64,000 nucleotides of DNA from Halomonas eurihalina (GTDB taxonomy: Bacteria > Pseudomonadota > Gammaproteobacteria > Pseudomonadales > Halomonadaceae). The stretch covers positions 124,001-188,000 of the forward strand of contig NZ_VTPU01000003.1 in assembly GCF_008274785.1 (NCBI RefSeq), read 5' to 3'. The notes beneath the pieces were generated by a model. The model ran no database searches and was not told where the DNA came from. It saw nothing but the letters and a program-made list of their open reading frames with translations. Positions 1-64,000 of the stretch are shown piece by piece (position 1 is the first letter of the stretch; every line of letters begins with the position of its first letter). Made by a program: the position numbers and the translations under genes.

Positions 1-1106
1 CGCGCAGCGACGGCTTTGATATCACCGCAGCCTCCGAGGTCATGGCAATCCTCTGCCTGGCACATGATCTCGACGACCTGCAGCGGCGCCTTGGCGAGAT
101 CGTGGTGGCACGCACCCGCGACGGTGCGCCGGTGCTGGCTCGCGACCTCAAGGCCGATGGCGCCATGGCGGCACTGCTCCGGCAGGCGCTGGCGCCCAAC
201 CTGGTGCAGACTCTCGAGCACAACCCGGCCTTCGTCCATGGCGGGCCCTTCGCCAACATCGCCCACGGCTGCAATTCGGTGATGGCCACCCGTTCGGCGC
301 TGGCCCTGGCCGACGTAGTGGTGACCGAGGCTGGTTTCGGCGCCGATCTGGGCGCCGAGAAGTTCTTCAACATCAAGTGCCGCCAGGCCGGCCTGGCTCC
401 CAATGCCGTGGTGGTGGTGGCCACCCTGCGTGCCCTCAAGATGCACGGCGGCGTCGCCCAGGAGGCGCTGGGGCAGCCTGATCCGCAGGCGGTGCGTCGT
501 GGCGCCGCCAATCTGGCCCGTCACGTCGAGAATCTTCGTAGCTTCGGCGTACCGCTGGTCGTGGCGCTCAACCAGTACGATCAGGATTCGGACGAGGAAC
601 ATGCCGCGCTGCGCGAGGCCTGCGAGGCGATGGGCGTGGAAATGACGGTCAGCAGCCATTGGCGGGATGGCTCGGCCGGCAGCGAGGCGCTGGCCGAGCG
701 GGTGGCTGCATTGCTCGATGCGCCGACGACGGCGCCGACACTGACCTATGCGGACGAAACCTCCCTGGTGGACAAGGTGCGCAGCATTGCCACCCGGCTC
801 TACGGGGCCGCGGACATCAGCCTGGAGGACCGGGCTCGCCGCCAGCTCGAGGAATACGAGGCACTGGGCTATGGCCACCTGCCGGTATGCATCGCCAAGA
901 CACAGTACAGCTTCGCCGCCGACCCCGAACTACGGGGCTTGGCCGAGGGACATGTGCTGCCGATCCGCGAGGCTGAACTGGCCGCCGGGGCCGGTTTCGT
1001 GGTGATACTGTGCGGGGCCATCATGCGTATGCCGGGTATGCCTCGTCACCCGGCCAGCGATGGCATGCGGCTGGACGAAGCCGGCGAGATCGAAGGACTT
1101 TCCTGA
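1..1106 (+). CDS. fhs: Formate-tetrahydrofolate ligase, C-terminal part (5' end outside window)
   Basis: This enzyme makes 10-formyltetrahydrofolate from formate, tetrahydrofolate and ATP in one-carbon metabolism. The reading frame is already open at base 3 and continues to a stop at 1106, so the start lies upstream of the window. The visible part has the Fhs core: [16 protein letters not shown] near window residues 105-120, the [12 protein letters not shown] segment, and the C-terminal PGMPRHPAS segment. About 365 residues are visible of a family that is usually around 555-560. An internal ATG at 42 is not the start, because conserved Fhs sequence precedes it. The next gene is convergent. 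Confidence 0.93.
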
Positions 1107-1149
1107 TGCGTTCGGCGACTCGATCGCCTCGGGTCGCCGAACGCGCTAC

Positions 1150-1992
1150 TCACCCCCAATGGGTCAGCACCACACCGGCCAGAATTAGCCCGCCGGCCAG
1201 CAGGCGTTCCCGACGCAATGGCTCCTTGAGCCAGATCATTCCGATGGCAATGGCGAACAGGACGCTGGTCTCGCGCAGCGCGGCCACCAGCGCGATCGGC
1301 GCCTGGGTCATGGCCCAGATGGTGACGCCATAGGCGCCGAGGGAGAGGGCGCCTCCGATCAGCCCGACCCGCCAGTGGCGACCGAGCTGCGGCAGTGTTC
1401 GAGTGCCGTGAAGGGCGACCAGGACCAGCAGCATGCCGCAACCGTCGAGCAGGAATAGCCAGATGACGTAGCCGATGGCGTCGCCGTTGGCACGCGCGCC
1501 ACTGCCATCGGCCAGGGTATAGCCGGCGATGAATGCGGATGTGATCAATGCATTGACCAGCGAGGCATGTTCGAGCCGGTAGTGGCGCCCTCCGGGGAAT
1601 GCCATGCATAGGATGCCGAGCACCAGCAGGCCAATGCCGGCATAACCCAGCGCAGAGGGCTGGTCACTGAGCAGGGCGATGCCGATCAGCGTGACCAACA
1701 GTGGCGCACAGCCGCGTGCGATGGGGTAGATCTGGCCCAGGTCGCCGACCCGGTAGGAACGGGCGAGGAAGATGTTGTAGCCAATATGCAGGATCACCGA
1801 GACCAGCAGCCAGGGCCAGGCGGCAGCGTTGGGCAGCGGCACGAAGGCTACACCGAACAGTGCGATGATGCCGCAGCCGACCTGGATCAACGAGATGCTT
1901 AGCAGGCGGTCGAGTCCGACCTTGACCAGCGCATTCCAGCTGGCATGCATCAAGGCGCTGGCCAGCACGGCGAGAAAGACGGGCGTCGTCAA
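1150..1992 (-). CDS. EamA/DMT-superfamily inner-membrane transporter
   Basis: The product is a 280-residue, very hydrophobic protein with about ten membrane segments in two repeated halves. The HASWNALVKVG segment near residue 15 is typical of the first EamA repeat. Members export or import small metabolites; nothing here fixes the substrate. The frame opens with a TTG codon at 1992, preceded by AAGGGA at a good distance. The only nearby upstream ATG stops after two codons, and starting at the internal ATG (1950) would cut into the first helix, so TTG is preferred. It stands alone, convergent with fhs. Confidence 0.8.
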   Translation of the reverse strand: MTTPVFLAVLASALMHASWNALVKVGLDRLLSISLIQVGCGIIALFGVAFVPLPNAAAWPWLLVSVILHIGYNIFLARSYRVGDLGQIYPIARGCAPLLVTLIGIALLSDQPSALGYAGIGLLVLGILCMAFPGGRHYRLEHASLVNALITSAFIAGYTLADGSGARANGDAIGYVIWLFLLDGCGMLLVLVALHGTRTLPQLGRHWRVGLIGGALSLGAYGVTIWAMTQAPIALVAALRETSVLFAIAIGMIWLKEPLRRERLLAGGLILAGVVLTHWG

Positions 1993-2172
1993 TGCATGTC
2001 CCTTGCGTAATGAAGCGGTAATCCCTGGCGCCGGACAACGCGTGCGAAGACGCCATCATCCTTTGCGTCGTCCTACCATGTCACAGGGTCGACACAGAGG
2101 TCGATGTCACGCCCTGGATCATCGCGACGGCGAAGCCGCACGGGAGCGAAGGACGCCTGGGGCATCGACGCG

Positions 2173-2213
2173 CCCACTCGCAGCCACCCCGATGTTTCGG
2201 GGTTGCGAGTGGG
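2173..2213. terminator. Strong hairpin directly after guaD stop
   Basis: A 10-bp outer stem (CCCACTCGCA paired with TGCGAGTGGG) encloses a second stem, CCCCGA/TCGGGG. It abuts the guaD stop codon. There is no T-run on either side, so it may act as a 3' mRNA-stabilising or Rho-assisted structure rather than a classical intrinsic terminator. Confidence 0.5.
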
Positions 2214-3566
2214 TCAGCTGGCCACCGCTGCTGCCTGGCTGGTGATGTCGCGTTGGTGAACGCATGCGCCGTTGGCCCAGGTGGCGTGAACGGCACGGTC
2301 GTCGCCCAGCATCATCAGTGCGAAGAGACGTTCGGCGAGCGTCCGGCAGCGGGCGGTACGCCGTGCCAGCAGCGGGGTGGCCTCGGGGTCGAGCACCACG
2401 ATATCGGCTTCGCCGCCTTCGCGCAGCCGGCCGATGTGTTCGTCAAGGTGAAGGGCGCGGGCGTTGCCCAGAGTCAGTCGATAGAAACCCTGCCAGGCGG
2501 TCAGCGGTTGATCGAGCAACTGGCCGACCTGATAGGCGGCCTTGAGGGTGCCGAGCCCCGAAAGATCGGTGCCGCCGCCCACGTCACTGGCCAGGCTGGT
2601 GGCCAGGCCGGCCTCCTGACAGGCCTGACGGTCGAAGAGACCGCTGCCCAGGAAGAGGTTGGAGGTGGGGCAGAAGGCGATATTGGCCCCGGCATCGGCC
2701 AGTCGGCGACGCATCGGCTGGGTGAGGTGGATGCCGTGGGCGAAGGTGCTGCGTGGCCCGACCAGGCCGAAACGTTCGTAGACACCCAGGTAATCCTCAC
2801 ACTCGGGGAAGAGCTCGGCGACCCAGTCGATCTCGCCGAGATTCTCCGAGAGATGGGTCTGCAGGTGCAGGTCGGGGGCATTCCTCAGCACCGCGCCGGT
2901 GGCGTCGAGCTGTTCGTGGGTGGAGGTCGGGGCGAAGCGCGGCGTCAGGGTATAACCCAGCCGGTCCCGTCCGTGCCAGTCGGCGATCAGGCGCTCGCTG
3001 TCGGCGAGACCGCCAAGGGTATCGTCGAGCAGGCCGTCCGGGGCGTGGCGATCCATCAGCACTTTGCCGGCCAGCATGCGCAGGCCACGGCGACGGGCGG
3101 CATGGAAGAAGGCATCGACGGAGCCGGGGTGAGAGGTGCAGAACACCTGGGCGGTGGTGGTGCCAACCCGAAGGGATTCGTCGAGAAAGGCCTCGGCGAC
3201 GCTCTCGGCGTGGGCGCGTTCGGCGAAGCGGCACTCTTCCGGGAAGGTGTATTCGTTGAGCCAGTCGAGCAGTTGCCGGCCGTAGGAGGCCATGATGTCG
3301 AGCTGAACGTAATGCACATGGGTGTCGATGAAGCCCGGCATCATCAACTTGCCGCTGTAGTCGACCACTTCGATGCCGGCGGGCAGCCGAGGGGCCAGCT
3401 CGGTGTAGTCGGCGATGGCGCGAATGCGGCCCTCGTCGAGCCAGAGGGCGCCGTCCTCGAGATAGCGCACGCTGCCGGAGGCGGGGCTGTCACCATCGCC
3501 GGGATCGGCGTCGAAGCTCAGCAAGGGGCCGCGCAGGACGCGCATGGCGGGTCGGCGGGTGGTCAT
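2214..3566 (-). CDS. guaD: Guanine deaminase
   Basis: The enzyme hydrolyses guanine to xanthine and ammonia in the cytoplasm, feeding the xanthine dehydrogenase encoded just upstream. It is an amidohydrolase of 450 residues. Visible features are the metal motif GFIDTHVHYVQ near residue 75, THLSENLGEIDWV in the middle, HGIHLT, and the C-terminal metal Asp in SDVGGGTDLS. The start at 3566 follows GGAG with correct spacing; an in-frame ATG at 3614 lacks such a site and lies in the intergenic repeat. It is codirectional with xdhABC but separated from xdhC by about 250 bp holding a dispersed repeat. Confidence 0.93.
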   Translation of the reverse strand: MTTRRPAMRVLRGPLLSFDADPGDGDSPASGSVRYLEDGALWLDEGRIRAIADYTELAPRLPAGIEVVDYSGKLMMPGFIDTHVHYVQLDIMASYGRQLLDWLNEYTFPEECRFAERAHAESVAEAFLDESLRVGTTTAQVFCTSHPGSVDAFFHAARRRGLRMLAGKVLMDRHAPDGLLDDTLGGLADSERLIADWHGRDRLGYTLTPRFAPTSTHEQLDATGAVLRNAPDLHLQTHLSENLGEIDWVAELFPECEDYLGVYERFGLVGPRSTFAHGIHLTQPMRRRLADAGANIAFCPTSNLFLGSGLFDRQACQEAGLATSLASDVGGGTDLSGLGTLKAAYQVGQLLDQPLTAWQGFYRLTLGNARALHLDEHIGRLREGGEADIVVLDPEATPLLARRTARCRTLAERLFALMMLGDDRAVHATWANGACVHQRDITSQAAAVAS

Positions 3567-3585
3567 AGAATTCTCCAATCTTTTT

Positions 3586-3760
3586 AGGGAAACACTGTAT
3601 AAATGCCTGCGCATGCAAATCGCTGCGCTATAGCCGCCATCCTTGGCGGCTACCCTACGGGCCTGTCCAAAGACGGTTCAGATTCGCTCCTGGCGAATTT
3701 GTGCGCGGTGCTGGTGCGCCAGCCCGGTCGAAAGCTCGCCTAACACCTCGTTATGTCTCG
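3586..3760 (+). repeat. Dispersed intergenic repeat, copy 1 (with hairpin insert)
   Basis: The left part (3586-3622) and right part (about 3728-3757) match a second copy at 56428-56513. The shared left block is AGGGAAACACTG followed by CCTGCGCATGCAAATCG. The shared right block is GGTCGAAAGCT with CCTA and TCGTTATGT. Between the blocks this copy holds about 100 extra bases, including the hairpin TAGCCGCC-ATCCTT-GGCGGCTA. The element fills most of the space between xdhC and guaD. Confidence 0.65.
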
Positions 3761-3813
3761 CGTCTGGGCACTGTCTGAAAAGTCGACGAGCGCAGGCAGT
3801 TTTCAGTCAATGC

Positions 3814-4695
3814 CTAGTCGCGTGGTGGTGTAAAGGCATCACGTAGTACCTCGGGGGCTACGCCGAGCCGGTCCGGGCGCTGGACATCTGGCTTGAGCGT
3901 GAGCAGTTCGGCGGCGGTCGCCAGGGCGATCTCGTAGGGACGCTTGCCCTTGGCACCGGGGATGCCGATGGGGCAGCGCACGGTGCCAAGGGCGGCGGCA
4001 TCGTGACCGGCGTCGGCCAGCCGCCGGCGAAAGCTCGCCCACTTGGAGGCCGAACCGATCAGGCCGAGCGAGGCGCAATCGCCGCGACGCAGCAGCGCAT
4101 CGACCAGGGCGCGATCCTCGGCGTGATCATGGGTCATCACCAGGGCATGGCAGCCGGGGGGCAGCGAGTCCACGGCGCTGGCCACGTCGGCGCCCTCGGA
4201 GCCGGCGGCGATGCGCCGGCAACTCAAGCGCTCATGGGACTCGACCTCGCTCGGAAAGGCGTCGTCCCGGCTGTCGAACCACAGGACACGCCAGGGCAGC
4301 GGAGCGAGTATCTCGACCAGCGCCCGGCCCACATGCCCGGCGCCGAACAGTGCCACCGTCATCTCGGCGCCGGTGAAGACCTCGATCAACACGTGCACGT
4401 AGCCGCCGCAGCACTGGCCGGAGCGACCGCCCAGCGGGAAGGCCTCGAGGTGACTGCCGCCCTCGCCACCTGAGAGGGCAGCGCGGGCGACATCGATCAC
4501 CTGGAACTCGAAGCTGCCGCCGCCGAGGGTATCGTGGACGGCATCGGGGGTGATCACCATCTTGGCGCCGGGTTCCCGTGGCGTGGAACCTGCCGTGCCC
4601 ACCACGCTGGCCAGGGCATGGGGACGGGCCTGCCGCTGCAGCCGGTCGAGGGCCGAGTGCCAGGTTCCGGAGGCCTTGGTGTCATGCCGGGGCAT
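3814..4695 (-). CDS. xdhC: Xanthine dehydrogenase accessory protein XdhC
   Basis: XdhC binds molybdenum cofactor, supports its sulfuration and inserts it into xanthine dehydrogenase; it is not part of the final enzyme. The protein has about 293 residues. It shows the N-terminal XdhC/CoxI domain with the SGQCCGG cysteine motif and a C-terminal Rossmann-like domain with ALFGAGHVG. The start at 4695 follows GAGGAG; a more upstream in-frame ATG at 4722 would extend deeper into xdhB. With the chosen start it overlaps the end of xdhB by 14 bases, consistent with translational coupling in an xdhABC operon. Confidence 0.9.
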   Translation of the reverse strand: MPRHDTKASGTWHSALDRLQRQARPHALASVVGTAGSTPREPGAKMVITPDAVHDTLGGGSFEFQVIDVARAALSGGEGGSHLEAFPLGGRSGQCCGGYVHVLIEVFTGAEMTVALFGAGHVGRALVEILAPLPWRVLWFDSRDDAFPSEVESHERLSCRRIAAGSEGADVASAVDSLPPGCHALVMTHDHAEDRALVDALLRRGDCASLGLIGSASKWASFRRRLADAGHDAAALGTVRCPIGIPGAKGKRPYEIALATAAELLTLKPDVQRPDRLGVAPEVLRDAFTPPRD

Positions 4696-7111
4696 GGTCG
4701 GGTCTCCTCGGGCTGGTGGCATCCTCGGCGTACTGGCGTCGCAGGGCCTCGGCGACCATCAGCACGCGCTCGGGCGTGGCCGGGGTGTCCAGCGCCGGGC
4801 TTTCGCGGTAGTCGACCAGGCTGGCCAGGGCGTCGCGCAGCGCCGACCAGACCGAGATGCCGAGCATGAAGGGCGGCTCGCCCACTGCCTTGGAACGGTA
4901 GATGCTGGCCTGGGAGTTGGGATGCCCCTGCAGCAGTTCGACGTTGAAGGTCGGCGGCAGGTCACCGAAGGCCGGGATCTTGTAGGTGGAAGGGCCGTCG
5001 GTGACCAGTCGTCCGGCGTCGTTCCACTTGAGCTCCTCGCTGGTCAGCCAGCCCATGCCCTGGATGAAGGCGCCTTCGACCTGGCCGATGTCGATGGCCG
5101 GGTTAAGCGAGTCGCCGACGTCGTGGAGGATGTCGGCGCGGCTCAGCCGGTACTCGCCGGAGAGGGTGTCGACCTCGACCTCGGCCACGGCGGCACCGTG
5201 GGCGAAGTAGTAGAAGGGGCGGCCACGGCCGCTGGCACGGTCATAGTGGATCAGTGGCGTGGCGTAGAAGCCCTTCTCGGAGAGCGAGACGCGGCCCATG
5301 TAGGCGGCCTGGATCAATTCGCCCCAGGGAATGCGCTGTTCGCTCTCGCCGATGCCGGCCACCAGGTGACCGTCCTCCAGGTGCATGGCCTCGCGGTCGA
5401 GGCCGCCGTTTTCACGGTCGAAATGTTCGGCGGCGAAATCGAACAGCCGCTCGCGCAGCTTGCTCGCCGCATCGCGGGCGGCCTGGCCATTGAGATCGGC
5501 ACCGCTGGAGGCGGCGGTGGGCGAGGTGTTGGGCACCTTGTCGGTGCGCGTGGCGCTGATGCGCACACGTTCCAGGTCGAGCCCGAGCTCCCGGGCCACC
5601 ACCTGGCAGACCTTGGTGTGCAGGCCCTGGCCCATCTCGGTGCCGCCATGGTTGATCATCACGCTGCCGTCGGTATAGACGAGCAACAGGGCACCGGCCT
5701 GGTTGAGATGCTGCACGGTGAAGGAGATGCCGAACTTCACCGGGGTCAGCGCCAGGCCCTTCTTGATGATCGGGCTGGTCGCATTGAAGGCGGTGATCTC
5801 GCGCCGGCGTTGCCAGTAGTCGCTGCTCGTCTCGAGCTGGTCGATGATGTCGTGTAGCAGGCTCAACTGCTCGACGCGTTGCCCGTAGTGGGTCACATCG
5901 CGGGCCGCTCCGCCGTCGTCCGCGGCGCGATAAAGATTGCGCTTGCGGATGGTCAGCGGGTCCTCGCCGAGGTGACGGGCGATGTCGTCCATGGCCCGTT
6001 CGATGATCATCATGCCCTGAGGGCCACCGAAACCCCGGAAGGCGGTGTTGGAGGCGGTGTTGGTCCGCGCTCGGTGGCCCGTGACCCGGGCATCGCCGAG
6101 TGAGTAGGCGTTGTCGGCATGGAACATGGCACGATCGACCACGGCATCCGAGAGGTCCGGCGAATAACCGCAGTCGCCGATGACGGTGATCTCGCCACCG
6201 GCCAGCACGCCGCGCTCGTCGAAACCGAGACGATAGCGGTTGTGAAAGGGATGGCGCTTGCCGGTGGCGCGGGTGTCCTCGGCGCGAGGCAGGCGCAGTT
6301 TGGCGGCGCGACCGGTGCGCCGGGCGATGATGGCGGCGATGCAGGCCCAGGGCGAGGCCTGGGTTTCCTTGCCGCCGAAGCCGCCGCCCATGCGACGCAT
6401 CTCCATGGTGACGGCGTGGAAGGGGATGCCGAGCACCTCGGCGACCAGCTTCTGCGTCTCGCTGGGGTGCTGGTTGGAGGTGTAGACCATCACGCCTTCG
6501 TCTTCGCTTGGCACCACCAGGCAGGCCTGCCCCTCGAGATAGAAGTGCTCCTGTCCGCCGACGAACTGCTCGCCCTCGAGTCGGTGGGGCGCATCCGCCA
6601 GGGCACGCTGCCAGTCGCCACGCTCCTGGACATGGGTGGGCCGCACGAATTCCTCGCGCTCGGTGGCCGCCACCGGGTCGAGGCAGGCCGGGCGCTCGTC
6701 GATCTCGACCACCGCCTCCTTGACGGCCAATCGCGCGGCCTTGTGGCTCTCGGCGGCGACCGCGAACAGACACTGGCCGACATAGCTGATCTCGTCGCTG
6801 GCGAAGATCGGATCGCCCGGGAACACCGGGCCGATGTCGGTGTGGCCGGGCACGTCCGCCAGGGTGATGACGTCGACCACACCGGGAGCGGATCTGACCT
6901 TCTCGAGATCCAGGCGATTGAGCCAGCCATGGGCCACCGGCGACAGGCCGAGCGCGACGTGCAGGGTATCGGCCGGCGCCGGCTGGTCGTCGATATAGGC
7001 GGCGCGCCCGGTCACGTGCTTGATGGCGCTCTCGTGAGCACGGGGCGCGCCGGCCGAGCCCTGGCGCTCGGTGGTGTCGGGTGAGGGGGAAAGCCTAGTG
7101 AGCGTACGCAT
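4682..7111 (-). CDS. xdhB: Xanthine dehydrogenase, molybdopterin-binding subunit
   Basis: This is the catalytic large subunit that oxidises hypoxanthine and xanthine to urate at the molybdenum centre. It has 809 residues, normal for XdhB. The cofactor motif GGGFGGKE lies near residue 245, FRGFGGPQG in the middle, and the catalytic glutamate in the GEPPFMLG motif near residue 745. The start at 7111 overlaps the end of xdhA by 17 bases, so the two subunits are probably translated together. It is followed by xdhC. The split arrangement (Fe-S/FAD subunit plus Mo subunit) is the usual proteobacterial form. Confidence 0.95.
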   Translation of the reverse strand: MRTLTRLSPSPDTTERQGSAGAPRAHESAIKHVTGRAAYIDDQPAPADTLHVALGLSPVAHGWLNRLDLEKVRSAPGVVDVITLADVPGHTDIGPVFPGDPIFASDEISYVGQCLFAVAAESHKAARLAVKEAVVEIDERPACLDPVAATEREEFVRPTHVQERGDWQRALADAPHRLEGEQFVGGQEHFYLEGQACLVVPSEDEGVMVYTSNQHPSETQKLVAEVLGIPFHAVTMEMRRMGGGFGGKETQASPWACIAAIIARRTGRAAKLRLPRAEDTRATGKRHPFHNRYRLGFDERGVLAGGEITVIGDCGYSPDLSDAVVDRAMFHADNAYSLGDARVTGHRARTNTASNTAFRGFGGPQGMMIIERAMDDIARHLGEDPLTIRKRNLYRAADDGGAARDVTHYGQRVEQLSLLHDIIDQLETSSDYWQRRREITAFNATSPIIKKGLALTPVKFGISFTVQHLNQAGALLLVYTDGSVMINHGGTEMGQGLHTKVCQVVARELGLDLERVRISATRTDKVPNTSPTAASSGADLNGQAARDAASKLRERLFDFAAEHFDRENGGLDREAMHLEDGHLVAGIGESEQRIPWGELIQAAYMGRVSLSEKGFYATPLIHYDRASGRGRPFYYFAHGAAVAEVEVDTLSGEYRLSRADILHDVGDSLNPAIDIGQVEGAFIQGMGWLTSEELKWNDAGRLVTDGPSTYKIPAFGDLPPTFNVELLQGHPNSQASIYRSKAVGEPPFMLGISVWSALRDALASLVDYRESPALDTPATPERVLMVAEALRRQYAEDATSPRRPDHAPA

Positions 7112-8600
7112 CGAGAGTCACCTTGGTCGCAGGATTGTTGTTGTCGCTGGCGTGGTTCGGTGTCGCCTCGGCGGCGTGCATGTCGGCCTCGATCATCAGG
7201 CGCAGGCGTTCGAGCATGTTGCCGGCGGCGGTGCGGCGGTATTCGGCACTGCCGCGCACATCGCTCATCGGTGTCAACTCCTCGCCCAGCACCGCGCGGG
7301 CGGCGGCGAAGACGGCGGGCTCGGGCGCTCGCCCTTCCAGGGCGGCCTCGGTCTCGGTGGCGCGTCGCGGGATGGCGGCCATGCCACCGAAACCCAGGCG
7401 GACGTCACGCATCACGCCATCCTCGAGCCGCCAGGCGAAGGCGGCGAGCACCGCCGAGATGTCGTCCTCTCGGCGTTTGGACAACTTCCATACCTTGAGA
7501 TTCTGCGCCGGTGTCGGGCGCGGGAGGAAGATGGCGGCGATGAACTCGTTCTCGCCCAGGGCCGTCTTGCGGTAATCGAGGAAGAAATCCGACAGCGGCA
7601 GCTCGCGAGCGCCATCCGGGCCGTCCAGGCGCAGCCGGGCATCCAGGGCCAGCATGACCGGCGGGGTGTCGCCGATGGGGGAGGCGTTGGCGATATTGCC
7701 GCCCAGGGTGCCGCGGTTGCGGATTTGTGACGAAGCGAAGCGGTGCATCAGGTGCTCGAAGGCCGGATAGTGTTCGGTGAGCAGCGGGGTCATGTCGGCC
7801 AGTGTCACCGCCGCGCCGATCCACCAGCCGTCAGGTGTCTCGTCGATGGTGGTGAGTTCGGCCACCTGGCGCACATCGATGATGTCATCGAGTGGCTTGA
7901 GTTGCTGCGTGGTTTCCAGCCACAGGTCGGTACCGCCGGCCACCAGGCGTGCCTTCGGGCGTCGACGCTTCAGGTCGCGCAGGGCGGCGATATCCTGGGG
8001 CGCGACGTAGTGACCGGCGGTGGTCGGCTCGCCGCCCTCGGGGCGGCGCAGCCAGGCGACATTGCTGCCCAGGTGGGGCTCGTCGGCCCAGGCGGGGCGG
8101 ACGTCGGGATAGTCGGCCATGCTGAGCGCGGCATCGCGGATCGGACGATAGCCGGTGCAGCGACACAGGTTGCCACCCAGCGCCGCCTCGAGGCGCTCCT
8201 GGGTCAGCGGGGCGGGGGCGCGGCGCTGTTCTTCATGCAGGGTGAACAGCGACATCACGATGCCCGGCGTGCAGAATCCGCACTGGCTGCCGTGATGGTC
8301 GACCATGGCGGCCTGGGCCGGATGCAGCGCGTCGCCTCGCGCCAGGCCTTCCACGGTAACCAGGTGGCAGCCGTCGATCTGGTGGGCGGGCAGGATGCAG
8401 GCGTTGGCGTTGCGATAGACCAGCTCACCCAGGGCGTCCGGCTCGCCGATGGCCACGGTGCAGGCGCCGCAGTCACCGGAGGCGCATCCCTCCTTGGTCC
8501 CGGTTCGCCCGAGATGCACGCGCAGCAATTCGAGCAGGCTGGTGTCGGCGGCGACGTCGCTGCAGTGGCGTCGCTCGCCATTCAGGTAGAAGTCGATCAT
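7095..8600 (-). CDS. xdhA: Xanthine dehydrogenase, [2Fe-2S]/FAD subunit
   Basis: The small subunit passes electrons from the Mo centre through two [2Fe-2S] clusters to FAD and NAD+. The N-terminus has the plant-type ferredoxin cysteines in GCASGDCGACTV. The second cluster uses QCGFCTPG and CRCTGYRPI near residues 100-150. FAD motifs follow (LVAGGTDLW and GTLGGNIANASPIGD). The start at 8600 is preceded by ACGGAG; an in-frame ATG at 8648 would overlap the promoter. It is the first gene of the leftward operon xdhA-xdhB-xdhC, and a RutR-type palindrome lies 52 bases upstream of its start codon. Confidence 0.95.
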   Translation of the reverse strand: MIDFYLNGERRHCSDVAADTSLLELLRVHLGRTGTKEGCASGDCGACTVAIGEPDALGELVYRNANACILPAHQIDGCHLVTVEGLARGDALHPAQAAMVDHHGSQCGFCTPGIVMSLFTLHEEQRRAPAPLTQERLEAALGGNLCRCTGYRPIRDAALSMADYPDVRPAWADEPHLGSNVAWLRRPEGGEPTTAGHYVAPQDIAALRDLKRRRPKARLVAGGTDLWLETTQQLKPLDDIIDVRQVAELTTIDETPDGWWIGAAVTLADMTPLLTEHYPAFEHLMHRFASSQIRNRGTLGGNIANASPIGDTPPVMLALDARLRLDGPDGARELPLSDFFLDYRKTALGENEFIAAIFLPRPTPAQNLKVWKLSKRREDDISAVLAAFAWRLEDGVMRDVRLGFGGMAAIPRRATETEAALEGRAPEPAVFAAARAVLGEELTPMSDVRGSAEYRRTAAGNMLERLRLMIEADMHAAEATPNHASDNNNPATKVTLDAYAH

Positions 8601-8651
8601 GGCCGGCTCCGTTTGTCGTTGTATCGGATAAAGCACGTGATATTTCAATTC

Positions 8652-8667
8652 TTGACCATGTGGTCAG
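8652..8667. promoter_or_regulatory. RutR-type operator upstream of xdhA and the TetR gene
   Basis: The palindrome TTGACCATGTGGTCAG matches the published E. coli RutR consensus (TTGACCA-NN-TGGTCAA) at all but the last base. It sits between xdhA (leftward) and the RutR-like gene (rightward). A closely related palindrome lies upstream of the purine permease at 10893-10910. Confidence 0.75.
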
Positions 8668-8796
8668 CTTTGGCAAGTCCCCATTCACTTTTTTCGAGTC
8701 TTTCGTGGCGTTTTCCACCCTGGGTGAATTGCCTGCGCTGCGGCTGTCAGGCAAGCTCATGGCCCCAAACATCTGTCGTCGAGCTGATGAGACTTC

Positions 8797-9453
8797 ATGG
8801 CCAAGGCAATGCAGTACAGCGAACAAGAGGGCGGCGCCATCCGCCAACGCAACGAGAAGGCGATCATGGCGGCGGCGGAACGTGTCTTCGCGCGGCACGG
8901 TTATCGCGGTGCCAGCCTGCAGGAAATCGCCGAACAGGCCGGGCTTCCCAAGTCCAACGTCCTCTATTACATGGGCAGTAAGCGCAAGCTTTACGTGCGC
9001 CTGCTTGAACGCATGATGGCGCGCTGGAACGCCATGCTCGATGATATCTCGGCCGAGGACGATCCCGCCGAGGTGCTCTCTGCCTTCATTCGCTCCAAGA
9101 TGCAGATGTCGCGCCGTCATCCGGAAGGGTCGCGGCTGTTCGCCAGCGAGATTCTCGGCGGCGCGCCTTTCCTGCAGGAGTACCTGCGTGGCGAGCTGCG
9201 CGAATGGGTGCAGAGCCGCGCGGCGGTGTTCCGGGAGTGGGCCGACCGGGGCCTGATGGACCCGGTCGACCCGGTCTGGCTGATCTTCTTGATCTGGTCG
9301 TCCACCCAGCACTACGCGGACTTCGAGGCCCAGGTACTGGGCATCACCGGGCGCGAGGCGCTGGGCGACGACGATCTCGAGGAGATCACGCGTTTTCTGA
9401 CCCGGGTGGTTCTGAAGGGCTGTGGGGTGCGTCACCCCGAGCCCGTCACTTAG
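8797..9453 (+). CDS. TetR-family regulator, RutR-like, of purine catabolism
   Basis: The protein has 218 residues. Its N-terminal TetR helix-turn-helix covers about residues 18-65 (AAERVFARHGYRGASLQEIAEQAG, then PKSNVLYYMGSK). The C-terminal domain has the GSRLFASEILGGAPFL and WSSTQHYADFE segments typical of RutR-like proteins. In E. coli RutR senses uracil or thymine. Here the neighbours are purine genes, so the ligand may be a purine such as xanthine, urate or hypoxanthine (inference). It probably represses the xdh operon and the permease through the palindromes at 8652 and 10893. Confidence 0.82.
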   Translation: MAKAMQYSEQEGGAIRQRNEKAIMAAAERVFARHGYRGASLQEIAEQAGLPKSNVLYYMGSKRKLYVRLLERMMARWNAMLDDISAEDDPAEVLSAFIRSKMQMSRRHPEGSRLFASEILGGAPFLQEYLRGELREWVQSRAAVFREWADRGLMDPVDPVWLIFLIWSSTQHYADFEAQVLGITGREALGDDDLEEITRFLTRVVLKGCGVRHPEPVT

Positions 9454-9469
9454 AGGGTGGTTTCCTCGT

Positions 9470-10843
9470 TTACTGGGTGGTCAGCAGCATCAACACGGCC
9501 AGGGCCGCCGTGACCCACATGGCCGGCTTGATCTCGCGCACCTTGCCGGTCAGCGCCTTGATCAGCACGAAGCTCATGAAACCGAAGGCGATACCCAGGG
9601 TGATCGAGTAGGTCAACGGCATCAGGATGATCGCCAGGAAGGCCGGGAAGGCCTGATCGAAATGGCTCCAGTCGATCTTGCTGATCGGCGTCATCATGAA
9701 CAGCCCGACCAACACCAGTGCCGGGGCCGTGGCGATGCCGGGCACCAGCGACAGCAGTGGCGAAAGGAACAGAAAGGGCAGAAAGAGGATCGCGATCACC
9801 ACTGCCACCAGGCCGGTGCGTCCGCCCTGGGCGACCCCGGCGCCGGATTCGATGAAGGTCTGGGCGGCACTGGTGCCGAGTGGTGCTGCGATCATCGAGG
9901 CGAAGGCATCCACGGTCATCGAGCGCTTGAGGTTGCGCGGGTTGCCTTCTTCGTCCTTGAGATCGGCGGATTCGGAAAGCGCCATGAAGCAGGACAGGGC
10001 GTCGAAGAAGTTGGTGAACAACATCACGAAGATGAACGGCAGGTAAGCGACCTTCAGCGCGCCGATGACGTCGACCTTGAGGACCGCGCCGAAGTCGGGC
10101 CAGGCGGCCAGGCCATTCCAGGCCACCATCACCTCGTCGCCCCAGAAGCGGCCCATGGGGGCGGCCATCAGGGTGGTCAGGGCGATACCCATGATCAGGG
10201 CGCCGTTGAAGCGCAGGATCACGAAAATCGCCGTGGCCACCAGGCCGAGGAAGAAGGTGACCAGGCTGGCGTCGATGGTGCCAAGCGATACCAGAGTGGC
10301 GTCGCTGCCGACGATGAAGCCGGCGTTCTTCAGCCCGATGAAGGTAATGAACAGACCGATGCCGCAGGTGATGGCGTACCGCAGCGACAACGGGATGGCC
10401 TCGATGACCGCCCGGCGCACGTTGAACAGTGCCAGGGTGGCGAACAGCACCCCGGACCAGAACACGCAGCCCAGCGCCACCTCCCAGGACAGGCCGGCAC
10501 CCATCACCAGCGTATAGGTGAACAGCGCATTCATGCCCATGCCCGGTGCCACCAGGATCGGGTTGCGCGCATAGAGGCCCATGGCCAGGCTGCTCATGAA
10601 GCTGATCAGCACTGTCGCCGAGAGGGCGGAGGCAAAGGGGATGCCGGCATCGGAGAGGATGGCCGGGTTGACCACGATGATATACATGCCGGCCAGGAAG
10701 GTGGCGATGCCGGCGAGGATCTCGGTCTTCAGGCTGGAGCCTCGGCGGCTGACGCCGAACCAGCGGTCGAGGGGAGGCAGGTCCTCCCGGTGGGACACGG
10801 TCGAGCGCGAGCCCCCGATGGGGCGGGTAGTGGACTGTTGCAT
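9470..10843 (-). CDS. NCS2-family purine permease (AzgA/GhxP type)
   Basis: The product is a proton-symport permease for hypoxanthine, guanine or adenine, predicted with 12-14 membrane helices. It has 457 residues. Visible family features are TEILAGIATFLAGMYIIVVNP near the N-terminus, the APGMGMNALF substrate motif, and TSAAQTFIESGAGVAQGGRTG in the middle. The start at 10843 is chosen because conserved NCS2 sequence begins soon after it; the frame is open further upstream but the extension is non-homologous and would cover the operator at 10893. Its position between the RutR-like gene and a matching operator ties it to xanthine dehydrogenase and guanine deaminase. Confidence 0.9.
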   Translation of the reverse strand: MQQSTTRPIGGSRSTVSHREDLPPLDRWFGVSRRGSSLKTEILAGIATFLAGMYIIVVNPAILSDAGIPFASALSATVLISFMSSLAMGLYARNPILVAPGMGMNALFTYTLVMGAGLSWEVALGCVFWSGVLFATLALFNVRRAVIEAIPLSLRYAITCGIGLFITFIGLKNAGFIVGSDATLVSLGTIDASLVTFFLGLVATAIFVILRFNGALIMGIALTTLMAAPMGRFWGDEVMVAWNGLAAWPDFGAVLKVDVIGALKVAYLPFIFVMLFTNFFDALSCFMALSESADLKDEEGNPRNLKRSMTVDAFASMIAAPLGTSAAQTFIESGAGVAQGGRTGLVAVVIAILFLPFLFLSPLLSLVPGIATAPALVLVGLFMMTPISKIDWSHFDQAFPAFLAIILMPLTYSITLGIAFGFMSFVLIKALTGKVREIKPAMWVTAALAVLMLLTTQ

Positions 10844-10892
10844 ACCATTGAACCCTGTTTGTTGTTGTGGGCTGAATGCCAAACTGTCATTT

Positions 10893-10910
10893 CCTGACCT
10901 TTTGGTCAGG
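10893..10910. promoter_or_regulatory. RutR-type operator upstream of the purine permease
   Basis: CCTGACC-TTTT-GGTCAGG is a perfect 7-bp inverted repeat. Its core (TGACC, four or so bases, GGTCA) is shared with the site at 8652. It lies 50 bases upstream of the permease start, almost the same distance as the other site from xdhA. Confidence 0.72.
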
Positions 10911-11002
10911 ATGCCGACAGCCAAGCCTAGAACTGCTGACGCAGCTTGGCAAGTGTGCTTTGCTCGCTCGCCGATTTGTTCAGCGCATCCCAAGGACACG
11001 AT

Positions 11003-13468
11003 ATGCCGAACACGACGCGCAACGACGCCGATGAATCCGCCGCGATGACGCTGCCCATCGAGGCTCGGCTGGAAGCGATTCGTGAGGCGTTGCATGGCCA
11101 CTCGAGCGCCATGCTGGTGGCCGAGCCCGGTGCCGGCAAGACCACGCGAGTGCCGTTGGCCTTGCTCGATGCCGAATGGTGTCGCGGACAGCGCCTGCTG
11201 CTGCTCGAGCCGCGTCGTGTCGCTGCGCGTCTGGCCGCTGCCCGCATGGCCGAGACACTGTCCGAGCCGGTGGGGCAGACGGTGGGCGTGCGCATGCGCG
11301 GCGAATCACGGGTCAGCGAACGGACGCGACTCGAGGTGGTCACCCAAGGCGTGTTGACGCGCATGTTGCAGGAAGATCCGCTTCTCGAGGGCATCGCCGG
11401 CATCATTTTCGACGAATTTCATGAGCGCAGCCTCGACGCCGACCTGGGGTTAGCCCTGGCGCTGGATGCCCAGACCGTGCGTGATGACCTGCGCCTGCTG
11501 GTGATGTCGGCCACGCTTGACGTCGAGGCGCTGACGGCGGCCCTGGGGGCCGGGACGCCGGTAATCGATTGTCCCGGACGCCAGCATCCGGTCGTGACGC
11601 GTTATCGGCCGCCCGGCGCTCGCCTCGAGGCGGAACGTCATCAGGCGGCGGTCGTCGAGGAAGCTCTGGCCAGCGAGGGCGGCGACATTCTGGTGATTCT
11701 GCCGGGCGTCGGCGAGATTCGGCGGCTGGGGCGACGACTCGCCGAACGCCTGTCGTCGTCGGTCGTGATCCACGAACTGCATGGCCGAATGCCGCTGGCG
11801 GCGCAGCGTCAGGCGCTGATGCCGGATGCCGAAGGGCGCCGCCGGGTGGTGCTGGCCACCGCCATTGCCGAATCCAGCGTGACCGTCGACGGCGTGCGCC
11901 AAGTCATCGATGCCGGTCGCGAGCGACTGCCGGTTCATCAAGTGCGTACCGGACTCACGCGACTCGAGACCCGCCGGGTCAATCGTGCCAGTGCCGATCA
12001 ACGCCGCGGTCGCGCCGGCCGCCAGGCTCCTGGCGTCTGCTATCGCCTGTGGTCGGAAGAGCAGCCCCTGGCAGCGGATCGCGAGCCAGAGATTCGCCAG
12101 AGCGACCTGATGCCGTTGGCCTTCGAGCTGGCACGCTGGGGCATCACCGACCCGGCTGCCCTGACCTGGGTGACGCCGCCAGCGCCGGCGGCATTGGCAG
12201 CGGGGCGCGCTGGCCTGGTACGGCTCGGCGTGCTGGATGACGCGCATCGCCTGACCCGCTTCGGCAACGGCTGCACACGCTGGCCGGTGCATCCACGCAT
12301 GGCGGTGATGCTGGAGAGGGCAGGGCAACTCGAGGCCAGTGCCCTGGCCTGTGGCTTGGTGGCCCTGCTCGAGGGCAGCGATGGTGACGACGAACGCGAT
12401 CTCGCCGAGGCCCTGCAACGCCGCTTCGCCTCGCCGGGTGACCATCGCCGCTGGCGACGCGATGCCGAGCGGCTGGCCACCATCGCCAGGGTACGCCTGG
12501 AGACCCCGGACATGGCAGCGCTCGGCGAACTGCTGGCCCTGGCCTGGCCGGAACGCATCGCCCAGTGCATCGAACCGGGGCGCTTCCGGCTAGCGTCAGG
12601 CGGTCGGGCGCGATTGCCCGAGACGCACCCCCTGGCCCACGCGCCGCTGCTGGTGGCGGCGGAACTCGACGGCGAGCGGGGTGGTGGCCGCATCTTCCGC
12701 GCCGCCAAACTCTCGGTCGCCGGCCTCGAGTCGCTATACCCCGAGGCACGGCAATGGCGGGATCACCTGGAATGGTCCGATGCTCGGGGCGAACTCGTCG
12801 GAGAGCGTCGTCGCGGCCTGGGAGCCGTGGTACTCGAGCGGGGTCCCCTGCATGACAAGCCGCCGGAGGCGGTGCGCCGTGCCTTGCTGGAGGCCCTGGC
12901 GCGGCGCGGCGATCTGTCGTTCGGTGACGAGGCCGAACAGCTTCGCGGTCGGGTGGCGCTGCTGCGTCGTCATCTCGGCGATGCCTGGCCGGATTGGTCC
13001 GACGAGACTCTGCTGGCGACCTTGGACACCTGGCTCGGGCCGTACCTGGACGGCATCAAGCGGCTCGATGAGGTGGCGCGGCTACCGTTCGAGCGGATCC
13101 TGCTGGATCGCCTCGATTGGTCGTTGCGGGTCCGTCTGGACGAGTTGGCTCCCAGCCGGCTCGAGGTGCCCAGCGGCTCGCGGATTCGGCTGGATTATCG
13201 CGGCGAGACACCGGTTCTGGCAGTGAAGTTGCAGGAAGTGTTCGGCTGGCAGCAGACACCACGACTGGTGGAAGGCCGGGTCGCGCCGCGTCTACACCTG
13301 CTGTCGCCGGCGCGGCGTCCCCTGCAGGTGACCGAGGACCTGGCCAGCTTCTGGGCCAATGGTTACCCCGAGGTACGCAAGGAAATGCGCGGTCGCTATC
13401 CCAAGCATCCCTGGCCGGAGGACCCGCTGACATCACCCGCCACGGCGCGGACCAAGCGGCGTGGTTGA
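11003..13468 (+). CDS. hrpB: ATP-dependent RNA helicase HrpB
   Basis: This is a DEAH-box family helicase of unknown precise role in bacteria. It has 821 residues, close to E. coli HrpB. Walker A is seen in AEPGAGKTTR near residue 40, the DEFH box in IIFDEFHERSLDADLG near residue 135, motif III as SATLD, and motif VI as DQRRGRAGRQ near residue 330. The C-terminal HrpB domain is complete, ending in KHPWPEDPL. The start at 11003 follows AAGGA; the frame is open upstream without a good ribosome site. It is divergent from the purine permease. Confidence 0.95.
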   Translation: MPNTTRNDADESAAMTLPIEARLEAIREALHGHSSAMLVAEPGAGKTTRVPLALLDAEWCRGQRLLLLEPRRVAARLAAARMAETLSEPVGQTVGVRMRGESRVSERTRLEVVTQGVLTRMLQEDPLLEGIAGIIFDEFHERSLDADLGLALALDAQTVRDDLRLLVMSATLDVEALTAALGAGTPVIDCPGRQHPVVTRYRPPGARLEAERHQAAVVEEALASEGGDILVILPGVGEIRRLGRRLAERLSSSVVIHELHGRMPLAAQRQALMPDAEGRRRVVLATAIAESSVTVDGVRQVIDAGRERLPVHQVRTGLTRLETRRVNRASADQRRGRAGRQAPGVCYRLWSEEQPLAADREPEIRQSDLMPLAFELARWGITDPAALTWVTPPAPAALAAGRAGLVRLGVLDDAHRLTRFGNGCTRWPVHPRMAVMLERAGQLEASALACGLVALLEGSDGDDERDLAEALQRRFASPGDHRRWRRDAERLATIARVRLETPDMAALGELLALAWPERIAQCIEPGRFRLASGGRARLPETHPLAHAPLLVAAELDGERGGGRIFRAAKLSVAGLESLYPEARQWRDHLEWSDARGELVGERRRGLGAVVLERGPLHDKPPEAVRRALLEALARRGDLSFGDEAEQLRGRVALLRRHLGDAWPDWSDETLLATLDTWLGPYLDGIKRLDEVARLPFERILLDRLDWSLRVRLDELAPSRLEVPSGSRIRLDYRGETPVLAVKLQEVFGWQQTPRLVEGRVAPRLHLLSPARRPLQVTEDLASFWANGYPEVRKEMRGRYPKHPWPEDPLTSPATARTKRRG

Positions 13469-13688
13469 CGCCGAGAAAGGTCGTCGAGGCGGTTCGCCAG
13501 AACGGAGCCGTCCGGTAGCATCCGATAACCCCGTGCAGCGGCGATATCGCGAACCTCTGGGCCTATCTCGTCACCCGTCCGTCAGATCGGGGGCTGGCGT
13601 TGGTGAGCGGACCCTGTGCGTGGCAGCAATGCCGGACTCTCCCCGCGAGACGAGGATCTCTCGTTGACCGCCTGCGAGGTAACGTCAT

Positions 13689-14063
13689 TCACGCCGTCGA
13701 TGATGCACGGTGATGCTGATCTAGGCTTCTCAGGTATCCCGATATGATGTCTCGACATTCCTGGAGATCACGCAGCTTCCGATCCAGGTTTGCCGCTTCC
13801 TTGTAAAGGGTTTCCCTAACCTCTAGGCAAGGATCGAAGACAGGCTGGTCATCCAATATGCATGGCAACAGCTCACGAATGGCCTCCAGCTTCAGCCCAG
13901 CCGCGCGGAGCATGCCAATGCGCTTGGCCACCAGTGCAGTATCAGCATCGTAGTCGCGATACCCCGACTCCGTTCTCGCGGGGGCAAGGAGACCTTCTTG
14001 CTCATAGTAGCGCAGCATGCGCTCGCTGATCCCCAGTTGGCGTGAGAGCTCTCCAATCCTCAT
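13689..14063 (-). CDS. MerR-family transcriptional regulator
   Basis: The protein has 124 residues. It begins directly with the MerR winged helix-turn-helix (MRIGELSRQLGISERMLRYYEQEGL) and the wing signature ESGYRDY, followed by a dimerisation coiled coil at about residues 75-112. Three cysteines (68, 79 and 103) lie in the effector half, but their spacing does not match a known metal-sensing signature. It is divergent from an SDR gene, and the shared region carries a MerR-type promoter, so it most likely activates that gene and represses itself. The effector is unknown. Confidence 0.88.
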   Translation of the reverse strand: MRIGELSRQLGISERMLRYYEQEGLLAPARTESGYRDYDADTALVAKRIGMLRAAGLKLEAIRELLPCILDDQPVFDPCLEVRETLYKEAANLDRKLRDLQECRDIISGYLRSLDQHHRASSTA

Positions 14064-14087
14064 GGCTTTCCACCCGACATTGGCATA

Positions 14088-14118
14088 TTGACCTTAACAG
14101 ACTGTCAAGGTCTAGCAT
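14088..14118 (+). promoter_or_regulatory. MerR-type promoter with 19-bp spacer and operator dyad
   Basis: A -35 box TTGACC (14088-14093) and -10 box TAGCAT (14113-14118) are separated by 19 bp. The spacer region holds a near-perfect dyad, CCTTAACAG-A-CTGTCAAGG (14092-14110). An over-long spacer occupied by a dyad is the hallmark of MerR-activated promoters. It reads toward the SDR gene at 14164. Confidence 0.8.
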
Positions 14119-14163
14119 CCTTGCGTGCATTGAGCAACCAACCCATCGAGCGAGGAGGAGAGC

Positions 14164-14937
14164 ATGTCAATTGAGGCATTCAACCTGGACGGCAAGACCG
14201 CCATCGTCACTGGCGCAGGTCGAGGGCTCGGCAAAGCCATTGCAATTGGGCTGGCTTCTGCTGGCGCCAACGTTCTTTTGGCTTCCAGAAACCCTGAGCA
14301 CCTATCCGGCACCGCAGCGGAAATTGAACATTCAGGAGGCCAAGCCATAAGGACGTCTGTTGATATCTCGGATCCTGCATCATGCGACGCACTGGTATCG
14401 AGAGCAGAGGAGGAGTTCGGACAGCTGGACATTCTGGTATGCAATGCAGCCACCAATATCCAAGGGCCTGCAGCCGATATGCCGCCATCGGCCTGGTCGC
14501 GGGTCATCAATACCGAGATGTCGGGGTGTTTTTATTTGAGCCAGGCGGCTTATAAGGTCATGGCCAAGCAAAGCAGCGGTTCCATCATCATGATCTCCGC
14601 TAATTCCAGTACCGTCGGCTATGCCGATTTGGTTGGTGTGGCTACCGCAAAGGGTGGGGTCGATATGATGGCGCGTAATCTTGCCATCGAATGGGGGCAG
14701 GATGGTATCAGAGTGAATACCATCAATCCTGGCTTCACTGAGCATGTCCCCGAGGATGGAGCTGACGTTGCCGCAGGAGACGGGGATCTAGAGGAGGATA
14801 TTCGGGCCGCCACCCCATTGGAGCGCCGAGGTCGTGTCGAGGAATTTGCCAATCCGGCCATATTCCTGGCCAGTGATGCTGCAAGCTATGTCACCGGACA
14901 CAACTTGGTGGTCGACGGAGGCTATTCAGTGAAATGA
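14164..14937 (+). CDS. SDR-family oxidoreductase homologue lacking catalytic Tyr and Asn
   Basis: The protein has 257 residues with the classical short-chain dehydrogenase layout: the nucleotide motif TGAGRGLG at residues 17-24, CNAA at 93-96, and the C-terminal VTGHNLVVDGGYS. Two catalytic tetrad positions are changed. The YxxxK motif reads VATAK (Val159, Lys163 retained), and the helix-4 Asn position reads Glu118 in NTEMSG. The catalytic Ser (ISA, 145) is kept. The start follows GAGGAGGAG. Base composition is lower in GC than the flanking genes. It is apparently controlled by the divergent MerR regulator. It may be a non-canonical or non-catalytic SDR; the substrate is unknown. Confidence 0.8.
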   Translation: MSIEAFNLDGKTAIVTGAGRGLGKAIAIGLASAGANVLLASRNPEHLSGTAAEIEHSGGQAIRTSVDISDPASCDALVSRAEEEFGQLDILVCNAATNIQGPAADMPPSAWSRVINTEMSGCFYLSQAAYKVMAKQSSGSIIMISANSSTVGYADLVGVATAKGGVDMMARNLAIEWGQDGIRVNTINPGFTEHVPEDGADVAAGDGDLEEDIRAATPLERRGRVEEFANPAIFLASDAASYVTGHNLVVDGGYSVK

Positions 14938-14979
14938 AGGCCAGAGATTCGTTATAAATGCATCTTCTGTTTCATCCCA

Positions 14980-14997
14980 GGCCACCTTTCGGTGGCC
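14980..14997. terminator. Hairpin after the SDR gene
   Basis: GGCCACC-TTTC-GGTGGCC forms a perfect 7-bp stem with a 4-base loop, 43 bases after the SDR stop. Only a weak T-rich tail follows, so termination is likely but not certain. Confidence 0.5.
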
Positions 14998-15141
14998 ATT
15001 CTGGTGGGAGATTTCCATGTGTCTCACCACGTCACAAGCGTACCTGCTTCAGTCGGGCCCATTGAGTGATTGAGGTGGCTTCTGGGAAAGGGAGCATGAC
15101 AGGTATGATGTCGCCCTTGACACAAACCGGGAGTCTCGACG

Positions 15142-15594
15142 ATGAACGATCAGCGCTGTCCCTGTGGCACCGGCCGTGCGCTCGCCGAATGCTGCGGGCG
15201 CTATCATGCAGGTTCCCCGGCGCCGACGCCCGAGGCCTTGATGCGCTCGCGCTTCAGTGCCTTCGCACTTGGTCGCAATGACTATCTGCTGGCCACCTGG
15301 CACCCGGATTTCCGGCCGGCGAGCCTGCCGGATGAGGATCCGACCGAGTGGGTGCGCCTGGAGATCGTCGACACCGCGACGCAGGACGATCAGGGGCGCG
15401 TGCACTTCCGTGCTACCTTCCGCGAGGGGCGCCGCTGGGGCGTGCTGGAGGAGGCCTCCGAATTCCGTCGGCACGAAGGGCAGTGGTGCTATGTCGATGG
15501 CGAGCCACGCGTCATGCGGCTCAAGCCCGGCCGCAACGATGCCTGTCCTTGCGGCAGTGGGAAAAAAGCCAAGCAATGCTGCATACGGGGATGA
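15142..15594 (+). CDS. ychJ: YchJ-family (UPF0225) SEC-C motif protein
   Basis: This small cytoplasmic protein has 150 residues and unknown function. Both ends carry zinc-binding SEC-C-like motifs: CPCGTGRALAECCGRYH at residues 6-22 and CPCGSGKKAKQCC at the C-terminus. The central NTF2-like domain has the RSRFSAFALG and TWHPDFRPASL segments that define YchJ. Length and layout are normal. The preceding SDR gene is about 200 bp away, so it is probably transcribed separately. Confidence 0.92.
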   Translation: MNDQRCPCGTGRALAECCGRYHAGSPAPTPEALMRSRFSAFALGRNDYLLATWHPDFRPASLPDEDPTEWVRLEIVDTATQDDQGRVHFRATFREGRRWGVLEEASEFRRHEGQWCYVDGEPRVMRLKPGRNDACPCGSGKKAKQCCIRG

Positions 15595-15607
15595 ATCCGC
15601 TCAGCCT

Positions 15608-16000
15608 ATGCTTCTTGAGCAGCACGCTGTGGCGGTTTATTATTCGCGCATGCCTTATCATCGTGGTTTGATCATCTGCCTTGGCGTTCCGATTGTCTTC
15701 CTGCTGCTCCTCGGCGGGCTGATTTTCGGAGGACAAGCCGTCTCCGCCGTCAAGCTCGACGGCGAGATTCAGCGTGCGCTGGCGACGAAGCTGGTGAACG
15801 TGTCGAGCAGCGCGGATGATATCGAGCTGAAGAATCTGCAGCGGGTCAACAACGGCTATGGCTATTGTGGCCTGTACAAGGCCGCATCGTCCGAGAATGG
15901 CTACGCCTCGTTCTTCTATAACAAGATCGATGGGCGTGTGACGCTGGACATCAAGTCGGAACGCTACGAGTCGAACTGCGGGCTGTCGTCTTTCTGCTGA
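15608..16000 (+). CDS. Small membrane-anchored hypothetical protein
   Basis: I do not recognise this 130-residue protein. It has one strong hydrophobic segment near residues 20-45 (LIICLGVPIVFLLLLGGLIFGG) followed by an extracytoplasmic-looking domain of about 85 residues. That domain has a cysteine pair in its middle (YGYCGLYK) and at the C-terminus (NCGLSSFC). The ATG at 15608 lies 13 bases after the ychJ stop; a second in-frame ATG at 15650 is also possible and would leave the membrane segment near the N-terminus. The cysteines suggest disulphides in the periplasm (inference). Confidence 0.6.
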   Translation: MLLEQHAVAVYYSRMPYHRGLIICLGVPIVFLLLLGGLIFGGQAVSAVKLDGEIQRALATKLVNVSSSADDIELKNLQRVNNGYGYCGLYKAASSENGYASFFYNKIDGRVTLDIKSERYESNCGLSSFC

Positions 16001-16212
16001 TCCTGGCCCGTCTCCCTGCCTGATCCTCCGTGGTGGCCTCAGCCCCGCGCCTTGCGTCGTTGTGTCCCCTGAGCGATTCTGCTTCTCCCGCTGTGTCGCG
16101 GGAGGACAAATTGTCGCAGCGGCTGGGGCTGGTGGCGGCTCCACGCTAGTCTGCAACACTGAAGTTGCCCGGATCGTCCTGGCTTACTGGGAATGGAACA
16201 TGAGGCTGACAT

Positions 16213-16680
16213 ATGTCGAATAGAAAGCGGGAACTCAAGCGTTGGACCTCGGCCGCATTACTGGGGGGACTGGCAGCCTGTCTGCTGGCATTTCCTCTCG
16301 CCGCGAGCGCCGATGGGCTGGATGTGACGGATGCCCGGATGCGCGTGCTGCCGGGCGACATGCCGGCGGCAGGGTATTTTCGACTCGACAATACCAGTGA
16401 CAAAACCGTGGTGCTCGTCGGCGCCAAGAGCGACGCCTTCGAGAAGGTCGAGTTGCATCGCAGCATGAACAAGGATGGCATGGCTAGCATGGAGTCGGTG
16501 TCACGGCTTGAAGTGGCGCCGGACGAGCACATCGAGTTTGCGCCTCAGGGATATCACCTGATGCTGATGAAGCCGACAGGTGCGCTGTCTGCCGGGGATG
16601 AGGTCGAGATCACCCTGGAGTTCGAGCACCGTGATCCTCTCACCGTAGATTTCGAGGCCGTGCCGCCGACATCCATGTAA
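16213..16680 (+). CDS. Periplasmic copper chaperone PCu(A)C
   Basis: PCuAC proteins carry Cu(I) in the periplasm to the CuA site of cytochrome c oxidase or to SCO. This protein has 155 residues with an N-terminal signal peptide (hydrophobic stretch about 12-32, cleavage near ASA-DG). The copper motif H-x10-M-x21-H-x-M is exactly present as His82, Met93, His115 and Met117. It is followed after a 27-base gap by an SCO gene, the usual partner. Both presumably serve the caa3-type oxidase encoded at 56.7-64 kb. Confidence 0.92.
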   Translation: MSNRKRELKRWTSAALLGGLAACLLAFPLAASADGLDVTDARMRVLPGDMPAAGYFRLDNTSDKTVVLVGAKSDAFEKVELHRSMNKDGMASMESVSRLEVAPDEHIEFAPQGYHLMLMKPTGALSAGDEVEITLEFEHRDPLTVDFEAVPPTSM

Positions 16681-16707
16681 GCGGCGATGACGTTGCAGGA
16701 GAATGAC

Positions 16708-17286
16708 ATGTTGCGATGGATGTTCCCGCTGGCCCTGTCAGTGATGTTGGCGGGCTGTGTCGATCATAACTGGCAGACCAATGACATCACCGATGTCATG
16801 CCGGCTCTCGAGTTCGATCTCGTCGATGAGGATGGCGAAGACGTGCAGGCCGATGCCTTCATCGGCAAGCCGACCCTGCTGTTCTTCGGCTTTACGCACT
16901 GCCCGGATGTCTGTCCGACGACGCTGGCCAAGCTGTCGGCCGCCATCAAACAGCTCGATGAGTCTCGGCAGGATGACGTACAGGTACTGTTCGTCTCGGT
17001 CGATCCCGCACGTGATACCCCGGACGTGCTGAAGCAGTACACCGAGGCATTCGGGCCGCAGTTCATCGGCTTGACCGGCGAGCGTTCCAAGATCGATGCG
17101 CTGACCAACCGCTATCGCGTTACCTATGAGTATGGGGAGAAGGACGCGCGCGGCAACTATAACGTCACGCATTCGAGCAGCGTCTTCGCCTTCGACCGCC
17201 AGGGCGAGGCCCGTTTCATGTTCAGTGACATCAATTCTCTGGAATCGCTCGTGGGCGATCTGTCGTATCTCGTGGAAAAGGGCTAA
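16708..17286 (+). CDS. SCO1/SenC-family copper-delivery lipoprotein
   Basis: SCO proteins reduce and load copper into the CuA site of cytochrome oxidase subunit II. With the start at 16708, placed after GCAGGAG, the protein has 192 residues and a lipoprotein signal ending in LAGC (Cys17), so it is probably anchored to the membrane facing the periplasm. The copper ligands are all present: Cys65 and Cys69 in CPDVC, and His155 in THSSS. An upstream in-frame ATG at 16687 would add a polar extension before the signal peptide and is less likely. It is in an operon with PCuAC. Confidence 0.92.
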   Translation: MLRWMFPLALSVMLAGCVDHNWQTNDITDVMPALEFDLVDEDGEDVQADAFIGKPTLLFFGFTHCPDVCPTTLAKLSAAIKQLDESRQDDVQVLFVSVDPARDTPDVLKQYTEAFGPQFIGLTGERSKIDALTNRYRVTYEYGEKDARGNYNVTHSSSVFAFDRQGEARFMFSDINSLESLVGDLSYLVEKG

Positions 17287-17337
17287 TTGCCTGGCAATTC
17301 CTGTCCATGTGCAGGAACTGAAGCCCTGACGCAAAAG

Positions 17338-17395
17338 CCCCGCTCGGCTGGTGAACCATATCCCGAAGGTTGGATATCCTATCCAGCCCTCGGGG
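17338..17395 (+). terminator. Imperfect hairpin after the copper-chaperone operon
   Basis: CCCCGCTCGGCTGG pairs imperfectly with CCAGCCCTCGGGG, with a smaller ATATCC/GGATAT pairing inside, and is followed by TATTT. It is placed about 50 bases after the SCO stop codon, at the point where the sequence turns AT-rich. Confidence 0.45.
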
Positions 17396-17455
17396 TATTT
17401 CTATGGGCGATCGATATGACCTTTTTTAGTAAGTAGTATATCTATTCCCCGCACT

Positions 17456-17578
17456 TTAGCTTTGCAAAAGCTTTAAGATCTCGCCGTGCGTTGCAATGAG
17501 TTCGGCCACCCACTCGTAAGTATTGTCGGACTCACTCTCTTTACTTATTTGTACCGCTGTATGTGTCGAAACTCTCAA
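17456..17578 (-). other. Possible 40-residue ORF at the left edge of the AT-rich island
   Basis: A short frame beginning with TTG at 17578 encodes a Ser-rich start and an amphipathic end (EWVAELIATHGEILKLLQS). It begins five bases after the stop of the larger reverse-strand frame at 17583. It could be a frameshifted tail of that frame, a tiny gene, or chance. No clear ribosome-binding site is visible. Confidence 0.2.
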
Positions 17579-17582
17579 AAAA

Positions 17583-18101
17583 CTAAGTCATAGAGTATTC
17601 GTGAACAATGGCCGGAGAAATAGCTCCGCCTTCAACGTTATTGTTAAACGCTAAAATGCTCATGAATCTTCCTTCCATGCACCAATATAGCTCGGAGGGG
17701 GAGGTCTGGGAAAAAATATTCTTGAGCTCATCAGTGGTTTTAATCCCCCCGCAGGTTACCAAGGTGTTGTCGGCATTCGTTACATATGATGTAGAGAAAT
17801 CATTGTTGCATACCAAGGGAAGGTTGGAGGGACTGAAAATGAGAAACTCATTCCCACATTTTGACCCATCAGTGTGTTGACGCAACCAGGAGTTGGTAAG
17901 ATCATTACAAAAATAAAAGGAGGGATGAGTTTTGCCTGAAGCTATAAAATTGACTAAGTCTAATCGGATGCGAAGTCCGGCAGAAGTAATGGACAAAATA
18001 ATCCATAAGCTTAACAAAGAAAGCGGAAGTCCTCCGTTTTTAATAGTTTCCAGCGTTCGGCAGATGAATGGTCCATATGTCATGCCTACCTTGTGGTACA
18101 A
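17583..18101 (-). other. Uncharacterised reverse-strand open frame, possible gene remnant
   Basis: An open frame of 172 codons. The first 57 codons lie opposite the start of the better-supported gene at 17932, so only 17583-17931 (about 116 codons) could be a separate coding remnant. That part is rich in Asn, Ser and Thr and contains several cysteines (FYFCNDL, KCGNEF, LVCNND, VTCGG, WCMEG), recalling secreted or pilin-like C-termini, but I cannot assign a family. No start with a ribosome site is evident. It may be a truncated gene left at an island boundary. Confidence 0.25.
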
Positions 18102-18939
18102 TTATTTCTTCAAGGACAGCGCAGAAGAATATTCATACTTATATGATGGTCGGTTCAATACGGCAAGTGAGGTCAAGGGGGTTTATAAAGAATCATTAAA
18201 TGTTGTGGCCATTATCGATCGAGCGCCCGATAAAATGAACAGAAAGGTTGTTTCCCTAAGGGATATTCTCCCTCTTGATTTGGCTTATGACACTTCAGTG
18301 CTTCCCTATGACCCGGCAAATGGGATGGAGTTTGAGGCAGTTTTGAATATGGCTTTAAAGAAAGAGGATAAAAACAGCGTTGTTTATGTGAGTGCGCATG
18401 ATACTACCGATGTTACCCCTGAACCTGATGTGCCAGTTAATGAAAGAGACGTAGTGAAAGGAATGTATCTATATAAATCATCCAGGAAGCACAAAAGCGA
18501 TGCCAGGATTTTAGCTTCGGGACGCTCACTCTTACCTGCACTTAAGATAGCTGAGTGCATTGAGAATAAATTTGGTGTCTGCTTTGAGGTATGGAGTTGT
18601 CCAAGCTATACGATGATTTCAAGAGAGATAAACAAAAAATATGCAGAAAATATTGTAAATAATAGAAGTTGTTTTTCTTCAACGCACATCCATGAGTGCC
18701 TGAAAGAGGAAGTTCCAACAATTGCGCTGACTCATTATAATTCCTTGGTTTGTGAGCAGGTGTCGAAGTATTTTCGGAAAGGGTTTGTTGCATTAGGAAA
18801 AGTTGGTGGAAAAGAGCAAAGCACGTGGGCGGATAATGAAATCACAGTGCGATGCATTTACCACCTAATCAAGAATAATTTAATTTCTAATTCTGATTTT
18901 ATATTATCAGGCTATGAGTCTCCAGGGAGTTTTGATTGA
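17932..18939 (+). CDS. Free-standing homologue of pyruvate dehydrogenase E1 C-terminal region
   Basis: The protein has 335 residues. Residues about 115-300 align with the C-terminal part of the AceE-like protein encoded at 19973-22648. VVKGMYLYKSS (175-184) matches IMKGMYRIKKH there. ILASGRSLLPALKIAE followed by FEVWSCPSYTMISREI (193-233) matches LLSSGTILNEAIAAS followed by SNVWSVTSFNELRREA. The last block (LTHYNSLVCEQVSKYF, VALGKVG) matches ATDYTKMYVDQVRKWI and VLGTDGFG. The thiamine-binding N-terminal domain and the GRTTINGEG loop are absent. The start is TTG, preceded by a perfect AGGAGG at 8 bases; a nearby ATG stops at once. It is AT-rich and its end overlaps the convergent LysR gene by about 40 bp. 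Function unknown: a pseudo-E1 partner or a decaying duplicate. Confidence 0.65.
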   Translation: MPEAIKLTKSNRMRSPAEVMDKIIHKLNKESGSPPFLIVSSVRQMNGPYVMPTLWYNYFFKDSAEEYSYLYDGRFNTASEVKGVYKESLNVVAIIDRAPDKMNRKVVSLRDILPLDLAYDTSVLPYDPANGMEFEAVLNMALKKEDKNSVVYVSAHDTTDVTPEPDVPVNERDVVKGMYLYKSSRKHKSDARILASGRSLLPALKIAECIENKFGVCFEVWSCPSYTMISREINKKYAENIVNNRSCFSSTHIHECLKEEVPTIALTHYNSLVCEQVSKYFRKGFVALGKVGGKEQSTWADNEITVRCIYHLIKNNLISNSDFILSGYESPGSFD

Positions 18940-19828
18940 TCTTAACGTGAAGAGTCTTTCGGATTTCGTCAACTAGGCTTCTGGTTCTGGTGCTTATTTT
19001 GCGATTTGGGAATACTGCAGCTACTTGAAGAGGAGCTGGTTTCATATCCAGTTCTAGTTTTGTGAGTGCTCCTTGCTCTATCAGGTCTTTACAAAATGGA
19101 ATCGGGATAATAGCGAAGCCTACACCCTCAACTGCTGCTGAGATTAACATGCTACTACTATCCACGCGGTATCTACAGTTTATATTTTGGGTATACCATT
19201 TTTCATCATGATCAATGAAATGCCATGGATTTGATCGCAGTGCATGCAATGTAGAAATACATGGCGCCTTTGCCATTTCACTGACCGATTTAGGCATTCC
19301 ATGCTGTTTAATAAGGTTTGGTGATCCAACTATAACACTTGGAATAGCCATCAAATTTTGCATCACGAGAGAACTGTCGTCAGGTTTTCCTCTGAGATAA
19401 ATAATTGATACATCGACATCTTTCTGTATGGGGTCAACAGACACCATTGAGGTACTACAGTCAATAGAAACCCCTGGGTTGTGATTGGCAAAGCTAGCCA
19501 AACATTCTGAAAGCCATTGGGCGCTAAACTCATTTGGGATGGCAATTTTTATCTTTCCCGTTAGACCATTGTTTTGATAAAGAATATCATTCTCTATTTC
19601 AGAGATGTTGTCAATTAGGTGAGACGCCCTCTCGAACAGCTCCTTCCCATCCTCGGTCAAGCTTAAATGCCTTGTATTCCGAATCACAAGGCTCATGCCT
19701 AGTTCTTTTTCAAGTTCTGCTAGGTGACGCCCAACTGTTGAGTTAGGAACTGATAACGACGTGGATGCTTCAAGTAAAGAGCCACGCCTCGCAATTTCAA
19801 TAAATACACGAAGATAATTTAAATTCAT
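18899..19828 (-). CDS. LysR-family transcriptional regulator
   Basis: The protein has 309 residues. The N-terminal winged helix-turn-helix (LRVFIEIARRGSLLEASTSLSVPNSTVGRHLAELE) spans about residues 5-40, followed by a linker helix and a periplasmic-binding-protein-like effector domain. It is divergent from the AceE-like gene, with an AT-rich intergenic region carrying inverted repeats, the classical LysR arrangement, so control of that gene is likely. Codon use is AT-rich like its island neighbours. Its 3' end overlaps the end of the half-E1 gene. The effector is unknown; a 2-oxo acid is a reasonable guess. Confidence 0.88.
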   Translation of the reverse strand: MNLNYLRVFIEIARRGSLLEASTSLSVPNSTVGRHLAELEKELGMSLVIRNTRHLSLTEDGKELFERASHLIDNISEIENDILYQNNGLTGKIKIAIPNEFSAQWLSECLASFANHNPGVSIDCSTSMVSVDPIQKDVDVSIIYLRGKPDDSSLVMQNLMAIPSVIVGSPNLIKQHGMPKSVSEMAKAPCISTLHALRSNPWHFIDHDEKWYTQNINCRYRVDSSSMLISAAVEGVGFAIIPIPFCKDLIEQGALTKLELDMKPAPLQVAAVFPNRKISTRTRSLVDEIRKTLHVKINQNSLETHSLII

Positions 19829-19841
19829 GTTCTCACATCTG

Positions 19842-19908
19842 GGAAAGTGTTTCCTATTAATAACCCTTGCCTACACATTATGTCAAGATTAGCTTTGTAA
19901 GCAAATCT
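19842..19908. promoter_or_regulatory. Candidate LysR operators between lysR and the E1 gene
   Basis: Two inverted repeats lie in the divergent region. GGAAA-GTG-TTTCC (19842-19854) is perfect and adjoins the regulator start. AGATTAGCTT-TGT-AAGCAAATCT (19886-19908) has one mismatch and has the T-N11-A character of LysR sites. A TTGACA-like box at 19935-19940 follows on the E1 side. Confidence 0.5.
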
Positions 19909-19972
19909 AAAGAAAAACGACCCGATTGTTATATTTGACACATATACATCCTTGGATTATTTGAGGTGCTTG

Positions 19973-22648
19973 ATGAATAAGATCCTGGAAGAAGTAGATA
20001 AAGAAGAAACAAGAGAGTGGTTGGATGCATTGGAATCCGTCATCAGGGTTGAAGGAGTGGCTAGAGCAGAATACATCATAAGACAGCTTTTGGAGAGTGA
20101 CGGTGCCAGCAAGATAAATAAAGCACTTTTGATAAATAGCCCTCATTCTAACACAATACCTAAAAGTGAAGAGCCAGATTACCCTGGGGATTTACTTATT
20201 GAAAAGAAAATTCGATCGGCAATTCGCTGGAATGGCATTGCTATGGTTGTCCGCGCTAATTCAGTAGATAAAAGCTTAGGTGGGCACTTAGCGAGTTACA
20301 TGTCTAGTGCGACACTGTATGAGGTTGGGTTTAATCACTATTTCAAAGCCCCTAGTCTGGATGCTCCCGGTGACCTTGTATATTTCCAAGGGCATATTGC
20401 ACCTGGCATTTACGCTAGGTCCTTTCTTGAAGGTCGTTTAACGATAGAGCAGCTTGATAATTTTAGACAAGAAGTAACGAATCGAGGATTACCATCATAT
20501 CCCCACCCGTATTTAATGCCTGATTACTGGCAGTTCTCTACCGTTTCGATGGGGCTTGGTCCTATTCAAGCTATCTATCAAGCAAGACTGTTGAAGTATC
20601 TAGAAAATAGAAACTTTGTAGAGAGTGCTGCAAGAAATGTTTGGGCATTCCTTGGTGACGGCGAATGCGATGAGGTAGAAACCCTCGGGGCGCTTAATTT
20701 AGCGAGTCGAGAGAAACTAGATAACCTGATTTTTGTTATCAACTGTAATCTTCAGCGATTGGATGGCCCTGTTCGTGGAAACTCTCGTGTTATGGATGAG
20801 CTTGAATCTAGCTTCTTGGGTGCTGGCTGGAATGTTATCAAAGTTGTTTGGGGAAGTAATTGGGATCCCCTCTTTGAGAGCGATGAAAACGGCTTGTTGC
20901 AACAATGCATGAATGAAACAGTCGATGGTGAATACCAAAATTTCAGAGCTCAAGATGGAGGTTATATAAGGGAGAAATTCTTTGGGAAATATCCAGAGTT
21001 ACTTGAGTTGGTGTCGCACATGAGTGATGAAGATATTTATTCATTGAAGCGAGGAGGTCATGATTCTGTAAAAATAAATGCAGCATATAGTAGAGCTGTG
21101 AATAAGAAGAATGGTCGGCCAACAGTGATCTTGGCTCATACAGTAAAAGGCTACGCTATGGGAAGTGAGCATGGCGAAGCAGACATGGAAGCACATAATA
21201 TAAAAACAATGAATTCCGAGGCGCTGAAGCAGCTTAGGGATAGGCTTAGTTTGCCAATAAGTGATGATGAGTTGGACAAGGGAATGCCCTATTATTCTCT
21301 GGAAGAGAGCTCAGAAGAAATAAAGTATCTTCATGATAGAAGAGAGAAGCTCGGCGGATATTTGCCCCAGCGAAATACTGACGTAGATTCCCTGCCCATT
21401 CCTGAATTAAATAGCAAAGTATTTCAATCACAACTCAAGGGTACAGGGAGTAGAAAGGTATCAACTACCATGTCCTTCGTAAGAATTTTGAGTGGGCTGG
21501 CAAAAGAAAAGAGGGTTGGTGAAAGGGTTGTCCCCATTGTACCTGATGAAGCGCGCACATTTGGTATGGAGGGAATGTTCCGTCAGTTGGGTATTTATGC
21601 CTCAGAAGGGCAAAAGTACGAACCAGCTGATGTCGGACAGATAATGTATTACAAGGAAGATAAGAAAGGGCAGATTCTCGAAGAAGGAATTACAGAAGCT
21701 GGTTCAATGTCCTCCTGGATCGCAGCCGGGACATCGCATGCGAACCACGCTGTTACTCTTATTCCTTTCTACGTTTTTTATGCAATGTTTGGTTTGCAGC
21801 GGATTGGGGATCTTGCCTGGGCTGCTGGTGATATGTTGACAAAGGGGTTCTTGATCGCAGGTACGGCGGGACGAACTACTATTAATGGGGAAGGTCTTCA
21901 GCACCAAGATGGAAGTAGCCATATCCAGGCTACCCAGATACCTAATTGTAAAACATATGATCCAACATTTAACTATGAGTTAGCCGTTATTATTCAAAAT
22001 GGCTTAAAAAGAATGTATCAAGAAAATATAAATGAATTTTATTATATTACTGTAATGAATGAGAATTATGAACATCCTGAAATGCCTGAAGGATGTGAAA
22101 TGGGTATCATGAAGGGGATGTATCGGATTAAGAAACATGAAGGGGAATCAAGATTAAAAGCCAATCTGTTGAGTAGTGGAACGATTTTGAATGAAGCAAT
22201 TGCAGCATCTTTAGTTCTAAAAAATGATTTTGATATCGAATCTAATGTTTGGAGTGTAACTAGCTTTAATGAATTGCGACGAGAAGCGCAAGAGTATGAT
22301 AGGCAGGTAATGCGAGATGCTGATTGTCCTAAGAGTAAACCTTGGATAGTTGAGGTGTTGAAAGATGCTGAAGGTGTTTTTGTAGCGGCAACTGACTATA
22401 CAAAAATGTATGTAGATCAAGTGAGAAAATGGATCCCCGATGATTATTATGTCTTAGGCACGGATGGTTTTGGTCGCTCAGATCGTCGTGAAGCATTGAG
22501 GCACTTCTTTGAAATTGATAGGTATCATATTTCGGCAGCCGTTATTTTTGGGCTGTATAACAAAGGAGAGGTAACAAAAGAGTTTCTGGAAACAGCGTAT
22601 GGGATATTGGGGATTTCTAAAGAAAAGATCTCGCCAGTAATCTCATGA
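19973..22648 (+). CDS. Pyruvate/2-oxo acid dehydrogenase E1, homodimeric AceE type (orphan)
   Basis: E1 decarboxylates a 2-oxo acid on thiamine diphosphate and acylates the E2 lipoyl domain. The protein has 891 residues, as for E. coli AceE (887). The TPP motif runs from FLGDGECDE near residue 225 to FVINCNLQRLDGP. Active-site elements are kept: GGHLASYMSSATLYEVGFNH, FQGHIAPG, HTVKGYAMG, EEGITEAGSMSSWIAA, and AGRTTINGEGLQHQDGSSH. The start at 19973 follows GAGGTG; an in-frame TTG at 19952 is less likely. No aceF or lpd accompanies it, so it must borrow E2/E3 from elsewhere. Such orphan E1 genes occur beside specialised 2-oxo acid pathways (e.g. mdeB for 2-oxobutyrate), so pyruvate is not certain. 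Strongly AT-rich: probably acquired. Confidence 0.88.
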   Translation: MNKILEEVDKEETREWLDALESVIRVEGVARAEYIIRQLLESDGASKINKALLINSPHSNTIPKSEEPDYPGDLLIEKKIRSAIRWNGIAMVVRANSVDKSLGGHLASYMSSATLYEVGFNHYFKAPSLDAPGDLVYFQGHIAPGIYARSFLEGRLTIEQLDNFRQEVTNRGLPSYPHPYLMPDYWQFSTVSMGLGPIQAIYQARLLKYLENRNFVESAARNVWAFLGDGECDEVETLGALNLASREKLDNLIFVINCNLQRLDGPVRGNSRVMDELESSFLGAGWNVIKVVWGSNWDPLFESDENGLLQQCMNETVDGEYQNFRAQDGGYIREKFFGKYPELLELVSHMSDEDIYSLKRGGHDSVKINAAYSRAVNKKNGRPTVILAHTVKGYAMGSEHGEADMEAHNIKTMNSEALKQLRDRLSLPISDDELDKGMPYYSLEESSEEIKYLHDRREKLGGYLPQRNTDVDSLPIPELNSKVFQSQLKGTGSRKVSTTMSFVRILSGLAKEKRVGERVVPIVPDEARTFGMEGMFRQLGIYASEGQKYEPADVGQIMYYKEDKKGQILEEGITEAGSMSSWIAAGTSHANHAVTLIPFYVFYAMFGLQRIGDLAWAAGDMLTKGFLIAGTAGRTTINGEGLQHQDGSSHIQATQIPNCKTYDPTFNYELAVIIQNGLKRMYQENINEFYYITVMNENYEHPEMPEGCEMGIMKGMYRIKKHEGESRLKANLLSSGTILNEAIAASLVLKNDFDIESNVWSVTSFNELRREAQEYDRQVMRDADCPKSKPWIVEVLKDAEGVFVAATDYTKMYVDQVRKWIPDDYYVLGTDGFGRSDRREALRHFFEIDRYHISAAVIFGLYNKGEVTKEFLETAYGILGISKEKISPVIS

Positions 22649-22908
22649 GGAATGCTGTTTTGAAAATCGGTATAGATACAAATTTTATTTCAGGCAACGA
22701 AAGCAGGATGTGAAGTGGTGGTATTCGCCTGACAGATACGCCTCGTGGCTTCCCTATGGTGAAGCAGGTGCTCTTTTGTTTTGCTGGGCTTTTCTCTGCG
22801 TCGATTTGTGGAGCCCTTCCTTGAAGAGGCACCGGCTATCATCCGCTTTACATTTTGGCCCTGAAGGGCTGAGAAATTGTTATCTCACCAGTTGTCGAGG
22901 AGACTAGT
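22649..22908. other. Intergenic stretch at right edge of AT-rich island
   Basis: This 260-bp gap between the E1 gene and the GST gene shows a gradual return to higher GC. I see no convincing gene, terminator or repeat. The GST promoter presumably lies in its right half. Confidence 0.4.
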
Positions 22909-23538
22909 ATGAAACTTTACTATGCACCAGGAACCTGCTCTCTCTCACCACATATCGTTGCGCGGGAAGCTGGTATCGAACTAGAGCTGGAGAAGGTCGA
23001 TATCAAGGCTAAACCAAAGCGTACCGAATCCGGCGCTGACTTTACGCAGATAAACCCCAAGGGTTATGTCCCGGCGCTGCAGCTGGATGATGGGACCTTG
23101 TTGACTGAAGGTGCGGCCATGATCCAATTGCTCGCTGAATACGCTCCCGAGCACGACTTGGTCCCTCCAGTCGGAGTGATGGCGCGCTACCAGCTCCAGG
23201 AGTGGCTGATCTTCATCAGCTCTGAGCTGCACAAAATGTTCAGCCCTTGGCTATTCCACCCCGAGTATGGTGAAAAGGCGCAACTGGTAGCACGGGAGAA
23301 GATCAACGAGCGCTTTGTTCTGTTGGATCGAACACTGGAAAATCGCGACTTCCTGATGGGCGAACATTTTACCGTAGCTGATGCTTACTGCTTTGCCGTG
23401 GTGCGTTGGTCAGTGACGAAGGATATCGACCTTTCTCCCTATCCCTGGCTAAAGGCTTATATGCAGCGTGTTGCCAGTCGCCCTAAGGTCAAGGAGGCAC
23501 TATCCGCTGAAGGCCTTGAGACGTCTCTGTTTTTTTGA
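22909..23538 (+). CDS. Glutathione S-transferase, beta-class-like
   Basis: The enzyme conjugates glutathione to electrophiles or acts as a glutathione-dependent oxidoreductase in the cytoplasm. The 209-residue protein resembles E. coli GstA. The N-terminal thioredoxin-like domain begins MKLYYAPGTCSLSPHI with the beta-class Cys10. The glutathione-binding stretch reads NPKGYVPALQLDDG, then TEGAAMIQLL. The all-helical C-terminal domain contains FTVADAYCFAV. The start follows GAGGAG. GC content is intermediate between the island and the core genome. It is followed by the terminator shared with the hut-linked permease, which is convergent. Confidence 0.92.
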   Translation: MKLYYAPGTCSLSPHIVAREAGIELELEKVDIKAKPKRTESGADFTQINPKGYVPALQLDDGTLLTEGAAMIQLLAEYAPEHDLVPPVGVMARYQLQEWLIFISSELHKMFSPWLFHPEYGEKAQLVAREKINERFVLLDRTLENRDFLMGEHFTVADAYCFAVVRWSVTKDIDLSPYPWLKAYMQRVASRPKVKEALSAEGLETSLFF

Positions 23539-23634
23539 AGCCTGATTCAAACCAATAGGGCTCCGAGAAAGCGGGTTCTGTTCAGATAACGTTTCACAAC
23601 CTCGAGCTTGAAACTCTCATCCTACTTCGCCATG

Positions 23635-23677
23635 AAAAACACCCCATCAGTTGGAGTGGTGTCCAACTGATGGGGTG
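23635..23677 (-). terminator. Intrinsic terminator of the histidine permease gene
   Basis: A 16-bp perfect stem (23640-23655 with 23662-23677) with a 6-base GTGGTG loop. On the minus strand it is followed by TTTTT (23639-23635). It lies 43 bases after the permease stop and ends the leftward hut transcript. It may also block read-through from the GST gene. Confidence 0.88.
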
Positions 23678-23719
23678 CAGCTCATCGGCTCAACCCGGCG
23701 CGGTCGGCCGTCGGGCGGA

Positions 23720-25054
23720 TCAGAGCGTCATGGCGGCAATCCAGCCGAAGGCCACCAGCGGGATGTTGTAGTGCAGGAAGGTAGGCACCACGCTGTCCCA
23801 GATGTGGTCGTGCTGGCCGTCGGCATTGAGGCCGGCGGTGGGCCCGAGGGTCGAGTCGGAGGCCGGTGAACCGGCATCCCCGAGGGCGGCCGCGGCACCG
23901 ACCAGGGCGATGGTCGCCATGGGCGAGAAACCGAAGTTCAGCGCCAGGGGCACGTAGAGCGAGGCGATGATCGGAATAGTCGAGAACGACGAGCCGATCC
24001 CCATGGTGATGAACAGCCCCACCAGCAGCATGATCAGGGCGGCCAGGCCCTTGTTGTCGCCGATCACTTCGGTGGAGCTGGTGACCAGCGCCTCGACCTG
24101 GCCACTGGCCTGCATCACGCTGGCGAACCCTGCCGCCGAGATCATGATGAAACCGACCAGCGCCATCATGCGCATGCCTTCGGTGAAGATATCGTCCTGT
24201 TCATGCCAGCGGAACACACCGCTCACCGACAGCAGGGCGAAGCCGAAGAGCCCGCCGATCACCATCGAACCGGTGAACAGTTGGACCGTGACGGTACCGA
24301 CCAGAGCTGCCGCCAGTACCAGCATCTGCCAGGGCTTGAGGTGCTGAGCGGCCTGGCTGGGCGTCTCGTCACCGTGGGCCAGGTCGATGTCCTGATAGTC
24401 GCGCTTGCGACGGTAACTGAACAGCAGGGCGACCACGAGCCCCAGGGCCATGCCGCCGATGGGCACGATCATGGCCATCGGCACCATGCCGGCGGTCACA
24501 TCCAGGCCGTTCTCGTTGAGGTTGGTCAACAGGATATCGTGAAGAAAGATCGAGCCGAAGCCGACCGGCAGTAACATGTAAGGGGCGGTGATGCCGAAGG
24601 TGATCACGCAGGCCACGGCCCGGCGATCGAGCTGCAGGTGATTCATCAGCTTGAGCAGCGGCGGCACCAGCACCGGGATGAAGGCGATGTGTACCGGAAT
24701 CAGGTTCTGGGAGCTCACCGCCGCGGCCAGCAGCACGCCGAGCAGGGTGAAGACGATCCACTGGCGATTGGGGATCCCGTCGTCCAGTCCCAGCCTGGCG
24801 ATAGCCTTGTTGGAGAGCAACTGAGTGATGCCCGAGCGCGACAGGGCCACGGCAAAGGCCCCCAGCACGGCGTAGGAGATGGCGACCTTGGCACCGTTGC
24901 CCAGGCCGTCATTGAAGGCGGTGAGGATTTCGCCCAGCGGCATGCCCGCATAGAGACCGCCGACCAGGGCGGCGGCGATCAGCGCGAACACGACGGATAC
25001 GCGCATCAGGCTGAGGGTGACCATGACCAGGATGGCCAGGACGACTGCGTTCAT
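23720..25054 (-). CDS. Na+/H+ antiporter-family permease (YuiF type), probable histidine transporter
   Basis: The product is a 444-residue membrane protein with about 11-12 helices. It has the family segments LPVGFGSIFLHDILL, GIGSSFSTIPIIASLYVPLAL and LGDAGSPASDSTLGPTAGLNADGQHDHIWD near the C-terminus. Members are annotated as Na+/H+ antiporters, but YuiF-like proteins are often encoded beside histidine catabolism genes. Here it is the last gene of the leftward hut transcript, 88 bp after hutH, which argues for import of histidine or urocanate (inference). The start is ATG at 25054 and the length is normal. Confidence 0.82.
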   Translation of the reverse strand: MNAVVLAILVMVTLSLMRVSVVFALIAAALVGGLYAGMPLGEILTAFNDGLGNGAKVAISYAVLGAFAVALSRSGITQLLSNKAIARLGLDDGIPNRQWIVFTLLGVLLAAAVSSQNLIPVHIAFIPVLVPPLLKLMNHLQLDRRAVACVITFGITAPYMLLPVGFGSIFLHDILLTNLNENGLDVTAGMVPMAMIVPIGGMALGLVVALLFSYRRKRDYQDIDLAHGDETPSQAAQHLKPWQMLVLAAALVGTVTVQLFTGSMVIGGLFGFALLSVSGVFRWHEQDDIFTEGMRMMALVGFIMISAAGFASVMQASGQVEALVTSSTEVIGDNKGLAALIMLLVGLFITMGIGSSFSTIPIIASLYVPLALNFGFSPMATIALVGAAAALGDAGSPASDSTLGPTAGLNADGQHDHIWDSVVPTFLHYNIPLVAFGWIAAMTL

Positions 25055-25142
25055 GTCTTGCCCCTTGTGAGAAGGTCGATTGTTGTTGGTGTCGCCCCTT
25101 GCCGGCTCGGGGCGGGAGGGGCGACGAGGTTGTGTGGCCTGG

Positions 25143-26681
25143 TCAGTTCACTTGGCTGGGCAACAGATCGGCGGGCGCCAGACGACTGAGGTGGCGTTTC
25201 GCGAGGAGTTCGCTGGCGGCGTCGATGTCCGGCGCGAAGAAACGGTCCTTGTCGTAGTAGGCGACACGCTCGCGCAGTACCCGGCGAGCTTCTTCCAGTG
25301 TGTCGGTGGTCCTGAGACCACCGCGGAAATCCAGGCCCTGGCAGGCGGCCAGCCATTCGATGGCGAGGATGCCACGCACGTTGTCGGCCATTTCCCATAG
25401 CCGCTTGCCGGCGGCCGGCGCCATGGAGACGTGGTCTTCCTGGTTGGCCGAGGTTGGCAGGCTGTCGACGCTGTGCGGATGCGCGAGTGCCTTGTTCTCG
25501 CTGGCGAGTCCGGCCGCCGTCACCTGCGCGATCATGAAGCCCGAGTTGACGCCGCCATGCTCCACCAGGAAGGGCGGGAGCTGGGACATGTGCTTGTCCA
25601 TCATCAGCGAGACGCGACGCTCGGTGAGCGAGCCGATCTCGGCGATGGCCAGCGCCAGGTTGTCGGCCGCCATGGCCACCGGCTCGGCATGGAAATTGCC
25701 GCCGGAGATGATATCACCCTGTTCGGCGAACACCAGGGGATTGTCCGAGACAGCATTGATCTCGATGCCCAGGACCTCGGCGGCCTGGCGCAGCTGGGTG
25801 AGGACGGCACCCATCACTTGAGGCTGACAGCGCAGGGAATAGGGATCTTGAACCTTGCCGCAATCGACGTGGGAGTCGCTGATCTCGCTGCGTTCGCCGA
25901 GCAGGTGGCGATAGGCGGCAGCGGCATCGATCTGGCCACGCTGGCCGCGCACCTCGTGAATGCGAGGATCGAAGGGCGAGCGCGAGCTCAGGGTGGCCTC
26001 CACGGTGAGCGAGCCGCAAACCGTGGCGGCGGCGAACAGGTCCTCGGCCTCGAACAGGCCCTTGAGGGCGTAGGCGGTGGAGACCTGGGTACCATTGAGC
26101 AGGGCCAGGCCCTCCTTGGGTGCCAGCGAGAGTGGCTCTAGGCCGGCGATTTCAAGCGCCCTGGTGGCCGGCAGCCATTCGCCCTGGTAGCGGGCCTGGC
26201 CTTCGCCGAGCAGCACCACACTCATGTGCGCCAGCGGCGCCAGGTCACCGGAGGCACCCACCGAGCCCTTGAGCGGAATCTGCGGATAGACCTCGGCGTT
26301 GATCAACGCCACCAGGGCATCCAGCACCTCGCGGCGAATGCCGGAGTAGCCGCGAGCCAGACTGTTGACCTTGAGCACCATGATCAGGCGTACCAGGGCA
26401 TCTTCCATGGCACCGCCGACGCCGGTGGCGTGGGACAGCACCAGGGAACGCTGCAGGTCCTCGAGCTGGTCTTTCTCGATGCGGGTCTGGGCCAGCAGGC
26501 CGAAGCCGGTGTTGACGCCGTAGACGGTACGGTCTTCCTCGACCACGCGATTGACGCAGTCGACACCGGCGCCGATATCGGCATCGGCGCTCGCCGGTAG
26601 CGTGACTTGCAGAGGGGCCTCGAAGACCCGGCGCGCCTGCGCCAGGCTCATCTTGCCGGGTTGGATGTCGAGTTGGTTCAT
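25143..26681 (-). CDS. hutH: Histidine ammonia-lyase
   Basis: The first step of histidine degradation: elimination of ammonia from L-histidine to give urocanate. The protein has 512 residues, normal length. The MIO electrophile forms from Ala143-Ser144-Gly145 in [22 protein letters not shown] near residue 54 and [14 protein letters not shown] in the middle are family signatures. The start at 26681 follows GAGGAA; the frame is open upstream to 26783 without homologous sequence. It is downstream of hutU, with a hairpin-bearing 174-base gap between the two genes. Confidence 0.96.
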
Positions 26682-26747
26682 AGGGAGTTCCTCATCTCGC
26701 CGGGTCGGAGCTTGCCGGTGGCAGGTACTACGCGAAGGCGCTGTGAA

Positions 26748-26786
26748 CCCATCCCTGGGCGCTACCGATGCCATCCTTGGCATCGG
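26748..26786. repeat. Two adjacent hairpins with CATCC-TGG apex between hutU and hutH
   Basis: CCCATCCCTGGG (26748-26759) is followed by the perfect hairpin CCGATGCCA-TCCT-TGGCATCGG (26765-26786). The apex GCCATCCTTGGC recurs in the hairpin inside the dispersed repeat at 3630-3651. This suggests a mobile or multiplied intergenic palindrome family. In this operon it could protect the 3' end of the hutU message. Confidence 0.55.
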
Positions 26787-26855
26787 ACCTTCGCTTCGAC
26801 CTGCTACCGGTGCTCCTTGTGTCAGCGAGAAACATGTCTGTGGAGGTAGAAGGTT

Positions 26856-28535
26856 TTACTTATCGACCATCGGCAGGTCGAGGCCGTTCTCTCGGGCGCT
26901 CGCCTTGGCGATGTCATAGCCGGCATCGGCATGGCGCATCACCCCGGTGCCCGGGTCGTTGCGCAGCACGCGGCCCAGGCGGATATGGGCATCCTCGCTG
27001 CCGTCGCAGACGATCACCACGCCGGCGTGCTGGGAATAGCCCATGCCCACGCCGCCACCATGGTGCAATGAGACCCAGGTGGCGCCGCCGGCGGTGTTGA
27101 GCAGGGCGTTGAGCAGCGGCCAGTCGGAGACGGCATCGGAGCCATCCATCATCGACTCGGTCTCGCGATTGGGGCTGGCCACCGAGCCGGAATCCAGGTG
27201 ATCGCGACCGATGACCACCGGCGCCTTGAGCTCGCCGTTTCTGACCATCTCGTTGAAGGCCTGGCCGAGGCGGGCGCGATCCTTGAGGCCGACCCAGCAG
27301 ATGCGTGCCGGCAGGCCTTGGAAGGCGATGCGCTCGCGGGCCATGTCCAGCCAGTTGTGCAGGTGCGGGTCGTCCGGGATCAGCTCCTTGACCTTCTGGT
27401 CGGTCTTGTAGATGTCCTCGGGGTCGCCGGACAGCGCCGCCCAGCGGAAGGGGCCGATGCCCTGGCAGAACAGCGGGCGGATATAGGCGGGCACGAAGCC
27501 GGGGAAGTCGAAGGCATTGTCGACGCCTTCTTCCTGGGCCATCTGGCGAATGTTGTTGCCGTAGTCGAAGGTCGGGATGCCTTGCTGCTGGAAGTCGAGC
27601 ATGGCGCGCACGTGCACCGCCATGGACTGCTTGGCCGCCTTGGCGACTGCCTCGGGCTCGGTCTTGCCACGCTCGACATACTCATCCCAGCTCCAGCCGA
27701 CCGGCAGGTAGCCGTGCAGCGGATCGTGGGCGCTGGTCTGGTCGGTGACCATGTCCGGGCGTACGCCGCGCTTGACCAGCTCAGGCAGCACGTCAGCGGC
27801 ATTGGCACACAGGCCGATGGAGATCGCTTTGCCCTCGGCGGTGTAGCGCTCGAGGCGAGCCAGAGCGTCGTCCAGATCCTCGGCCTGTTCGTCGAGGTAG
27901 CGCGTGCGCAGGCGGAAGTCGAGACGCGACTGCTGGCACTCGATGTTCAACGAGCAGGCGCCGGCCAGGGTGGCGGCCAGCGGTTGGGCTCCACCCATGC
28001 CGCCGAGGCCGGCGGTCAGGATCCAGCGTCCCTTGAGGTCACCGTCGTAGTGCTGGCGGCCGGCCTCGACGAAGGTTTCGTAGGTGCCCTGGACGATGCC
28101 CTGGGAGCCGATGTAGATCCAGGATCCGGCGGTCATCTGGCCGTACATCATCAGGCCCTTCTTATCGAGCTCGTTGAAGTGCTCCCAGTTGGCCCAGGCC
28201 GGCACCAGGTTGGAATTGGCAATCAGCACCCGGGGCGCGTCCTTGTGGGTCTCGAACACGCCCACTGGCTTGCCGGACTGGATCAGCAGCGACTGGGTGT
28301 CCTCCAGGCGCTGCAGGGTCTCGACGATTTTGTCGAAGCATTCCCAGTCGCGGGCGGCGCGGCCGATGCCGCCGTAGACCACCAGGTCCTCGGGGCGCTC
28401 GGCGACGTCCGGGTGCAGGTTGTTCATCAGCATGCGCAGTGGTGCTTCGGTGAGCCAGCTCTTGCAGGTGAGCTCGGTACCGGTGGGAGCGCCGATCCGG
28501 CGGCTGGGGTCGTGACGCTTGTCGGTCTGGGACAT
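26856..28535 (-). CDS. hutU: Urocanate hydratase
   Basis: The second step of histidine degradation: hydration of urocanate to imidazolonepropionate using tightly bound NAD+. The protein has 559 residues. Family signatures include [16 protein letters not shown] near residue 52, [19 protein letters not shown] near 175 (NAD site), [14 protein letters not shown], and the C-terminal [15 protein letters not shown]. The start at 28535 follows GAGGAA with good spacing; an upstream in-frame ATG at 28556 is less suitable. It lies 44 bp downstream of hutG in the leftward hut operon. Confidence 0.97.
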
Positions 28536-28579
28536 GGGGTATTTCCTCATGGTCAAGAGTCTGATGGCTGATGTGCGGG

Positions 28580-29521
28580 TCAGCCGTTCAGGGTCAGTAG
28601 ATGGACGAGACGCGCGGCCACCCGGGCGGTGCGGCCATCGATGTCATGGTCGGGGTTCAACTCGGCGATATCGGCCAGGCTTAGCTTTCCGCTGTCGCGG
28701 ACCGCCTCGACCAGGGGCTCGAGCAGTGCCAGGGGCACGCCGCGTGCCGCCGGTGCACTGACGCCGGGGGCCTCGGATGCCGGCAGCACGTCGAGATCGA
28801 TGGTCAGGTAGAGCTGGTCGCAGCGGGCGATGAAGCGCTCGAGGTCACGCTGGATGCCATCGAGTCCCGTGTGCGTGATGTCGCGGTCCTCGCGGAACAG
28901 CACGCCGAGCTCGTCGGCGCGTCGGAACAGTGCGCGAGTGTTGGCGGCGCGGCTGATGCCAAGGCAGGCATAGCGGAACGGCCAGCCCCTGGCGTGGCAA
29001 TCCTCGGCAACCTGCGCGAAGGGCGTGCCGGAGGAGCGTACGTGGCCAGGATCGCGCAGGTCGAAATGGGCATCGAGGTTGATGATGCCGACGCGCGGCC
29101 GCGTTTCGCGAGGAGCGAGGTGGCGGGCGAGTCCGCACCAACTGGCGTAGGCGATCTCGTGGCCGCCGCCGAGCACGATGGGCAGGTGGCCAGCGTCGAG
29201 CAGCGGCGCCAGGCGCTCGGCCAGTGCTTCCTGGGCGGCTTCCAGGGCGTCGTCTTCGCAGGTCACGTCGCCGGCGTCGAAGGCGGGCGCTTCGCGGTGC
29301 CAGGCGAGCGGGGCGAGGGCACGCCGGATCGCCGACGGTCCGGCGGCGGCACCGATCCGGCCCTGGTTGCGCGCCACGCCGGCATCGCTGGCGAAGCCGA
29401 GAAGGGTACATCCCGCCGGGGCGTTCTCCGAAAGGGGCGCGATGCGCTGGTGCCAGCGGTCACTGTCGGGCTCGGGGTCGCGGCGACCCTGCCAGAGGCG
29501 CATGTCGATCTCATTGGCCAT
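28580..29521 (-). CDS. hutG: Formimidoylglutamase (arginase family)
   Basis: The last step of the five-enzyme-free hut route: hydrolysis of N-formimidoyl-L-glutamate to glutamate and formamide. The protein has 313 residues and belongs to the ureohydrolase family with a binuclear Mn centre. Ligands are seen in [20 protein letters not shown] and [10 protein letters not shown]. It overlaps the end of hutI by 11 bases. The start at 29521 is supported by homology beginning there ([10 protein letters not shown]); the longer open frame upstream is the shadow of hutI. No formiminoglutamate deiminase (hutF) is visible, so this cluster uses the one-step route. Confidence 0.93.
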
Positions 29522-30737
29522 GGGCGAGCTCCTCCACGGGTTGGCCGGCGACGACGCGCTGGCGAAGTCGACCGGGCTGGACGGCATAGGCAAGTTCCGC
29601 CGGGGAGTCGATGTTCCAGAGGCACAGGTCGGCGGGGGCGCCTTCACGCAGTCTGCCGAGTTCGGGCATTCCCAGGGCGCGGGCACCATGCGCGGTCATG
29701 CCGGCCAGCGCCTCTCGAGGCGTGAGGCTGAACAGGGTACAGGCCAGGTTGAGCATCAAGGTCGGCATGAACAGCGGCGAACTGCCGGGATTGGCGTCGG
29801 TGGCGACGGCCATCGGCACGCCGGCCTCGCGCAGCCCGGCGATGGGGGGGCGCTGCGTCTCGCGCAGCGTGTGGAAGGCGCCCGGCAGGATCACCGCCAC
29901 GCTGCCGGCATCGCGCATGGCGGCGATTCCCGCGTCGTCGAGGTACTCGATATGGTCAGCCGACAAGGCGCCGTGGCGGGCGGCCATGGCGGAGCCCCCA
30001 AGATTGGAGAGCTGCTCGGCATGGGCCTTGATCGGCAGGCCGTGGGCTTGGGCCGCTTCGAAGACGCGCTCGCACTGGGCCACCGAGAAGGCGATCTTCT
30101 CGCAGAAGACATCGACCGCGTCGGCCAGTCCCTCGGCGGCGGCAGCGGGAATCATCGCCTGACAGACCAGGTCGATGTAGCCGTCGCTGTCGTCTGCGTA
30201 TTCCGGTGGCAGGGCGTGGGCACCAAGCAGGGAAGTGACGACGCGCACCGACCGGGCCTCGCCGAGACGGCGGGCGACGCGCAGCATCTTGAGCTCGTTT
30301 TCCACGTCGAGGCCATAACCTGACTTGATCTCCACGGTGGTCACACCGTCGGCGAGCAGAGCATCGAGGCGTGGCAGGGCGGCGGCGATCAGCTCGTCCT
30401 CGCTGGCCTCGCGCGTGTCGCGCACGGTGCTGATGATGCCGCCGCCGCGTCGGGCGATTTCCTCGTAGCTCACGCCTTCCAGGCGTGCCTCGAATTCGTC
30501 AGCGCGACCGCCCCCGAACACCAGATGGGTATGGCAATCGACCAGCCCGGGGGTCATCACCCCGCCGTTGCCCATGTGCCGGCAGGTCTCGGCATGCTCG
30601 GACGAGAGTTCCCGCATCGGGATCAGGGACTGGATGCGGTCGTCCTCGACGATCACCGCCATGGCGTTGGGCAGGGTCTCCTGGCCGTCGAAGACGGTAA
30701 CGTCCTGCCAGAGTAGGCGAGTCCGGGGATGGGTCAT
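29511..30737 (-). CDS. hutI: Imidazolonepropionase
   Basis: The third step of histidine degradation: hydrolysis of 4-imidazolone-5-propionate to N-formimidoylglutamate. The protein is a 408-residue amidohydrolase with the metal motif [13 protein letters not shown] near residue 72, IKSGYGLD near 145, and the ALPPEY loop. The start at 30737 follows AGGAGG. It is the first gene of the leftward operon hutI-hutG-hutU-hutH-permease, and a HutC palindrome lies 20 bases upstream of its start codon. Confidence 0.96.
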
Positions 30738-30756
30738 GCTGACGCCTCCTGATATC

Positions 30757-30770
30757 TTTGTATATACAAA
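30757..30770. promoter_or_regulatory. HutC operator upstream of hutI
   Basis: TTTGTATATACAAA is a perfect palindrome. Its TTGTATATACAA core matches known HutC sites in Pseudomonas and enteric bacteria. It lies directly before the hutI ribosome site, where repressor binding would block the leftward operon. Confidence 0.85.
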
Positions 30771-30987
30771 TAAGTTAGCGCATTCCTGTGTTGCCGTCAC
30801 CCCGTCGGTCGTACCTTCGACGAGGCCTTAATGTTTGATCTTTTGCTCAGGAGAACTCCAGTTTTATGTTTTATTATCAAATAGATACTTTTGTATTTCT
30901 TTTGCTGCCGAATAAGCTTGGATGAATGTTTTAGACCAAAGTATCAGAGGTGTGCCCGAGATGTGCATGGCATTGATACTTTGCGTG

Positions 30988-30999
30988 TTGTATATACAA
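30988..30999. promoter_or_regulatory. HutC operator upstream of the YjiH-family gene
   Basis: A second perfect TTGTATATACAA palindrome, 50 bases before the rightward membrane-protein gene. It places that gene in the HutC regulon. Confidence 0.85.
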
Positions 31000-31048
31000 A
31001 CTGTGTTGTGGCAATCCCGTTCTCACAATGACAATCCAGGAGCCTCCC

Positions 31049-32377
31049 ATGGCGAACTCCCCATCCGACGCTTCCCGACGTCGGGGGCCATCGACGAGCA
31101 CCGTGTTCAAGCTGTTCGTACCCAGCTTCATCGGGGTGCTGATCTTCTTCGTGCCCATTACCCTCGATGGCAAGACGACCATACCGCTGGATCACATGGT
31201 GACCGCGGCCCGGAGCCTGCTGGGCGAGGGCAGTGGCTTTTATGCCCTGGCGTTGATCGTCGCCGGGGCGCTCTATCCCCTGATCAGGGGGACCTGGCGG
31301 CGCAGCCTGACGGAGCGTGTGTTCAGCGTGCTCAAGCTGGCCGGCGTGGCAGCGGCGGTGATGGCGTTGACCGGCTGGGGGCCGGCCTTCCTGCATGAGC
31401 CGGACATGCTGCCCTTTCTGTTCGACAAGCTGGTGATTCCGGTAGGGCTGATCGTGCCGATCGGGGCCATCTTCCTGGCACTGTTGATCAGCTTCGGCCT
31501 GCTCGAGCTGATCGGCGTGCTGGTTCAGCCGGTGATGCGGCCGGTGTGGCGCACGCCGGGGCGCAGCGCGATCGATGCCGTGGCGTCCTTCGTCGGCAGC
31601 TATTCCATTGGCTTGCTGATCACCAACCGGGTCTACCAGGCGGGACAGTATTCGGCCCGGGAGGCGGCGATCATCGCTACCGGTTTCTCCACCGTGTCGG
31701 CGACCTTCATGATCATCGTCGCCAAGACACTGGAACTGATGGCGTTCTGGAATCTCTATTTCTGGCTGACGCTGGTCATCACCTTCGTGGTGACGGCGAT
31801 CACGGTTCGGATTCCACCTCTTTCGAGCATGGATGACAGCAAGACGGACGGTGAACCGGAGGCCGTACCGGGGCGACGCCTGGCCACGGCCTGGCGTACC
31901 GGACTCGAGGTGGCGGAGCGGGCGCCGAGCCTGCTGTCCAGCGTGGCGCTGAATTTCCGCGAGGGGCTGCTGATGGCGATCAGCATCCTGCCGTCGATCA
32001 TGTCGGTGGGGCTGGCCGGATTGCTGCTGGCCAAGTACACGCCGCTGTTCGAATGGCTCGGCTGGGCCTTCTATCCCTTCGTTGCAGTCTGGGGGCTGGA
32101 CGAAGCCGCCGCCCTGGCCCAGGCATCGGCGGCGGGGCTTGCCGAGATGTTTCTTCCGGCCCTGCTGATGGGCGATGCCGGCCTGGCGGCGCGCTTCGCC
32201 GCCGGAGTGGTGTCGGTCTCCGCGGTGCTGTTCTTCTCGGCCTCGATTCCCTGCATCCTGTCGACCAGCATTCCGCTGTCGGTCGGGCGCATCGTGGTCG
32301 TATGGTTCCTGCGGGTGGCCCTGAGCCTGCTGCTGGCGGTGCCGGCGGGTTACCTGGTGCAAGCTCTGGCCGGTTGA
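31049..32377 (+). CDS. YjiH-family membrane protein, nucleoside-recognition (Gate) domain
   Basis: The product is a 442-residue inner-membrane protein with about ten helices. Features are VPSFIGVLIFFVPITLDGKTTIPLDHM near residue 25, the Gate-type segment AVASFVGSYSIGLLITNRVYQAGQYS near 180, and a second Gate-like half near the C-terminus (LADEMFLPALLMG-like region, SASIPCILSTSIPL). The start at 31049 follows AGGAG; a GC-poor in-frame ATG at 31028 lacks a site. Family function is not established. A HutC operator immediately upstream and the position next to hutI and hutC suggest a role in uptake of histidine, urocanate or a related imidazole (inference). Confidence 0.82.
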   Translation: MANSPSDASRRRGPSTSTVFKLFVPSFIGVLIFFVPITLDGKTTIPLDHMVTAARSLLGEGSGFYALALIVAGALYPLIRGTWRRSLTERVFSVLKLAGVAAAVMALTGWGPAFLHEPDMLPFLFDKLVIPVGLIVPIGAIFLALLISFGLLELIGVLVQPVMRPVWRTPGRSAIDAVASFVGSYSIGLLITNRVYQAGQYSAREAAIIATGFSTVSATFMIIVAKTLELMAFWNLYFWLTLVITFVVTAITVRIPPLSSMDDSKTDGEPEAVPGRRLATAWRTGLEVAERAPSLLSSVALNFREGLLMAISILPSIMSVGLAGLLLAKYTPLFEWLGWAFYPFVAVWGLDEAAALAQASAAGLAEMFLPALLMGDAGLAARFAAGVVSVSAVLFFSASIPCILSTSIPLSVGRIVVVWFLRVALSLLLAVPAGYLVQALAG

Positions 32378-32394
32378 TCGGCGTCAGGGCCGCA

Positions 32395-33105
32395 TCAGTT
32401 GGTATGCAACGAGGAGCGTAGCTTGTAGCGGTCGCCGGGGTGGATCAGGCGGGCGTAGCTGATCAGGTGATCTCCCGACCAGGTGCGCCGGATCATTCGC
32501 AGGCAGGGTTCGTGGGGGGCGATGTCGAGGCGTTGTGCGGTGTCGGCGTCGACCAGCACGGCTTCGACCACGTGCTCCACGTCGTTGATCGGGCAGGCTG
32601 CCACCAGGACCTCATTGGGCGTGTGCTGCGTGAAGTCCGTCTCCAGGTAGTGGGGAACCCGGCTGGGATTGACATAGCGATCTTCAAGCTGGATGGGCAC
32701 GCCGTTCTCGCGATGCACAATCAGGGTGTGAAAGACCCGGGCGCCGTTGCGCACGCCCAGATACACCGAGATCTCGTCGTTGGCTTCCAGCGCTTCGGCA
32801 CGCAGGACTTCGCTGGTATAGGCGTGGTCCCGGCTGCGGACTTCCTCGGCGATGTTGTGCACCTCGATCAGCGAGGACTCGGCCTTGCGGTCGGTAACGA
32901 AGGTGCCGACCCCGGGTTGTCGCGTCAGGTATCCTTTCTGGACCAGGTCACGGATCGCCTTGTTGGCGGTCATGCGGCTGACGCCGAACTCCTCGGCCAG
33001 CCGCTCCTCGGGGGGAATCCGATATTGCGGCGGCCAGTCGCCGCCATGAATCTTCTCCAGCAGGTGCCGTTGTATCTTGAGGTAGCGAGGCAGAGAGCCG
33101 GCCAT
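32395..33105 (-). CDS. hutC: Histidine utilisation repressor, GntR/HutC family
   Basis: HutC represses hut genes and is released by urocanate. The protein has 236 residues. An N-terminal GntR winged helix is seen (LPRYLKIQRHLLEKI, then RLAEEFGVSRMTANKAIRDL), followed by a UTRA ligand domain from about residue 90 to the end. The matching TTGTATATACAA operators lie at 30757 and 30988. It is convergent with the YjiH-family gene, 17 bp apart. ATG at 33105 follows AGGA. Confidence 0.93.
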   Translation of the reverse strand: MAGSLPRYLKIQRHLLEKIHGGDWPPQYRIPPEERLAEEFGVSRMTANKAIRDLVQKGYLTRQPGVGTFVTDRKAESSLIEVHNIAEEVRSRDHAYTSEVLRAEALEANDEISVYLGVRNGARVFHTLIVHRENGVPIQLEDRYVNPSRVPHYLETDFTQHTPNEVLVAACPINDVEHVVEAVLVDADTAQRLDIAPHEPCLRMIRRTWSGDHLISYARLIHPGDRYKLRSSLHTN

Positions 33106-33136
33106 GCGTTATCCTGTGTGTCCATTTCGGTGAAAC

Positions 33137-33149
33137 GGGAAATTTTCCC
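33137..33149. promoter_or_regulatory. Palindrome in the hutC / methyltransferase divergent region
   Basis: GGGAAA-T-TTTCCC is a perfect inverted repeat between the divergent starts of hutC (33105) and the DUF938 gene (33204). It differs from the HutC box, so the binding protein is unknown; it may be part of a promoter. Confidence 0.35.
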
Positions 33150-33203
33150 AGGTGGCGGCGACACCCGCCGTCCCAGGCACTTTCGGACAATGCCCAGGAG
33201 ACC

Positions 33204-33830
33204 ATGATGTCACGAACCGATCACCGGGGCACATCCCCGGCGTGTCTCAAGAGCCCTGCTGCCGCGCGCAATCGCGAGCCGATCCTCGCGGTGCTCGAGG
33301 AAGTATTGCCGGCGCGAGCCCGGGTGCTCGAGCTGGCCAGCGGCAGCGGGGAACATGCGCTCCACTTTGCCACGGCGATGCCGGGCTGGCAGTGGCAGCC
33401 AAGCGACGTCGACTCGCATTCCCTGGCGTCCATCGAGGCCTGGCGGGCGACGTCCGGGCCGGACAATCTGCTGGCGCCGATACGTCTCGATGCCACGGGT
33501 GCCTGGCCTGACGGGACATTCGACGCCATCGTGGCCATCAATCTGAACCACATTTCGCCCTGGGAAGTGACCGAAGCGCTGATGGCCCTGGCCGGCGAGC
33601 GGCTGGTGGCCGGGGGAGCGCTCTATCTGTATGGCCCATATCGGCGCGAGGGGCGACATACGGCGCCGAGCAATGCGGCCTTCGATGAGGACCTTAAACG
33701 ACGCGATGCACGCTGGGGTGTGCGCGGCCTGGAGGCGGTGGTCGAGGCGGCCAATTCCCGTGGATTGGTGCTAGAGATGGTCGTCGAGATGCCGGCCAAC
33801 AATCTCAGCGTGGTGCTGCGTCGCCAATGA
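33204..33830 (+). CDS. DUF938-family SAM-dependent methyltransferase
   Basis: The protein has 208 residues. It shows the Rossmann methyltransferase motif I in VLELASGSGEHALHFA near residue 40, an acidic motif II residue (PSDVDSHSL), and FDAIVAINLNHISPW near residue 105, which is characteristic of DUF938. The natural substrate is not known. The start follows AGGAG. It is divergent from hutC and codirectional with the sorC-type gene 70 bp downstream, but no functional link is evident. Confidence 0.82.
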   Translation: MMSRTDHRGTSPACLKSPAAARNREPILAVLEEVLPARARVLELASGSGEHALHFATAMPGWQWQPSDVDSHSLASIEAWRATSGPDNLLAPIRLDATGAWPDGTFDAIVAINLNHISPWEVTEALMALAGERLVAGGALYLYGPYRREGRHTAPSNAAFDEDLKRRDARWGVRGLEAVVEAANSRGLVLEMVVEMPANNLSVVLRRQ

Positions 33831-33900
33831 GCGGAGATTGTGCAACTCCGGCAGCCTTGCGATGATGCCGGGCATGATGATCAGCCAGTGAGTCGAGAGA

Positions 33901-34851
33901 GTGGACAAGTTTGAGGTGAAACTGGACCAGGCGGCGCGGGCGGCCTGGCTCTCCCATGTGGGAGGCTGTACCCAGGACGAGATCGCCGCCCAGTTGGGGG
34001 TTTCCCGCCCCGGCGTGCAGCGCCTGCTGGCACTGGCGCGTCAGGAGGGCCTGGTCAAGGTCCATATCGATCATCCCATCGCGCAGTGCACGGCGCTGTC
34101 CCAGGCGATTCGTGATGCCTTCGGCCTGGCGTTCTGCGATGTGGTGCCGGCCGATGCCGAGGCGGAGGCCGATAGCGCCCACTATCTGGCGGTGGCTGGT
34201 GCCGAGCGCCTTGTGCGCCTGCTCGAGCGTTCCGAGCCGTTGACCCTGTCGCTGGGCACGGGGCGCTCGGTTCGAGCCACGGTGGAAGCCTTGAGGCGGC
34301 TCGACCGCCCGCAGCATCGTATCGTCTCGCTGGTGGGCAACATCGCCCGGGATGGTTCCGCCAATCGCTATGACGGCGTCATGGTGCTTGCCGACAAGAC
34401 GGGCAGCGAGCGTTTTCTGTTGCCCGCGCCGGTCGTGGCGGGGTCGGTGAGCGAGAAGGAGGCGCTGCAGGGGCAGCCGTTGTTCCAGGCCATCACCGAG
34501 GTGGCGCGCCAGGCCCAGGCGGCGTTTATCGGTGTGGGGCGTATCGATCGCCAGGCAACCCTGTTCCAGGATCACTTCATCAGCGAGGCCGAGCTGGACG
34601 AGCTGCTGTCACGGGAGGCCGTCGGCGAGCTGCTCGGCTGGCCCATGAATGCCGAGGGCGAACTGATCGACTGCTCGACCAGTCGACGCGTCACCAGTCT
34701 GCCATTGTCGATGTTTCGCGATCAGGAAATGGTGGCCCTGGCCGGCGGGCGGGGCAAGGCGCCGGCGATTCTCGCGGCCCTGCGTGGAGGCTGGTTGAAG
34801 AGTCTGGTGACCGACGAACAAGCCGCGAAATATATCGTCGATCACTTGTGA
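33901..34851 (+). CDS. SorC/DeoR-type sugar-binding transcriptional regulator
   Basis: The protein has 316 residues. An N-terminal helix-turn-helix (CTQDEIAAQLGVSRPGVQRLLALAR, about residues 22-46) is followed by a SorC sugar-phosphate-binding domain with LSLGTGRSVRATVEAL near residue 115 and GVGRIDRQATLF near 210. The start is GTG at 33901 after GAGA. It precedes the polyol transport and catabolism operon, which reads in the same direction, so it is the likely regulator of that operon, sensing a phosphorylated sugar or a polyol (inference). Confidence 0.88.
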   Translation: MDKFEVKLDQAARAAWLSHVGGCTQDEIAAQLGVSRPGVQRLLALARQEGLVKVHIDHPIAQCTALSQAIRDAFGLAFCDVVPADAEAEADSAHYLAVAGAERLVRLLERSEPLTLSLGTGRSVRATVEALRRLDRPQHRIVSLVGNIARDGSANRYDGVMVLADKTGSERFLLPAPVVAGSVSEKEALQGQPLFQAITEVARQAQAAFIGVGRIDRQATLFQDHFISEAELDELLSREAVGELLGWPMNAEGELIDCSTSRRVTSLPLSMFRDQEMVALAGGRGKAPAILAALRGGWLKSLVTDEQAAKYIVDHL

Positions 34852-34996
34852 TCGGAGCCACGAGCTTCGAGATACGAGATACGAACCCCGTGCCCGGGTT
34901 GGTCGAGCGGTAATTTCCGTCGTCTGCTCTTGACGCGAGGCTCTCGTCAGTCGTCATCCTGCTCGCCGCTCGCTTCTAGTTTCTCGCCTAAAGTCT

Positions 34997-35019
34997 AAGC
35001 CTCCAGGCTTTGCTTTTTT
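34997..35019 (+). terminator. Intrinsic terminator of the sorC-type gene
   Basis: AAGCC-TCCA-GGCTT stem followed by TGCTTTTTT, about 145 bases after the regulator's stop codon. It separates regulator and transporter transcripts. Confidence 0.7.
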
Positions 35020-35032
35020 GTCGGCGCTATCC

Positions 35033-35071
35033 GATCATTTGATCAGTCGTTGATTTCATTGATCGGCAATG
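35033..35071. promoter_or_regulatory. Candidate operator dyads before the polyol operon
   Basis: GATCA-TT-TGATC (35033-35044) and CATTG-ATCGG-CAATG (35057-35071) share a TTGATC half-site, which also occurs between them. They lie between the terminator and the first transporter gene, where a SorC-family regulator would bind. Confidence 0.4.
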
Positions 35072-35154
35072 AGCGAAAGGGCAGCGGGATTTCCCGTCGC
35101 CCGGAGACAACAACAATTCCTCCTGTGGGGGGATCAACGCGACAGGAGCACGCC

Positions 35155-36465
35155 ATGCAGCGTCATCGTCTACTTCCCTTGGTGGCCGCCACGGCACTGG
35201 GTGCCACGGCAGCCCAGGCCGAGACCATCACGGTGGCCACCGTCAACAACAATGACATGGTCATCATGCAGGGGCTTACCGAGGCCTTCGAGAAGGCGCA
35301 CCCCGATATCACCCTGGACTGGGTGGTGCTCGAGGAGAACGTGCTACGCCAGCGCATGACGACTGATATCGCCACCGACGGCGGGCAGTTCGATGTCATG
35401 ACCATCGGCAGCTACGAAGCGCCGATCTGGGCCGAGCGGGGCTGGCTCGAGCCCCTCGACGACCTGCCCGAGTCCTACCAGGCCGAGGATCTGCTCAAGC
35501 CGGTTCGTGACGGCCTCAGCCATGACGGAACTCTCCATGCACTGCCGTTCTACGCCGAGAGCTCGATGATGTATTACCGCAAGGACCTGTTCGAGCAGGC
35601 CGGCATCGAGATGAGCGAGCAGCCGACCTGGAGCGAGGTGCGGGAATGGGCCGGCAAGCTCCACGACCCCGACAACGAGGTGGCCGGCATCTGCCTGCGC
35701 GGCAAGCCGGGGTGGGGCGAGAACATGGCGTTTGTCTCGACTCTGGTGAATACCTACGGGGGCCGTTGGTTCGACATGGACTGGAATCCCGAGATCGACA
35801 GCCAGGCCTGGCAGAAGGCGATCTCCTTCTACGTCGATCTGCTCAACGATTATGGCCCGTCAGGGGCGAGTTCCAACGGCTTCAACGAGAACCTTGCGCT
35901 CTTCTCGCGGGGCAACTGCGCCATGTGGGTCGATGCCACCTCGGCGGCCGGCAAGCTGTTCAATGCCGATGAGTCCCAGGTTGCCGACCAGCTCGGTTTC
36001 GCGCCGGCACCGGTAGCCGAGACACCGAAGGGCTCGCATTGGTTGTGGTCCTGGGCGCTGGCGATTCCTAGCTCCTCCGAGTCTCCGGAGGCGGCCAAGA
36101 CCTTCATTCAATGGGCGACCTCGCAGGAATACGTCGAGCTGGTCGGCGAGCGCGAAGGCTGGACCAGCGTACCGCCCGGCACTCGCGAATCCACCTATGC
36201 TGATGAACGCTACCAGCAGGCAGCGCCCTTCGCCGGCTTTGTGGTCGATGCGATTCGCGACGCCGATCCCCTGGATTCCACCCTCGAACCCAATCCCTAT
36301 GTGGGCGTGCAGTTCGTCGGCATTCCCGAGTTCCAGTCGATCGGCACCCAGGTCGGGCAGATGGTCGCCTCGGCCCTGACCGGGGAAAGCAGTGTCGAGC
36401 AGGCGCTTCAAGCCGCACAACGTGCCACCGAACGCACCATGCAGCGTTCTGGCTATATCGACTGA
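35155..36465 (+). CDS. mtlE: Mannitol/sorbitol ABC transporter, periplasmic binding protein
   Basis: The solute-binding component captures polyols in the periplasm. The protein has 436 residues with a clear signal peptide (hydrophobic 5-20, cleavage after AQA at about 22). The mature part is a family 1 solute-binding protein with ESSMMYYRKDLFEQAG near residue 140 and WLWSWALAIPS near 295, resembling MtlE/SmoE. The start at 35155 follows AGGAG; the frame is open upstream to 35050 but without a signal peptide in register. It is the first gene of the operon with two permeases and an ATPase. Confidence 0.88.
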   Translation: MQRHRLLPLVAATALGATAAQAETITVATVNNNDMVIMQGLTEAFEKAHPDITLDWVVLEENVLRQRMTTDIATDGGQFDVMTIGSYEAPIWAERGWLEPLDDLPESYQAEDLLKPVRDGLSHDGTLHALPFYAESSMMYYRKDLFEQAGIEMSEQPTWSEVREWAGKLHDPDNEVAGICLRGKPGWGENMAFVSTLVNTYGGRWFDMDWNPEIDSQAWQKAISFYVDLLNDYGPSGASSNGFNENLALFSRGNCAMWVDATSAAGKLFNADESQVADQLGFAPAPVAETPKGSHWLWSWALAIPSSSESPEAAKTFIQWATSQEYVELVGEREGWTSVPPGTRESTYADERYQQAAPFAGFVVDAIRDADPLDSTLEPNPYVGVQFVGIPEFQSIGTQVGQMVASALTGESSVEQALQAAQRATERTMQRSGYID

Positions 36466-36548
36466 CGCATCGGCATCATCCTGGCGGCGCGCTCGCGCCG
36501 CCTCGGTCCAGTGCCGTTTGCGGCGTTCCAACCGACGAGTGACGACCC

Positions 36549-37439
36549 ATGAACAAGACCCGAGCCTCTGGCCGCACTGTCGGGGGGCTGCGCACGCTGT
36601 CGCTGCAGGCTCCCGCGGTGACCCTGCTGTTGCTGTGGATGCTGGTGCCGCTGGGCATGACCCTGTGGTTCTCCTTCCAGCGCTACAACCTGCTGATGCC
36701 CGGCATGAAAGGTTTTGCCGGCTTCGAGAATTATCAATATCTGCTGACCGATCCCGCCTTGTGGTCGGCCATGGGGACGACCTTGCTGCTGGTGGGCTGG
36801 GTTCTGGCGATCACCGTGGTGGGGGGCACCCTGCTGGCGGTGCTGTTCCAGCAGGATTTCTTCGGGCGCGGAATCGCCCGCGTGCTGGCCATCTCGCCGT
36901 TCTTCGTCATGCCCACGGTCGGCGCCCTGGTGTGGAAGAACATGATGATGCACCCGGCCAACGGGGTACTGGCCTGGCTCGCCGAATCCCTGGGCCTGCC
37001 GGCACTGGACTGGTTCTCCAGCCTGCCCTTGACCTCGATCATCATCATCGTCTCCTGGCAGTGGCTGCCGTTCGCGCTGTTGATTCTGCTGACTGCCATG
37101 CAGTCGCTGGACGACGATCAGGTCGAGGCCGCGCGCATGGATGGGGCTGGGCCGGTGGCGATCTTCTTCTTCATCACGCTGCCGCATCTCAAGCGGGCGA
37201 TCAGCGTGGTCATCATGATCGAGATGATCTTCCTGCTGACCGTCTTCGCCGAGATCTTCGTCACCACCTCCGGCGGGCCGGGGCTGGCCACCACCAACCT
37301 GGCTTACCTGATCTACATCCGTGCCCTGCTCGACTTCGATGTCGGTACGGCGTCCGCCGGCGGGGTGATCGCCATCATCCTGGCCAACATCGTTGCCATC
37401 TTCCTGGTCCGCATGGTGGCCAAGAACCTGGAAGAGTGA
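36549..37439 (+). CDS. mtlF: Mannitol/sorbitol ABC transporter permease 1
   Basis: The protein has 296 residues and six membrane helices. The MalF-type permease coupling loop with EAARMDGAGPVAIFFFITLPHL (EAA motif) lies at about residues 195-216. It forms the transmembrane channel with the next gene's product. The start at 36549 is 83 bp after the binding protein gene. Length and organisation match MtlF/SmoF. Confidence 0.9.
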   Translation: MNKTRASGRTVGGLRTLSLQAPAVTLLLLWMLVPLGMTLWFSFQRYNLLMPGMKGFAGFENYQYLLTDPALWSAMGTTLLLVGWVLAITVVGGTLLAVLFQQDFFGRGIARVLAISPFFVMPTVGALVWKNMMMHPANGVLAWLAESLGLPALDWFSSLPLTSIIIIVSWQWLPFALLILLTAMQSLDDDQVEAARMDGAGPVAIFFFITLPHLKRAISVVIMIEMIFLLTVFAEIFVTTSGGPGLATTNLAYLIYIRALLDFDVGTASAGGVIAIILANIVAIFLVRMVAKNLEE

Positions 37440-37466
37440 GCCAGGCATGCTGAGGAGACGATTCCC

Positions 37467-38345
37467 ATGACGACGACTCTGTCGACCAAAGACACACCGG
37501 TGACCTCGGCCCGAGGGGATGCCGCGGCTCGAGCCAGGCGACTGCGCGGCTTCGGCATGGCGGTGCTCGGCTGGACGGTGGCCCTGATGATCTTCTTCCC
37601 GATCTTCTGGATGATCCTGACCGGCTTCAAGACCGAGGCCGAGGCCATTGCCGAGCCGAGCCTGATTTTCACGCCGACCCTGGACAGCTATGTCGAGGTG
37701 CAGAACCGGGCCGACTACGTCAAGTTTGCCTGGAACAGCGTGGTGGTCGCCTTCGGCTCGACCCTGCTGGCGCTGCTGATCGCCATTCCGTCGGCCTATT
37801 CGATGGCGTTTCTGCCGACCAAGCGTACCAAGGGCACGCTGCTGTGGATGCTGTCGACCAAGATGCTGCCGCCGGTCGGCGTTCTGGTGCCGATCTATCT
37901 GCTGTTCCGCGACATGGGGCTGCTGGACACCCTGACCGGCCTGACCATCGTCTACATGCTGATGAACCTGCCGATCGTGGTGTGGATGCTCTACACCTTC
38001 TTCAAGGATCTGCCCCGGGACATTCTCGAGGCAGGGCGCATGGATGGAGCGAGCACCCTGCAGGAAATCGGCTATCTGCTACTGCCCCTGACGCTGCCCG
38101 GGATCGCTTCCACCGGCCTGCTGTCGGTGATCCTGAGCTGGAACGAGTCCTTCTGGAGCCTCAACCTGACAACCTCCCAGGCGGCGCCGTTGACCGCCTA
38201 CATTGCCTCCTTCTCGAGCCCCGAAGGCCTGTTCTGGGCCAAGCTGTCCGCCGCCTCGACTATGGCCATCGCGCCGATCCTGGTGTTCGGCTGGCTCACC
38301 CAAAAACAAATGGTTCGTGGCCTGACCTTCGGCGCCGTCAAATAA
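37467..38345 (+). CDS. mtlG: Mannitol/sorbitol ABC transporter permease 2
   Basis: The protein has 292 residues with six helices and the MalG-type EAA loop (EAGRMDGASTLQEIGYLLLPL) at about residues 188-208. It starts 27 bases after mtlF, preceded by GAGGAGA, and pairs with it in the membrane. The N-terminal 30 residues are Arg/Ala-rich and cytoplasmic. Confidence 0.9.
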   Translation: MTTTLSTKDTPVTSARGDAAARARRLRGFGMAVLGWTVALMIFFPIFWMILTGFKTEAEAIAEPSLIFTPTLDSYVEVQNRADYVKFAWNSVVVAFGSTLLALLIAIPSAYSMAFLPTKRTKGTLLWMLSTKMLPPVGVLVPIYLLFRDMGLLDTLTGLTIVYMLMNLPIVVWMLYTFFKDLPRDILEAGRMDGASTLQEIGYLLLPLTLPGIASTGLLSVILSWNESFWSLNLTTSQAAPLTAYIASFSSPEGLFWAKLSAASTMAIAPILVFGWLTQKQMVRGLTFGAVK

Positions 38346-38358
38346 AGAGGACAACGAC

Positions 38359-39501
<1,143 letters not shown>

Positions 39502-39510
39502 GGAGAGGGC

Positions 39511-40188
39511 ATGGAACGACTGATCTTTGATTGCGACGGCGTGCTGGTCGACAGCGAGGCGATCGCCGAGGCGACGTTGGTCGAACGGCTGTCGGTGTGG
39601 CTGCCCGACGTTGATATCCAGGCGCGCCTCAATGAAGCCCTAGGCTTGACCACCGAGGCGATTCTCGAACGTCTCGAAGCGCTCAGCTGCCATGTGTTGC
39701 CGGATGATGCCCTGGGAGCCATCGACCAGGAGATCGAGCGGCGTCTGGCGAAGGAGCTGCATGCCATCGATGGCGTCGCCGAGGCCATCGAGCGGTTGGG
39801 CATGCCGATAGCGGTGGTATCCAACAGTCACCGCGGGCGGGTACGTGACTCGCTGGCGCATACCGGGCTGGATGCCCTTCTGGACGGGGCGCCGATCTTC
39901 TGTGCCGAGCAGGTGGCGCATCCCAAGCCGGATCCGGCCATCTATCGACTGGCCGCCGAAACGCTGGACGCTTCAACGGAGGACTGCCTGGTGGTGGAGG
40001 ACAGTGTGGCCGGCGCCAGTGCCGCCCGGGCGGCGGGCATGACCGTGATCGGCTTCACCGGCGCTAGTCATGTGCCACCGGGCCAGGCCAGGCGGCTGCT
40101 CGACGCCGGTGCCTGGTGTGTGATGGAGCACATGAGCGAATTGCCGTCGCTGGTGACGGCCTGGCGCAAGCAACGCCTTGCCGGTTGA
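39511..40188 (+). CDS. HAD-superfamily phosphatase/phosphomutase-like protein
   Basis: The protein has 225 residues and belongs to HAD subfamily IA. Motif I is FDCDGVLVDS (residues 5-14) with the two aspartates, motif II VVSNSH near 108, motif III KPDPAIY near 143, and motif IV VEDSVAGASAARAAG near 165. It lies 9 bases after mtlK within the polyol operon. Similar genes accompany smo/mtl clusters. A role in dephosphorylating a sugar phosphate that forms during polyol use is plausible but unproven. Confidence 0.85.
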   Translation: MERLIFDCDGVLVDSEAIAEATLVERLSVWLPDVDIQARLNEALGLTTEAILERLEALSCHVLPDDALGAIDQEIERRLAKELHAIDGVAEAIERLGMPIAVVSNSHRGRVRDSLAHTGLDALLDGAPIFCAEQVAHPKPDPAIYRLAAETLDASTEDCLVVEDSVAGASAARAAGMTVIGFTGASHVPPGQARRLLDAGAWCVMEHMSELPSLVTAWRKQRLAG

Positions 40189-40210
40189 ACGAACACAAGG
40201 AGACAACGTG

Positions 40211-40987
40211 ATGAAGCTCGCCGACAAGGTGGCAGTGGTGACGGGTGGGGCGCGAGGCATTGGCCTGGCGATCGCCCGGCGTTACGTGGCGGAAGGTGCT
40301 CGGGTGGTGGTTGCCGATGTCGATGACAAGGCCATCGACGCAGGGCTGGCATCGCTGGATGCCGGGGAAAGGGTCATCGGGCTGCGGCTGGATGTGTGCG
40401 ACAGGGCATCGATCGATGCCATGGTCGCGACGGTCATGGAGCACTTCGGCGGCATCGACATCCTGGTCAACAACGCCGCGGTCTTTGATATGGCGCCGGT
40501 GCTGGAGGTGACCGAGGAAAGCTTCGACCGGCAGTTCGAGGTCAATGTCAAAGGGCTTTTCTTCACGCTCCAGGCGGTGGCGGCGGCCATGGTCGAGCAG
40601 AGGCGAGGCGGGGCCATCATCAACATGACCTCCCAGGCCGGTCGACGTGGCGAGGCGCTGGTCAGTACCTACTGTGCCACCAAGGCGGCGGTGATCAGCC
40701 TGACGCAATCCTGTGGGCTGGACCTGGTCCAGCACGGCATTCGGGTCAATGCCATCGCCCCTGGGGTGGTCGACACGCCGATGTGGGAAGCAGTGGATGC
40801 CCTGTTCGCGCGTTACGAAGGACGGCCGCTCGGTGAGAAGAAACGGCTGGTCGGCGAGGCAGTGCCGATGGGGCGTATGGGCCGCCCGGAGGACTATGCC
40901 GGGGCGGCGGTCTTTCTGGCCTCCGAGGACAGCGACTATGTGGTGGCCCAGACGTTGAATGTGGATGGCGGCAACTGGATGAGCTGA
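40211..40987 (+). CDS. smoS: Sorbitol (L-iditol) 2-dehydrogenase, SDR family
   Basis: This enzyme oxidises sorbitol to fructose with NAD+, or related polyols such as galactitol. The protein has 258 residues and is a complete classical SDR: TGGARGIG near residue 12, NNAA in the middle, catalytic Asn in FEVNVKG, Ser in MTSQAG, and Tyr/Lys in YCATK near 154. The start at 40211 follows AAGGAGA; a GTG directly before it (40208) is an alternative. It sits between the HAD gene and the kinase gene in the same operon. Similar to Rhodobacter SmoS. Confidence 0.85.
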   Translation: MKLADKVAVVTGGARGIGLAIARRYVAEGARVVVADVDDKAIDAGLASLDAGERVIGLRLDVCDRASIDAMVATVMEHFGGIDILVNNAAVFDMAPVLEVTEESFDRQFEVNVKGLFFTLQAVAAAMVEQRRGGAIINMTSQAGRRGEALVSTYCATKAAVISLTQSCGLDLVQHGIRVNAIAPGVVDTPMWEAVDALFARYEGRPLGEKKRLVGEAVPMGRMGRPEDYAGAAVFLASEDSDYVVAQTLNVDGGNWMS

Positions 40988-41130
40988 AAGATGCTTGAGC
41001 GGGCGAATTGCTGCGTTGCACGGTGCTCGGGCTCCTGCGCGCCGTGCGCCTTGCTCTTCATTCGGAGACGCTGAGTTTTCGGGCAAGTCTTGCGACTAGC
41101 GACACGAAGGCAGGTAGGAGACAAGCCGAA

Positions 41131-41763
41131 ATGACTCCCAACATCTATGAGGTGGCGACACGAGTGCTGGAAGCCGCGGGGGAGAGCCGGCGCTTCATCG
41201 TGGCTCTGGCGGGGCCGCCCGCCGCCGGCAAGTCCTTCCTGTCGGGCTGGTTGTGTCGCGAGCTCAATGCCCGTCAGGCGGGCTGTGCGGCGGTGGTGCC
41301 CATGGACGGTTATCACTACGACAACGCCTTGCTCGAGCCCGAGGGGCTGGTTGCCGTGAAAGGCGCGCCTGAGACCTTCGATTGCGCGGGGCTCAAGCAT
41401 GATCTGCAGCGTATCCGCCGAACCGATGGCAGCGTCGCCGTGCCGGTGTTCGATCGTGCCCTGGACCTGGCGCGGGCCGGTGGTCGGTTGATCACGCCCG
41501 AGCACCGCATCGTCATCGTCGAGGGCAACTATCTGTTGCTCGACGAAGGCCCCTGGCCGGCGCTGCGCGATGACTTCGATTTCAGCCTGTTTCTCGAGGT
41601 ACCCGACGAGGTGCTAGAGGCCCGCCTGATCGAGCGCTGGCTGGGCATGGGGCAGGACCAGGCCGGTGCCGTCGAACGCGCGCGGCACAAGGACATGCTC
41701 AACGCCCATCTGATCAAGTCGCGCTCGGTGGCCGCCGATCTGCACTGGGCCGCGAGCGACTGA
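41131..41763 (+). CDS. P-loop sugar/nucleoside kinase-family protein (uridine kinase-like fold)
   Basis: The protein has 210 residues. The P-loop GPPAAGKS is near residues 29-36. VPMDGYHYDNALLE near 55 and VIVEGNYLLLDEGPW near 128 are typical of the uridine kinase/phosphoribulokinase fold, and DEVLEARLIERW is the lid region. The family includes the FrcK-type kinases found in fructose-transport operons. In this operon, sorbitol and mannitol oxidation would yield fructose, and no other fructokinase gene is seen, so this is the candidate (inference). The start at 41131 follows TAGGAGA; 143 bases separate it from smoS. Confidence 0.75.
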   Translation: MTPNIYEVATRVLEAAGESRRFIVALAGPPAAGKSFLSGWLCRELNARQAGCAAVVPMDGYHYDNALLEPEGLVAVKGAPETFDCAGLKHDLQRIRRTDGSVAVPVFDRALDLARAGGRLITPEHRIVIVEGNYLLLDEGPWPALRDDFDFSLFLEVPDEVLEARLIERWLGMGQDQAGAVERARHKDMLNAHLIKSRSVAADLHWAASD

Positions 41764-41767
41764 GCCC

Positions 41768-41811
<44 letters not shown>

Positions 41812-41847
41812 CACGATGCCACCGTCAAGAGCGGCAGGAGACCCTTC

Positions 41848-43323
41848 ATGACTCGACTCAACAATGCCAACCTGGACCGGTTGGATGCCGGGATCGATAT
41901 ACCCGACTATGCGCGTGAACAGGTCACGCCGGGTATCGTGCATATCGGCGTGGGGGGCTTTCATCGTGCCCATCAGGCGATGTATCTGGATGCGTTGATG
42001 CGACGAGGCGAGGCGCTGGACTGGGGAATCATCGGCGTTGGCGTGATGTCCGGCGACCGCCGCATGCAGCAGGCGCTGGCCGCTCAGGATCATCTATATA
42101 CCCTGGTGGTGAAACATCCCGACGGTAGCCTCGAGCCGCGGGTGATCGGTTCGATGATCGATTACCGGTTCGCGCCGGAGGATCCGGCGGCAGTGGTCGA
42201 GACCCTGGCTGACCCAGCCATTCGCATCGTCTCGCTGACGGTGACCGAGGGCGGTTACAACGTCCATCCGGTGAGCGGCGATTTCGACCTCGATGATCCC
42301 GACGTACGCCATGACCTGGCCGAGCCCGAAGCGCCACGGACCGCCTTCGGCCTGGTGGTCGAGGCTCTCGAGCGGCGTCGGCAGCGTGGCCTGGCGCCGT
42401 TCACGGTCATGTCCTGCGACAACATTCAGGGCAATGGTGATGTGGCGCGTCGCATGTTCGGGGCCTTCGCGAAAGCTCGCGACCCTGGGCTGGGTGCCTG
42501 GGTCGAAGCTGAGGTGCCGTTTCCCAACTCCATGGTCGATCGCATCACGCCGGTGACCACGCCGGCCGACATCGAGGAGCTGTCGAACCGTTTCGCGATC
42601 GAGGATGCCTGGCCGGTGGTCTGTGAGCCTTTCACCCAATGGGTGCTGGAGGATCGCTTCGCGATGGGGCGGCCGAATTTCGACGCGGTCGGCGTGCAAC
42701 TGGTCGAAGATGTCGAGCCCTATGAGTTGATGAAGCTGCGCTTGCTCAACGCCAGCCATCAGGCGCTGTGCTACTTCGGCTACCTGGCCGGTTACCGCTA
42801 TGCCCACGAGGTCTGCCGGGATCCGTTGTTCGTCGACTTCCTGCTGGATTACATGGTGAACGAGGCCACGCCGACACTGGCGCCGCTGCCCGGCGTCGAC
42901 CTGGAAACGTATCGGCGGACTCTGATCGAGCGTTTCGCCAATCCCGAGATCAAGGACACCCTGGCACGCCTGTGCGCCGAGAGCTCCGATCGCATTCCCA
43001 AATGGCTGTTGCCGGTCATTCGCGAACAGCTGGATCGGGGTGGTGACGTGCATCGAGCGGCGGCGGTCGTCGCCAGCTGGGCACGTTATGCCGAGGGGGT
43101 GGACGAGAGCGGCGAGCCCATCGAGGTGGTGGATCGTCTCAAGGACTCTCTGATAGCAGTGGCCGAGGCGAATCGCGAATGCCCGACGGCCTTCATCGAA
43201 CAGCGCGAGCTGTTCGGCGAGCTGGCTGACCAGCCGCGTTTCCGCGATGCCTATCGGCAGGCGCTCGAGAGTCTGCACGCGAGGGGCGCACGCGCTACCC
43301 TTGAGGCGCTGGTTCGAGCTTGA
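41848..43323 (+). CDS. mtlD: Mannitol/D-arabitol dehydrogenase (long-chain polyol dehydrogenase)
   Basis: The enzyme oxidises mannitol to fructose and D-arabitol to D-xylulose with NAD+. The protein has 491 residues. The N-terminal Rossmann domain has HIGVGGFHRAHQAMYLD at about residues 31-47; the signature VDRITPVTTP is near 232. The catalytic motif KLRLLNASHQALCY near 297 carries the Lys-x4-Asn-x2-His set of this family. The start follows GGAG. Together with the downstream xylulokinase, this gives a full pentitol route; with the kinase upstream, a hexitol route. Confidence 0.92.
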   Translation: MTRLNNANLDRLDAGIDIPDYAREQVTPGIVHIGVGGFHRAHQAMYLDALMRRGEALDWGIIGVGVMSGDRRMQQALAAQDHLYTLVVKHPDGSLEPRVIGSMIDYRFAPEDPAAVVETLADPAIRIVSLTVTEGGYNVHPVSGDFDLDDPDVRHDLAEPEAPRTAFGLVVEALERRRQRGLAPFTVMSCDNIQGNGDVARRMFGAFAKARDPGLGAWVEAEVPFPNSMVDRITPVTTPADIEELSNRFAIEDAWPVVCEPFTQWVLEDRFAMGRPNFDAVGVQLVEDVEPYELMKLRLLNASHQALCYFGYLAGYRYAHEVCRDPLFVDFLLDYMVNEATPTLAPLPGVDLETYRRTLIERFANPEIKDTLARLCAESSDRIPKWLLPVIREQLDRGGDVHRAAAVVASWARYAEGVDESGEPIEVVDRLKDSLIAVAEANRECPTAFIEQRELFGELADQPRFRDAYRQALESLHARGARATLEALVRA

Positions 43324-43334
43324 GGGAGAACGGG

Positions 43335-44828
43335 ATGTACATCGGTGTAGATTGCGGTACCCAGAGTACCAAGGTAGTGGTGGTGGACGTGGAGGCCGGG
43401 CGCCTGCTCGGCGAGGCAAGCCGCCCCCATCGACTCGACGAGGGCGAGCACGGTCGCCGTGAGCAGCGTCCCGAGGACTGGGTCGTCGCCTTCCGCGGCG
43501 CCTTTCAGGCCGCCGTGGCCGAGGCGCGCATTGATCCCCGTGACGTTCGCGCCATCGGCGTTTCCGGGCAGCAGCACGGCATGGTGGCGCTCGACGAGGC
43601 CGGTGAGCCGTTGTATCCGGCCAAACTGTGGTGCGACACCGAAACCGCCGCTCAGAATGATGCCCTGATTGAGAGGCTCGGTGGCGAGCCCGGTTGCCTG
43701 GAGAAACTCGGTCTGGTGCTGCAGACCGGCTATACCGCCTCCAAGGTGGCCTGGCTGCGCGAAACCCGGCCGGAGGTCTATCGGCGCATCGCCACTCTGT
43801 TGTTGCCCCATGACTATCTCAACTTCTGGCTCACCGGTGAACGGGTGGCCGAGGCGGGGGATGCCTCGGGGACCGGCTATTTCGATACTCATCGGCGTTG
43901 CTGGCGGCATGACGTCTTCGCCGAGATCGCCCCGGAGCTCGATGCCGAGCGAGTGCTGCCGCGGCTGATCGAGTCCGACGAGCCGGCCGGCGTGGTGCGC
44001 CCGGCATTGGCCCGCGAACTGGGGCTTTCCGAGGGCGTGCTGGTGGCCAGCGGGGGAGGCGATAACATGCTCGGCGCCATCGGCACCGGCAATATCGCCC
44101 CGGGCCTGGTGACCCTGAGCCTGGGCACGTCCGGTACGGTATGCGCTTATTCGGATGAACCCGTGCCCGTGGAAGACGCCATGGTGGCCAATTTCTGTGC
44201 CAGCAGCGGTGGCTGGTTGCCGTTGATCTGCACCATGAACGTGACCTCGGCGACCAATCGGGTGCGCGAACTCTTCGGGCTCGACCTGGCGGGGTTCAAT
44301 GACCAGCTCCATCGGGCGCCGATCGGCGCCGAAGGCGTGACGACCCTGCCGTTCTTCAACGGCGAACGGGTGCCGCCGTTGCCCCAGGCGTCGGCCAGTT
44401 TCCTGGGGTTGACCAGCGTCAATACCACGCCGGCCAACCTCTGTCGGGCAGTGGTCGAGAGCGCCACCTTCGGTATGCGCTATGGCCTCGAGCGGCTCGG
44501 CAAGCTGGCGGCGGGGGCCAGTCAGATCCGCCTGATCGGCGGTGGCGCACGGAGCTCCGTGTGGCGACAGATCGTCGCCGATGTGACGGGCACGCCGGTG
44601 GTCTGTCCGCAGGTGACCGACGCGGCGGCGCTGGGGGCGGCATTGCAGGCGGCCTGGTGCGATCGACGGCAGACGACCAGTCTCGCCTCCCTGTGCGAGC
44701 GGCTGGTGCACCTCGATCCGGCGGCAGCCGCCGAGCCGCGGCCGGCGAACGTCGAGGCCTATCATCAAGCGTATGATCGCTACCGCGAGGCCCTGCAGCG
44801 GCACCATGGCATTCCCGCCACTCCCTGA
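43335..44828 (+). CDS. xylB: Xylulokinase
   Basis: The enzyme phosphorylates D-xylulose to xylulose 5-phosphate. The protein has 497 residues and belongs to the FGGY kinase family: MYIGVDCGTQSTKVVVVD at the N-terminus, the GVSGQQHGMV motif near residue 75, LSLGTSGTVCA near 255, and the C-terminal RLIGGGARSSVWRQIVADV near 400. The start at 43335 follows GGGAGA; the in-frame TTG at 43320 overlaps the mtlD stop. It is 11 bases after mtlD and clearly cotranscribed. Confidence 0.94.
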   Translation: MYIGVDCGTQSTKVVVVDVEAGRLLGEASRPHRLDEGEHGRREQRPEDWVVAFRGAFQAAVAEARIDPRDVRAIGVSGQQHGMVALDEAGEPLYPAKLWCDTETAAQNDALIERLGGEPGCLEKLGLVLQTGYTASKVAWLRETRPEVYRRIATLLLPHDYLNFWLTGERVAEAGDASGTGYFDTHRRCWRHDVFAEIAPELDAERVLPRLIESDEPAGVVRPALARELGLSEGVLVASGGGDNMLGAIGTGNIAPGLVTLSLGTSGTVCAYSDEPVPVEDAMVANFCASSGGWLPLICTMNVTSATNRVRELFGLDLAGFNDQLHRAPIGAEGVTTLPFFNGERVPPLPQASASFLGLTSVNTTPANLCRAVVESATFGMRYGLERLGKLAAGASQIRLIGGGARSSVWRQIVADVTGTPVVCPQVTDAAALGAALQAAWCDRRQTTSLASLCERLVHLDPAAAAEPRPANVEAYHQAYDRYREALQRHHGIPATP

Positions 44829-44856
44829 TTCCCGATACCTCATGAGGAGGACCGAC

Positions 44857-45807
44857 ATGACCTCGCGACTCGATGCCCTGAAAGAACACTCTCTGGTGGT
44901 GGCCGATACCGGCGACCTCGAGGCGATTCGTCGCTACCGCCCCCATGATGCCACCACCAATCCCTCACTGTTGCTCAAGGCGTTCGACATGGACGCCTAC
45001 CAGTCGTTGATCGATGAGGAGCTGGCTGCCATCGAGGGCCGTGACGACGCGGCCGTGGAGCGGGCGGTGGATCGGCTTGCCGTCGCCAAGGGCTGCGAGA
45101 TCGCCAGACTGATCCCCGGTCGCGTTTCCACCGAGGTGCCCGCTGCGTTGTCCTTCGATACCGAGGCGAGCGTGCGCAAGGCGCATGAGTTGATCGAAGC
45201 CTACGATGAGCGCAGCGTGGGCCGTGAGCGCATCCTGATCAAGCTGGCCTCGACCTGGGAAGGCATTCGTGCCGCCGAGCGCCTGGAGCGGGAGGGCATC
45301 AACTGCAACCTGACCTTGCTGTTCAGCGATGCTCAGGCGCGGGCCTGCTTCGATGCCGGCGTGACGCTCGTCTCGCCCTTCGTGGGTCGTGTTACTGACT
45401 GGTACAAGCAGGCAACCGGGCGCGACTATGGCCCCGAGGAGGATCCCGGCGTACGGTTCGTGCGCGGCGTCTGTCGCCGCGTGGTGGAAGGGGGCTTCGA
45501 TACCGTGGTGATGGGGGCGAGTTTCCGCACCGTCGACCAGGTACTGGCACTGGCCGGTTGCCCGCGTCTGACCATCTCGCCGGCGTTGCTCGAGGAACTG
45601 GCCTCGAGCGAGGGCGAGGTGAAACCGGCGGTCATGATGGATGGCGAGGCCGGTGAGCGCCCGACGCCGATCGACGAGCCGTGGTTCCGTTGGGCGCACA
45701 ACGCTGACGCCATGGCCAATGACAAGCTGGCCGAGGGCATTCGCCGTTTCGCCGAGGATCACGATGCCCTGGCGCAGCGTATCGCCGAGCGGCTGAACGC
45801 TGCGTGA
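44857..45807 (+). CDS. tal: Transaldolase
   Basis: The enzyme transfers dihydroxyacetone between sugar phosphates in the pentose phosphate pathway. The protein has 316 residues, matching the TalB type. The signature DATTNPSLLLKA is near residue 31, and the Schiff-base lysine lies in ILIKLASTWEG near 128. The NLTLLFS and GRVTDWYK segments are also present. The start at 44857 follows AGGAGG. As the last gene of the polyol operon it handles xylulose 5-phosphate flow, an unusual but sensible inclusion. Confidence 0.95.
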   Translation: MTSRLDALKEHSLVVADTGDLEAIRRYRPHDATTNPSLLLKAFDMDAYQSLIDEELAAIEGRDDAAVERAVDRLAVAKGCEIARLIPGRVSTEVPAALSFDTEASVRKAHELIEAYDERSVGRERILIKLASTWEGIRAAERLEREGINCNLTLLFSDAQARACFDAGVTLVSPFVGRVTDWYKQATGRDYGPEEDPGVRFVRGVCRRVVEGGFDTVVMGASFRTVDQVLALAGCPRLTISPALLEELASSEGEVKPAVMMDGEAGERPTPIDEPWFRWAHNADAMANDKLAEGIRRFAEDHDALAQRIAERLNAA

Positions 45808-45822
45808 CATCCTGTTGAGCTG

Positions 45823-45838
45823 GAGAGCTCCGGCTCTC
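45823..45838 (+). terminator. Compact hairpin after transaldolase
   Basis: GAGAGC-TCCG-GCTCTC forms a 6-bp stem with a UCCG tetraloop, 16 bases after the tal stop and followed by TTGTCTC. It probably ends the polyol operon; the U-tract is short. Confidence 0.6.
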
Positions 45839-45840
45839 TT

Positions 45841-45867
45841 GTCTCAACCGTCTCAACCGTCTCAACC
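45841..45867 (+). repeat. Three exact tandem copies of a 9-bp unit
   Basis: GTCTCAACC is repeated three times without change between the tal terminator and the convergent lipoprotein gene. A partial unit (TCAACGG) overlaps the lipoprotein stop codon. Copy number could vary between strains. Confidence 0.8.
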
Positions 45868-46071
45868 TCAACGGCTTTCAGGCACCTCACCGGGCACGCG
45901 ATAACGCGGCTGTTCCTGCTGGCGTTCCTGCTCGGTCTTGGTCTCGTCTTCGGCGGGGACGCCCCACACCGTCTCGCGGCTGCCATCCGGCCAGGAGTAG
46001 GTGGTGCAGCCGTTCAACAGCACGGTCGCCAGGATGATCGAGGCGAACAGTGAGAATTTCGTGAGTTTCAT
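45868..46071 (-). CDS. Small hypothetical lipoprotein
   Basis: The 67-residue product has a lipoprotein signal peptide: Lys at 2 and 5, a hydrophobic core, and the lipobox LLNGC with Cys at about 22. The mature part is short and polar, with WPDGSRETVWGVP and a Glu/Gln-rich tail, so it is probably disordered. Function unknown. The start at 46071 follows CAGGAG; an upstream in-frame ATG at 46137 would spoil the signal peptide. It is convergent with the polyol operon. Confidence 0.7.
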   Translation of the reverse strand: MKLTKFSLFASIILATVLLNGCTTYSWPDGSRETVWGVPAEDETKTEQERQQEQPRYRVPGEVPESR

Positions 46072-46279
46072 GAGAATCTCCTGAAGACGGCCCCGGTGGG
46101 GCGAGACAAGGCGTATAGCGTCGATCTTAAAGGACACGAACGCTGCCGAATACTGTTTCGCGACGATATCGATGGCAAAGACGTTTTTAGCAGGCTAATA
46201 AATCTGCTAGCATTACCGCCCTTCAAATTACCGGTGGCTTCGGCCGACCGGGGTAGTTAGTGCTTACAGGAATCCATTG

Positions 46280-47341
46280 ATGTCTCCAGATCAGCGTTTT
46301 GCGCGCTGGGTCCGCGCCGCGGTCGTGGCCTTCTGCGTGCTGTTCGTCTATTTCGTGCTTGCCGACACCTATATGCCGATGACCCCGGAAGCTCGGGTAT
46401 TGCGTCCGGTGGTGCAGGTCGCTCCCGAGGTGGGAGGGCGCGTCCGGGCCGTGGCCGTGGAGAACAACCAGCGTGTCGAACAGGGCGATGTGCTGTTCGG
46501 GATCGATCGCGACCCTTATGAGCTGGCGCTGCATGAGGCGCGCCTGGCGCGAGAAGCGGCCAGTCGCGACAATGCCTTGATCGAGGCCGATCTTGCCGAA
46601 GCCCGGGCCAACCTGGAGTCGGCCCGGTCGACCGCCGAGGAGTTGACATCCGAGCGCCAACGCGCCGAGTCGCTGCTTGATCGACATGGCATTTCGCGCC
46701 AGGAGTTCGATCAGATCGCCGCCGACGAGCGCGAAGCCCGGGCCTCGGTAAAGGCGGCGCAGGCCCGCATCCGTTATCTGACGGTGCAGCTCGGTGACCG
46801 TGGCGAGGGGAACCTGCAACTGCGCCAGGCGGATAATGCCATCGAGCAGGCTGAACTTGATTTGTCGCGTACCCTGGTGCGTGCCGAAAGGGGCGGGGTG
46901 GTGTCCAACCTGCAGCTGCGTGAAGGCGATTATGTCACCCAGGGGCAGCCGGCGCTGGCGCTGGTGGGGGAGCAGCTCGACCTGGTCGCCGATCTCCGCG
47001 AGAAGAGCCTGCGCCATGTGTGGGAAGGCGAACCGGCGCGGGTGGTGTTCGATGCCTTGCCGGGCAAGGTCTTCACGGCGCGGGTGGCGTCCAGGGATGC
47101 AGGGGTGAAAGCAGGACAGCTCGCGGCCGATGGCAGCCTGGCGGATATGCCCACTACGGATCGCTGGGTGCGTGATGCCCAGCGAGTGCGTCTGCATCTG
47201 GAGGTCGAAGACCCGCCCGAGCCCCTACCGGTCAGTGGTGCCAGGGCCACGGTACAGCTGTTGCCCGAGGCCAATCCCCTGGCGAGCCTGTTTGGCGGGC
47301 TGCAGATTCACCTTTTGGCCTGGTTGCATTATGTCTACTGA
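46280..47341 (+). CDS. HlyD/EmrA-family membrane-fusion protein
   Basis: This periplasmic adaptor of an efflux system has 353 residues. One membrane helix lies near residues 12-32 (VVAFCVLFVYFVLADTYM). The lipoyl-type half GRVRAVAVENNQRVEQGDVLF is near 54, a coiled-coil hairpin spans about 85-180, and LVRAERGGVVSNLQL near 198 is the second lipoyl half. The start at 46280 follows ACAGGA; a TTG directly before it is less likely. It overlaps the next gene by 11 bases. The pairing with a DUF2955/FUSC-like protein resembles the AaeA-AaeB aromatic acid exporter. Confidence 0.88.
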   Translation: MSPDQRFARWVRAAVVAFCVLFVYFVLADTYMPMTPEARVLRPVVQVAPEVGGRVRAVAVENNQRVEQGDVLFGIDRDPYELALHEARLAREAASRDNALIEADLAEARANLESARSTAEELTSERQRAESLLDRHGISRQEFDQIAADEREARASVKAAQARIRYLTVQLGDRGEGNLQLRQADNAIEQAELDLSRTLVRAERGGVVSNLQLREGDYVTQGQPALALVGEQLDLVADLREKSLRHVWEGEPARVVFDALPGKVFTARVASRDAGVKAGQLAADGSLADMPTTDRWVRDAQRVRLHLEVEDPPEPLPVSGARATVQLLPEANPLASLFGGLQIHLLAWLHYVY

Positions 47342-48470
47342 GCCGCGGCCAGGTACGACCCTTACGGGACTCGGCCATGGCGTGCGTCGCCTGCTGGCCC
47401 GCTCGGTGGGGCTGGTGATGCCGCATCGCGGCGATGGGCCGGGCATCGAACAGGGCGAATCGCGCTTTAGCGCCAATGACCTGCGTCAATGCCTGCGCAT
47501 CGCCTGTGGCGGTGGCATCGGCTTTGTGATCAGCCATCTGATGGACTGGAACTATGGGGTCTTCTTCACCGTCTTCCCCATGTTCATGCTGGGCATCATT
47601 CCGGTGTTCAATGCACATGTCGTGCGCCAGTTCCTCGGCAATGCCTGTCTCAACGTGGTCGAAGTTAGCCTGGTGGTCGGGCTGACGCAGCATATGCCCG
47701 TGGTCATGACCGGGATCGTGTTCCTGCTGTTCTATGCGCGTTTCCGGCTGATGGCCAAGGGGCCGCTGTTCGTATTCGGCGCCAACGGGGTGCTGACCCT
47801 GAGCGTGCTGATGCATTTCGCCAGTTATCCGACGCTCGACCTTGCCGATCTGCTGGCCAGCAACTTGGTAGCCAGCATACTGGCTGTGCTGATTGCCGCC
47901 GTGATGTACTGGGTGTTCCCCGACGTTGCTCCGCGGCAACGGCCGGCGGTGGTCGAGAAGTCGGCGGCTCTGGTGCGCCACCAGACGCTGATCGGTGCCA
48001 TCACGGCAACGCTCTCCTTCATGGTGTTCCAGACGCTCGATCTGCGTGACTCCCTGTCGGCGCAGATGGCGACTATCCTGATCCTGTTCTCGCTGGGTTA
48101 TCACGGTGCGCGGGTCTCTGCCGTCAAGCGGGCCGTGGGCACTTTGCTGGGCTGCAATCTGGCGCTCATCCTGCAGCTCTTGCTGTTCACCCAGAGCGAT
48201 CACCTGTTGTTGGTGTTGGTCAGTTACTGGATCGGCCTGATGCTCTTCGCCCGGGTACACTTGCTCGAAGGTGGGGGCTCGGGTGTCGGCTTCGGCGGCT
48301 TGACGACGCTGGGCATCCTCTATGGCCAATATCTGGGACCCAACCAGGACTTCTTCTACGATGCCCTGTACCGCTTCAGTTCGATGAGTGTGGCGCTGGT
48401 CGTCACCCTGGTGGTGATGGCGGTGCTGCATCGCCTGTTGAACGCGTCGTCGCTGACCCGGGCACACTGA
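47331..48470 (+). CDS. DUF2955 family membrane protein, FUSC/AaeB-like exporter component
   Basis: The protein has 379 residues with about ten membrane helices in two blocks (residues about 50-200 and 220-375), the arrangement of FUSC and aromatic-acid exporter proteins. It contains the LRIACGGGIGFVISHLMDWNYGVFFTVFPMFML segment near residue 48. It overlaps the end of the HlyD-type gene and is surely its partner in the inner membrane. Substrate is unknown; aromatic carboxylates are a guess from AaeB. Confidence 0.82.
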   Translation: MSTEPRPGTTLTGLGHGVRRLLARSVGLVMPHRGDGPGIEQGESRFSANDLRQCLRIACGGGIGFVISHLMDWNYGVFFTVFPMFMLGIIPVFNAHVVRQFLGNACLNVVEVSLVVGLTQHMPVVMTGIVFLLFYARFRLMAKGPLFVFGANGVLTLSVLMHFASYPTLDLADLLASNLVASILAVLIAAVMYWVFPDVAPRQRPAVVEKSAALVRHQTLIGAITATLSFMVFQTLDLRDSLSAQMATILILFSLGYHGARVSAVKRAVGTLLGCNLALILQLLLFTQSDHLLLVLVSYWIGLMLFARVHLLEGGGSGVGFGGLTTLGILYGQYLGPNQDFFYDALYRFSSMSVALVVTLVVMAVLHRLLNASSLTRAH

Positions 48471-48638
48471 GCGTACTTAGCCGTATATGTCCAGCCAGAG
48501 GGGGCACATGGACCAGCTAGACGGCTCGATGAGAATGGCGAGTTGGACGGACGCGGGTAATCGCGGGCTTATCGTCCATCATGCCCTGGAGTGGTCATTC
48601 GGCCGACGGGATCATGGAACGACAGAAGGAATCATGGA

Positions 48639-48944
48639 ATGGATATGACACTCGTCGAACACATGTGGATCGCCGTCGTCGTGCAGCTTGGGCTGGCGTT
48701 TTTCCTGGGGCTCAGGGGAGCGGGAGTGGCGGCCGTGATGGTGTTTCTCGGCAGGGAAATCGCCCAGAACGAGTATGAGGCATTGCGGCTTCCCGAATTC
48801 GCCGACATGAACCTGGCCACTCTGCCTTGGTGGGCAGGGCTGCGGCATGGCTGGGGGCTGGGCTCGGTGCTGGACGTTGCCGCCCCGGCGCTGGCCTGTA
48901 GCCTGGTGCTCGTCCTGTGGCATGCATGGCAGAAGTGGCGATAG
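48639..48944 (+). CDS. Small hypothetical membrane protein
   Basis: The 101-residue product has a hydrophobic segment near residues 8-35 (HMWIAVVVQLGLAFFLGLRG) and a second near the C-terminus (VAAPALACSLVLVLWHAWQKW). A polar middle carries REIAQNEYEALRLPEFADM. The two-helix plan resembles small phage-derived or envelope proteins, but I cannot name a family. The ATG at 48639 follows AAGGA at 8 bases. The gene stands alone. Confidence 0.6.
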   Translation: MDMTLVEHMWIAVVVQLGLAFFLGLRGAGVAAVMVFLGREIAQNEYEALRLPEFADMNLATLPWWAGLRHGWGLGSVLDVAAPALACSLVLVLWHAWQKWR

Positions 48945-49020
48945 GTGTCGCTATCTTGCCACAGGGCATGAGCCTGTCGACTTGCTACCATAGGGGCATC
49001 ATTCTCTTTTGGAGACTCCT

Positions 49021-49203
49021 ATGCGCGTACTGTCACTATTATTTGGCGCCATCGTCATTGCTGGCCTGGCGGGCTGCAGCTATCAGCCGGCCCGCCTCAC
49101 CCCGGAACCCCTGATAGAGATCGGGGATGGCGGCCACCACCATGACCGCGGCCATGGCCGAGGCTTCTGTCCTCCTGGTCAGGCGAAGAAAGGGCGTTGC
49201 TGA
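49021..49203 (+). CDS. Tiny His/Gly-rich hypothetical lipoprotein
   Basis: The 60-residue product has a lipoprotein signal with lipobox LAGC (Cys near 19). A His-rich stretch GGHHHDRGHGRG precedes a basic C-terminus, FCPPGQAKKGRC. The paired cysteines and histidines could bind metal (inference). The start at 49021 follows TTGGAGA; an in-frame ATG at 49009 lies before the ribosome site. Function unknown. Confidence 0.7.
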   Translation: MRVLSLLFGAIVIAGLAGCSYQPARLTPEPLIEIGDGGHHHDRGHGRGFCPPGQAKKGRC

Positions 49204-49311
49204 CCTTCGACGGGCGTCATCAGTAGCACGACGTATCCTGTCCTTGGGGTGTCACTTATTGCCAGCAACGTTCGATCCGCTCCGGCGTTGGGGAACACCC
49301 GACGCCGGGCC

Positions 49312-49896
49312 TCACTGCTGAGGCCGCGGGAGCCTATTCAGCCTTGTGTGTACCAGCGCCATCAGGTAGAGTGTAAGGGCGAGCGCGAGTACGGAAAGCG
49401 CCAGATATATGGCATCGAGAGGGGACGTGAACTGAATCCCGACCACGGCCCGGAAGAACTCGATGATCACTGCCAGAATTACCACCCGGGTGATCTTGTC
49501 CTTGAGCTGGTCCAAAGACTGTACGTTGAAAGGATGGGAGGGAGAGCGTTCCTCGACTGGATCGATGGGCGACACGAATAGCTTGTAGACCCCGATTCCG
49601 AAGATCATCAATACCAGAGCGATCAGGTATATGTCGACAGCCACGATGATGTTGGTGACGATGCTCTTATGATGAACATCGGATCCTCCTTCAAGGTAGT
49701 GGCGCCAAGCTTCGACGACCAGTGAGAGTATGTCCAGACTGGCAATGACAAACAGTACCAAGGCTCCGATCAGTGAGGGAATCACTGCCAGTAGCACCAT
49801 GAGTCGCGATTGCCAGAGGGTATATTCGAATCGCCGCTCGAGACGGCCGCCTGGTGTCTTGGAGCTGGAATTCCGGGGTGGTCGTGCTTCACTCAT
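49312..49896 (-). CDS. yqhA: YqhA-family (UPF0114) inner-membrane protein
   Basis: The product is a 194-residue membrane protein of unknown function with four predicted helices (about 33-60, 80-105, 140-160 and 168-188). The family segment FEYTLWQSRLMVLLAVIPSL near residue 23 and GIGVYKLFVSPID near 100 match UPF0114. ATG at 49896 has only a weak ribosome site. It is convergent with the small lipoprotein and has no functional neighbour. Confidence 0.88.
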   Translation of the reverse strand: MSEARPPRNSSSKTPGGRLERRFEYTLWQSRLMVLLAVIPSLIGALVLFVIASLDILSLVVEAWRHYLEGGSDVHHKSIVTNIIVAVDIYLIALVLMIFGIGVYKLFVSPIDPVEERSPSHPFNVQSLDQLKDKITRVVILAVIIEFFRAVVGIQFTSPLDAIYLALSVLALALTLYLMALVHTRLNRLPRPQQ

Positions 49897-50017
49897 TGCT
49901 CTTGCCCAGTTGCCCTTGTCACGCTCAGCATAGTGCCTGACTATGCTTCATGCTTTTCTCAACAAATGTGTTGGCGTGAGAGACGATATCAGGCAGGGAG
50001 CGCCCCGTCATGGTTGT

Positions 50018-50530
50018 CTAACGAGCTATATCCAGCGAGTCGCAGACTTTCTGGGCAAGCATGTCAGGTTCCTGTGTAGACTCGATTGCTAGAACTGGGC
50101 ATGAGCGTTCGGCCAGCCAGGCGTTGTGCCTAGCCAGGCTCCTTCCCCCCATTCCACCGTCATCATACTGGGCGGCCCATTCGAGAAATGCTGGATCGAC
50201 AGCTCCGAATTGCTGGATGTCTCGGCGCTTGATGCGCTCCAGGCGGGTTCGGACAGGAGCGGTGAGAAAGACGATTGCATCAAAGGCATCTTCGATGTCT
50301 GTTCCCCAGGACATGACCGATCCAGCTACGACAAGAACATTGGTCCCTCGAATGATCTTGCTCAACATTTCACGACGTTTTTCCTTCGAGCGTTTTTGTT
50401 GAAAAGGGGGAGTCGTGTCGAGCCAGTAGATGTCGTCAGCCTCCTGGAACACGGCGCCAAGTCGGGTCGCTAACAATTTCCCCAGTGTTGAAGTGCCGGA
50501 CCCGGCGGCTCCCGTCACGAGTATCCTCAT
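50018..50530 (-). CDS. P-loop NTPase / adenylate kinase-like protein
   Basis: The 170-residue product has a Walker A GAAGSGTST at residues 8-16. A DDIYW motif near 35 and LTAPVRTRLERIKRRD near 100 follow the pattern of small nucleoside or shikimate-like kinases. The substrate cannot be named. The start at 50530 follows GGGAAG; the longer frame upstream (to 50611) overlaps nothing but lacks a ribosome site. Convergent with nothing; 150 bp downstream of the acyl-CoA synthetase gene's end. Confidence 0.75.
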   Translation of the reverse strand: MRILVTGAAGSGTSTLGKLLATRLGAVFQEADDIYWLDTTPPFQQKRSKEKRREMLSKIIRGTNVLVVAGSVMSWGTDIEDAFDAIVFLTAPVRTRLERIKRRDIQQFGAVDPAFLEWAAQYDDGGMGGRSLARHNAWLAERSCPVLAIESTQEPDMLAQKVCDSLDIAR

Positions 50531-50678
50531 GGCTACTTCCCTATAGCGTGGTGAAAATGTGGCCTTTCTGGCGCCAGTCCCGAGACAGCATTCGAGTGAT
50601 GCACTCATCAATATGCCGGGTCTATACGATTCCGGCCGGGAGTCTATCGGGAGAGTCGCCAGGTTGTATGGATGAGTT

Positions 50679-53357
50679 TTATTCGGCGAGATCCAGCGTC
50701 ATGGTGACCATGAGGGGATCGCTGGAGTTGTCCTTTGGCTCGATCGCAAAGCCCAGCTCCTCGGCCATTTTGACCATCCGATGATTTTCACGCAGCACAT
50801 CGGCAAAGACATGCCGGATACCTGTACTGCGGGCATAGTCAAGGATCTTCTCCATCAGGCAATAGCCCAGACCACTCCCTTTCATGTCACTGCGCACCAT
50901 AATGGCCAACTCGGCATCTTCCTTGTCGGGGGTGGCTAACAGGCGAACGACTCCGACGATACTTGCTTCATCAGGTGGCATCACGACAAAAGCCATCTCT
51001 CTGTCATAGTCGATCTGGGTCAGGCGGGCCGCAAAGGCATGGTCGAAGTTCTGGATGGTGTTGAAGAAGCGTAGTCGTACATCCTCCTTGGATGATCGAC
51101 GAAGCATATCGACCAGAGCGTTTTCATCCTCGGGCCGAATAGGCCGCAAGGCGTAGCGCCCGCCACGCTGAGTCTCGATTTCTTGTTCCAGCTGATATGG
51201 GTAGGGGCGAATGGCAAGTGGGCGTCGATGGGCGCGCTCGGCCCGGACGACAATACGGGCATCCAGGGCAATGACCCCAGAGGGATCGGCGAGAAGCGGA
51301 TTGATGTCCAGCTCGACGACCCGTGCTAGCCCACATACCAGATGAGACAGCTTGATGAGCGTCAATGTGATCGCCTCGAGGTCGGCCGCCGGACGATCCC
51401 GATAGCCACGTAGCAGGCGTGAGATCCGCGATTCCTGAATCATCTCGCGCGCCAGCAGCTGGTTGAGCGGCGGTAAGCCGACAACGCGATCACCGATGAC
51501 CTCGACAGCCGTTCCGCCTTGTCCGAACAGGATGAGCGGCCCGAACACACTGTCTTCGGCGACGCCCACGATCAGTTCATGCGCGTCCGGACGGTGAATC
51601 ATCGACTGTACGTTGAAGCCATCGATGCGCGCTTGGGGGGCGATGCGCTGGATGCTGGCGATCATGTCCTCGGCTGCCTGGAGCACGGCACCGGGGGAGG
51701 CCAGATTCAACTGCACTCCGCCCACATCGGACTTGTGGGAAATATCGCGGGACAGGATCTTCACCACGACCGGAAAGCCCAATTGCTGCGCCGCCAGGCT
51801 GGCTTCTTCTGGTGTCCGTGCCGTAATGGCCGGGGCCGTCGGAATACCGTAAGCGGCGAGTATCGCGGTGGCCTCGGGTTCCGTCAGGACGCTGCGGCCA
51901 TCTTCCAGGACTCCGTCGATGATCGACTCCGCCTTGGCCTGATCGATCGTGATGGCATCGGAAACCGCCGGCGGTGTTTCCATCAACGACTGTTGATTTC
52001 GCCAATAACTGGATAAGTGTCGAAGAGCTCGGATGGCCTGTTCCGGGGTCTCGTAGGTTGGGATTCGCCGGGAGGCAAACAAACGACGCGCCTCGGTAGG
52101 TGATTTTTCACCCAGCCAGCAAGTCAGCACGGGAGGTCGTCGCGAACCAAGCGTATCGACGACAGCCTGGGCGGCATCCAGACTATCGGCGACCGCCACG
52201 GGACAGTTCATGACAAAGATGGCGTCGATATCGGGTTCATCGAGCAGTGCATCGAGTGCTCCCGCGTAACGTTGTCCCGGCGCATCACCGAGGATGTCCA
52301 CGGGGTTCGCGTGTGACCAGTCCTTCGGCAGCAAGGCATCCAGGCGCTTCAACGTCGCCTCGGAAAGCTCGGCTAATTGACCGTGCATGTCGGCCAGCTC
52401 ATCGACAGCGAGAACGCCGACTCCTCCACCGTTGGTGAGGATGGCAAGTCGATCCCCCTTGACGCGAATGCCGGTCGCCAGTGTTCCTGCCGCTTGAAAG
52501 AGCTCATCGAGTGTGTGGACTCGCAACATTCCCGCGCGACGGAAGGCTGCGTCGTAGACGGCATCGGCGCCGGCAAGCGCTCCGGTATGCGACAGCGCGG
52601 CTTTGGCTCCGGCACTGCTGCGCCCCGCCTTGACGACCACGACAGGCTTGTTGCGTGACGCCATCCGGGCTGCCGAGAGAAACTTGCGTGCTTCAGTAAC
52701 AGCTTCGGCGTAGAGCAGAATGGAATGTGTCTTGGGATCGAGTGCCAGATAATCGAGCATATCGCCGAAGTCGACATCGCTCATTGAGCCGAGAGAGGCG
52801 ACATGAGAGAAGCCGATACCGCGGGCCGAGGCCCAATCGAGGATCGATGTCGCCACCGCACCCGATTGGGTGACGAAAGCGATATCGCCTTTCGCTGGGG
52901 TGAGATGCGCAAAGCTGGCATTGATGCCCACGTGTGGTGACAGAATGCCCAGACAATTGGGACCGACAATTCTCATTAGAAAAGGCTTGGCGGCCTCCAG
53001 CATTGCTTTCTTCAGTGCATCGCCATCTTCATTCTCGCCCTCGCCAAAGCCTGCCGAAATCACGACCGCGGCGCGACAGCCTCGCGTACCGAGCTCATGA
53101 ATCAACTCCGGCACGGTAGCGGCAGGGGTGGCAATGATCGCCAGGTCGGGGGCTAGCGGTAGTTCGCTTATTGTTTGGTAGTTCAGGGTCGAGCGGATAG
53201 CTCGTTCCCTGGGATTTACGGTGAGAATCGGACCTGCAAAGCCTGCTCCGTAGAGATTTCTAGCCAGCACGGCCCCCACCGATCCAGGGCGATTGCTGGC
53301 ACCGATCAAGGCAATCGTGGAGGGTGAGAACAATGCATCAAGATTGCGAATCGACAT
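50679..53357 (-). CDS. ADP-forming acyl-CoA synthetase fused to GNAT acetyltransferase (Pat/PatZ type)
   Basis: The 892-residue protein has the domain order of protein lysine acetyltransferase Pat: CoA-binding and succinyl-CoA-synthetase-like domains (residues 1 to about 460), an ATP-grasp domain (about 490-710), and a C-terminal GNAT domain (about 730-885) with the acetyl-CoA loop MKGSGLG. Pat acetylates and inactivates acyl-CoA synthetases such as Acs. Unlike the enteric Pat proteins as I recall them, it keeps the synthetase histidine: His257 in ALSHTGALAG. It might therefore also make acyl-CoA. The start MSIRN at 53357 is preceded by another ATG. It is divergent from the alcohol dehydrogenase gene. 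Confidence 0.88.
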   Translation of the reverse strand: MSIRNLDALFSPSTIALIGASNRPGSVGAVLARNLYGAGFAGPILTVNPRERAIRSTLNYQTISELPLAPDLAIIATPAATVPELIHELGTRGCRAAVVISAGFGEGENEDGDALKKAMLEAAKPFLMRIVGPNCLGILSPHVGINASFAHLTPAKGDIAFVTQSGAVATSILDWASARGIGFSHVASLGSMSDVDFGDMLDYLALDPKTHSILLYAEAVTEARKFLSAARMASRNKPVVVVKAGRSSAGAKAALSHTGALAGADAVYDAAFRRAGMLRVHTLDELFQAAGTLATGIRVKGDRLAILTNGGGVGVLAVDELADMHGQLAELSEATLKRLDALLPKDWSHANPVDILGDAPGQRYAGALDALLDEPDIDAIFVMNCPVAVADSLDAAQAVVDTLGSRRPPVLTCWLGEKSPTEARRLFASRRIPTYETPEQAIRALRHLSSYWRNQQSLMETPPAVSDAITIDQAKAESIIDGVLEDGRSVLTEPEATAILAAYGIPTAPAITARTPEEASLAAQQLGFPVVVKILSRDISHKSDVGGVQLNLASPGAVLQAAEDMIASIQRIAPQARIDGFNVQSMIHRPDAHELIVGVAEDSVFGPLILFGQGGTAVEVIGDRVVGLPPLNQLLAREMIQESRISRLLRGYRDRPAADLEAITLTLIKLSHLVCGLARVVELDINPLLADPSGVIALDARIVVRAERAHRRPLAIRPYPYQLEQEIETQRGGRYALRPIRPEDENALVDMLRRSSKEDVRLRFFNTIQNFDHAFAARLTQIDYDREMAFVVMPPDEASIVGVVRLLATPDKEDAELAIMVRSDMKGSGLGYCLMEKILDYARSTGIRHVFADVLRENHRMVKMAEELGFAIEPKDNSSDPLMVTMTLDLAE

Positions 53358-53628
53358 CAATGCCCTCCAAAAGCATTGCCGCCTTGAGTTGTCCCGTCAG
53401 AGGCCCTGCAACCCGCAGTCATCATACGTCTAAATGGACTGGTCGGGCATTACCTTCTGCCATCAGAGCCTTGACCTTGATCATGTTGCAGGTTCAGGCA
53501 TCTGCTATGCTGCTTTTGCCTATCATGAGGCGTAGCTGCGAGAAGAGGCTTCTCGGTCGGCCGGGCTAAGCATAGCAGCTAATTTAGTATGGTCCCGTGG
53601 GTAGTGACTCTCGTGGAGTACGACAACG

Positions 53629-54660
53629 ATGAAAGCGCTTGTATATGAAGGGGTAGGTCAGCGTGCCTGGATAGACAGGCCGAAGCCGGAGATCGAGGTT
53701 CCTACCGATGCAGTGGTAAGGATTACCCATACCACGATCTGCGGTACAGACCTGCATATCCTGAAAGGGGATGTACCTGCTGTGGAGTCCGGCAGGACCC
53801 TGGGGCACGAAGGTATCGGTGTCATCGAAGAAATAGGCGAGGGCGTGTCCAACCTGAAGAAAGGTGATCAGGTTCTCATTTCCTGTATCACGTCCTGCGG
53901 TCGTTGCGACTATTGCAAACAGGCAATGTATTCCCACTGTCGTGATGGGGGCTGGATCCTCGGCCATCTGATCGATGGCACGCAGGCCGAATATGTCCGC
54001 ATTCCACATGCCGACAATAGTCTCTATCGCTTACCGCCCGGACTCGAGCCTGCGGCGGCGCTCATGCTGAGTGATATCCTGCCCACCGGACATGAAATCG
54101 GTGCGCTCAATGGCGAGGTTCACCTGGGGGATACTATCGCCATCATCGGGGCAGGCCCCATAGGTCTGGCTGCTTTGCTGACGTCTCGCTTCTATTCGCC
54201 GGCACGCATCATCGTGGTCGATCCCGACGAGAACCGCCTGGCCGTGGCACGCCAATTCGGGGCTACCGATACCATCGCCGTTGACCCCGTGGAAACCGTG
54301 CTGGAGATGACCGGCGGCGAGGGTGTGGATGTTGCCATGGAAGCGGTGGGTATCCCGGAGACCTTCGATGTGTGTCAGCGAATCCTGCGCCCCGGTGGCC
54401 GCCTCGCCAACATGGGAGTCCATGGCCACAGTGTCGAGTTTCATCTCGAGGATCTTTGGATAAAGAACGTCACCATCCGTACGGGACTGGTGAATACCAA
54501 TACCATCCCTGTGCTGATGCGTTTCCTGGAATCCGGCGGCATCGATGCCGAGGGGTTGGTCACCCATCGATTTGCGCTCGACGACATCGAGCAGGCCTAT
54601 GACGTGTTCTCGCGAGCAGCGTCTGAAAAAGCCATCAAGATGCTGCTCACCGCTGAATAG
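53629..54660 (+). CDS. Zinc-dependent alcohol dehydrogenase
   Basis: The enzyme is a medium-chain dehydrogenase/reductase of 343 residues. Catalytic zinc ligands are Cys38 (ICGTD) and His60 (GHEG); the structural zinc site has Cys90, Cys93, Cys96 and Cys104. The nucleotide motif GAGPIGLAALL is near residue 170, and an acidic residue after it (VVDPDENR) points to NAD+ over NADP+. The segment TSCGRCDYCKQAMYSHC resembles class III-like and secondary-alcohol dehydrogenases. Substrate is unknown. The ATG follows a weak ribosome site. It lies upstream of a terminator hairpin shared with tRNA-Pro. Confidence 0.9.
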   Translation: MKALVYEGVGQRAWIDRPKPEIEVPTDAVVRITHTTICGTDLHILKGDVPAVESGRTLGHEGIGVIEEIGEGVSNLKKGDQVLISCITSCGRCDYCKQAMYSHCRDGGWILGHLIDGTQAEYVRIPHADNSLYRLPPGLEPAAALMLSDILPTGHEIGALNGEVHLGDTIAIIGAGPIGLAALLTSRFYSPARIIVVDPDENRLAVARQFGATDTIAVDPVETVLEMTGGEGVDVAMEAVGIPETFDVCQRILRPGGRLANMGVHGHSVEFHLEDLWIKNVTIRTGLVNTNTIPVLMRFLESGGIDAEGLVTHRFALDDIEQAYDVFSRAASEKAIKMLLTAE

Positions 54661-54738
54661 TGGGGAGGCGTTACCCCGCTCAGGCTAGGGCGGCCTCTCG
54701 GCGCGGACGTGATGTGGGCAATTTTTTTGAACACAACG

Positions 54739-54776
54739 AAAAACCGCCACCCGGCATGACCCGTGAGTGGCGGTTT
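54739..54776 (-). terminator. Terminator of tRNA-Pro, possibly bidirectional
   Basis: AAACCGCCAC (54741-54750) pairs with GTGGCGGTTT (54767-54776). On the minus strand the stem ends in TTTTTC, 14 bases after the tRNA 3' end. It may also stop transcription from the alcohol dehydrogenase gene. Confidence 0.8.
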
Positions 54777-54789
54777 CTCTTGATGTTTC

Positions 54790-54866
54790 TGGTCGGAGCG
54801 ACTGGATTCGAACCAGCGACCTTTGCAACCCCATTGCAACGCGCTACCAAGCTGCGCCACGCTCCG
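54790..54866 (-). tRNA. tRNA-Pro (anticodon GGG)
   Basis: This 77-base gene has a complete cloverleaf: acceptor CGGAGCG/CGCTCCG, D-arm GCGCAGCTTGGTAGCGC, anticodon stem TTGCA/TGCAA with loop ATGGGGT (anticodon GGG, then G37 as in proline tRNAs), and T-arm with GGTTCGAATCC. The encoded 3' end is A-CCA. It reads CCC codons. Confidence 0.97.
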
Positions 54867-54920
54867 ACTCCATTCCCGGTCGACCCTTTTGCGTCTTAGG
54901 CCTCCCCGAGAACGAGGCGT

Positions 54921-54949
54921 ATACTAGCGCGTTCGTGAGAAAATGAAAA
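54921..54949 (-). promoter_or_regulatory. Promoter of tRNA-Pro
   Basis: On the minus strand, TTTTCA (54949-54944) and TAGTAT (54926-54921) are 17 bp apart, about 55 bases before the mature tRNA. The spacing fits a sigma-70 promoter. Confidence 0.55.
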
Positions 54950-55068
54950 GCCCCTTTTGCGCTTTTGTTTCAATTGCTTGGCCAATGAAGCCGGGATGGT
55001 GCCCGGTTGCTGGACTTTGCCACAATACCGCATGTCGAAAAGGGCGATGAGATGAATCGGGGGACGAG

Positions 55069-55443
55069 ATGCCATTGATCATGGGGATGAGCATGCTGTT
55101 GGCATGCCAGATGCTGGGCGAGCTGGTGACACGGGGGCTGACGTTGCCGGTTCCTGGCCCGGTGATTGGCATGGTGATCCTGCTGGTGGCCTTGGTAGTG
55201 CGGGGTAAGGTGCCGTCGAGCCTCAGGATGACCGGCGAGGGCCTACTGCGTTACCTGACGCTGCTGTTCGTGCCGGCTGGTGTCGGCTTGATGGTTCATG
55301 GCGCCCTGATCGGTGCCGACTTGTTGCCGATTGTGGTGACACTGGTGGGCTCCACGGCCGTGACCCTGGCGGTAACGGCCTGGGTGTTGTCGCGCCTGCA
55401 ACGACGAGGTGAGCGCCAAGCTAACGGCGAGGGTGGCGCATGA
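55069..55443 (+). CDS. CidA/LrgA-family membrane protein
   Basis: The product is a 124-residue holin-like membrane protein with four helices. Family segments are LGELVTRGLTLPVPGPVIGMVILL near residue 17 and LLFVPAGVGLMVHG near 67. These proteins affect autolysis, and in some species export small acids such as pyruvate. It overlaps the following lrgB-type gene by four bases (ATGA), so the pair is cotranslated. ATG follows GGGGGA. Confidence 0.9.
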   Translation: MPLIMGMSMLLACQMLGELVTRGLTLPVPGPVIGMVILLVALVVRGKVPSSLRMTGEGLLRYLTLLFVPAGVGLMVHGALIGADLLPIVVTLVGSTAVTLAVTAWVLSRLQRRGERQANGEGGA

Positions 55444-56171
55444 ATGTGGCGGCTCTTGATCAGTTGTGGGTTTATCTTTCCGGTAACCCCTTGCTGTCGT
55501 TGCTGGCGACACTGCTGGCTTTCATGGTGGCGGTACGTCTCAATCGCGCTCTGGGCGGCACGCCGTTGCTGCATCCGGTTACCCTTTCCATCGCCATCCT
55601 GATCGGCTTTCTGTTGCTGGTTGACATGGATTACGCGACCTATTTCGAGGGGGCGCAGTTCATCCACTTTCTGCTGGGGCCGGCAACGGTCGCCCTGGCG
55701 ATTCCACTCTATGATCATCGCGAGCGCGTCCGCCGCTTGCTGGTGCCGCTGCTGCTGGCCTGTGTCGCGGGTATCCTGACCGCGGTGACCAGCACCATCG
55801 GCCTGGCGCTGCTGTTCGGGGTGCGCCAGGAAACCTTGCTATCGTTGGCGCCGCGGTCGGTTACCTCTCCCATCGCCATGGGCATCGCCGAGCAGATCGG
55901 GGGAATTCCCTCGCTGGCGGCGGGGCTGGTTCTGCTGACGGGCTCCATCGGTTGCGCCCTTGGTCCCGCGATCTTCCGCCTGTTGAAAATTACCGATCCG
56001 GCGGTGCAAGGCTTCACCATGGGGTTGTCGGCCCATGGGTTCGGTACGGCTCATTCCTTCGCCCGCCTGGGGGCAGTGGCGGGGGCCTTTTCGGGGTTGT
56101 CGATGGGGCTGACGGGCCTGCTGACTGCCTTCCTCCTGCCGCTGATCACACGGCTTCTTGGGCTGAGTTGA
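55440..56171 (+). CDS. LrgB/CidB-family membrane protein
   Basis: The protein has 243 residues with seven to eight helices. Family marks are KSVTSPIAMGI-like sequence (here SVTSPIAMGIAEQIGG near residue 143) and GLSAHGFGTAHSFA near 198. It is the obligate partner of the preceding CidA/LrgA-type protein, forming an antiholin-like or transport complex. No LytSR regulator is visible nearby. Confidence 0.9.
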   Translation: MNVAALDQLWVYLSGNPLLSLLATLLAFMVAVRLNRALGGTPLLHPVTLSIAILIGFLLLVDMDYATYFEGAQFIHFLLGPATVALAIPLYDHRERVRRLLVPLLLACVAGILTAVTSTIGLALLFGVRQETLLSLAPRSVTSPIAMGIAEQIGGIPSLAAGLVLLTGSIGCALGPAIFRLLKITDPAVQGFTMGLSAHGFGTAHSFARLGAVAGAFSGLSMGLTGLLTAFLLPLITRLLGLS

Positions 56172-56254
56172 CGCCTTCCGTTCTGACAATATCAGGAGGT
56201 CGGCGCGCGCATGGTCTAGGGTCAAGGAAGAGGTCGCGTCGAAGGAGAAGGGCA

Positions 56255-56428
56255 ATGTGGCGAGTGATCAAGTCGGTTCTGGCGGCCTTCTTCGGGGTGC
56301 AGAAGGAGAGCCGCCGATACGAAGACTTTTCTCGTGGGCGGGCTTCGCACTTCATCATTGCCGGCATTCTGATGGGAGCTGGGCTGGTGCTGCTGATTGC
56401 CTTGGTGGCGTCACTGGCCGCACGCTGA
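56255..56428 (+). CDS. DUF2970-family small membrane protein
   Basis: The 57-residue product begins MWRVIKSVLAAFFGVQ and has one C-terminal membrane helix (about residues 33-54). An amphipathic N-terminus with QKESRRYEDF is typical of DUF2970, whose members often lie next to cytochrome oxidase genes. The start at 56255 follows AAGGAGAAG. Its stop codon overlaps the start of dispersed repeat copy 2. Function unknown. Confidence 0.8.
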   Translation: MWRVIKSVLAAFFGVQKESRRYEDFSRGRASHFIIAGILMGAGLVLLIALVASLAAR

Positions 56429-56513
56429 GGAAACACTGCATCAATACCTGCGCATGCAAATCGGCTACGTTACGCGATGCTCGAAAGCTTTCCTAGCCTC
56501 TTGTTATCTATCG
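56428..56513 (+). repeat. Dispersed intergenic repeat, copy 2
   Basis: GAGGAAACACTG, then CCTGCGCATGCAAATCGGCT, then GCTCGAAAGCT, CCTA and TTGTTAT match the ends of copy 1 at 3586-3760 in the same order and orientation. The middle insert of copy 1 is missing here. It lies in the 330-bp gap between the DUF2970 gene and coxB. Confidence 0.65.
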
Positions 56514-56757
56514 TTTTTTTTGATCTTGTCGCCTTGCGTGACCCACAGAGACGTGGGGAATGCGATGGCCCGTCGGGAACGGGCCTCGCCTTCACGACGC
56601 TCGATGATTTATTCAGCGCTTTCCTACTGCTCCTGGCTGCTGATCGTTGAGAGTGGCGTTTATGAACCCACGCCCGGTCAGACCGTGACGAATGTCGAGG
56701 CTCTTCTATACTCGATCAAGTAGCGGCTAATACAACAACAATGTTCAGGAGGAGGCG
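56514..56757. other. Rest of the coxB upstream region, with two hairpins
   Basis: No gene is evident. CCCAC-AGAGAC-GTGGG (about 56542-56557) and GGCCCGT-CGGGA-ACGGGCC (56567-56585) are perfect hairpins. The region should contain the promoter for the oxidase operon, but I see no clear -35/-10 pair. Confidence 0.45.
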
Positions 56758-57879
56758 ATGCGCAAACGGATCGTGCGGACAGCGGGATTGGTCGCCTGCT
56801 CGGGGCTGTCGGGGAGTGTGCTGGCCAATGGCTGGAACATGCCGGTCGGCGTCACCGATGTCAGCCGCGAGATTCATTCCCTGCACATGATCATTTTCTG
56901 GATATGCGTTGTCATTGGCATCGTCGTATTCGGTGCGATGTTCTACTCGCTGTTTCGCTATCGACGCTCGCGTGGCGCCAAGGCCGCTAACTTTCATGAG
57001 CATACCACCGTGGAAGTCATCTGGACTCTGATCCCGATCTTGATTCTGGTGGCCATGGCGATTCCCGCCACCGCGACGCTCAAGACGATGTACGACGCCT
57101 CCGAGGCCGACCTGGATGTCATGATCACCGGTCAGCAGTGGCGCTGGCGCTATTCCTATCTCGGCGAGGAGGTCGCTTTCACCTCCAATATGGCGACATC
57201 GCGTTCCCAGGTCAGCGGGGAGAGTGCGAAGGGCGAGAACTACCTGCTCGAGGTCGATGAACCCCTGGTGCTGCCTGTGGATCGCAAGGTGCGCCTGCTG
57301 ATGACCTCGGATGACGTCATCCACTCCTGGTGGGTGCCGGACCTGGCCGTCAAGCAGGATGCCGTACCGGGCTTCGTCAATGAGAACTGGGTGCGCATCA
57401 ACGAGCCGGGCATCTATCGTGGCCAGTGCGCCGAGCTGTGCGGGCGCGACCATGCCTTCATGCCAGTGGTGGTGGAGGCCGTGGAGCCAGAACGCTTCGA
57501 TGCCTGGTTGGCCGAACGCAAGGAAGCTGCCGCCCAGGAGGCGCTGGGTGTGGATCGCGAGTGGGAACTGGATGAATTGATGGAGCGCGGCGAGCAGGTC
57601 TACAGCAGTATTTGCGCTTCCTGCCACCAGCCCGATGGTTCGGGCAGTCCGCCGGCCTTCCCGGCATTGGCCGGCAATCAAGCGATATTGGACGACCCGG
57701 ACTATCACATCGACACCGTGGTCAACGGCGTGTCCGGCACGGCGATGCCGGCCTTCCGTAGCACACTGAATCCAGTGGAACTGGCCGCAGTGATTACCTA
57801 TGAGCGCAACGCCTGGGGCAATGAGACCGGCGATGCCATACAGCCGGCCGATATTGCCGAGTTACTGGACGACGAGTAA
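56758..57879 (+). CDS. coxB: Cytochrome c oxidase subunit II with fused cytochrome c domain
   Basis: Subunit II accepts electrons at its CuA centre and passes them to subunit I. The 373-residue protein has a signal peptide (cleavage near LAN), two membrane helices (about 40-65 and 88-108), and a periplasmic cupredoxin with CuA ligands His189, Cys224, Glu226, Cys228, His232 and Met235. A C-terminal class I cytochrome c domain has CASCH (Cys286, Cys289, His290) and the axial Met330. The fusion makes this a caa3-type oxidase. ATG follows GGAGGAGG. The first gene of the oxidase operon. Confidence 0.95.
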   Translation: MRKRIVRTAGLVACSGLSGSVLANGWNMPVGVTDVSREIHSLHMIIFWICVVIGIVVFGAMFYSLFRYRRSRGAKAANFHEHTTVEVIWTLIPILILVAMAIPATATLKTMYDASEADLDVMITGQQWRWRYSYLGEEVAFTSNMATSRSQVSGESAKGENYLLEVDEPLVLPVDRKVRLLMTSDDVIHSWWVPDLAVKQDAVPGFVNENWVRINEPGIYRGQCAELCGRDHAFMPVVVEAVEPERFDAWLAERKEAAAQEALGVDREWELDELMERGEQVYSSICASCHQPDGSGSPPAFPALAGNQAILDDPDYHIDTVVNGVSGTAMPAFRSTLNPVELAAVITYERNAWGNETGDAIQPADIAELLDDE

Positions 57880-57921
57880 GGCACGGCGCTTTTCGACGAC
57901 GGATACCGAGGGGGATAGATC

Positions 57922-59559
57922 ATGGCTTCGCACCTGCCTCCCAGACCCACCGCCCAGCAGAATCAGGCCGATGCCGGCGGCATGGCGGTGGATGAGCATC
58001 ATCATTACGGGCCAAGAGGCCTGAAGCGCTGGTTGCTGACCACCAACCACAAGGAGATCGGTACCCTGTATCTGATCTTCTCGCTGACGATGTTCTTTAT
58101 CGGCGGCATCTTCGCCATGGTGGTTCGGGCGGAGCTGTTCCAGCCGGGCCTGCAGTTGGTGGAGCCCGAGTTCTTCAACCAGATGACTACCATGCACGGT
58201 CTGATCATGGTGTTCGGTGCTGTCATGCCGGCGTTTGTTGGCCTGGCGAACTGGATGGTACCGCTGCAGATCGGCGCTCCCGACATGGCATTGCCACGCC
58301 TCAACAACTTCAGTTTCTGGCTGCTGCCGGTGGCCTTCGCGTTGCTGCTTTCCACCCTGGTGATGCCGGGGGGCGCTCCCAATTTTGGCTGGACCTTCTA
58401 TGCGCCGCTTTCGACGACCTATGCGCCGCCGTCCACGACCTTCTTCATCTTCTCGCTGCACCTGGCGGGCATCAGTTCGATCCTCGGCGCGATCAACATC
58501 ATCGCGACCATTCTCAACCTGCGGGCTCCGGGCATGCGCATGATGGACATGCCGCTGTTCGTCTGGACCTGGTTGATCACCGCTTTCCTGCTGATTGCCG
58601 TGATGCCTGTACTGGCCGGGGTGATCACCATGATGCTGCTGGACATCAATTTCGGCACTAGCTTCTTCAATGCCGCCGGCGGCGGGGATCCCGTGCTCTT
58701 CCAGCATCTGTTCTGGTTCTTCGGGCATCCCGAGGTCTACATCATGATCCTGCCGGCCTTCGGCATCGTCTCGGTGATCATTCCGACTTTCGCCCGCAAG
58801 CGCCTGTTCGGTTACGCCTCCATGGTCTATGCCACGGCTTCCATCGCGATCCTCTCGTTTCTGGTCTGGGCTCACCATATGTTCGTCGTCGGCCTGCCTC
58901 TGGTGGCGGAGCTTTTCTTCATGTACAGCACCATGTTGATCGCGGTGCCTACCGGGGTGAAGGTCTTCAACTGGATCACCACCCTGTTCCGCGGTTCTCT
59001 CACCTTTGAGCCGCCGATGCTGTTTGCCCTGGCCTTTGTGGTGCTGTTCACCATCGGAGGCTTTTCAGGCCTGATGCTGGCCATCTCGCCGGCGGATTTC
59101 CAGTACCACGACACCTATTTCGTGGTCGCGCACTTCCATTATGTGCTGGTGCCCGGGGCCGTGTTCGCCATCATGGCGGCTGTCTACTACTGGTTGCCCA
59201 AGTGGACCGGCCACTACCCGCATACACGGCTTTCGCAGTGGCATTTCTGGCTGTCGGTGATCGGGGTGAACCTGACCTTCTTCCCCATGCACTTTGCCGG
59301 ACTCGCCGGCATGCCTAGGCGAATTCCGGATTACGCCCTGCAGTTCGCCGACTTCAACATGGTCACCAGCATCGGGGCGTTCATCTTCGGGGCCTCGCAA
59401 TTGCTCTTCGTGGTCGTGGTGGTGCTCTGCGTGCGTGGCGGCGAGAAGGCGCCGGCCAAGGCCTGGGATGGTGCCGAGGATCTCGAGTGGACGGTTCCCA
59501 GCCCGGCACCGTTGCACACCTTCGAGACACCACCGCACTTCGAGCCGCATCGGCATTGA
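57922..59559 (+). CDS. ctaD: Cytochrome c oxidase subunit I
   Basis: The catalytic subunit of the heme-copper oxidase reduces O2 to water and pumps protons. The protein has 545 residues and 12 helices. Heme a ligand His lies in [10 protein letters not shown]; the CuB and Tyr cross-link motif is [14 protein letters not shown], with a histidine pair in WAHHMFVVG; the heme a3/a ligands are in [14 protein letters not shown]. The N-terminus has a His-rich stretch (VDEHHHYG). It follows coxB by 42 bases. Confidence 0.97.
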
Positions 59560-59580
59560 TGGCGAAGCCGGGAGGCAGGC

Positions 59581-60168
59581 ATGACAGAGCAGCGTACCGA
59601 CGACACACGCAAGGGCGTCAGACGTACTGTGGCCAGGACCCTGGTAGCGCTGGCCGGGATGTTCGTCTTTGCGTTCGCCCTGGTGCCGCTGTACGACGTG
59701 TTTTGTCAGGTCACCGGGCTCAACGGCAAGACCTCGAACCAGGCCGAGGCACTGGTTCATGAGGACGCCGACGAAGGCCGGATGGTGACCATGCAGTTCA
59801 TCACCCGAGGCAGCCCCGGCTTGCCATGGGCGCTGGAAGCGCATACCCGACAGGTTCGCGTGCATCCGGGGCAGAGCTCCGAAGTCGAGTTCACGTTCGA
59901 GAACTTGGGCGATGAGATCAGCGTGGCCCGGGCGGTGCCCAGCGTGACGCCCTCCGAAGCATCGCTGCATCTTCGCAAGCTGGCGTGTTTCTGCTTCCAG
60001 AATCAACGCCTGGCACCGGGCGAGCGTTTCGAAGCGCCCCTGGTTTTCCAGTTGACGCGCGACCTGCCGGACGACATCCAGACGGTCACGCTGGTCTATA
60101 CCTTGTATCGGCAGGACGCGGCACCGTCCCCGGGGAGCGGGAAACAGGTGCAGGGAGGTGACGCATGA
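59581..60168 (+). CDS. ctaG: Cytochrome c oxidase assembly protein CtaG (Cox11)
   Basis: Cox11 inserts copper into the CuB site of subunit I. The 195-residue protein has one N-terminal membrane helix (about 18-38) that ends in VPLYDVFCQVTG. The copper-binding cysteines lie in LACFCFQNQ near residue 137. The Cox11 domain faces the periplasm. It overlaps ctaE by four bases (ATGA). Confidence 0.95.
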   Translation: MTEQRTDDTRKGVRRTVARTLVALAGMFVFAFALVPLYDVFCQVTGLNGKTSNQAEALVHEDADEGRMVTMQFITRGSPGLPWALEAHTRQVRVHPGQSSEVEFTFENLGDEISVARAVPSVTPSEASLHLRKLACFCFQNQRLAPGERFEAPLVFQLTRDLPDDIQTVTLVYTLYRQDAAPSPGSGKQVQGGDA

Positions 60169-61028
60169 GTGGTGGCAGCTATTACGTACCCGCATCGAGC
60201 AAGTGGCCGGCGCTTGGTTCCCTGGCGCTGGGGGTCATGATGGTCGGCACCGGCATGGTGCTGGTGCATGGCAATTCGGGGATGCCGGTCATGGTGATAG
60301 GCCTGATCGGGATACTGGCAGTGATGGCGCTGTGGTTCCGAGATGTCATCCACGAATCCCGCAAAGGGCTCTACGATGCCCAGATGGACCGTTCCTTCCG
60401 CTGGGGGATGGGCTGGTTCATCTTCTCAGAGGTCATGTTCTTCGCCGCTTTCTTCGGCGCGCTGTTCTATATCCGCACCTTTGCGTTGCCGTGGCTGGAT
60501 GGCGAAGGGGCCAAGGGAGTCGCCGCGTTGCTGTGGCCTGACTTCACGGCCTCCTGGCCGTTGCTCGAGCCACCGGATGCGGCCATTCAGGGGCCGCACC
60601 AGACTTTCAGCCCCTGGCACTTGCCGCTGGTCAACACCCTGATCCTGGTGGGTTCTAGCATCACCTTGACGGTGGCGCACGAGGGCCTGAAGGAAGGACG
60701 GCGCACTACGGCGCGCCACTGGTTGACGCTGACCGTGCTGCTGGGGCTGTGCTTCATCGCGATTCAGGGCATCGAGTATCGGGAGGCCTATGTCCATTAC
60801 GGCATCACCCTGCAGGCGGGCATCTACGGCGCGACCTTCTTCCTGCTGACGGGCTTTCATGGCGCCCATGTGATTGTTGGCACCCTGATTCTGATCGCCA
60901 TTCTGGTACGGGTCTGGAAAGGGCATTTCTCCGAGGACGATCATTTCGGCTTCGAGGCGGCGGCCTGGTACTGGCACTTCGTCGACGTGGTGTGGATTGG
61001 GCTTTTCACCTTCGTCTATGTCTTCTGA
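60165..61028 (+). CDS. ctaE: Cytochrome c oxidase subunit III
   Basis: Subunit III stabilises the oxidase core. The protein has 287 residues and seven helices. The family segments GMGWFIFSEVMFFAAFFGALFY near residue 85, the SSxTxxxAHE-type stretch (SSITLTVAHEG), and the C-terminal FEAAAWYWHFVDVVWIGLFTFVY are complete. It starts within the end of ctaG. Confidence 0.96.
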   Translation: MSGGSYYVPASSKWPALGSLALGVMMVGTGMVLVHGNSGMPVMVIGLIGILAVMALWFRDVIHESRKGLYDAQMDRSFRWGMGWFIFSEVMFFAAFFGALFYIRTFALPWLDGEGAKGVAALLWPDFTASWPLLEPPDAAIQGPHQTFSPWHLPLVNTLILVGSSITLTVAHEGLKEGRRTTARHWLTLTVLLGLCFIAIQGIEYREAYVHYGITLQAGIYGATFFLLTGFHGAHVIVGTLILIAILVRVWKGHFSEDDHFGFEAAAWYWHFVDVVWIGLFTFVYVF

Positions 61029-61046
61029 GTCCGGGGGCTATTGGCC

Positions 61047-61241
61047 TCAGCCACCGAGGCCACCGGCATAAAAGCCGTACAGAAGCAGGACCAGCAGCAG
61101 AGCGGCCAGACCGACACGCAGCTTGAGGGAAATGAGCACGCGCCGCGAACGGCCACCATCCTTGAGCAAGAAGCCGGCACCAGCGGCGAGGCTCGCGACC
61201 ATGGCAACGAATACGAGGGCAATCAGGACCTTGAGAAGCAT
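61047..61241 (-). CDS. DUF2909-family twin-transmembrane protein
   Basis: The 64-residue protein has two hydrophobic helices (about 1-20 and 40-60) separated by KDGGRSRRVLISLKLR. DUF2909 proteins occur inside oxidase clusters of pseudomonads and halomonads, but their role is unknown. It is the only gene of the cluster on the minus strand, and its start codon overlaps that of the divergent surf1 gene. ATG at 61241 follows GGAG; an alternative in-frame ATG lies at 61253. Confidence 0.8.
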   Translation of the reverse strand: MLLKVLIALVFVAMVASLAAGAGFLLKDGGRSRRVLISLKLRVGLAALLLVLLLYGFYAGGLGG

Positions 61242-61977
61242 GTCGGACTCCATGACGAGGGTCTCCACTGGGAGGCGCTCCAGCCGTCGCCTGGTGCTGT
61301 GGTTCGGATTCTGGGCCTGCCTGGTGGTTCTCGGGCTCGGACTCGGACTATGGCAGTGGGAGCGTGCCGCCGACAAGCGCGAGTTGTTGGCGCGTTACGA
61401 TGCAGCACCACAGTTGGTGGCTCCCGAGTCCACTCCGCCCAATGGTGCACGGATCAGCGTGTTGGGAGAGTACCTGGTGGAGGAAACCCTGTTTCTCGAC
61501 AACCGTATTCATGCCGACCGACTCGGCGTGGCAGCCTTGACCCCGCTGCGTGGCGAGGACGGCCGCCTGTGGCTGGTGGAGCGGGGATTCCTGCCCACCG
61601 GGCCGAGTCGCGACACGCCACGGGTGTCGACGCCGGAGGGGCGAGTCACGGTGGGGGGGCGCTGGCAGGTAGCCGGGGATTCGGCACCGCTCTTCGGGCC
61701 TAATCGTGAAGGCAAGCGTCTGCAGCGCATCGCGCTCGACGCTTGGGAGGGCCTGGATGGTTTTGCCCATGACGGTTGGCTGCATCAGGAGAAAGGTGGG
61801 GGCCACTTGACCTCCTGGTGGCAGCCCAATGTGTTGCCGCCGTCGCGCCATCTTGGTTATGCCGCTCAATGGTGGGGGCTGGCGCTGACGGCACTGATAG
61901 TGATGGTTGTCGGTGCCCGTCGGCTGAACCGCGATCGACGTCGAGACACGCCCGATGACAAGGAGACTCGCTCATGA
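61240..61977 (+). CDS. SURF1-family cytochrome oxidase assembly protein
   Basis: SURF1 promotes insertion of heme a into subunit I. The product has about 245 residues with an N-terminal helix (RLVLWFGFWACLVVLGLGLGLWQWERA), a periplasmic domain with the family segment LDNRIHADRLGVAALTPL near residue 90, and a C-terminal helix (HLGYAAQWWGLALTALIVMVVG). The start is uncertain: ATG at 61240 or 61252; neither has a strong ribosome site. The first overlaps the DUF2909 start codon on the other strand. Its stop overlaps the next start (ATGA). Confidence 0.9.
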   Translation: MSDSMTRVSTGRRSSRRLVLWFGFWACLVVLGLGLGLWQWERAADKRELLARYDAAPQLVAPESTPPNGARISVLGEYLVEETLFLDNRIHADRLGVAALTPLRGEDGRLWLVERGFLPTGPSRDTPRVSTPEGRVTVGGRWQVAGDSAPLFGPNREGKRLQRIALDAWEGLDGFAHDGWLHQEKGGGHLTSWWQPNVLPPSRHLGYAAQWWGLALTALIVMVVGARRLNRDRRRDTPDDKETRS

Positions 61978-62510
61978 CCGAAGCCCGTATCGCCCACTCC
62001 CGGCTCAAACTGCTGGCGTTGTTCGCCGTGTTCGGTCTGCCCATGGCGATGGCCTGGGGCATGGTCGAGTGGCGATTGGGTATACCCGACGAACGTACCG
62101 CCCATGGCTCTTTGCATCCCGACCTGCCCCAGTTGGCCGACTGGCCGCTGGGCCAGGTGGCAAAGGAGGGCGCCGACGATTGGTTGATGGCCTTCGACTG
62201 TGCGAGCGATTGCTCCGCATCGGCAGACCGCTGGTGGCGGGTGCATCGTGCCCTGGGGCGTGATGCCCACCGGGTCAGTCGGCTGCGTATCGGCGGGACG
62301 GAGAGCAAGGCTCTGCCCGGGGAATCGGTCGTGACATGGCAAGCTGCGCCGGACTGGCGGGAACCCGGCGCTCTCTGGATTATCGACCCCGAAGGGCGGG
62401 CGGTGCTGAGCTACGGCGAGGGTGTCGAGGCGTCGAATGTATTGGAGGACATCGAACGCTTGCTGAAGCTGAATCCCGAGCCACCTCTGGCGCGCCTGCA
62501 CGACGAGTGA
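61974..62510 (+). CDS. SCO-like thioredoxin-fold protein of the oxidase cluster
   Basis: The 178-residue protein is membrane-anchored by an N-terminal helix (about 11-30). It is usually annotated as hypothetical in oxidase clusters of this layout. A C-x3-C motif (Cys76 and Cys80 in FDCASDC) occupies the position of the SCO copper motif, after a beta strand (DDWLMAF) as in SCO. The C-terminal part (LWIIDPEGRAVLSYGEG, then LEDIERLL) also follows the SCO pattern. The SCO copper-binding His near the C-terminus is not evident. It may act as a thiol reductase for CuA or as a copper chaperone (inference). It overlaps surf1 by four bases. Confidence 0.72.
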   Translation: MTEARIAHSRLKLLALFAVFGLPMAMAWGMVEWRLGIPDERTAHGSLHPDLPQLADWPLGQVAKEGADDWLMAFDCASDCSASADRWWRVHRALGRDAHRVSRLRIGGTESKALPGESVVTWQAAPDWREPGALWIIDPEGRAVLSYGEGVEASNVLEDIERLLKLNPEPPLARLHDE

Positions 62511-62525
62511 TGGGAGGGCTGGCGG

Positions 62526-63587
62526 ATGCATATGCGAGATCGGCAATACCGGGCCAGGTTGAACGGGCTACGTTGGCTGAGCCTGCTGGGAGTGCTGCTT
62601 GCTGCCTTGGTGGTGCTGGCTGGCGCCTGGACCCGGTTGGTGGACGCTGGCCTGGGGTGCCCGGACTGGCCCGGCTGCTATGGGCAATGGGTCGTGCCGG
62701 ACCAGGGGCGCGCGCTGGCGCATTCCCCCGATGTTCCGCTTGATGTGTCCAAGGCGTGGATGGAAATGATGCATCGCTACCTGGCTTCGTCGCTGGGATT
62801 GCTGGCCATCGCCGTGGTGATGCTGGGCCGACGCTTGAGGCATCATGAAGGGTATCCATGGCGACTCTCGCTGGGGCTGCTGATGTTGATCCTCGTCCAG
62901 GGTGCCTTCGGAGCGTTCACCGTGACGCTGCGCTTGTGGCCCCAGGTGGTGACCCTGCACCTGCTGGGCGGCATGGCGGTGATGGGAAGCTTCCTGTGGC
63001 TGTATCTGCGCTGTCGACGCCTGGCGATGCCAGGAATGCCGCGACAGCGGCCGCGCCGTTTGACCCCGTTATGGGGGCTGGCGCTGGGCCTGTTGGTGCT
63101 GCAATTGGGGCTGGGTGGCTGGACCTCGAGCAATTATGCTGGCCTCGCCTGCCAAGGCTTTCCCACCTGCAATGCCCAGTGGTGGCCGAGCATGGATTGG
63201 GGGGAAGGCTTCCACCTGACCCAGACGGTGGGGCCCAACTACCTGCATGGACAACTGCATGGCGAGGCGCGCAGCGCGATCCAGGTCGGACATCGCTTGG
63301 GTGGGGTGGCGCTGTTCCTGTGCCTGCTGGGGCTCGGCCTGCGTCACCGTCGTGATCGTGGAATGTCGGTCTGGCTCGGGGCGATGGGCGGTGCTTGTCT
63401 GCTGCAGGCGGCCCTGGGCGCCGCCAATGTTCTGTTCTGGTTGCCGCTCTGGCTGGCCTTGTTGCATACGGCGGGTGCGGCCGTGCTGGTGGTAGCGACG
63501 CTACTGGCGGTCTGGCACTGGCGATGGGGGCAGGCCGTGCCTCGTTCATCGCCATCGGTGATGGCAAGGGAGCTGATGCATGCATGA
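62526..63587 (+). CDS. ctaA: Heme A synthase (COX15/CtaA family)
   Basis: The enzyme oxidises the C8 methyl of heme O to a formyl group to make heme A. The 353-residue protein has eight helices. Family marks are GAWTRLVDAGLGCPDWPGCYGQW near residue 35, the heme-ligating histidines in MMHRYLASSLG and VTLHLLGG, and in the second half GWTSSNYAGLACQGFPTC and VGHRLGG. The start follows GGAGGG. Its end overlaps ctaB by eight bases. Confidence 0.94.
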   Translation: MHMRDRQYRARLNGLRWLSLLGVLLAALVVLAGAWTRLVDAGLGCPDWPGCYGQWVVPDQGRALAHSPDVPLDVSKAWMEMMHRYLASSLGLLAIAVVMLGRRLRHHEGYPWRLSLGLLMLILVQGAFGAFTVTLRLWPQVVTLHLLGGMAVMGSFLWLYLRCRRLAMPGMPRQRPRRLTPLWGLALGLLVLQLGLGGWTSSNYAGLACQGFPTCNAQWWPSMDWGEGFHLTQTVGPNYLHGQLHGEARSAIQVGHRLGGVALFLCLLGLGLRHRRDRGMSVWLGAMGGACLLQAALGAANVLFWLPLWLALLHTAGAAVLVVATLLAVWHWRWGQAVPRSSPSVMARELMHA

Positions 63588-64000
63588 CGCCCGGTCGATG
63601 CCCCAGGAAGCGCCCATGCCGCTATGGCGCGATCTCGCGACCCTCGGCAAGCCGCGTGTGGTGTTGGTGATGCTGGTCTGCAGCCTGGTGGGCATGCTGC
63701 TGGCCCGACCGGTGCCACCGCTGGACAAGATGGTGCTGGGGTTGGTGGGTATCGGACTCGCCGCCAGCGGTGCAGCGGCGTTCAATCATGTCGTGGACCG
63801 TCGCCTGGATGCGATGATGCTGCGCACGGCGTCTCGCCCCTTGGCGACGAGGCGGTTGTCGATACCGCTGGCCCTGGGCTGGGCAAGCCTGTTGTCGGTG
63901 GTGGGGATCGGGGTGTTGTACAGTGGCGTAAACGCCTTGACGGCCTGGCTCACCTTCGGCTCATTGATCGGCTATGCCCTGATCTATACCGCCTTTCTCA
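63580..64000 (+). CDS. ctaB: Protoheme IX farnesyltransferase, N-terminal part (3' end outside window)
   Basis: The enzyme attaches a farnesyl group to heme B to make heme O, the substrate of CtaA. The frame is open from 63580 to the window edge (140 codons of about 300). TLGKPRVVLVMLVC near residue 22 and the prenyl-diphosphate motif NHVVDRRLDAMM followed by RTASRPL near 75 identify the UbiA-type prenyltransferase. Possible starts are ATG at 63580, 63598 and 63616; the first overlaps ctaA by eight bases, the last is closest to conserved sequence. Confidence 0.93.
   Translation, partial: MHDARSMPQEAPMPLWRDLATLGKPRVVLVMLVCSLVGMLLARPVPPLDKMVLGLVGIGLAASGAAAFNHVVDRRLDAMMLRTASRPLATRRLSIPLALGWASLLSVVGIGVLYSGVNALTAWLTFGSLIGYALIYTAFL

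Follow-up and report, generated by a model that had tools for sequence, protein, structure and literature searches.

RutR is the textbook uracil sensor. In the uracil site of the Escherichia coli protein, as described in the accessible part of PMC10891134, W77 and W167 stack on the ligand, Q171 bonds to it, Q179′ lies within contact distance, and Y97 holds a water molecule. The physiological ligand is given as uracil, not thymine, in the part of PMC6245113 that was available. A comparative study from 2016 assigned the RutR regulons of 68 genomes to pyrimidine catabolism and noted that the motif changes with the taxon (PMC5343134, in its accessible sections). Purine-catabolism genes of Pseudomonas are, according to the available text of PMC12694930, repressed by the GntR-family protein UgmR (PA1520) and the repression is relieved by urate; the same text, from 2025, contains the suggestion that P. 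aeruginosa PA1504, a YcdC/RutR-type TetR protein, acts on an allantoin-linked gcl cluster. We did not find a RutR-type regulator of xanthine dehydrogenase (XDH) described in the literature searched; subscription papers, RegPrecise tables and supplements may hold an earlier prediction.

The locus analyzed here lies in a 64-kb stretch of the Halomonas eurihalina genome (the window). A TetR/RutR-family regulator gene of 218 codons (8797–9453, plus strand; recognized with PF08362 (TetR_C_3), TIGR03613 and phmmer) is located between xdhA and a permease gene. All other genes of the locus are on the minus strand, and the products of four of them score above the model cut-offs: xdhA for the XDH small subunit (7095–8600; TIGR02963, 543 bits), xdhB for the molybdopterin-binding subunit (open reading frame (ORF) bounds 4682–7111; TIGR02965, 1172.6 bits), xdhC for the accessory protein (ORF bounds 3814–4722; TIGR02964, 248.4 bits) and guaD for guanine deaminase (ORF bounds 2214–3614, with the real start probably further in; TIGR02967, 536.5 bits), the last being 42.5% identical to E. 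coli GuaD. The permease (9470–10843; PF00860, 142.8 bits) is an NCS2 protein of the GhxQ-like (guanine/hypoxanthine) type with 34% identity to E. coli GhxQ over 412 residues, and XanQ, UacT and the pyrimidine permease RutG gave no match to it at E ≤ 1. That it is of the GhxQ type and not of the uracil type counts for a purine switch. The exact pattern TGACC-N4-GGTCA occurs only twice in the window. Predicted operator 1 (TGACCATGTGGTCA, 8653–8666) is in the gap between the regulator gene and xdhA, where it could serve both genes, 52 bp from the xdhA start codon (ATG 8598–8600), and predicted operator 2 (TGACCTTTTGGTCA, 10895–10908) is 51 bp before the start codon of the permease gene (ATG 10841–10843). 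This agrees with the first-pass annotation, which had placed two such palindromes about 50 bases before xdhA and the permease gene, with a RutR-like TetR protein encoded between them.

Both domains of that protein are recognized well above threshold (PF08362, 168.4 bits with a cut-off of 25; PF00440, 44.2 bits with a cut-off of 24). Its alignment with E. coli RutR is gapless from residue 18 to 209, and phmmer matches it to RutR structures (6z1b, E = 3.3e-44; 3loc, E = 2.3e-43). The scores against the RutR equivalog models are below the cut-offs, at 194.8 of 368 bits for TIGR03613 and 166.1 of 230 bits for NF011584. Two quick trees were built, with SH-aLRT support and no bootstrap. In these, a clade that excludes the window protein unites the rut-linked proteins with some of the preA-linked ones (support 99, and 97 in the second tree), and the XDH-linked proteins of Halomonadaceae form one group (99 and 98), while the deeper joins are weak. 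Judged by models and trees, the window protein is a member of the TetR/YcdC-type (RutR) family and not RutR itself. Its sites are of the RUT-box type recognized by RutR; the linkage to rut or other pyrimidine-catabolism genes is absent, the regulator being located beside xdhABC-guaD. In E. coli, the same core is found upstream of carAB (one mismatch) and between rutA and rutR (two mismatches), and the exact core also precedes pyrimidine-linked relatives (L209, L210, L212, L218 and L219), so the palindrome indicates the protein family and not the ligand. Three of these loci (L212, L218 and L219) carry a pair of RutR-family genes no more than ∼2.5 kb apart in the neighborhood of preA-type genes, and exact palindromes precede one gene of the pair.

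As a short palindrome the motif is not rare. The bare pattern occurs eight times in the H. eurihalina genome and its reversed control 14 times; the six copies other than the two operators all lie within mechanically called ORFs, although one of them (L006) is in short ORFs only and is located 13 bp before an ORF of 263 codons. With a tighter pattern, 12 relatives contained 32 sites compared with 21 for the control, 12 of them at xdhA, three at the permease gene, one beyond guaD and 16 outside these classes. A search for a wider regulon by genome scans was dropped because the bare pattern is too frequent. The position of the site gave a different result: the exact core was present in all 52 regulator–xdhA gaps tested (the window and 51 same-genus loci; two genomes, G032 and G045, whose regulator gene is cut off by the end of a contig, are outside this count), compared with 0.01 exact cores expected from shuffled gaps. 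The same-genus regulators are 76–98% identical to that of the window, so the conserved sites are not merely near-copies. The evidence for the sites is thus their position and conservation, not their frequency. Sites that are frequent and unlinked to purine genes had been named at the outset as a reason to give up the regulon; the bare site is indeed no commoner in the genome than its control, but the conserved promoter positions were, among the sites examined, those of purine genes. The lack of genome-wide enrichment would suit an explanation in which the palindromes arose by chance or are the sites of some unrelated protein, as would a genome (G043) that keeps the sites without the regulator. 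The conservation in 52 of 52 gaps, the presence of this core, with one or two mismatches, at carAB and rut, which RutR controls in E. coli, and the behavior of the sites at the permease make this explanation very improbable.

When the permease gene is adjacent to the regulator gene, the exact core precedes it in 17 of 18 same-genus loci, and in the eighteenth (L055) the core has one mismatch. Among the 34 loci that lack an adjacent permease, five (L063, L073, L075, L086 and L095) contain the exact core just beyond guaD. The N-terminus of the permease is readable behind this operator in L086 and L095, and a fuller stretch of the L063 site (L240) shows the permease there as well. The remaining stretches of this group end no more than ∼460 bp past a complete guaD, so most of these could not show a relocated permease. 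The same layout beyond guaD, with the permease visible, was observed in two further loci (L257 and L260), and in genomes G057 (L244) and G043 (L227) the permease gene is distant and preceded by the exact core. The operator is found before permease genes at new places and hence follows the permease, which is difficult to reconcile with chance. In all five loci with the exact core beyond guaD, an imperfect palindrome (TGTCC-N4-GGTCA) is located 42–45 bp upstream of the exact operator, and this pairing suggests tandem operators. In another genome (G024), an exact palindrome (L232:1501) precedes the gene for a different permease that is 31% identical to RutG and that may be a further member of the regulon.

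The regulator and XDH also occur together across the genus. Among 61 same-genus genomes, 54 of which are at least 90% complete with at most 5% contamination, 54 contained both a regulator ortholog and XDH, five contained neither (two of these only 79 and 85% complete), two contained XDH only, and none the regulator only (Fisher P = 3.5e-6, a value that ignores kinship). The two genomes with XDH and without the regulator are G024 (85% complete) and G043. G043 lacks the regulator gene next to xdhA, and its genome gave no close match to the protein; the exact operators before xdhA (L231) and the permease gene are kept. Possible explanations are a recent loss of the regulator, which would make this genome a natural knock-out, or another protein that reads the sites. 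The rutA gene was found in none of the 61 genomes (E. coli RutA query, E ≤ 1e-60, with no positive control within the search; the query did match in other loci outside it). At E ≤ 1e-100, preA was found in six of the 61 genomes, all of which carry a second RutR-family paralog beside it, and was not found in H. eurihalina, whose genome encodes a single TetR_C_3 protein. The second paralog is present in eight genomes and is 42–45% identical to the window protein. All eight copies adjoin dihydropyrimidinase and amidase genes and six of them also adjoin preA and a PreT-like gene; the PreA and dihydropyrimidinase products score above the cut-offs, and the PreT-like and amidase products match related models below the cut-off. 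The first-pass annotation had allowed that the regulator might bind uracil and control rut genes elsewhere, but there was no rutA in the 61 genomes and no preA in its own genome, by these searches, for it to control. Taken together, the computed sites with their positions and conservation, the co-occurrence and the family of the protein support well a purine regulon under a RutR-type regulator.

Repression is the usual mode of action for the TetR-type family and for sites in such a position, and it is the mode that we infer for the window regulator. A consensus scan of the minus strand at operator 1 found one promoter-like pair for xdhA (8648–8676; 0.1 expected), composed of TTGCCA (8671–8676), a 17-nt spacer and AAGAAT (8648–8653). 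The operator is located in the spacer, with a one-base overlap with the second hexamer. At the permease gene of the window such a pair was looked for and not found. Placement of the operator in a promoter spacer was rejected as a general trait, as TTGNNA is present at the corresponding place in only 18 of the 52 gaps. That this geometry is found in a minority of relatives would leave room for the window protein to be mainly an activator or anti-repressor, similar to E. coli RutR at carAB, where, in the part of PMC6245113 that was accessible, promoter P1 is activated from a far-upstream box. However, the sites are near the genes (18–137 bp before the xdhA start across the same-genus gaps) and not far upstream, and in the window operator 1 is inside the promoter-like spacer, so we regard activation as improbable.

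With repression as the preferred mode, the arrangement can be read as a local switch for purine catabolism. A RutR-family dimer would bind the 14-bp palindromes and repress xdhA, together with xdhBC and probably guaD downstream, and the gene for the GhxQ-like permease; from the shared gap it would probably repress its own gene as well. The dimer would be released when a nucleobase that appears with the supply of purines binds the C-terminal pocket, xanthine or hypoxanthine being the likeliest candidates. We consider such a nucleobase-released repressor probable; binding, repression and autoregulation are in it by inference, and the identity of the ligand is conjectured.

Control of xanthine dehydrogenase by the RutR family looks, from the gene neighborhoods, widespread in Gammaproteobacteria beyond the window. 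XDH-linked relatives are found at several separate places of the tree: in a family of the same class (L181, L184 and L186, with urate oxidase beside L181), in a family of the same order (L160 and L161, grouped with Pseudomonas sp. 8AS, L297), in Marinobacter (L278–L281, L283 and L284, grouped with a metagenome-assembled genome titled Pseudomonas, L277) and in Paraglaciecola (L317). Two more (L193 and L201) belong to what we term the L77 clade, in which W77 is replaced by L (L159, L163, L166, L193, L194 and L201). Outside the genus, all 19 XDH-linked loci tested had a site with two mismatches or fewer within 350 bp before xdhA (five exact and 11 with at most one mismatch; four of the 19 loci represent further genera of the window's family, and L297 is outside this test), compared with two of 20 control stretches before xdhC or guaD. 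GhxQ-type permease genes at the outside-genus loci had a site in two of four cases. The Marinobacter sites carry one or two mismatches; in these loci ∼6–8 kb separates the regulator from the xdh genes, or 0.8 kb in L281. A single origin of all XDH-linked members was not supported: the label requires nine changes on the second tree, at least five of them on supported branches, and a clade that joins many of these members in the first tree (SH-aLRT 84) is arranged differently in the second. Near several members of the L77 clade there are glyoxylate-carboligase-type, xdh or purine-permease genes, with glyoxylate carboligase beside L194, and the loss of the uracil-stacking W77 points to another ligand in this clade.

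In the window protein, the five positions that contact uracil in E. coli RutR are W77, F97, W167, Q171 and Q179, so four of the five are kept. These four are kept in all same-genus orthologs and paralogs readable there. F97 is present in all 51 readable same-genus loci (one fragment is too short) and Y97 in all eight paralogs, and among the named Halomonadaceae-type loci F97 is present in 25 of 26 (several from genomes already counted). In a broad sample, Y97 was found in 24 of 24 preA/dihydropyrimidinase-linked proteins, in 13 of 14 rut-linked proteins (the other has L97) and in 34 proteins without these markers nearby, one further protein of the last kind having F97. The 11 XDH-linked proteins of this sample are divided between F97 (four, all from the window's family) and Y97 (seven). 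The XDH-linked proteins of Marinobacter and Paraglaciecola have both F97 and N78. The Y97F change was rejected as a general purine marker on account of this division and of L182, and across the five independent supported pairs on the second tree F97 coincides with XDH in 1.7 on average, which is not significant. The L182 regulator (9175–9846), a divergent RutR-family protein, has F97 and is encoded close to pyrimidine-nucleoside genes (nupC-type, deoC, thymidine kinase, uracil phosphoribosyltransferase (upp) and thymidine phosphorylase, all above cut-off except for a cut nupC piece); ORFs that by eye resemble a TonB-type receptor and an alkaline phosphatase are located in the same region. The sole Halomonas copy with Y97 is that of Halomonas llamarensis (L259). 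Beside it, xdhA, xdhC and guaD persist as broken remnants fused into one stretch (L259:7100–8600), and xdhB with an open frame is located elsewhere in that genome (L331); in this one case, Y97 beside broken xdh and guaD fits relaxed constraint.

Four other residues (M74, N78, L165 and S168) are fixed in 56 Halomonadaceae rows of the alignment and differ from most rut- and preA-linked proteins, M74 being absent from most Marinobacter rows. Three XDH-linked lineages have N or D at position 78, where the rut-linked rows have L (16 rows, 15 of them distinct, as E. coli RutR is included twice). As a purine marker, N or D at this position was set aside as suggestive but weak, as the L77 clade has L78. 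Of the 46 Pseudomonas-type loci that combine D78 with Y97, L297 is the only one whose stretch contains xdh genes.

The six-membered ring of xanthine, one of the two favored ligands, is the same dione as that of uracil. Retention of the two tryptophans and two glutamines with a change at Y97 might, we conjecture, be the mark of a change in ligand from uracil to xanthine. Tentatively, and with somewhat less than even confidence, the clade of Halomonadaceae, Marinobacter and Paraglaciecola could sense xanthine (or hypoxanthine) through the old uracil cage. In this cage, the dione ring would be recognized as before by the two tryptophans and two glutamines, and space for the imidazole ring would be created by Y97F, N78, L165 and S168 as candidate pocket residues. 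On this xanthine-sensing reading, since the operator core is retained, the ligand pocket, rather than DNA recognition, would be where specificity changed. The four retained contacts, and the predominance of Y97 in XDH-linked relatives outside this clade, would suit a regulator that still senses uracil, as a sign of nucleic acid breakdown that also brings purines, so that only the regulon has changed. Such uracil sensing is set against by the uniform F97 of the same-genus loci and its presence in the Marinobacter and Paraglaciecola relatives, by the separate Y97 paralog that preA genomes carry beside preA, and by the lack of preA and rutA matches in the H. eurihalina genome at the thresholds given above; we consider it unlikely. 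The earlier proposal of a RutR branch retuned to a purine ligand therefore holds in part: the RutR-type protein and the purine regulon are borne out by conservation, by the joint occurrence of regulator and XDH, and by the way in which the operators move with the permease, whereas a purine ligand is plausible but conjectural: of the uracil contacts, the window protein retains W77, W167, Q171 and Q179 and differs at position 97 alone, where it has F. The conservation of the arrangement among relatives suggests that a repressor of the pyrimidine-sensing kind has been re-used for purines, giving a RutR-family branch assigned to purines, perhaps with xanthine or hypoxanthine as inducer. If true, this would be a clean change of ligand inside a fixed fold and operator, accessible to tests on a small number of residues, and Halomonadaceae would gain a native purine-responsive switch. 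It would also be a warning that a similarity-based annotation as RutR may name the wrong signal.

When the window protein is compared with E. coli RutR (TIGR03613; 3loc, 4jyk and 6z1b), the family, the gapless alignment of the ligand domain, four of the five uracil contacts and the operator core are common to both. However, the window protein is below the RutR cut-off and outside the RutR clade, it has F97 and N78 where RutR has Y97 and L78, and it is located beside xdh, guaD and the permease gene instead of rut, as the sole TetR_C_3 protein of its genome. The PreA/dihydropyrimidinase-linked regulators of the same genus (L042–L047) are similar to it as TetR_C_3-type proteins beside genes of nucleobase catabolism, but they are 42–45% identical to it, have Y97 and K78 in six of six cases, and their stretches do not contain the exact TGACC-N4-GGTCA found in the window. 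PA1504 is likewise a RutR-type regulator, located near gcl and suggested, in the available text of PMC12694930, for purine-derived glyoxylate genes. That role is only suggested, and the accessible part of a ChIP-seq paper from 2026 places PA1504 under motility (PMC13086498); by its gcl-type neighbors, as described in the available text, it resembles the L77 clade. UgmR, as far as it is described in the same accessible text, has the role proposed here, that of a repressor of purine catabolism, and belongs to an unrelated protein family (GntR).
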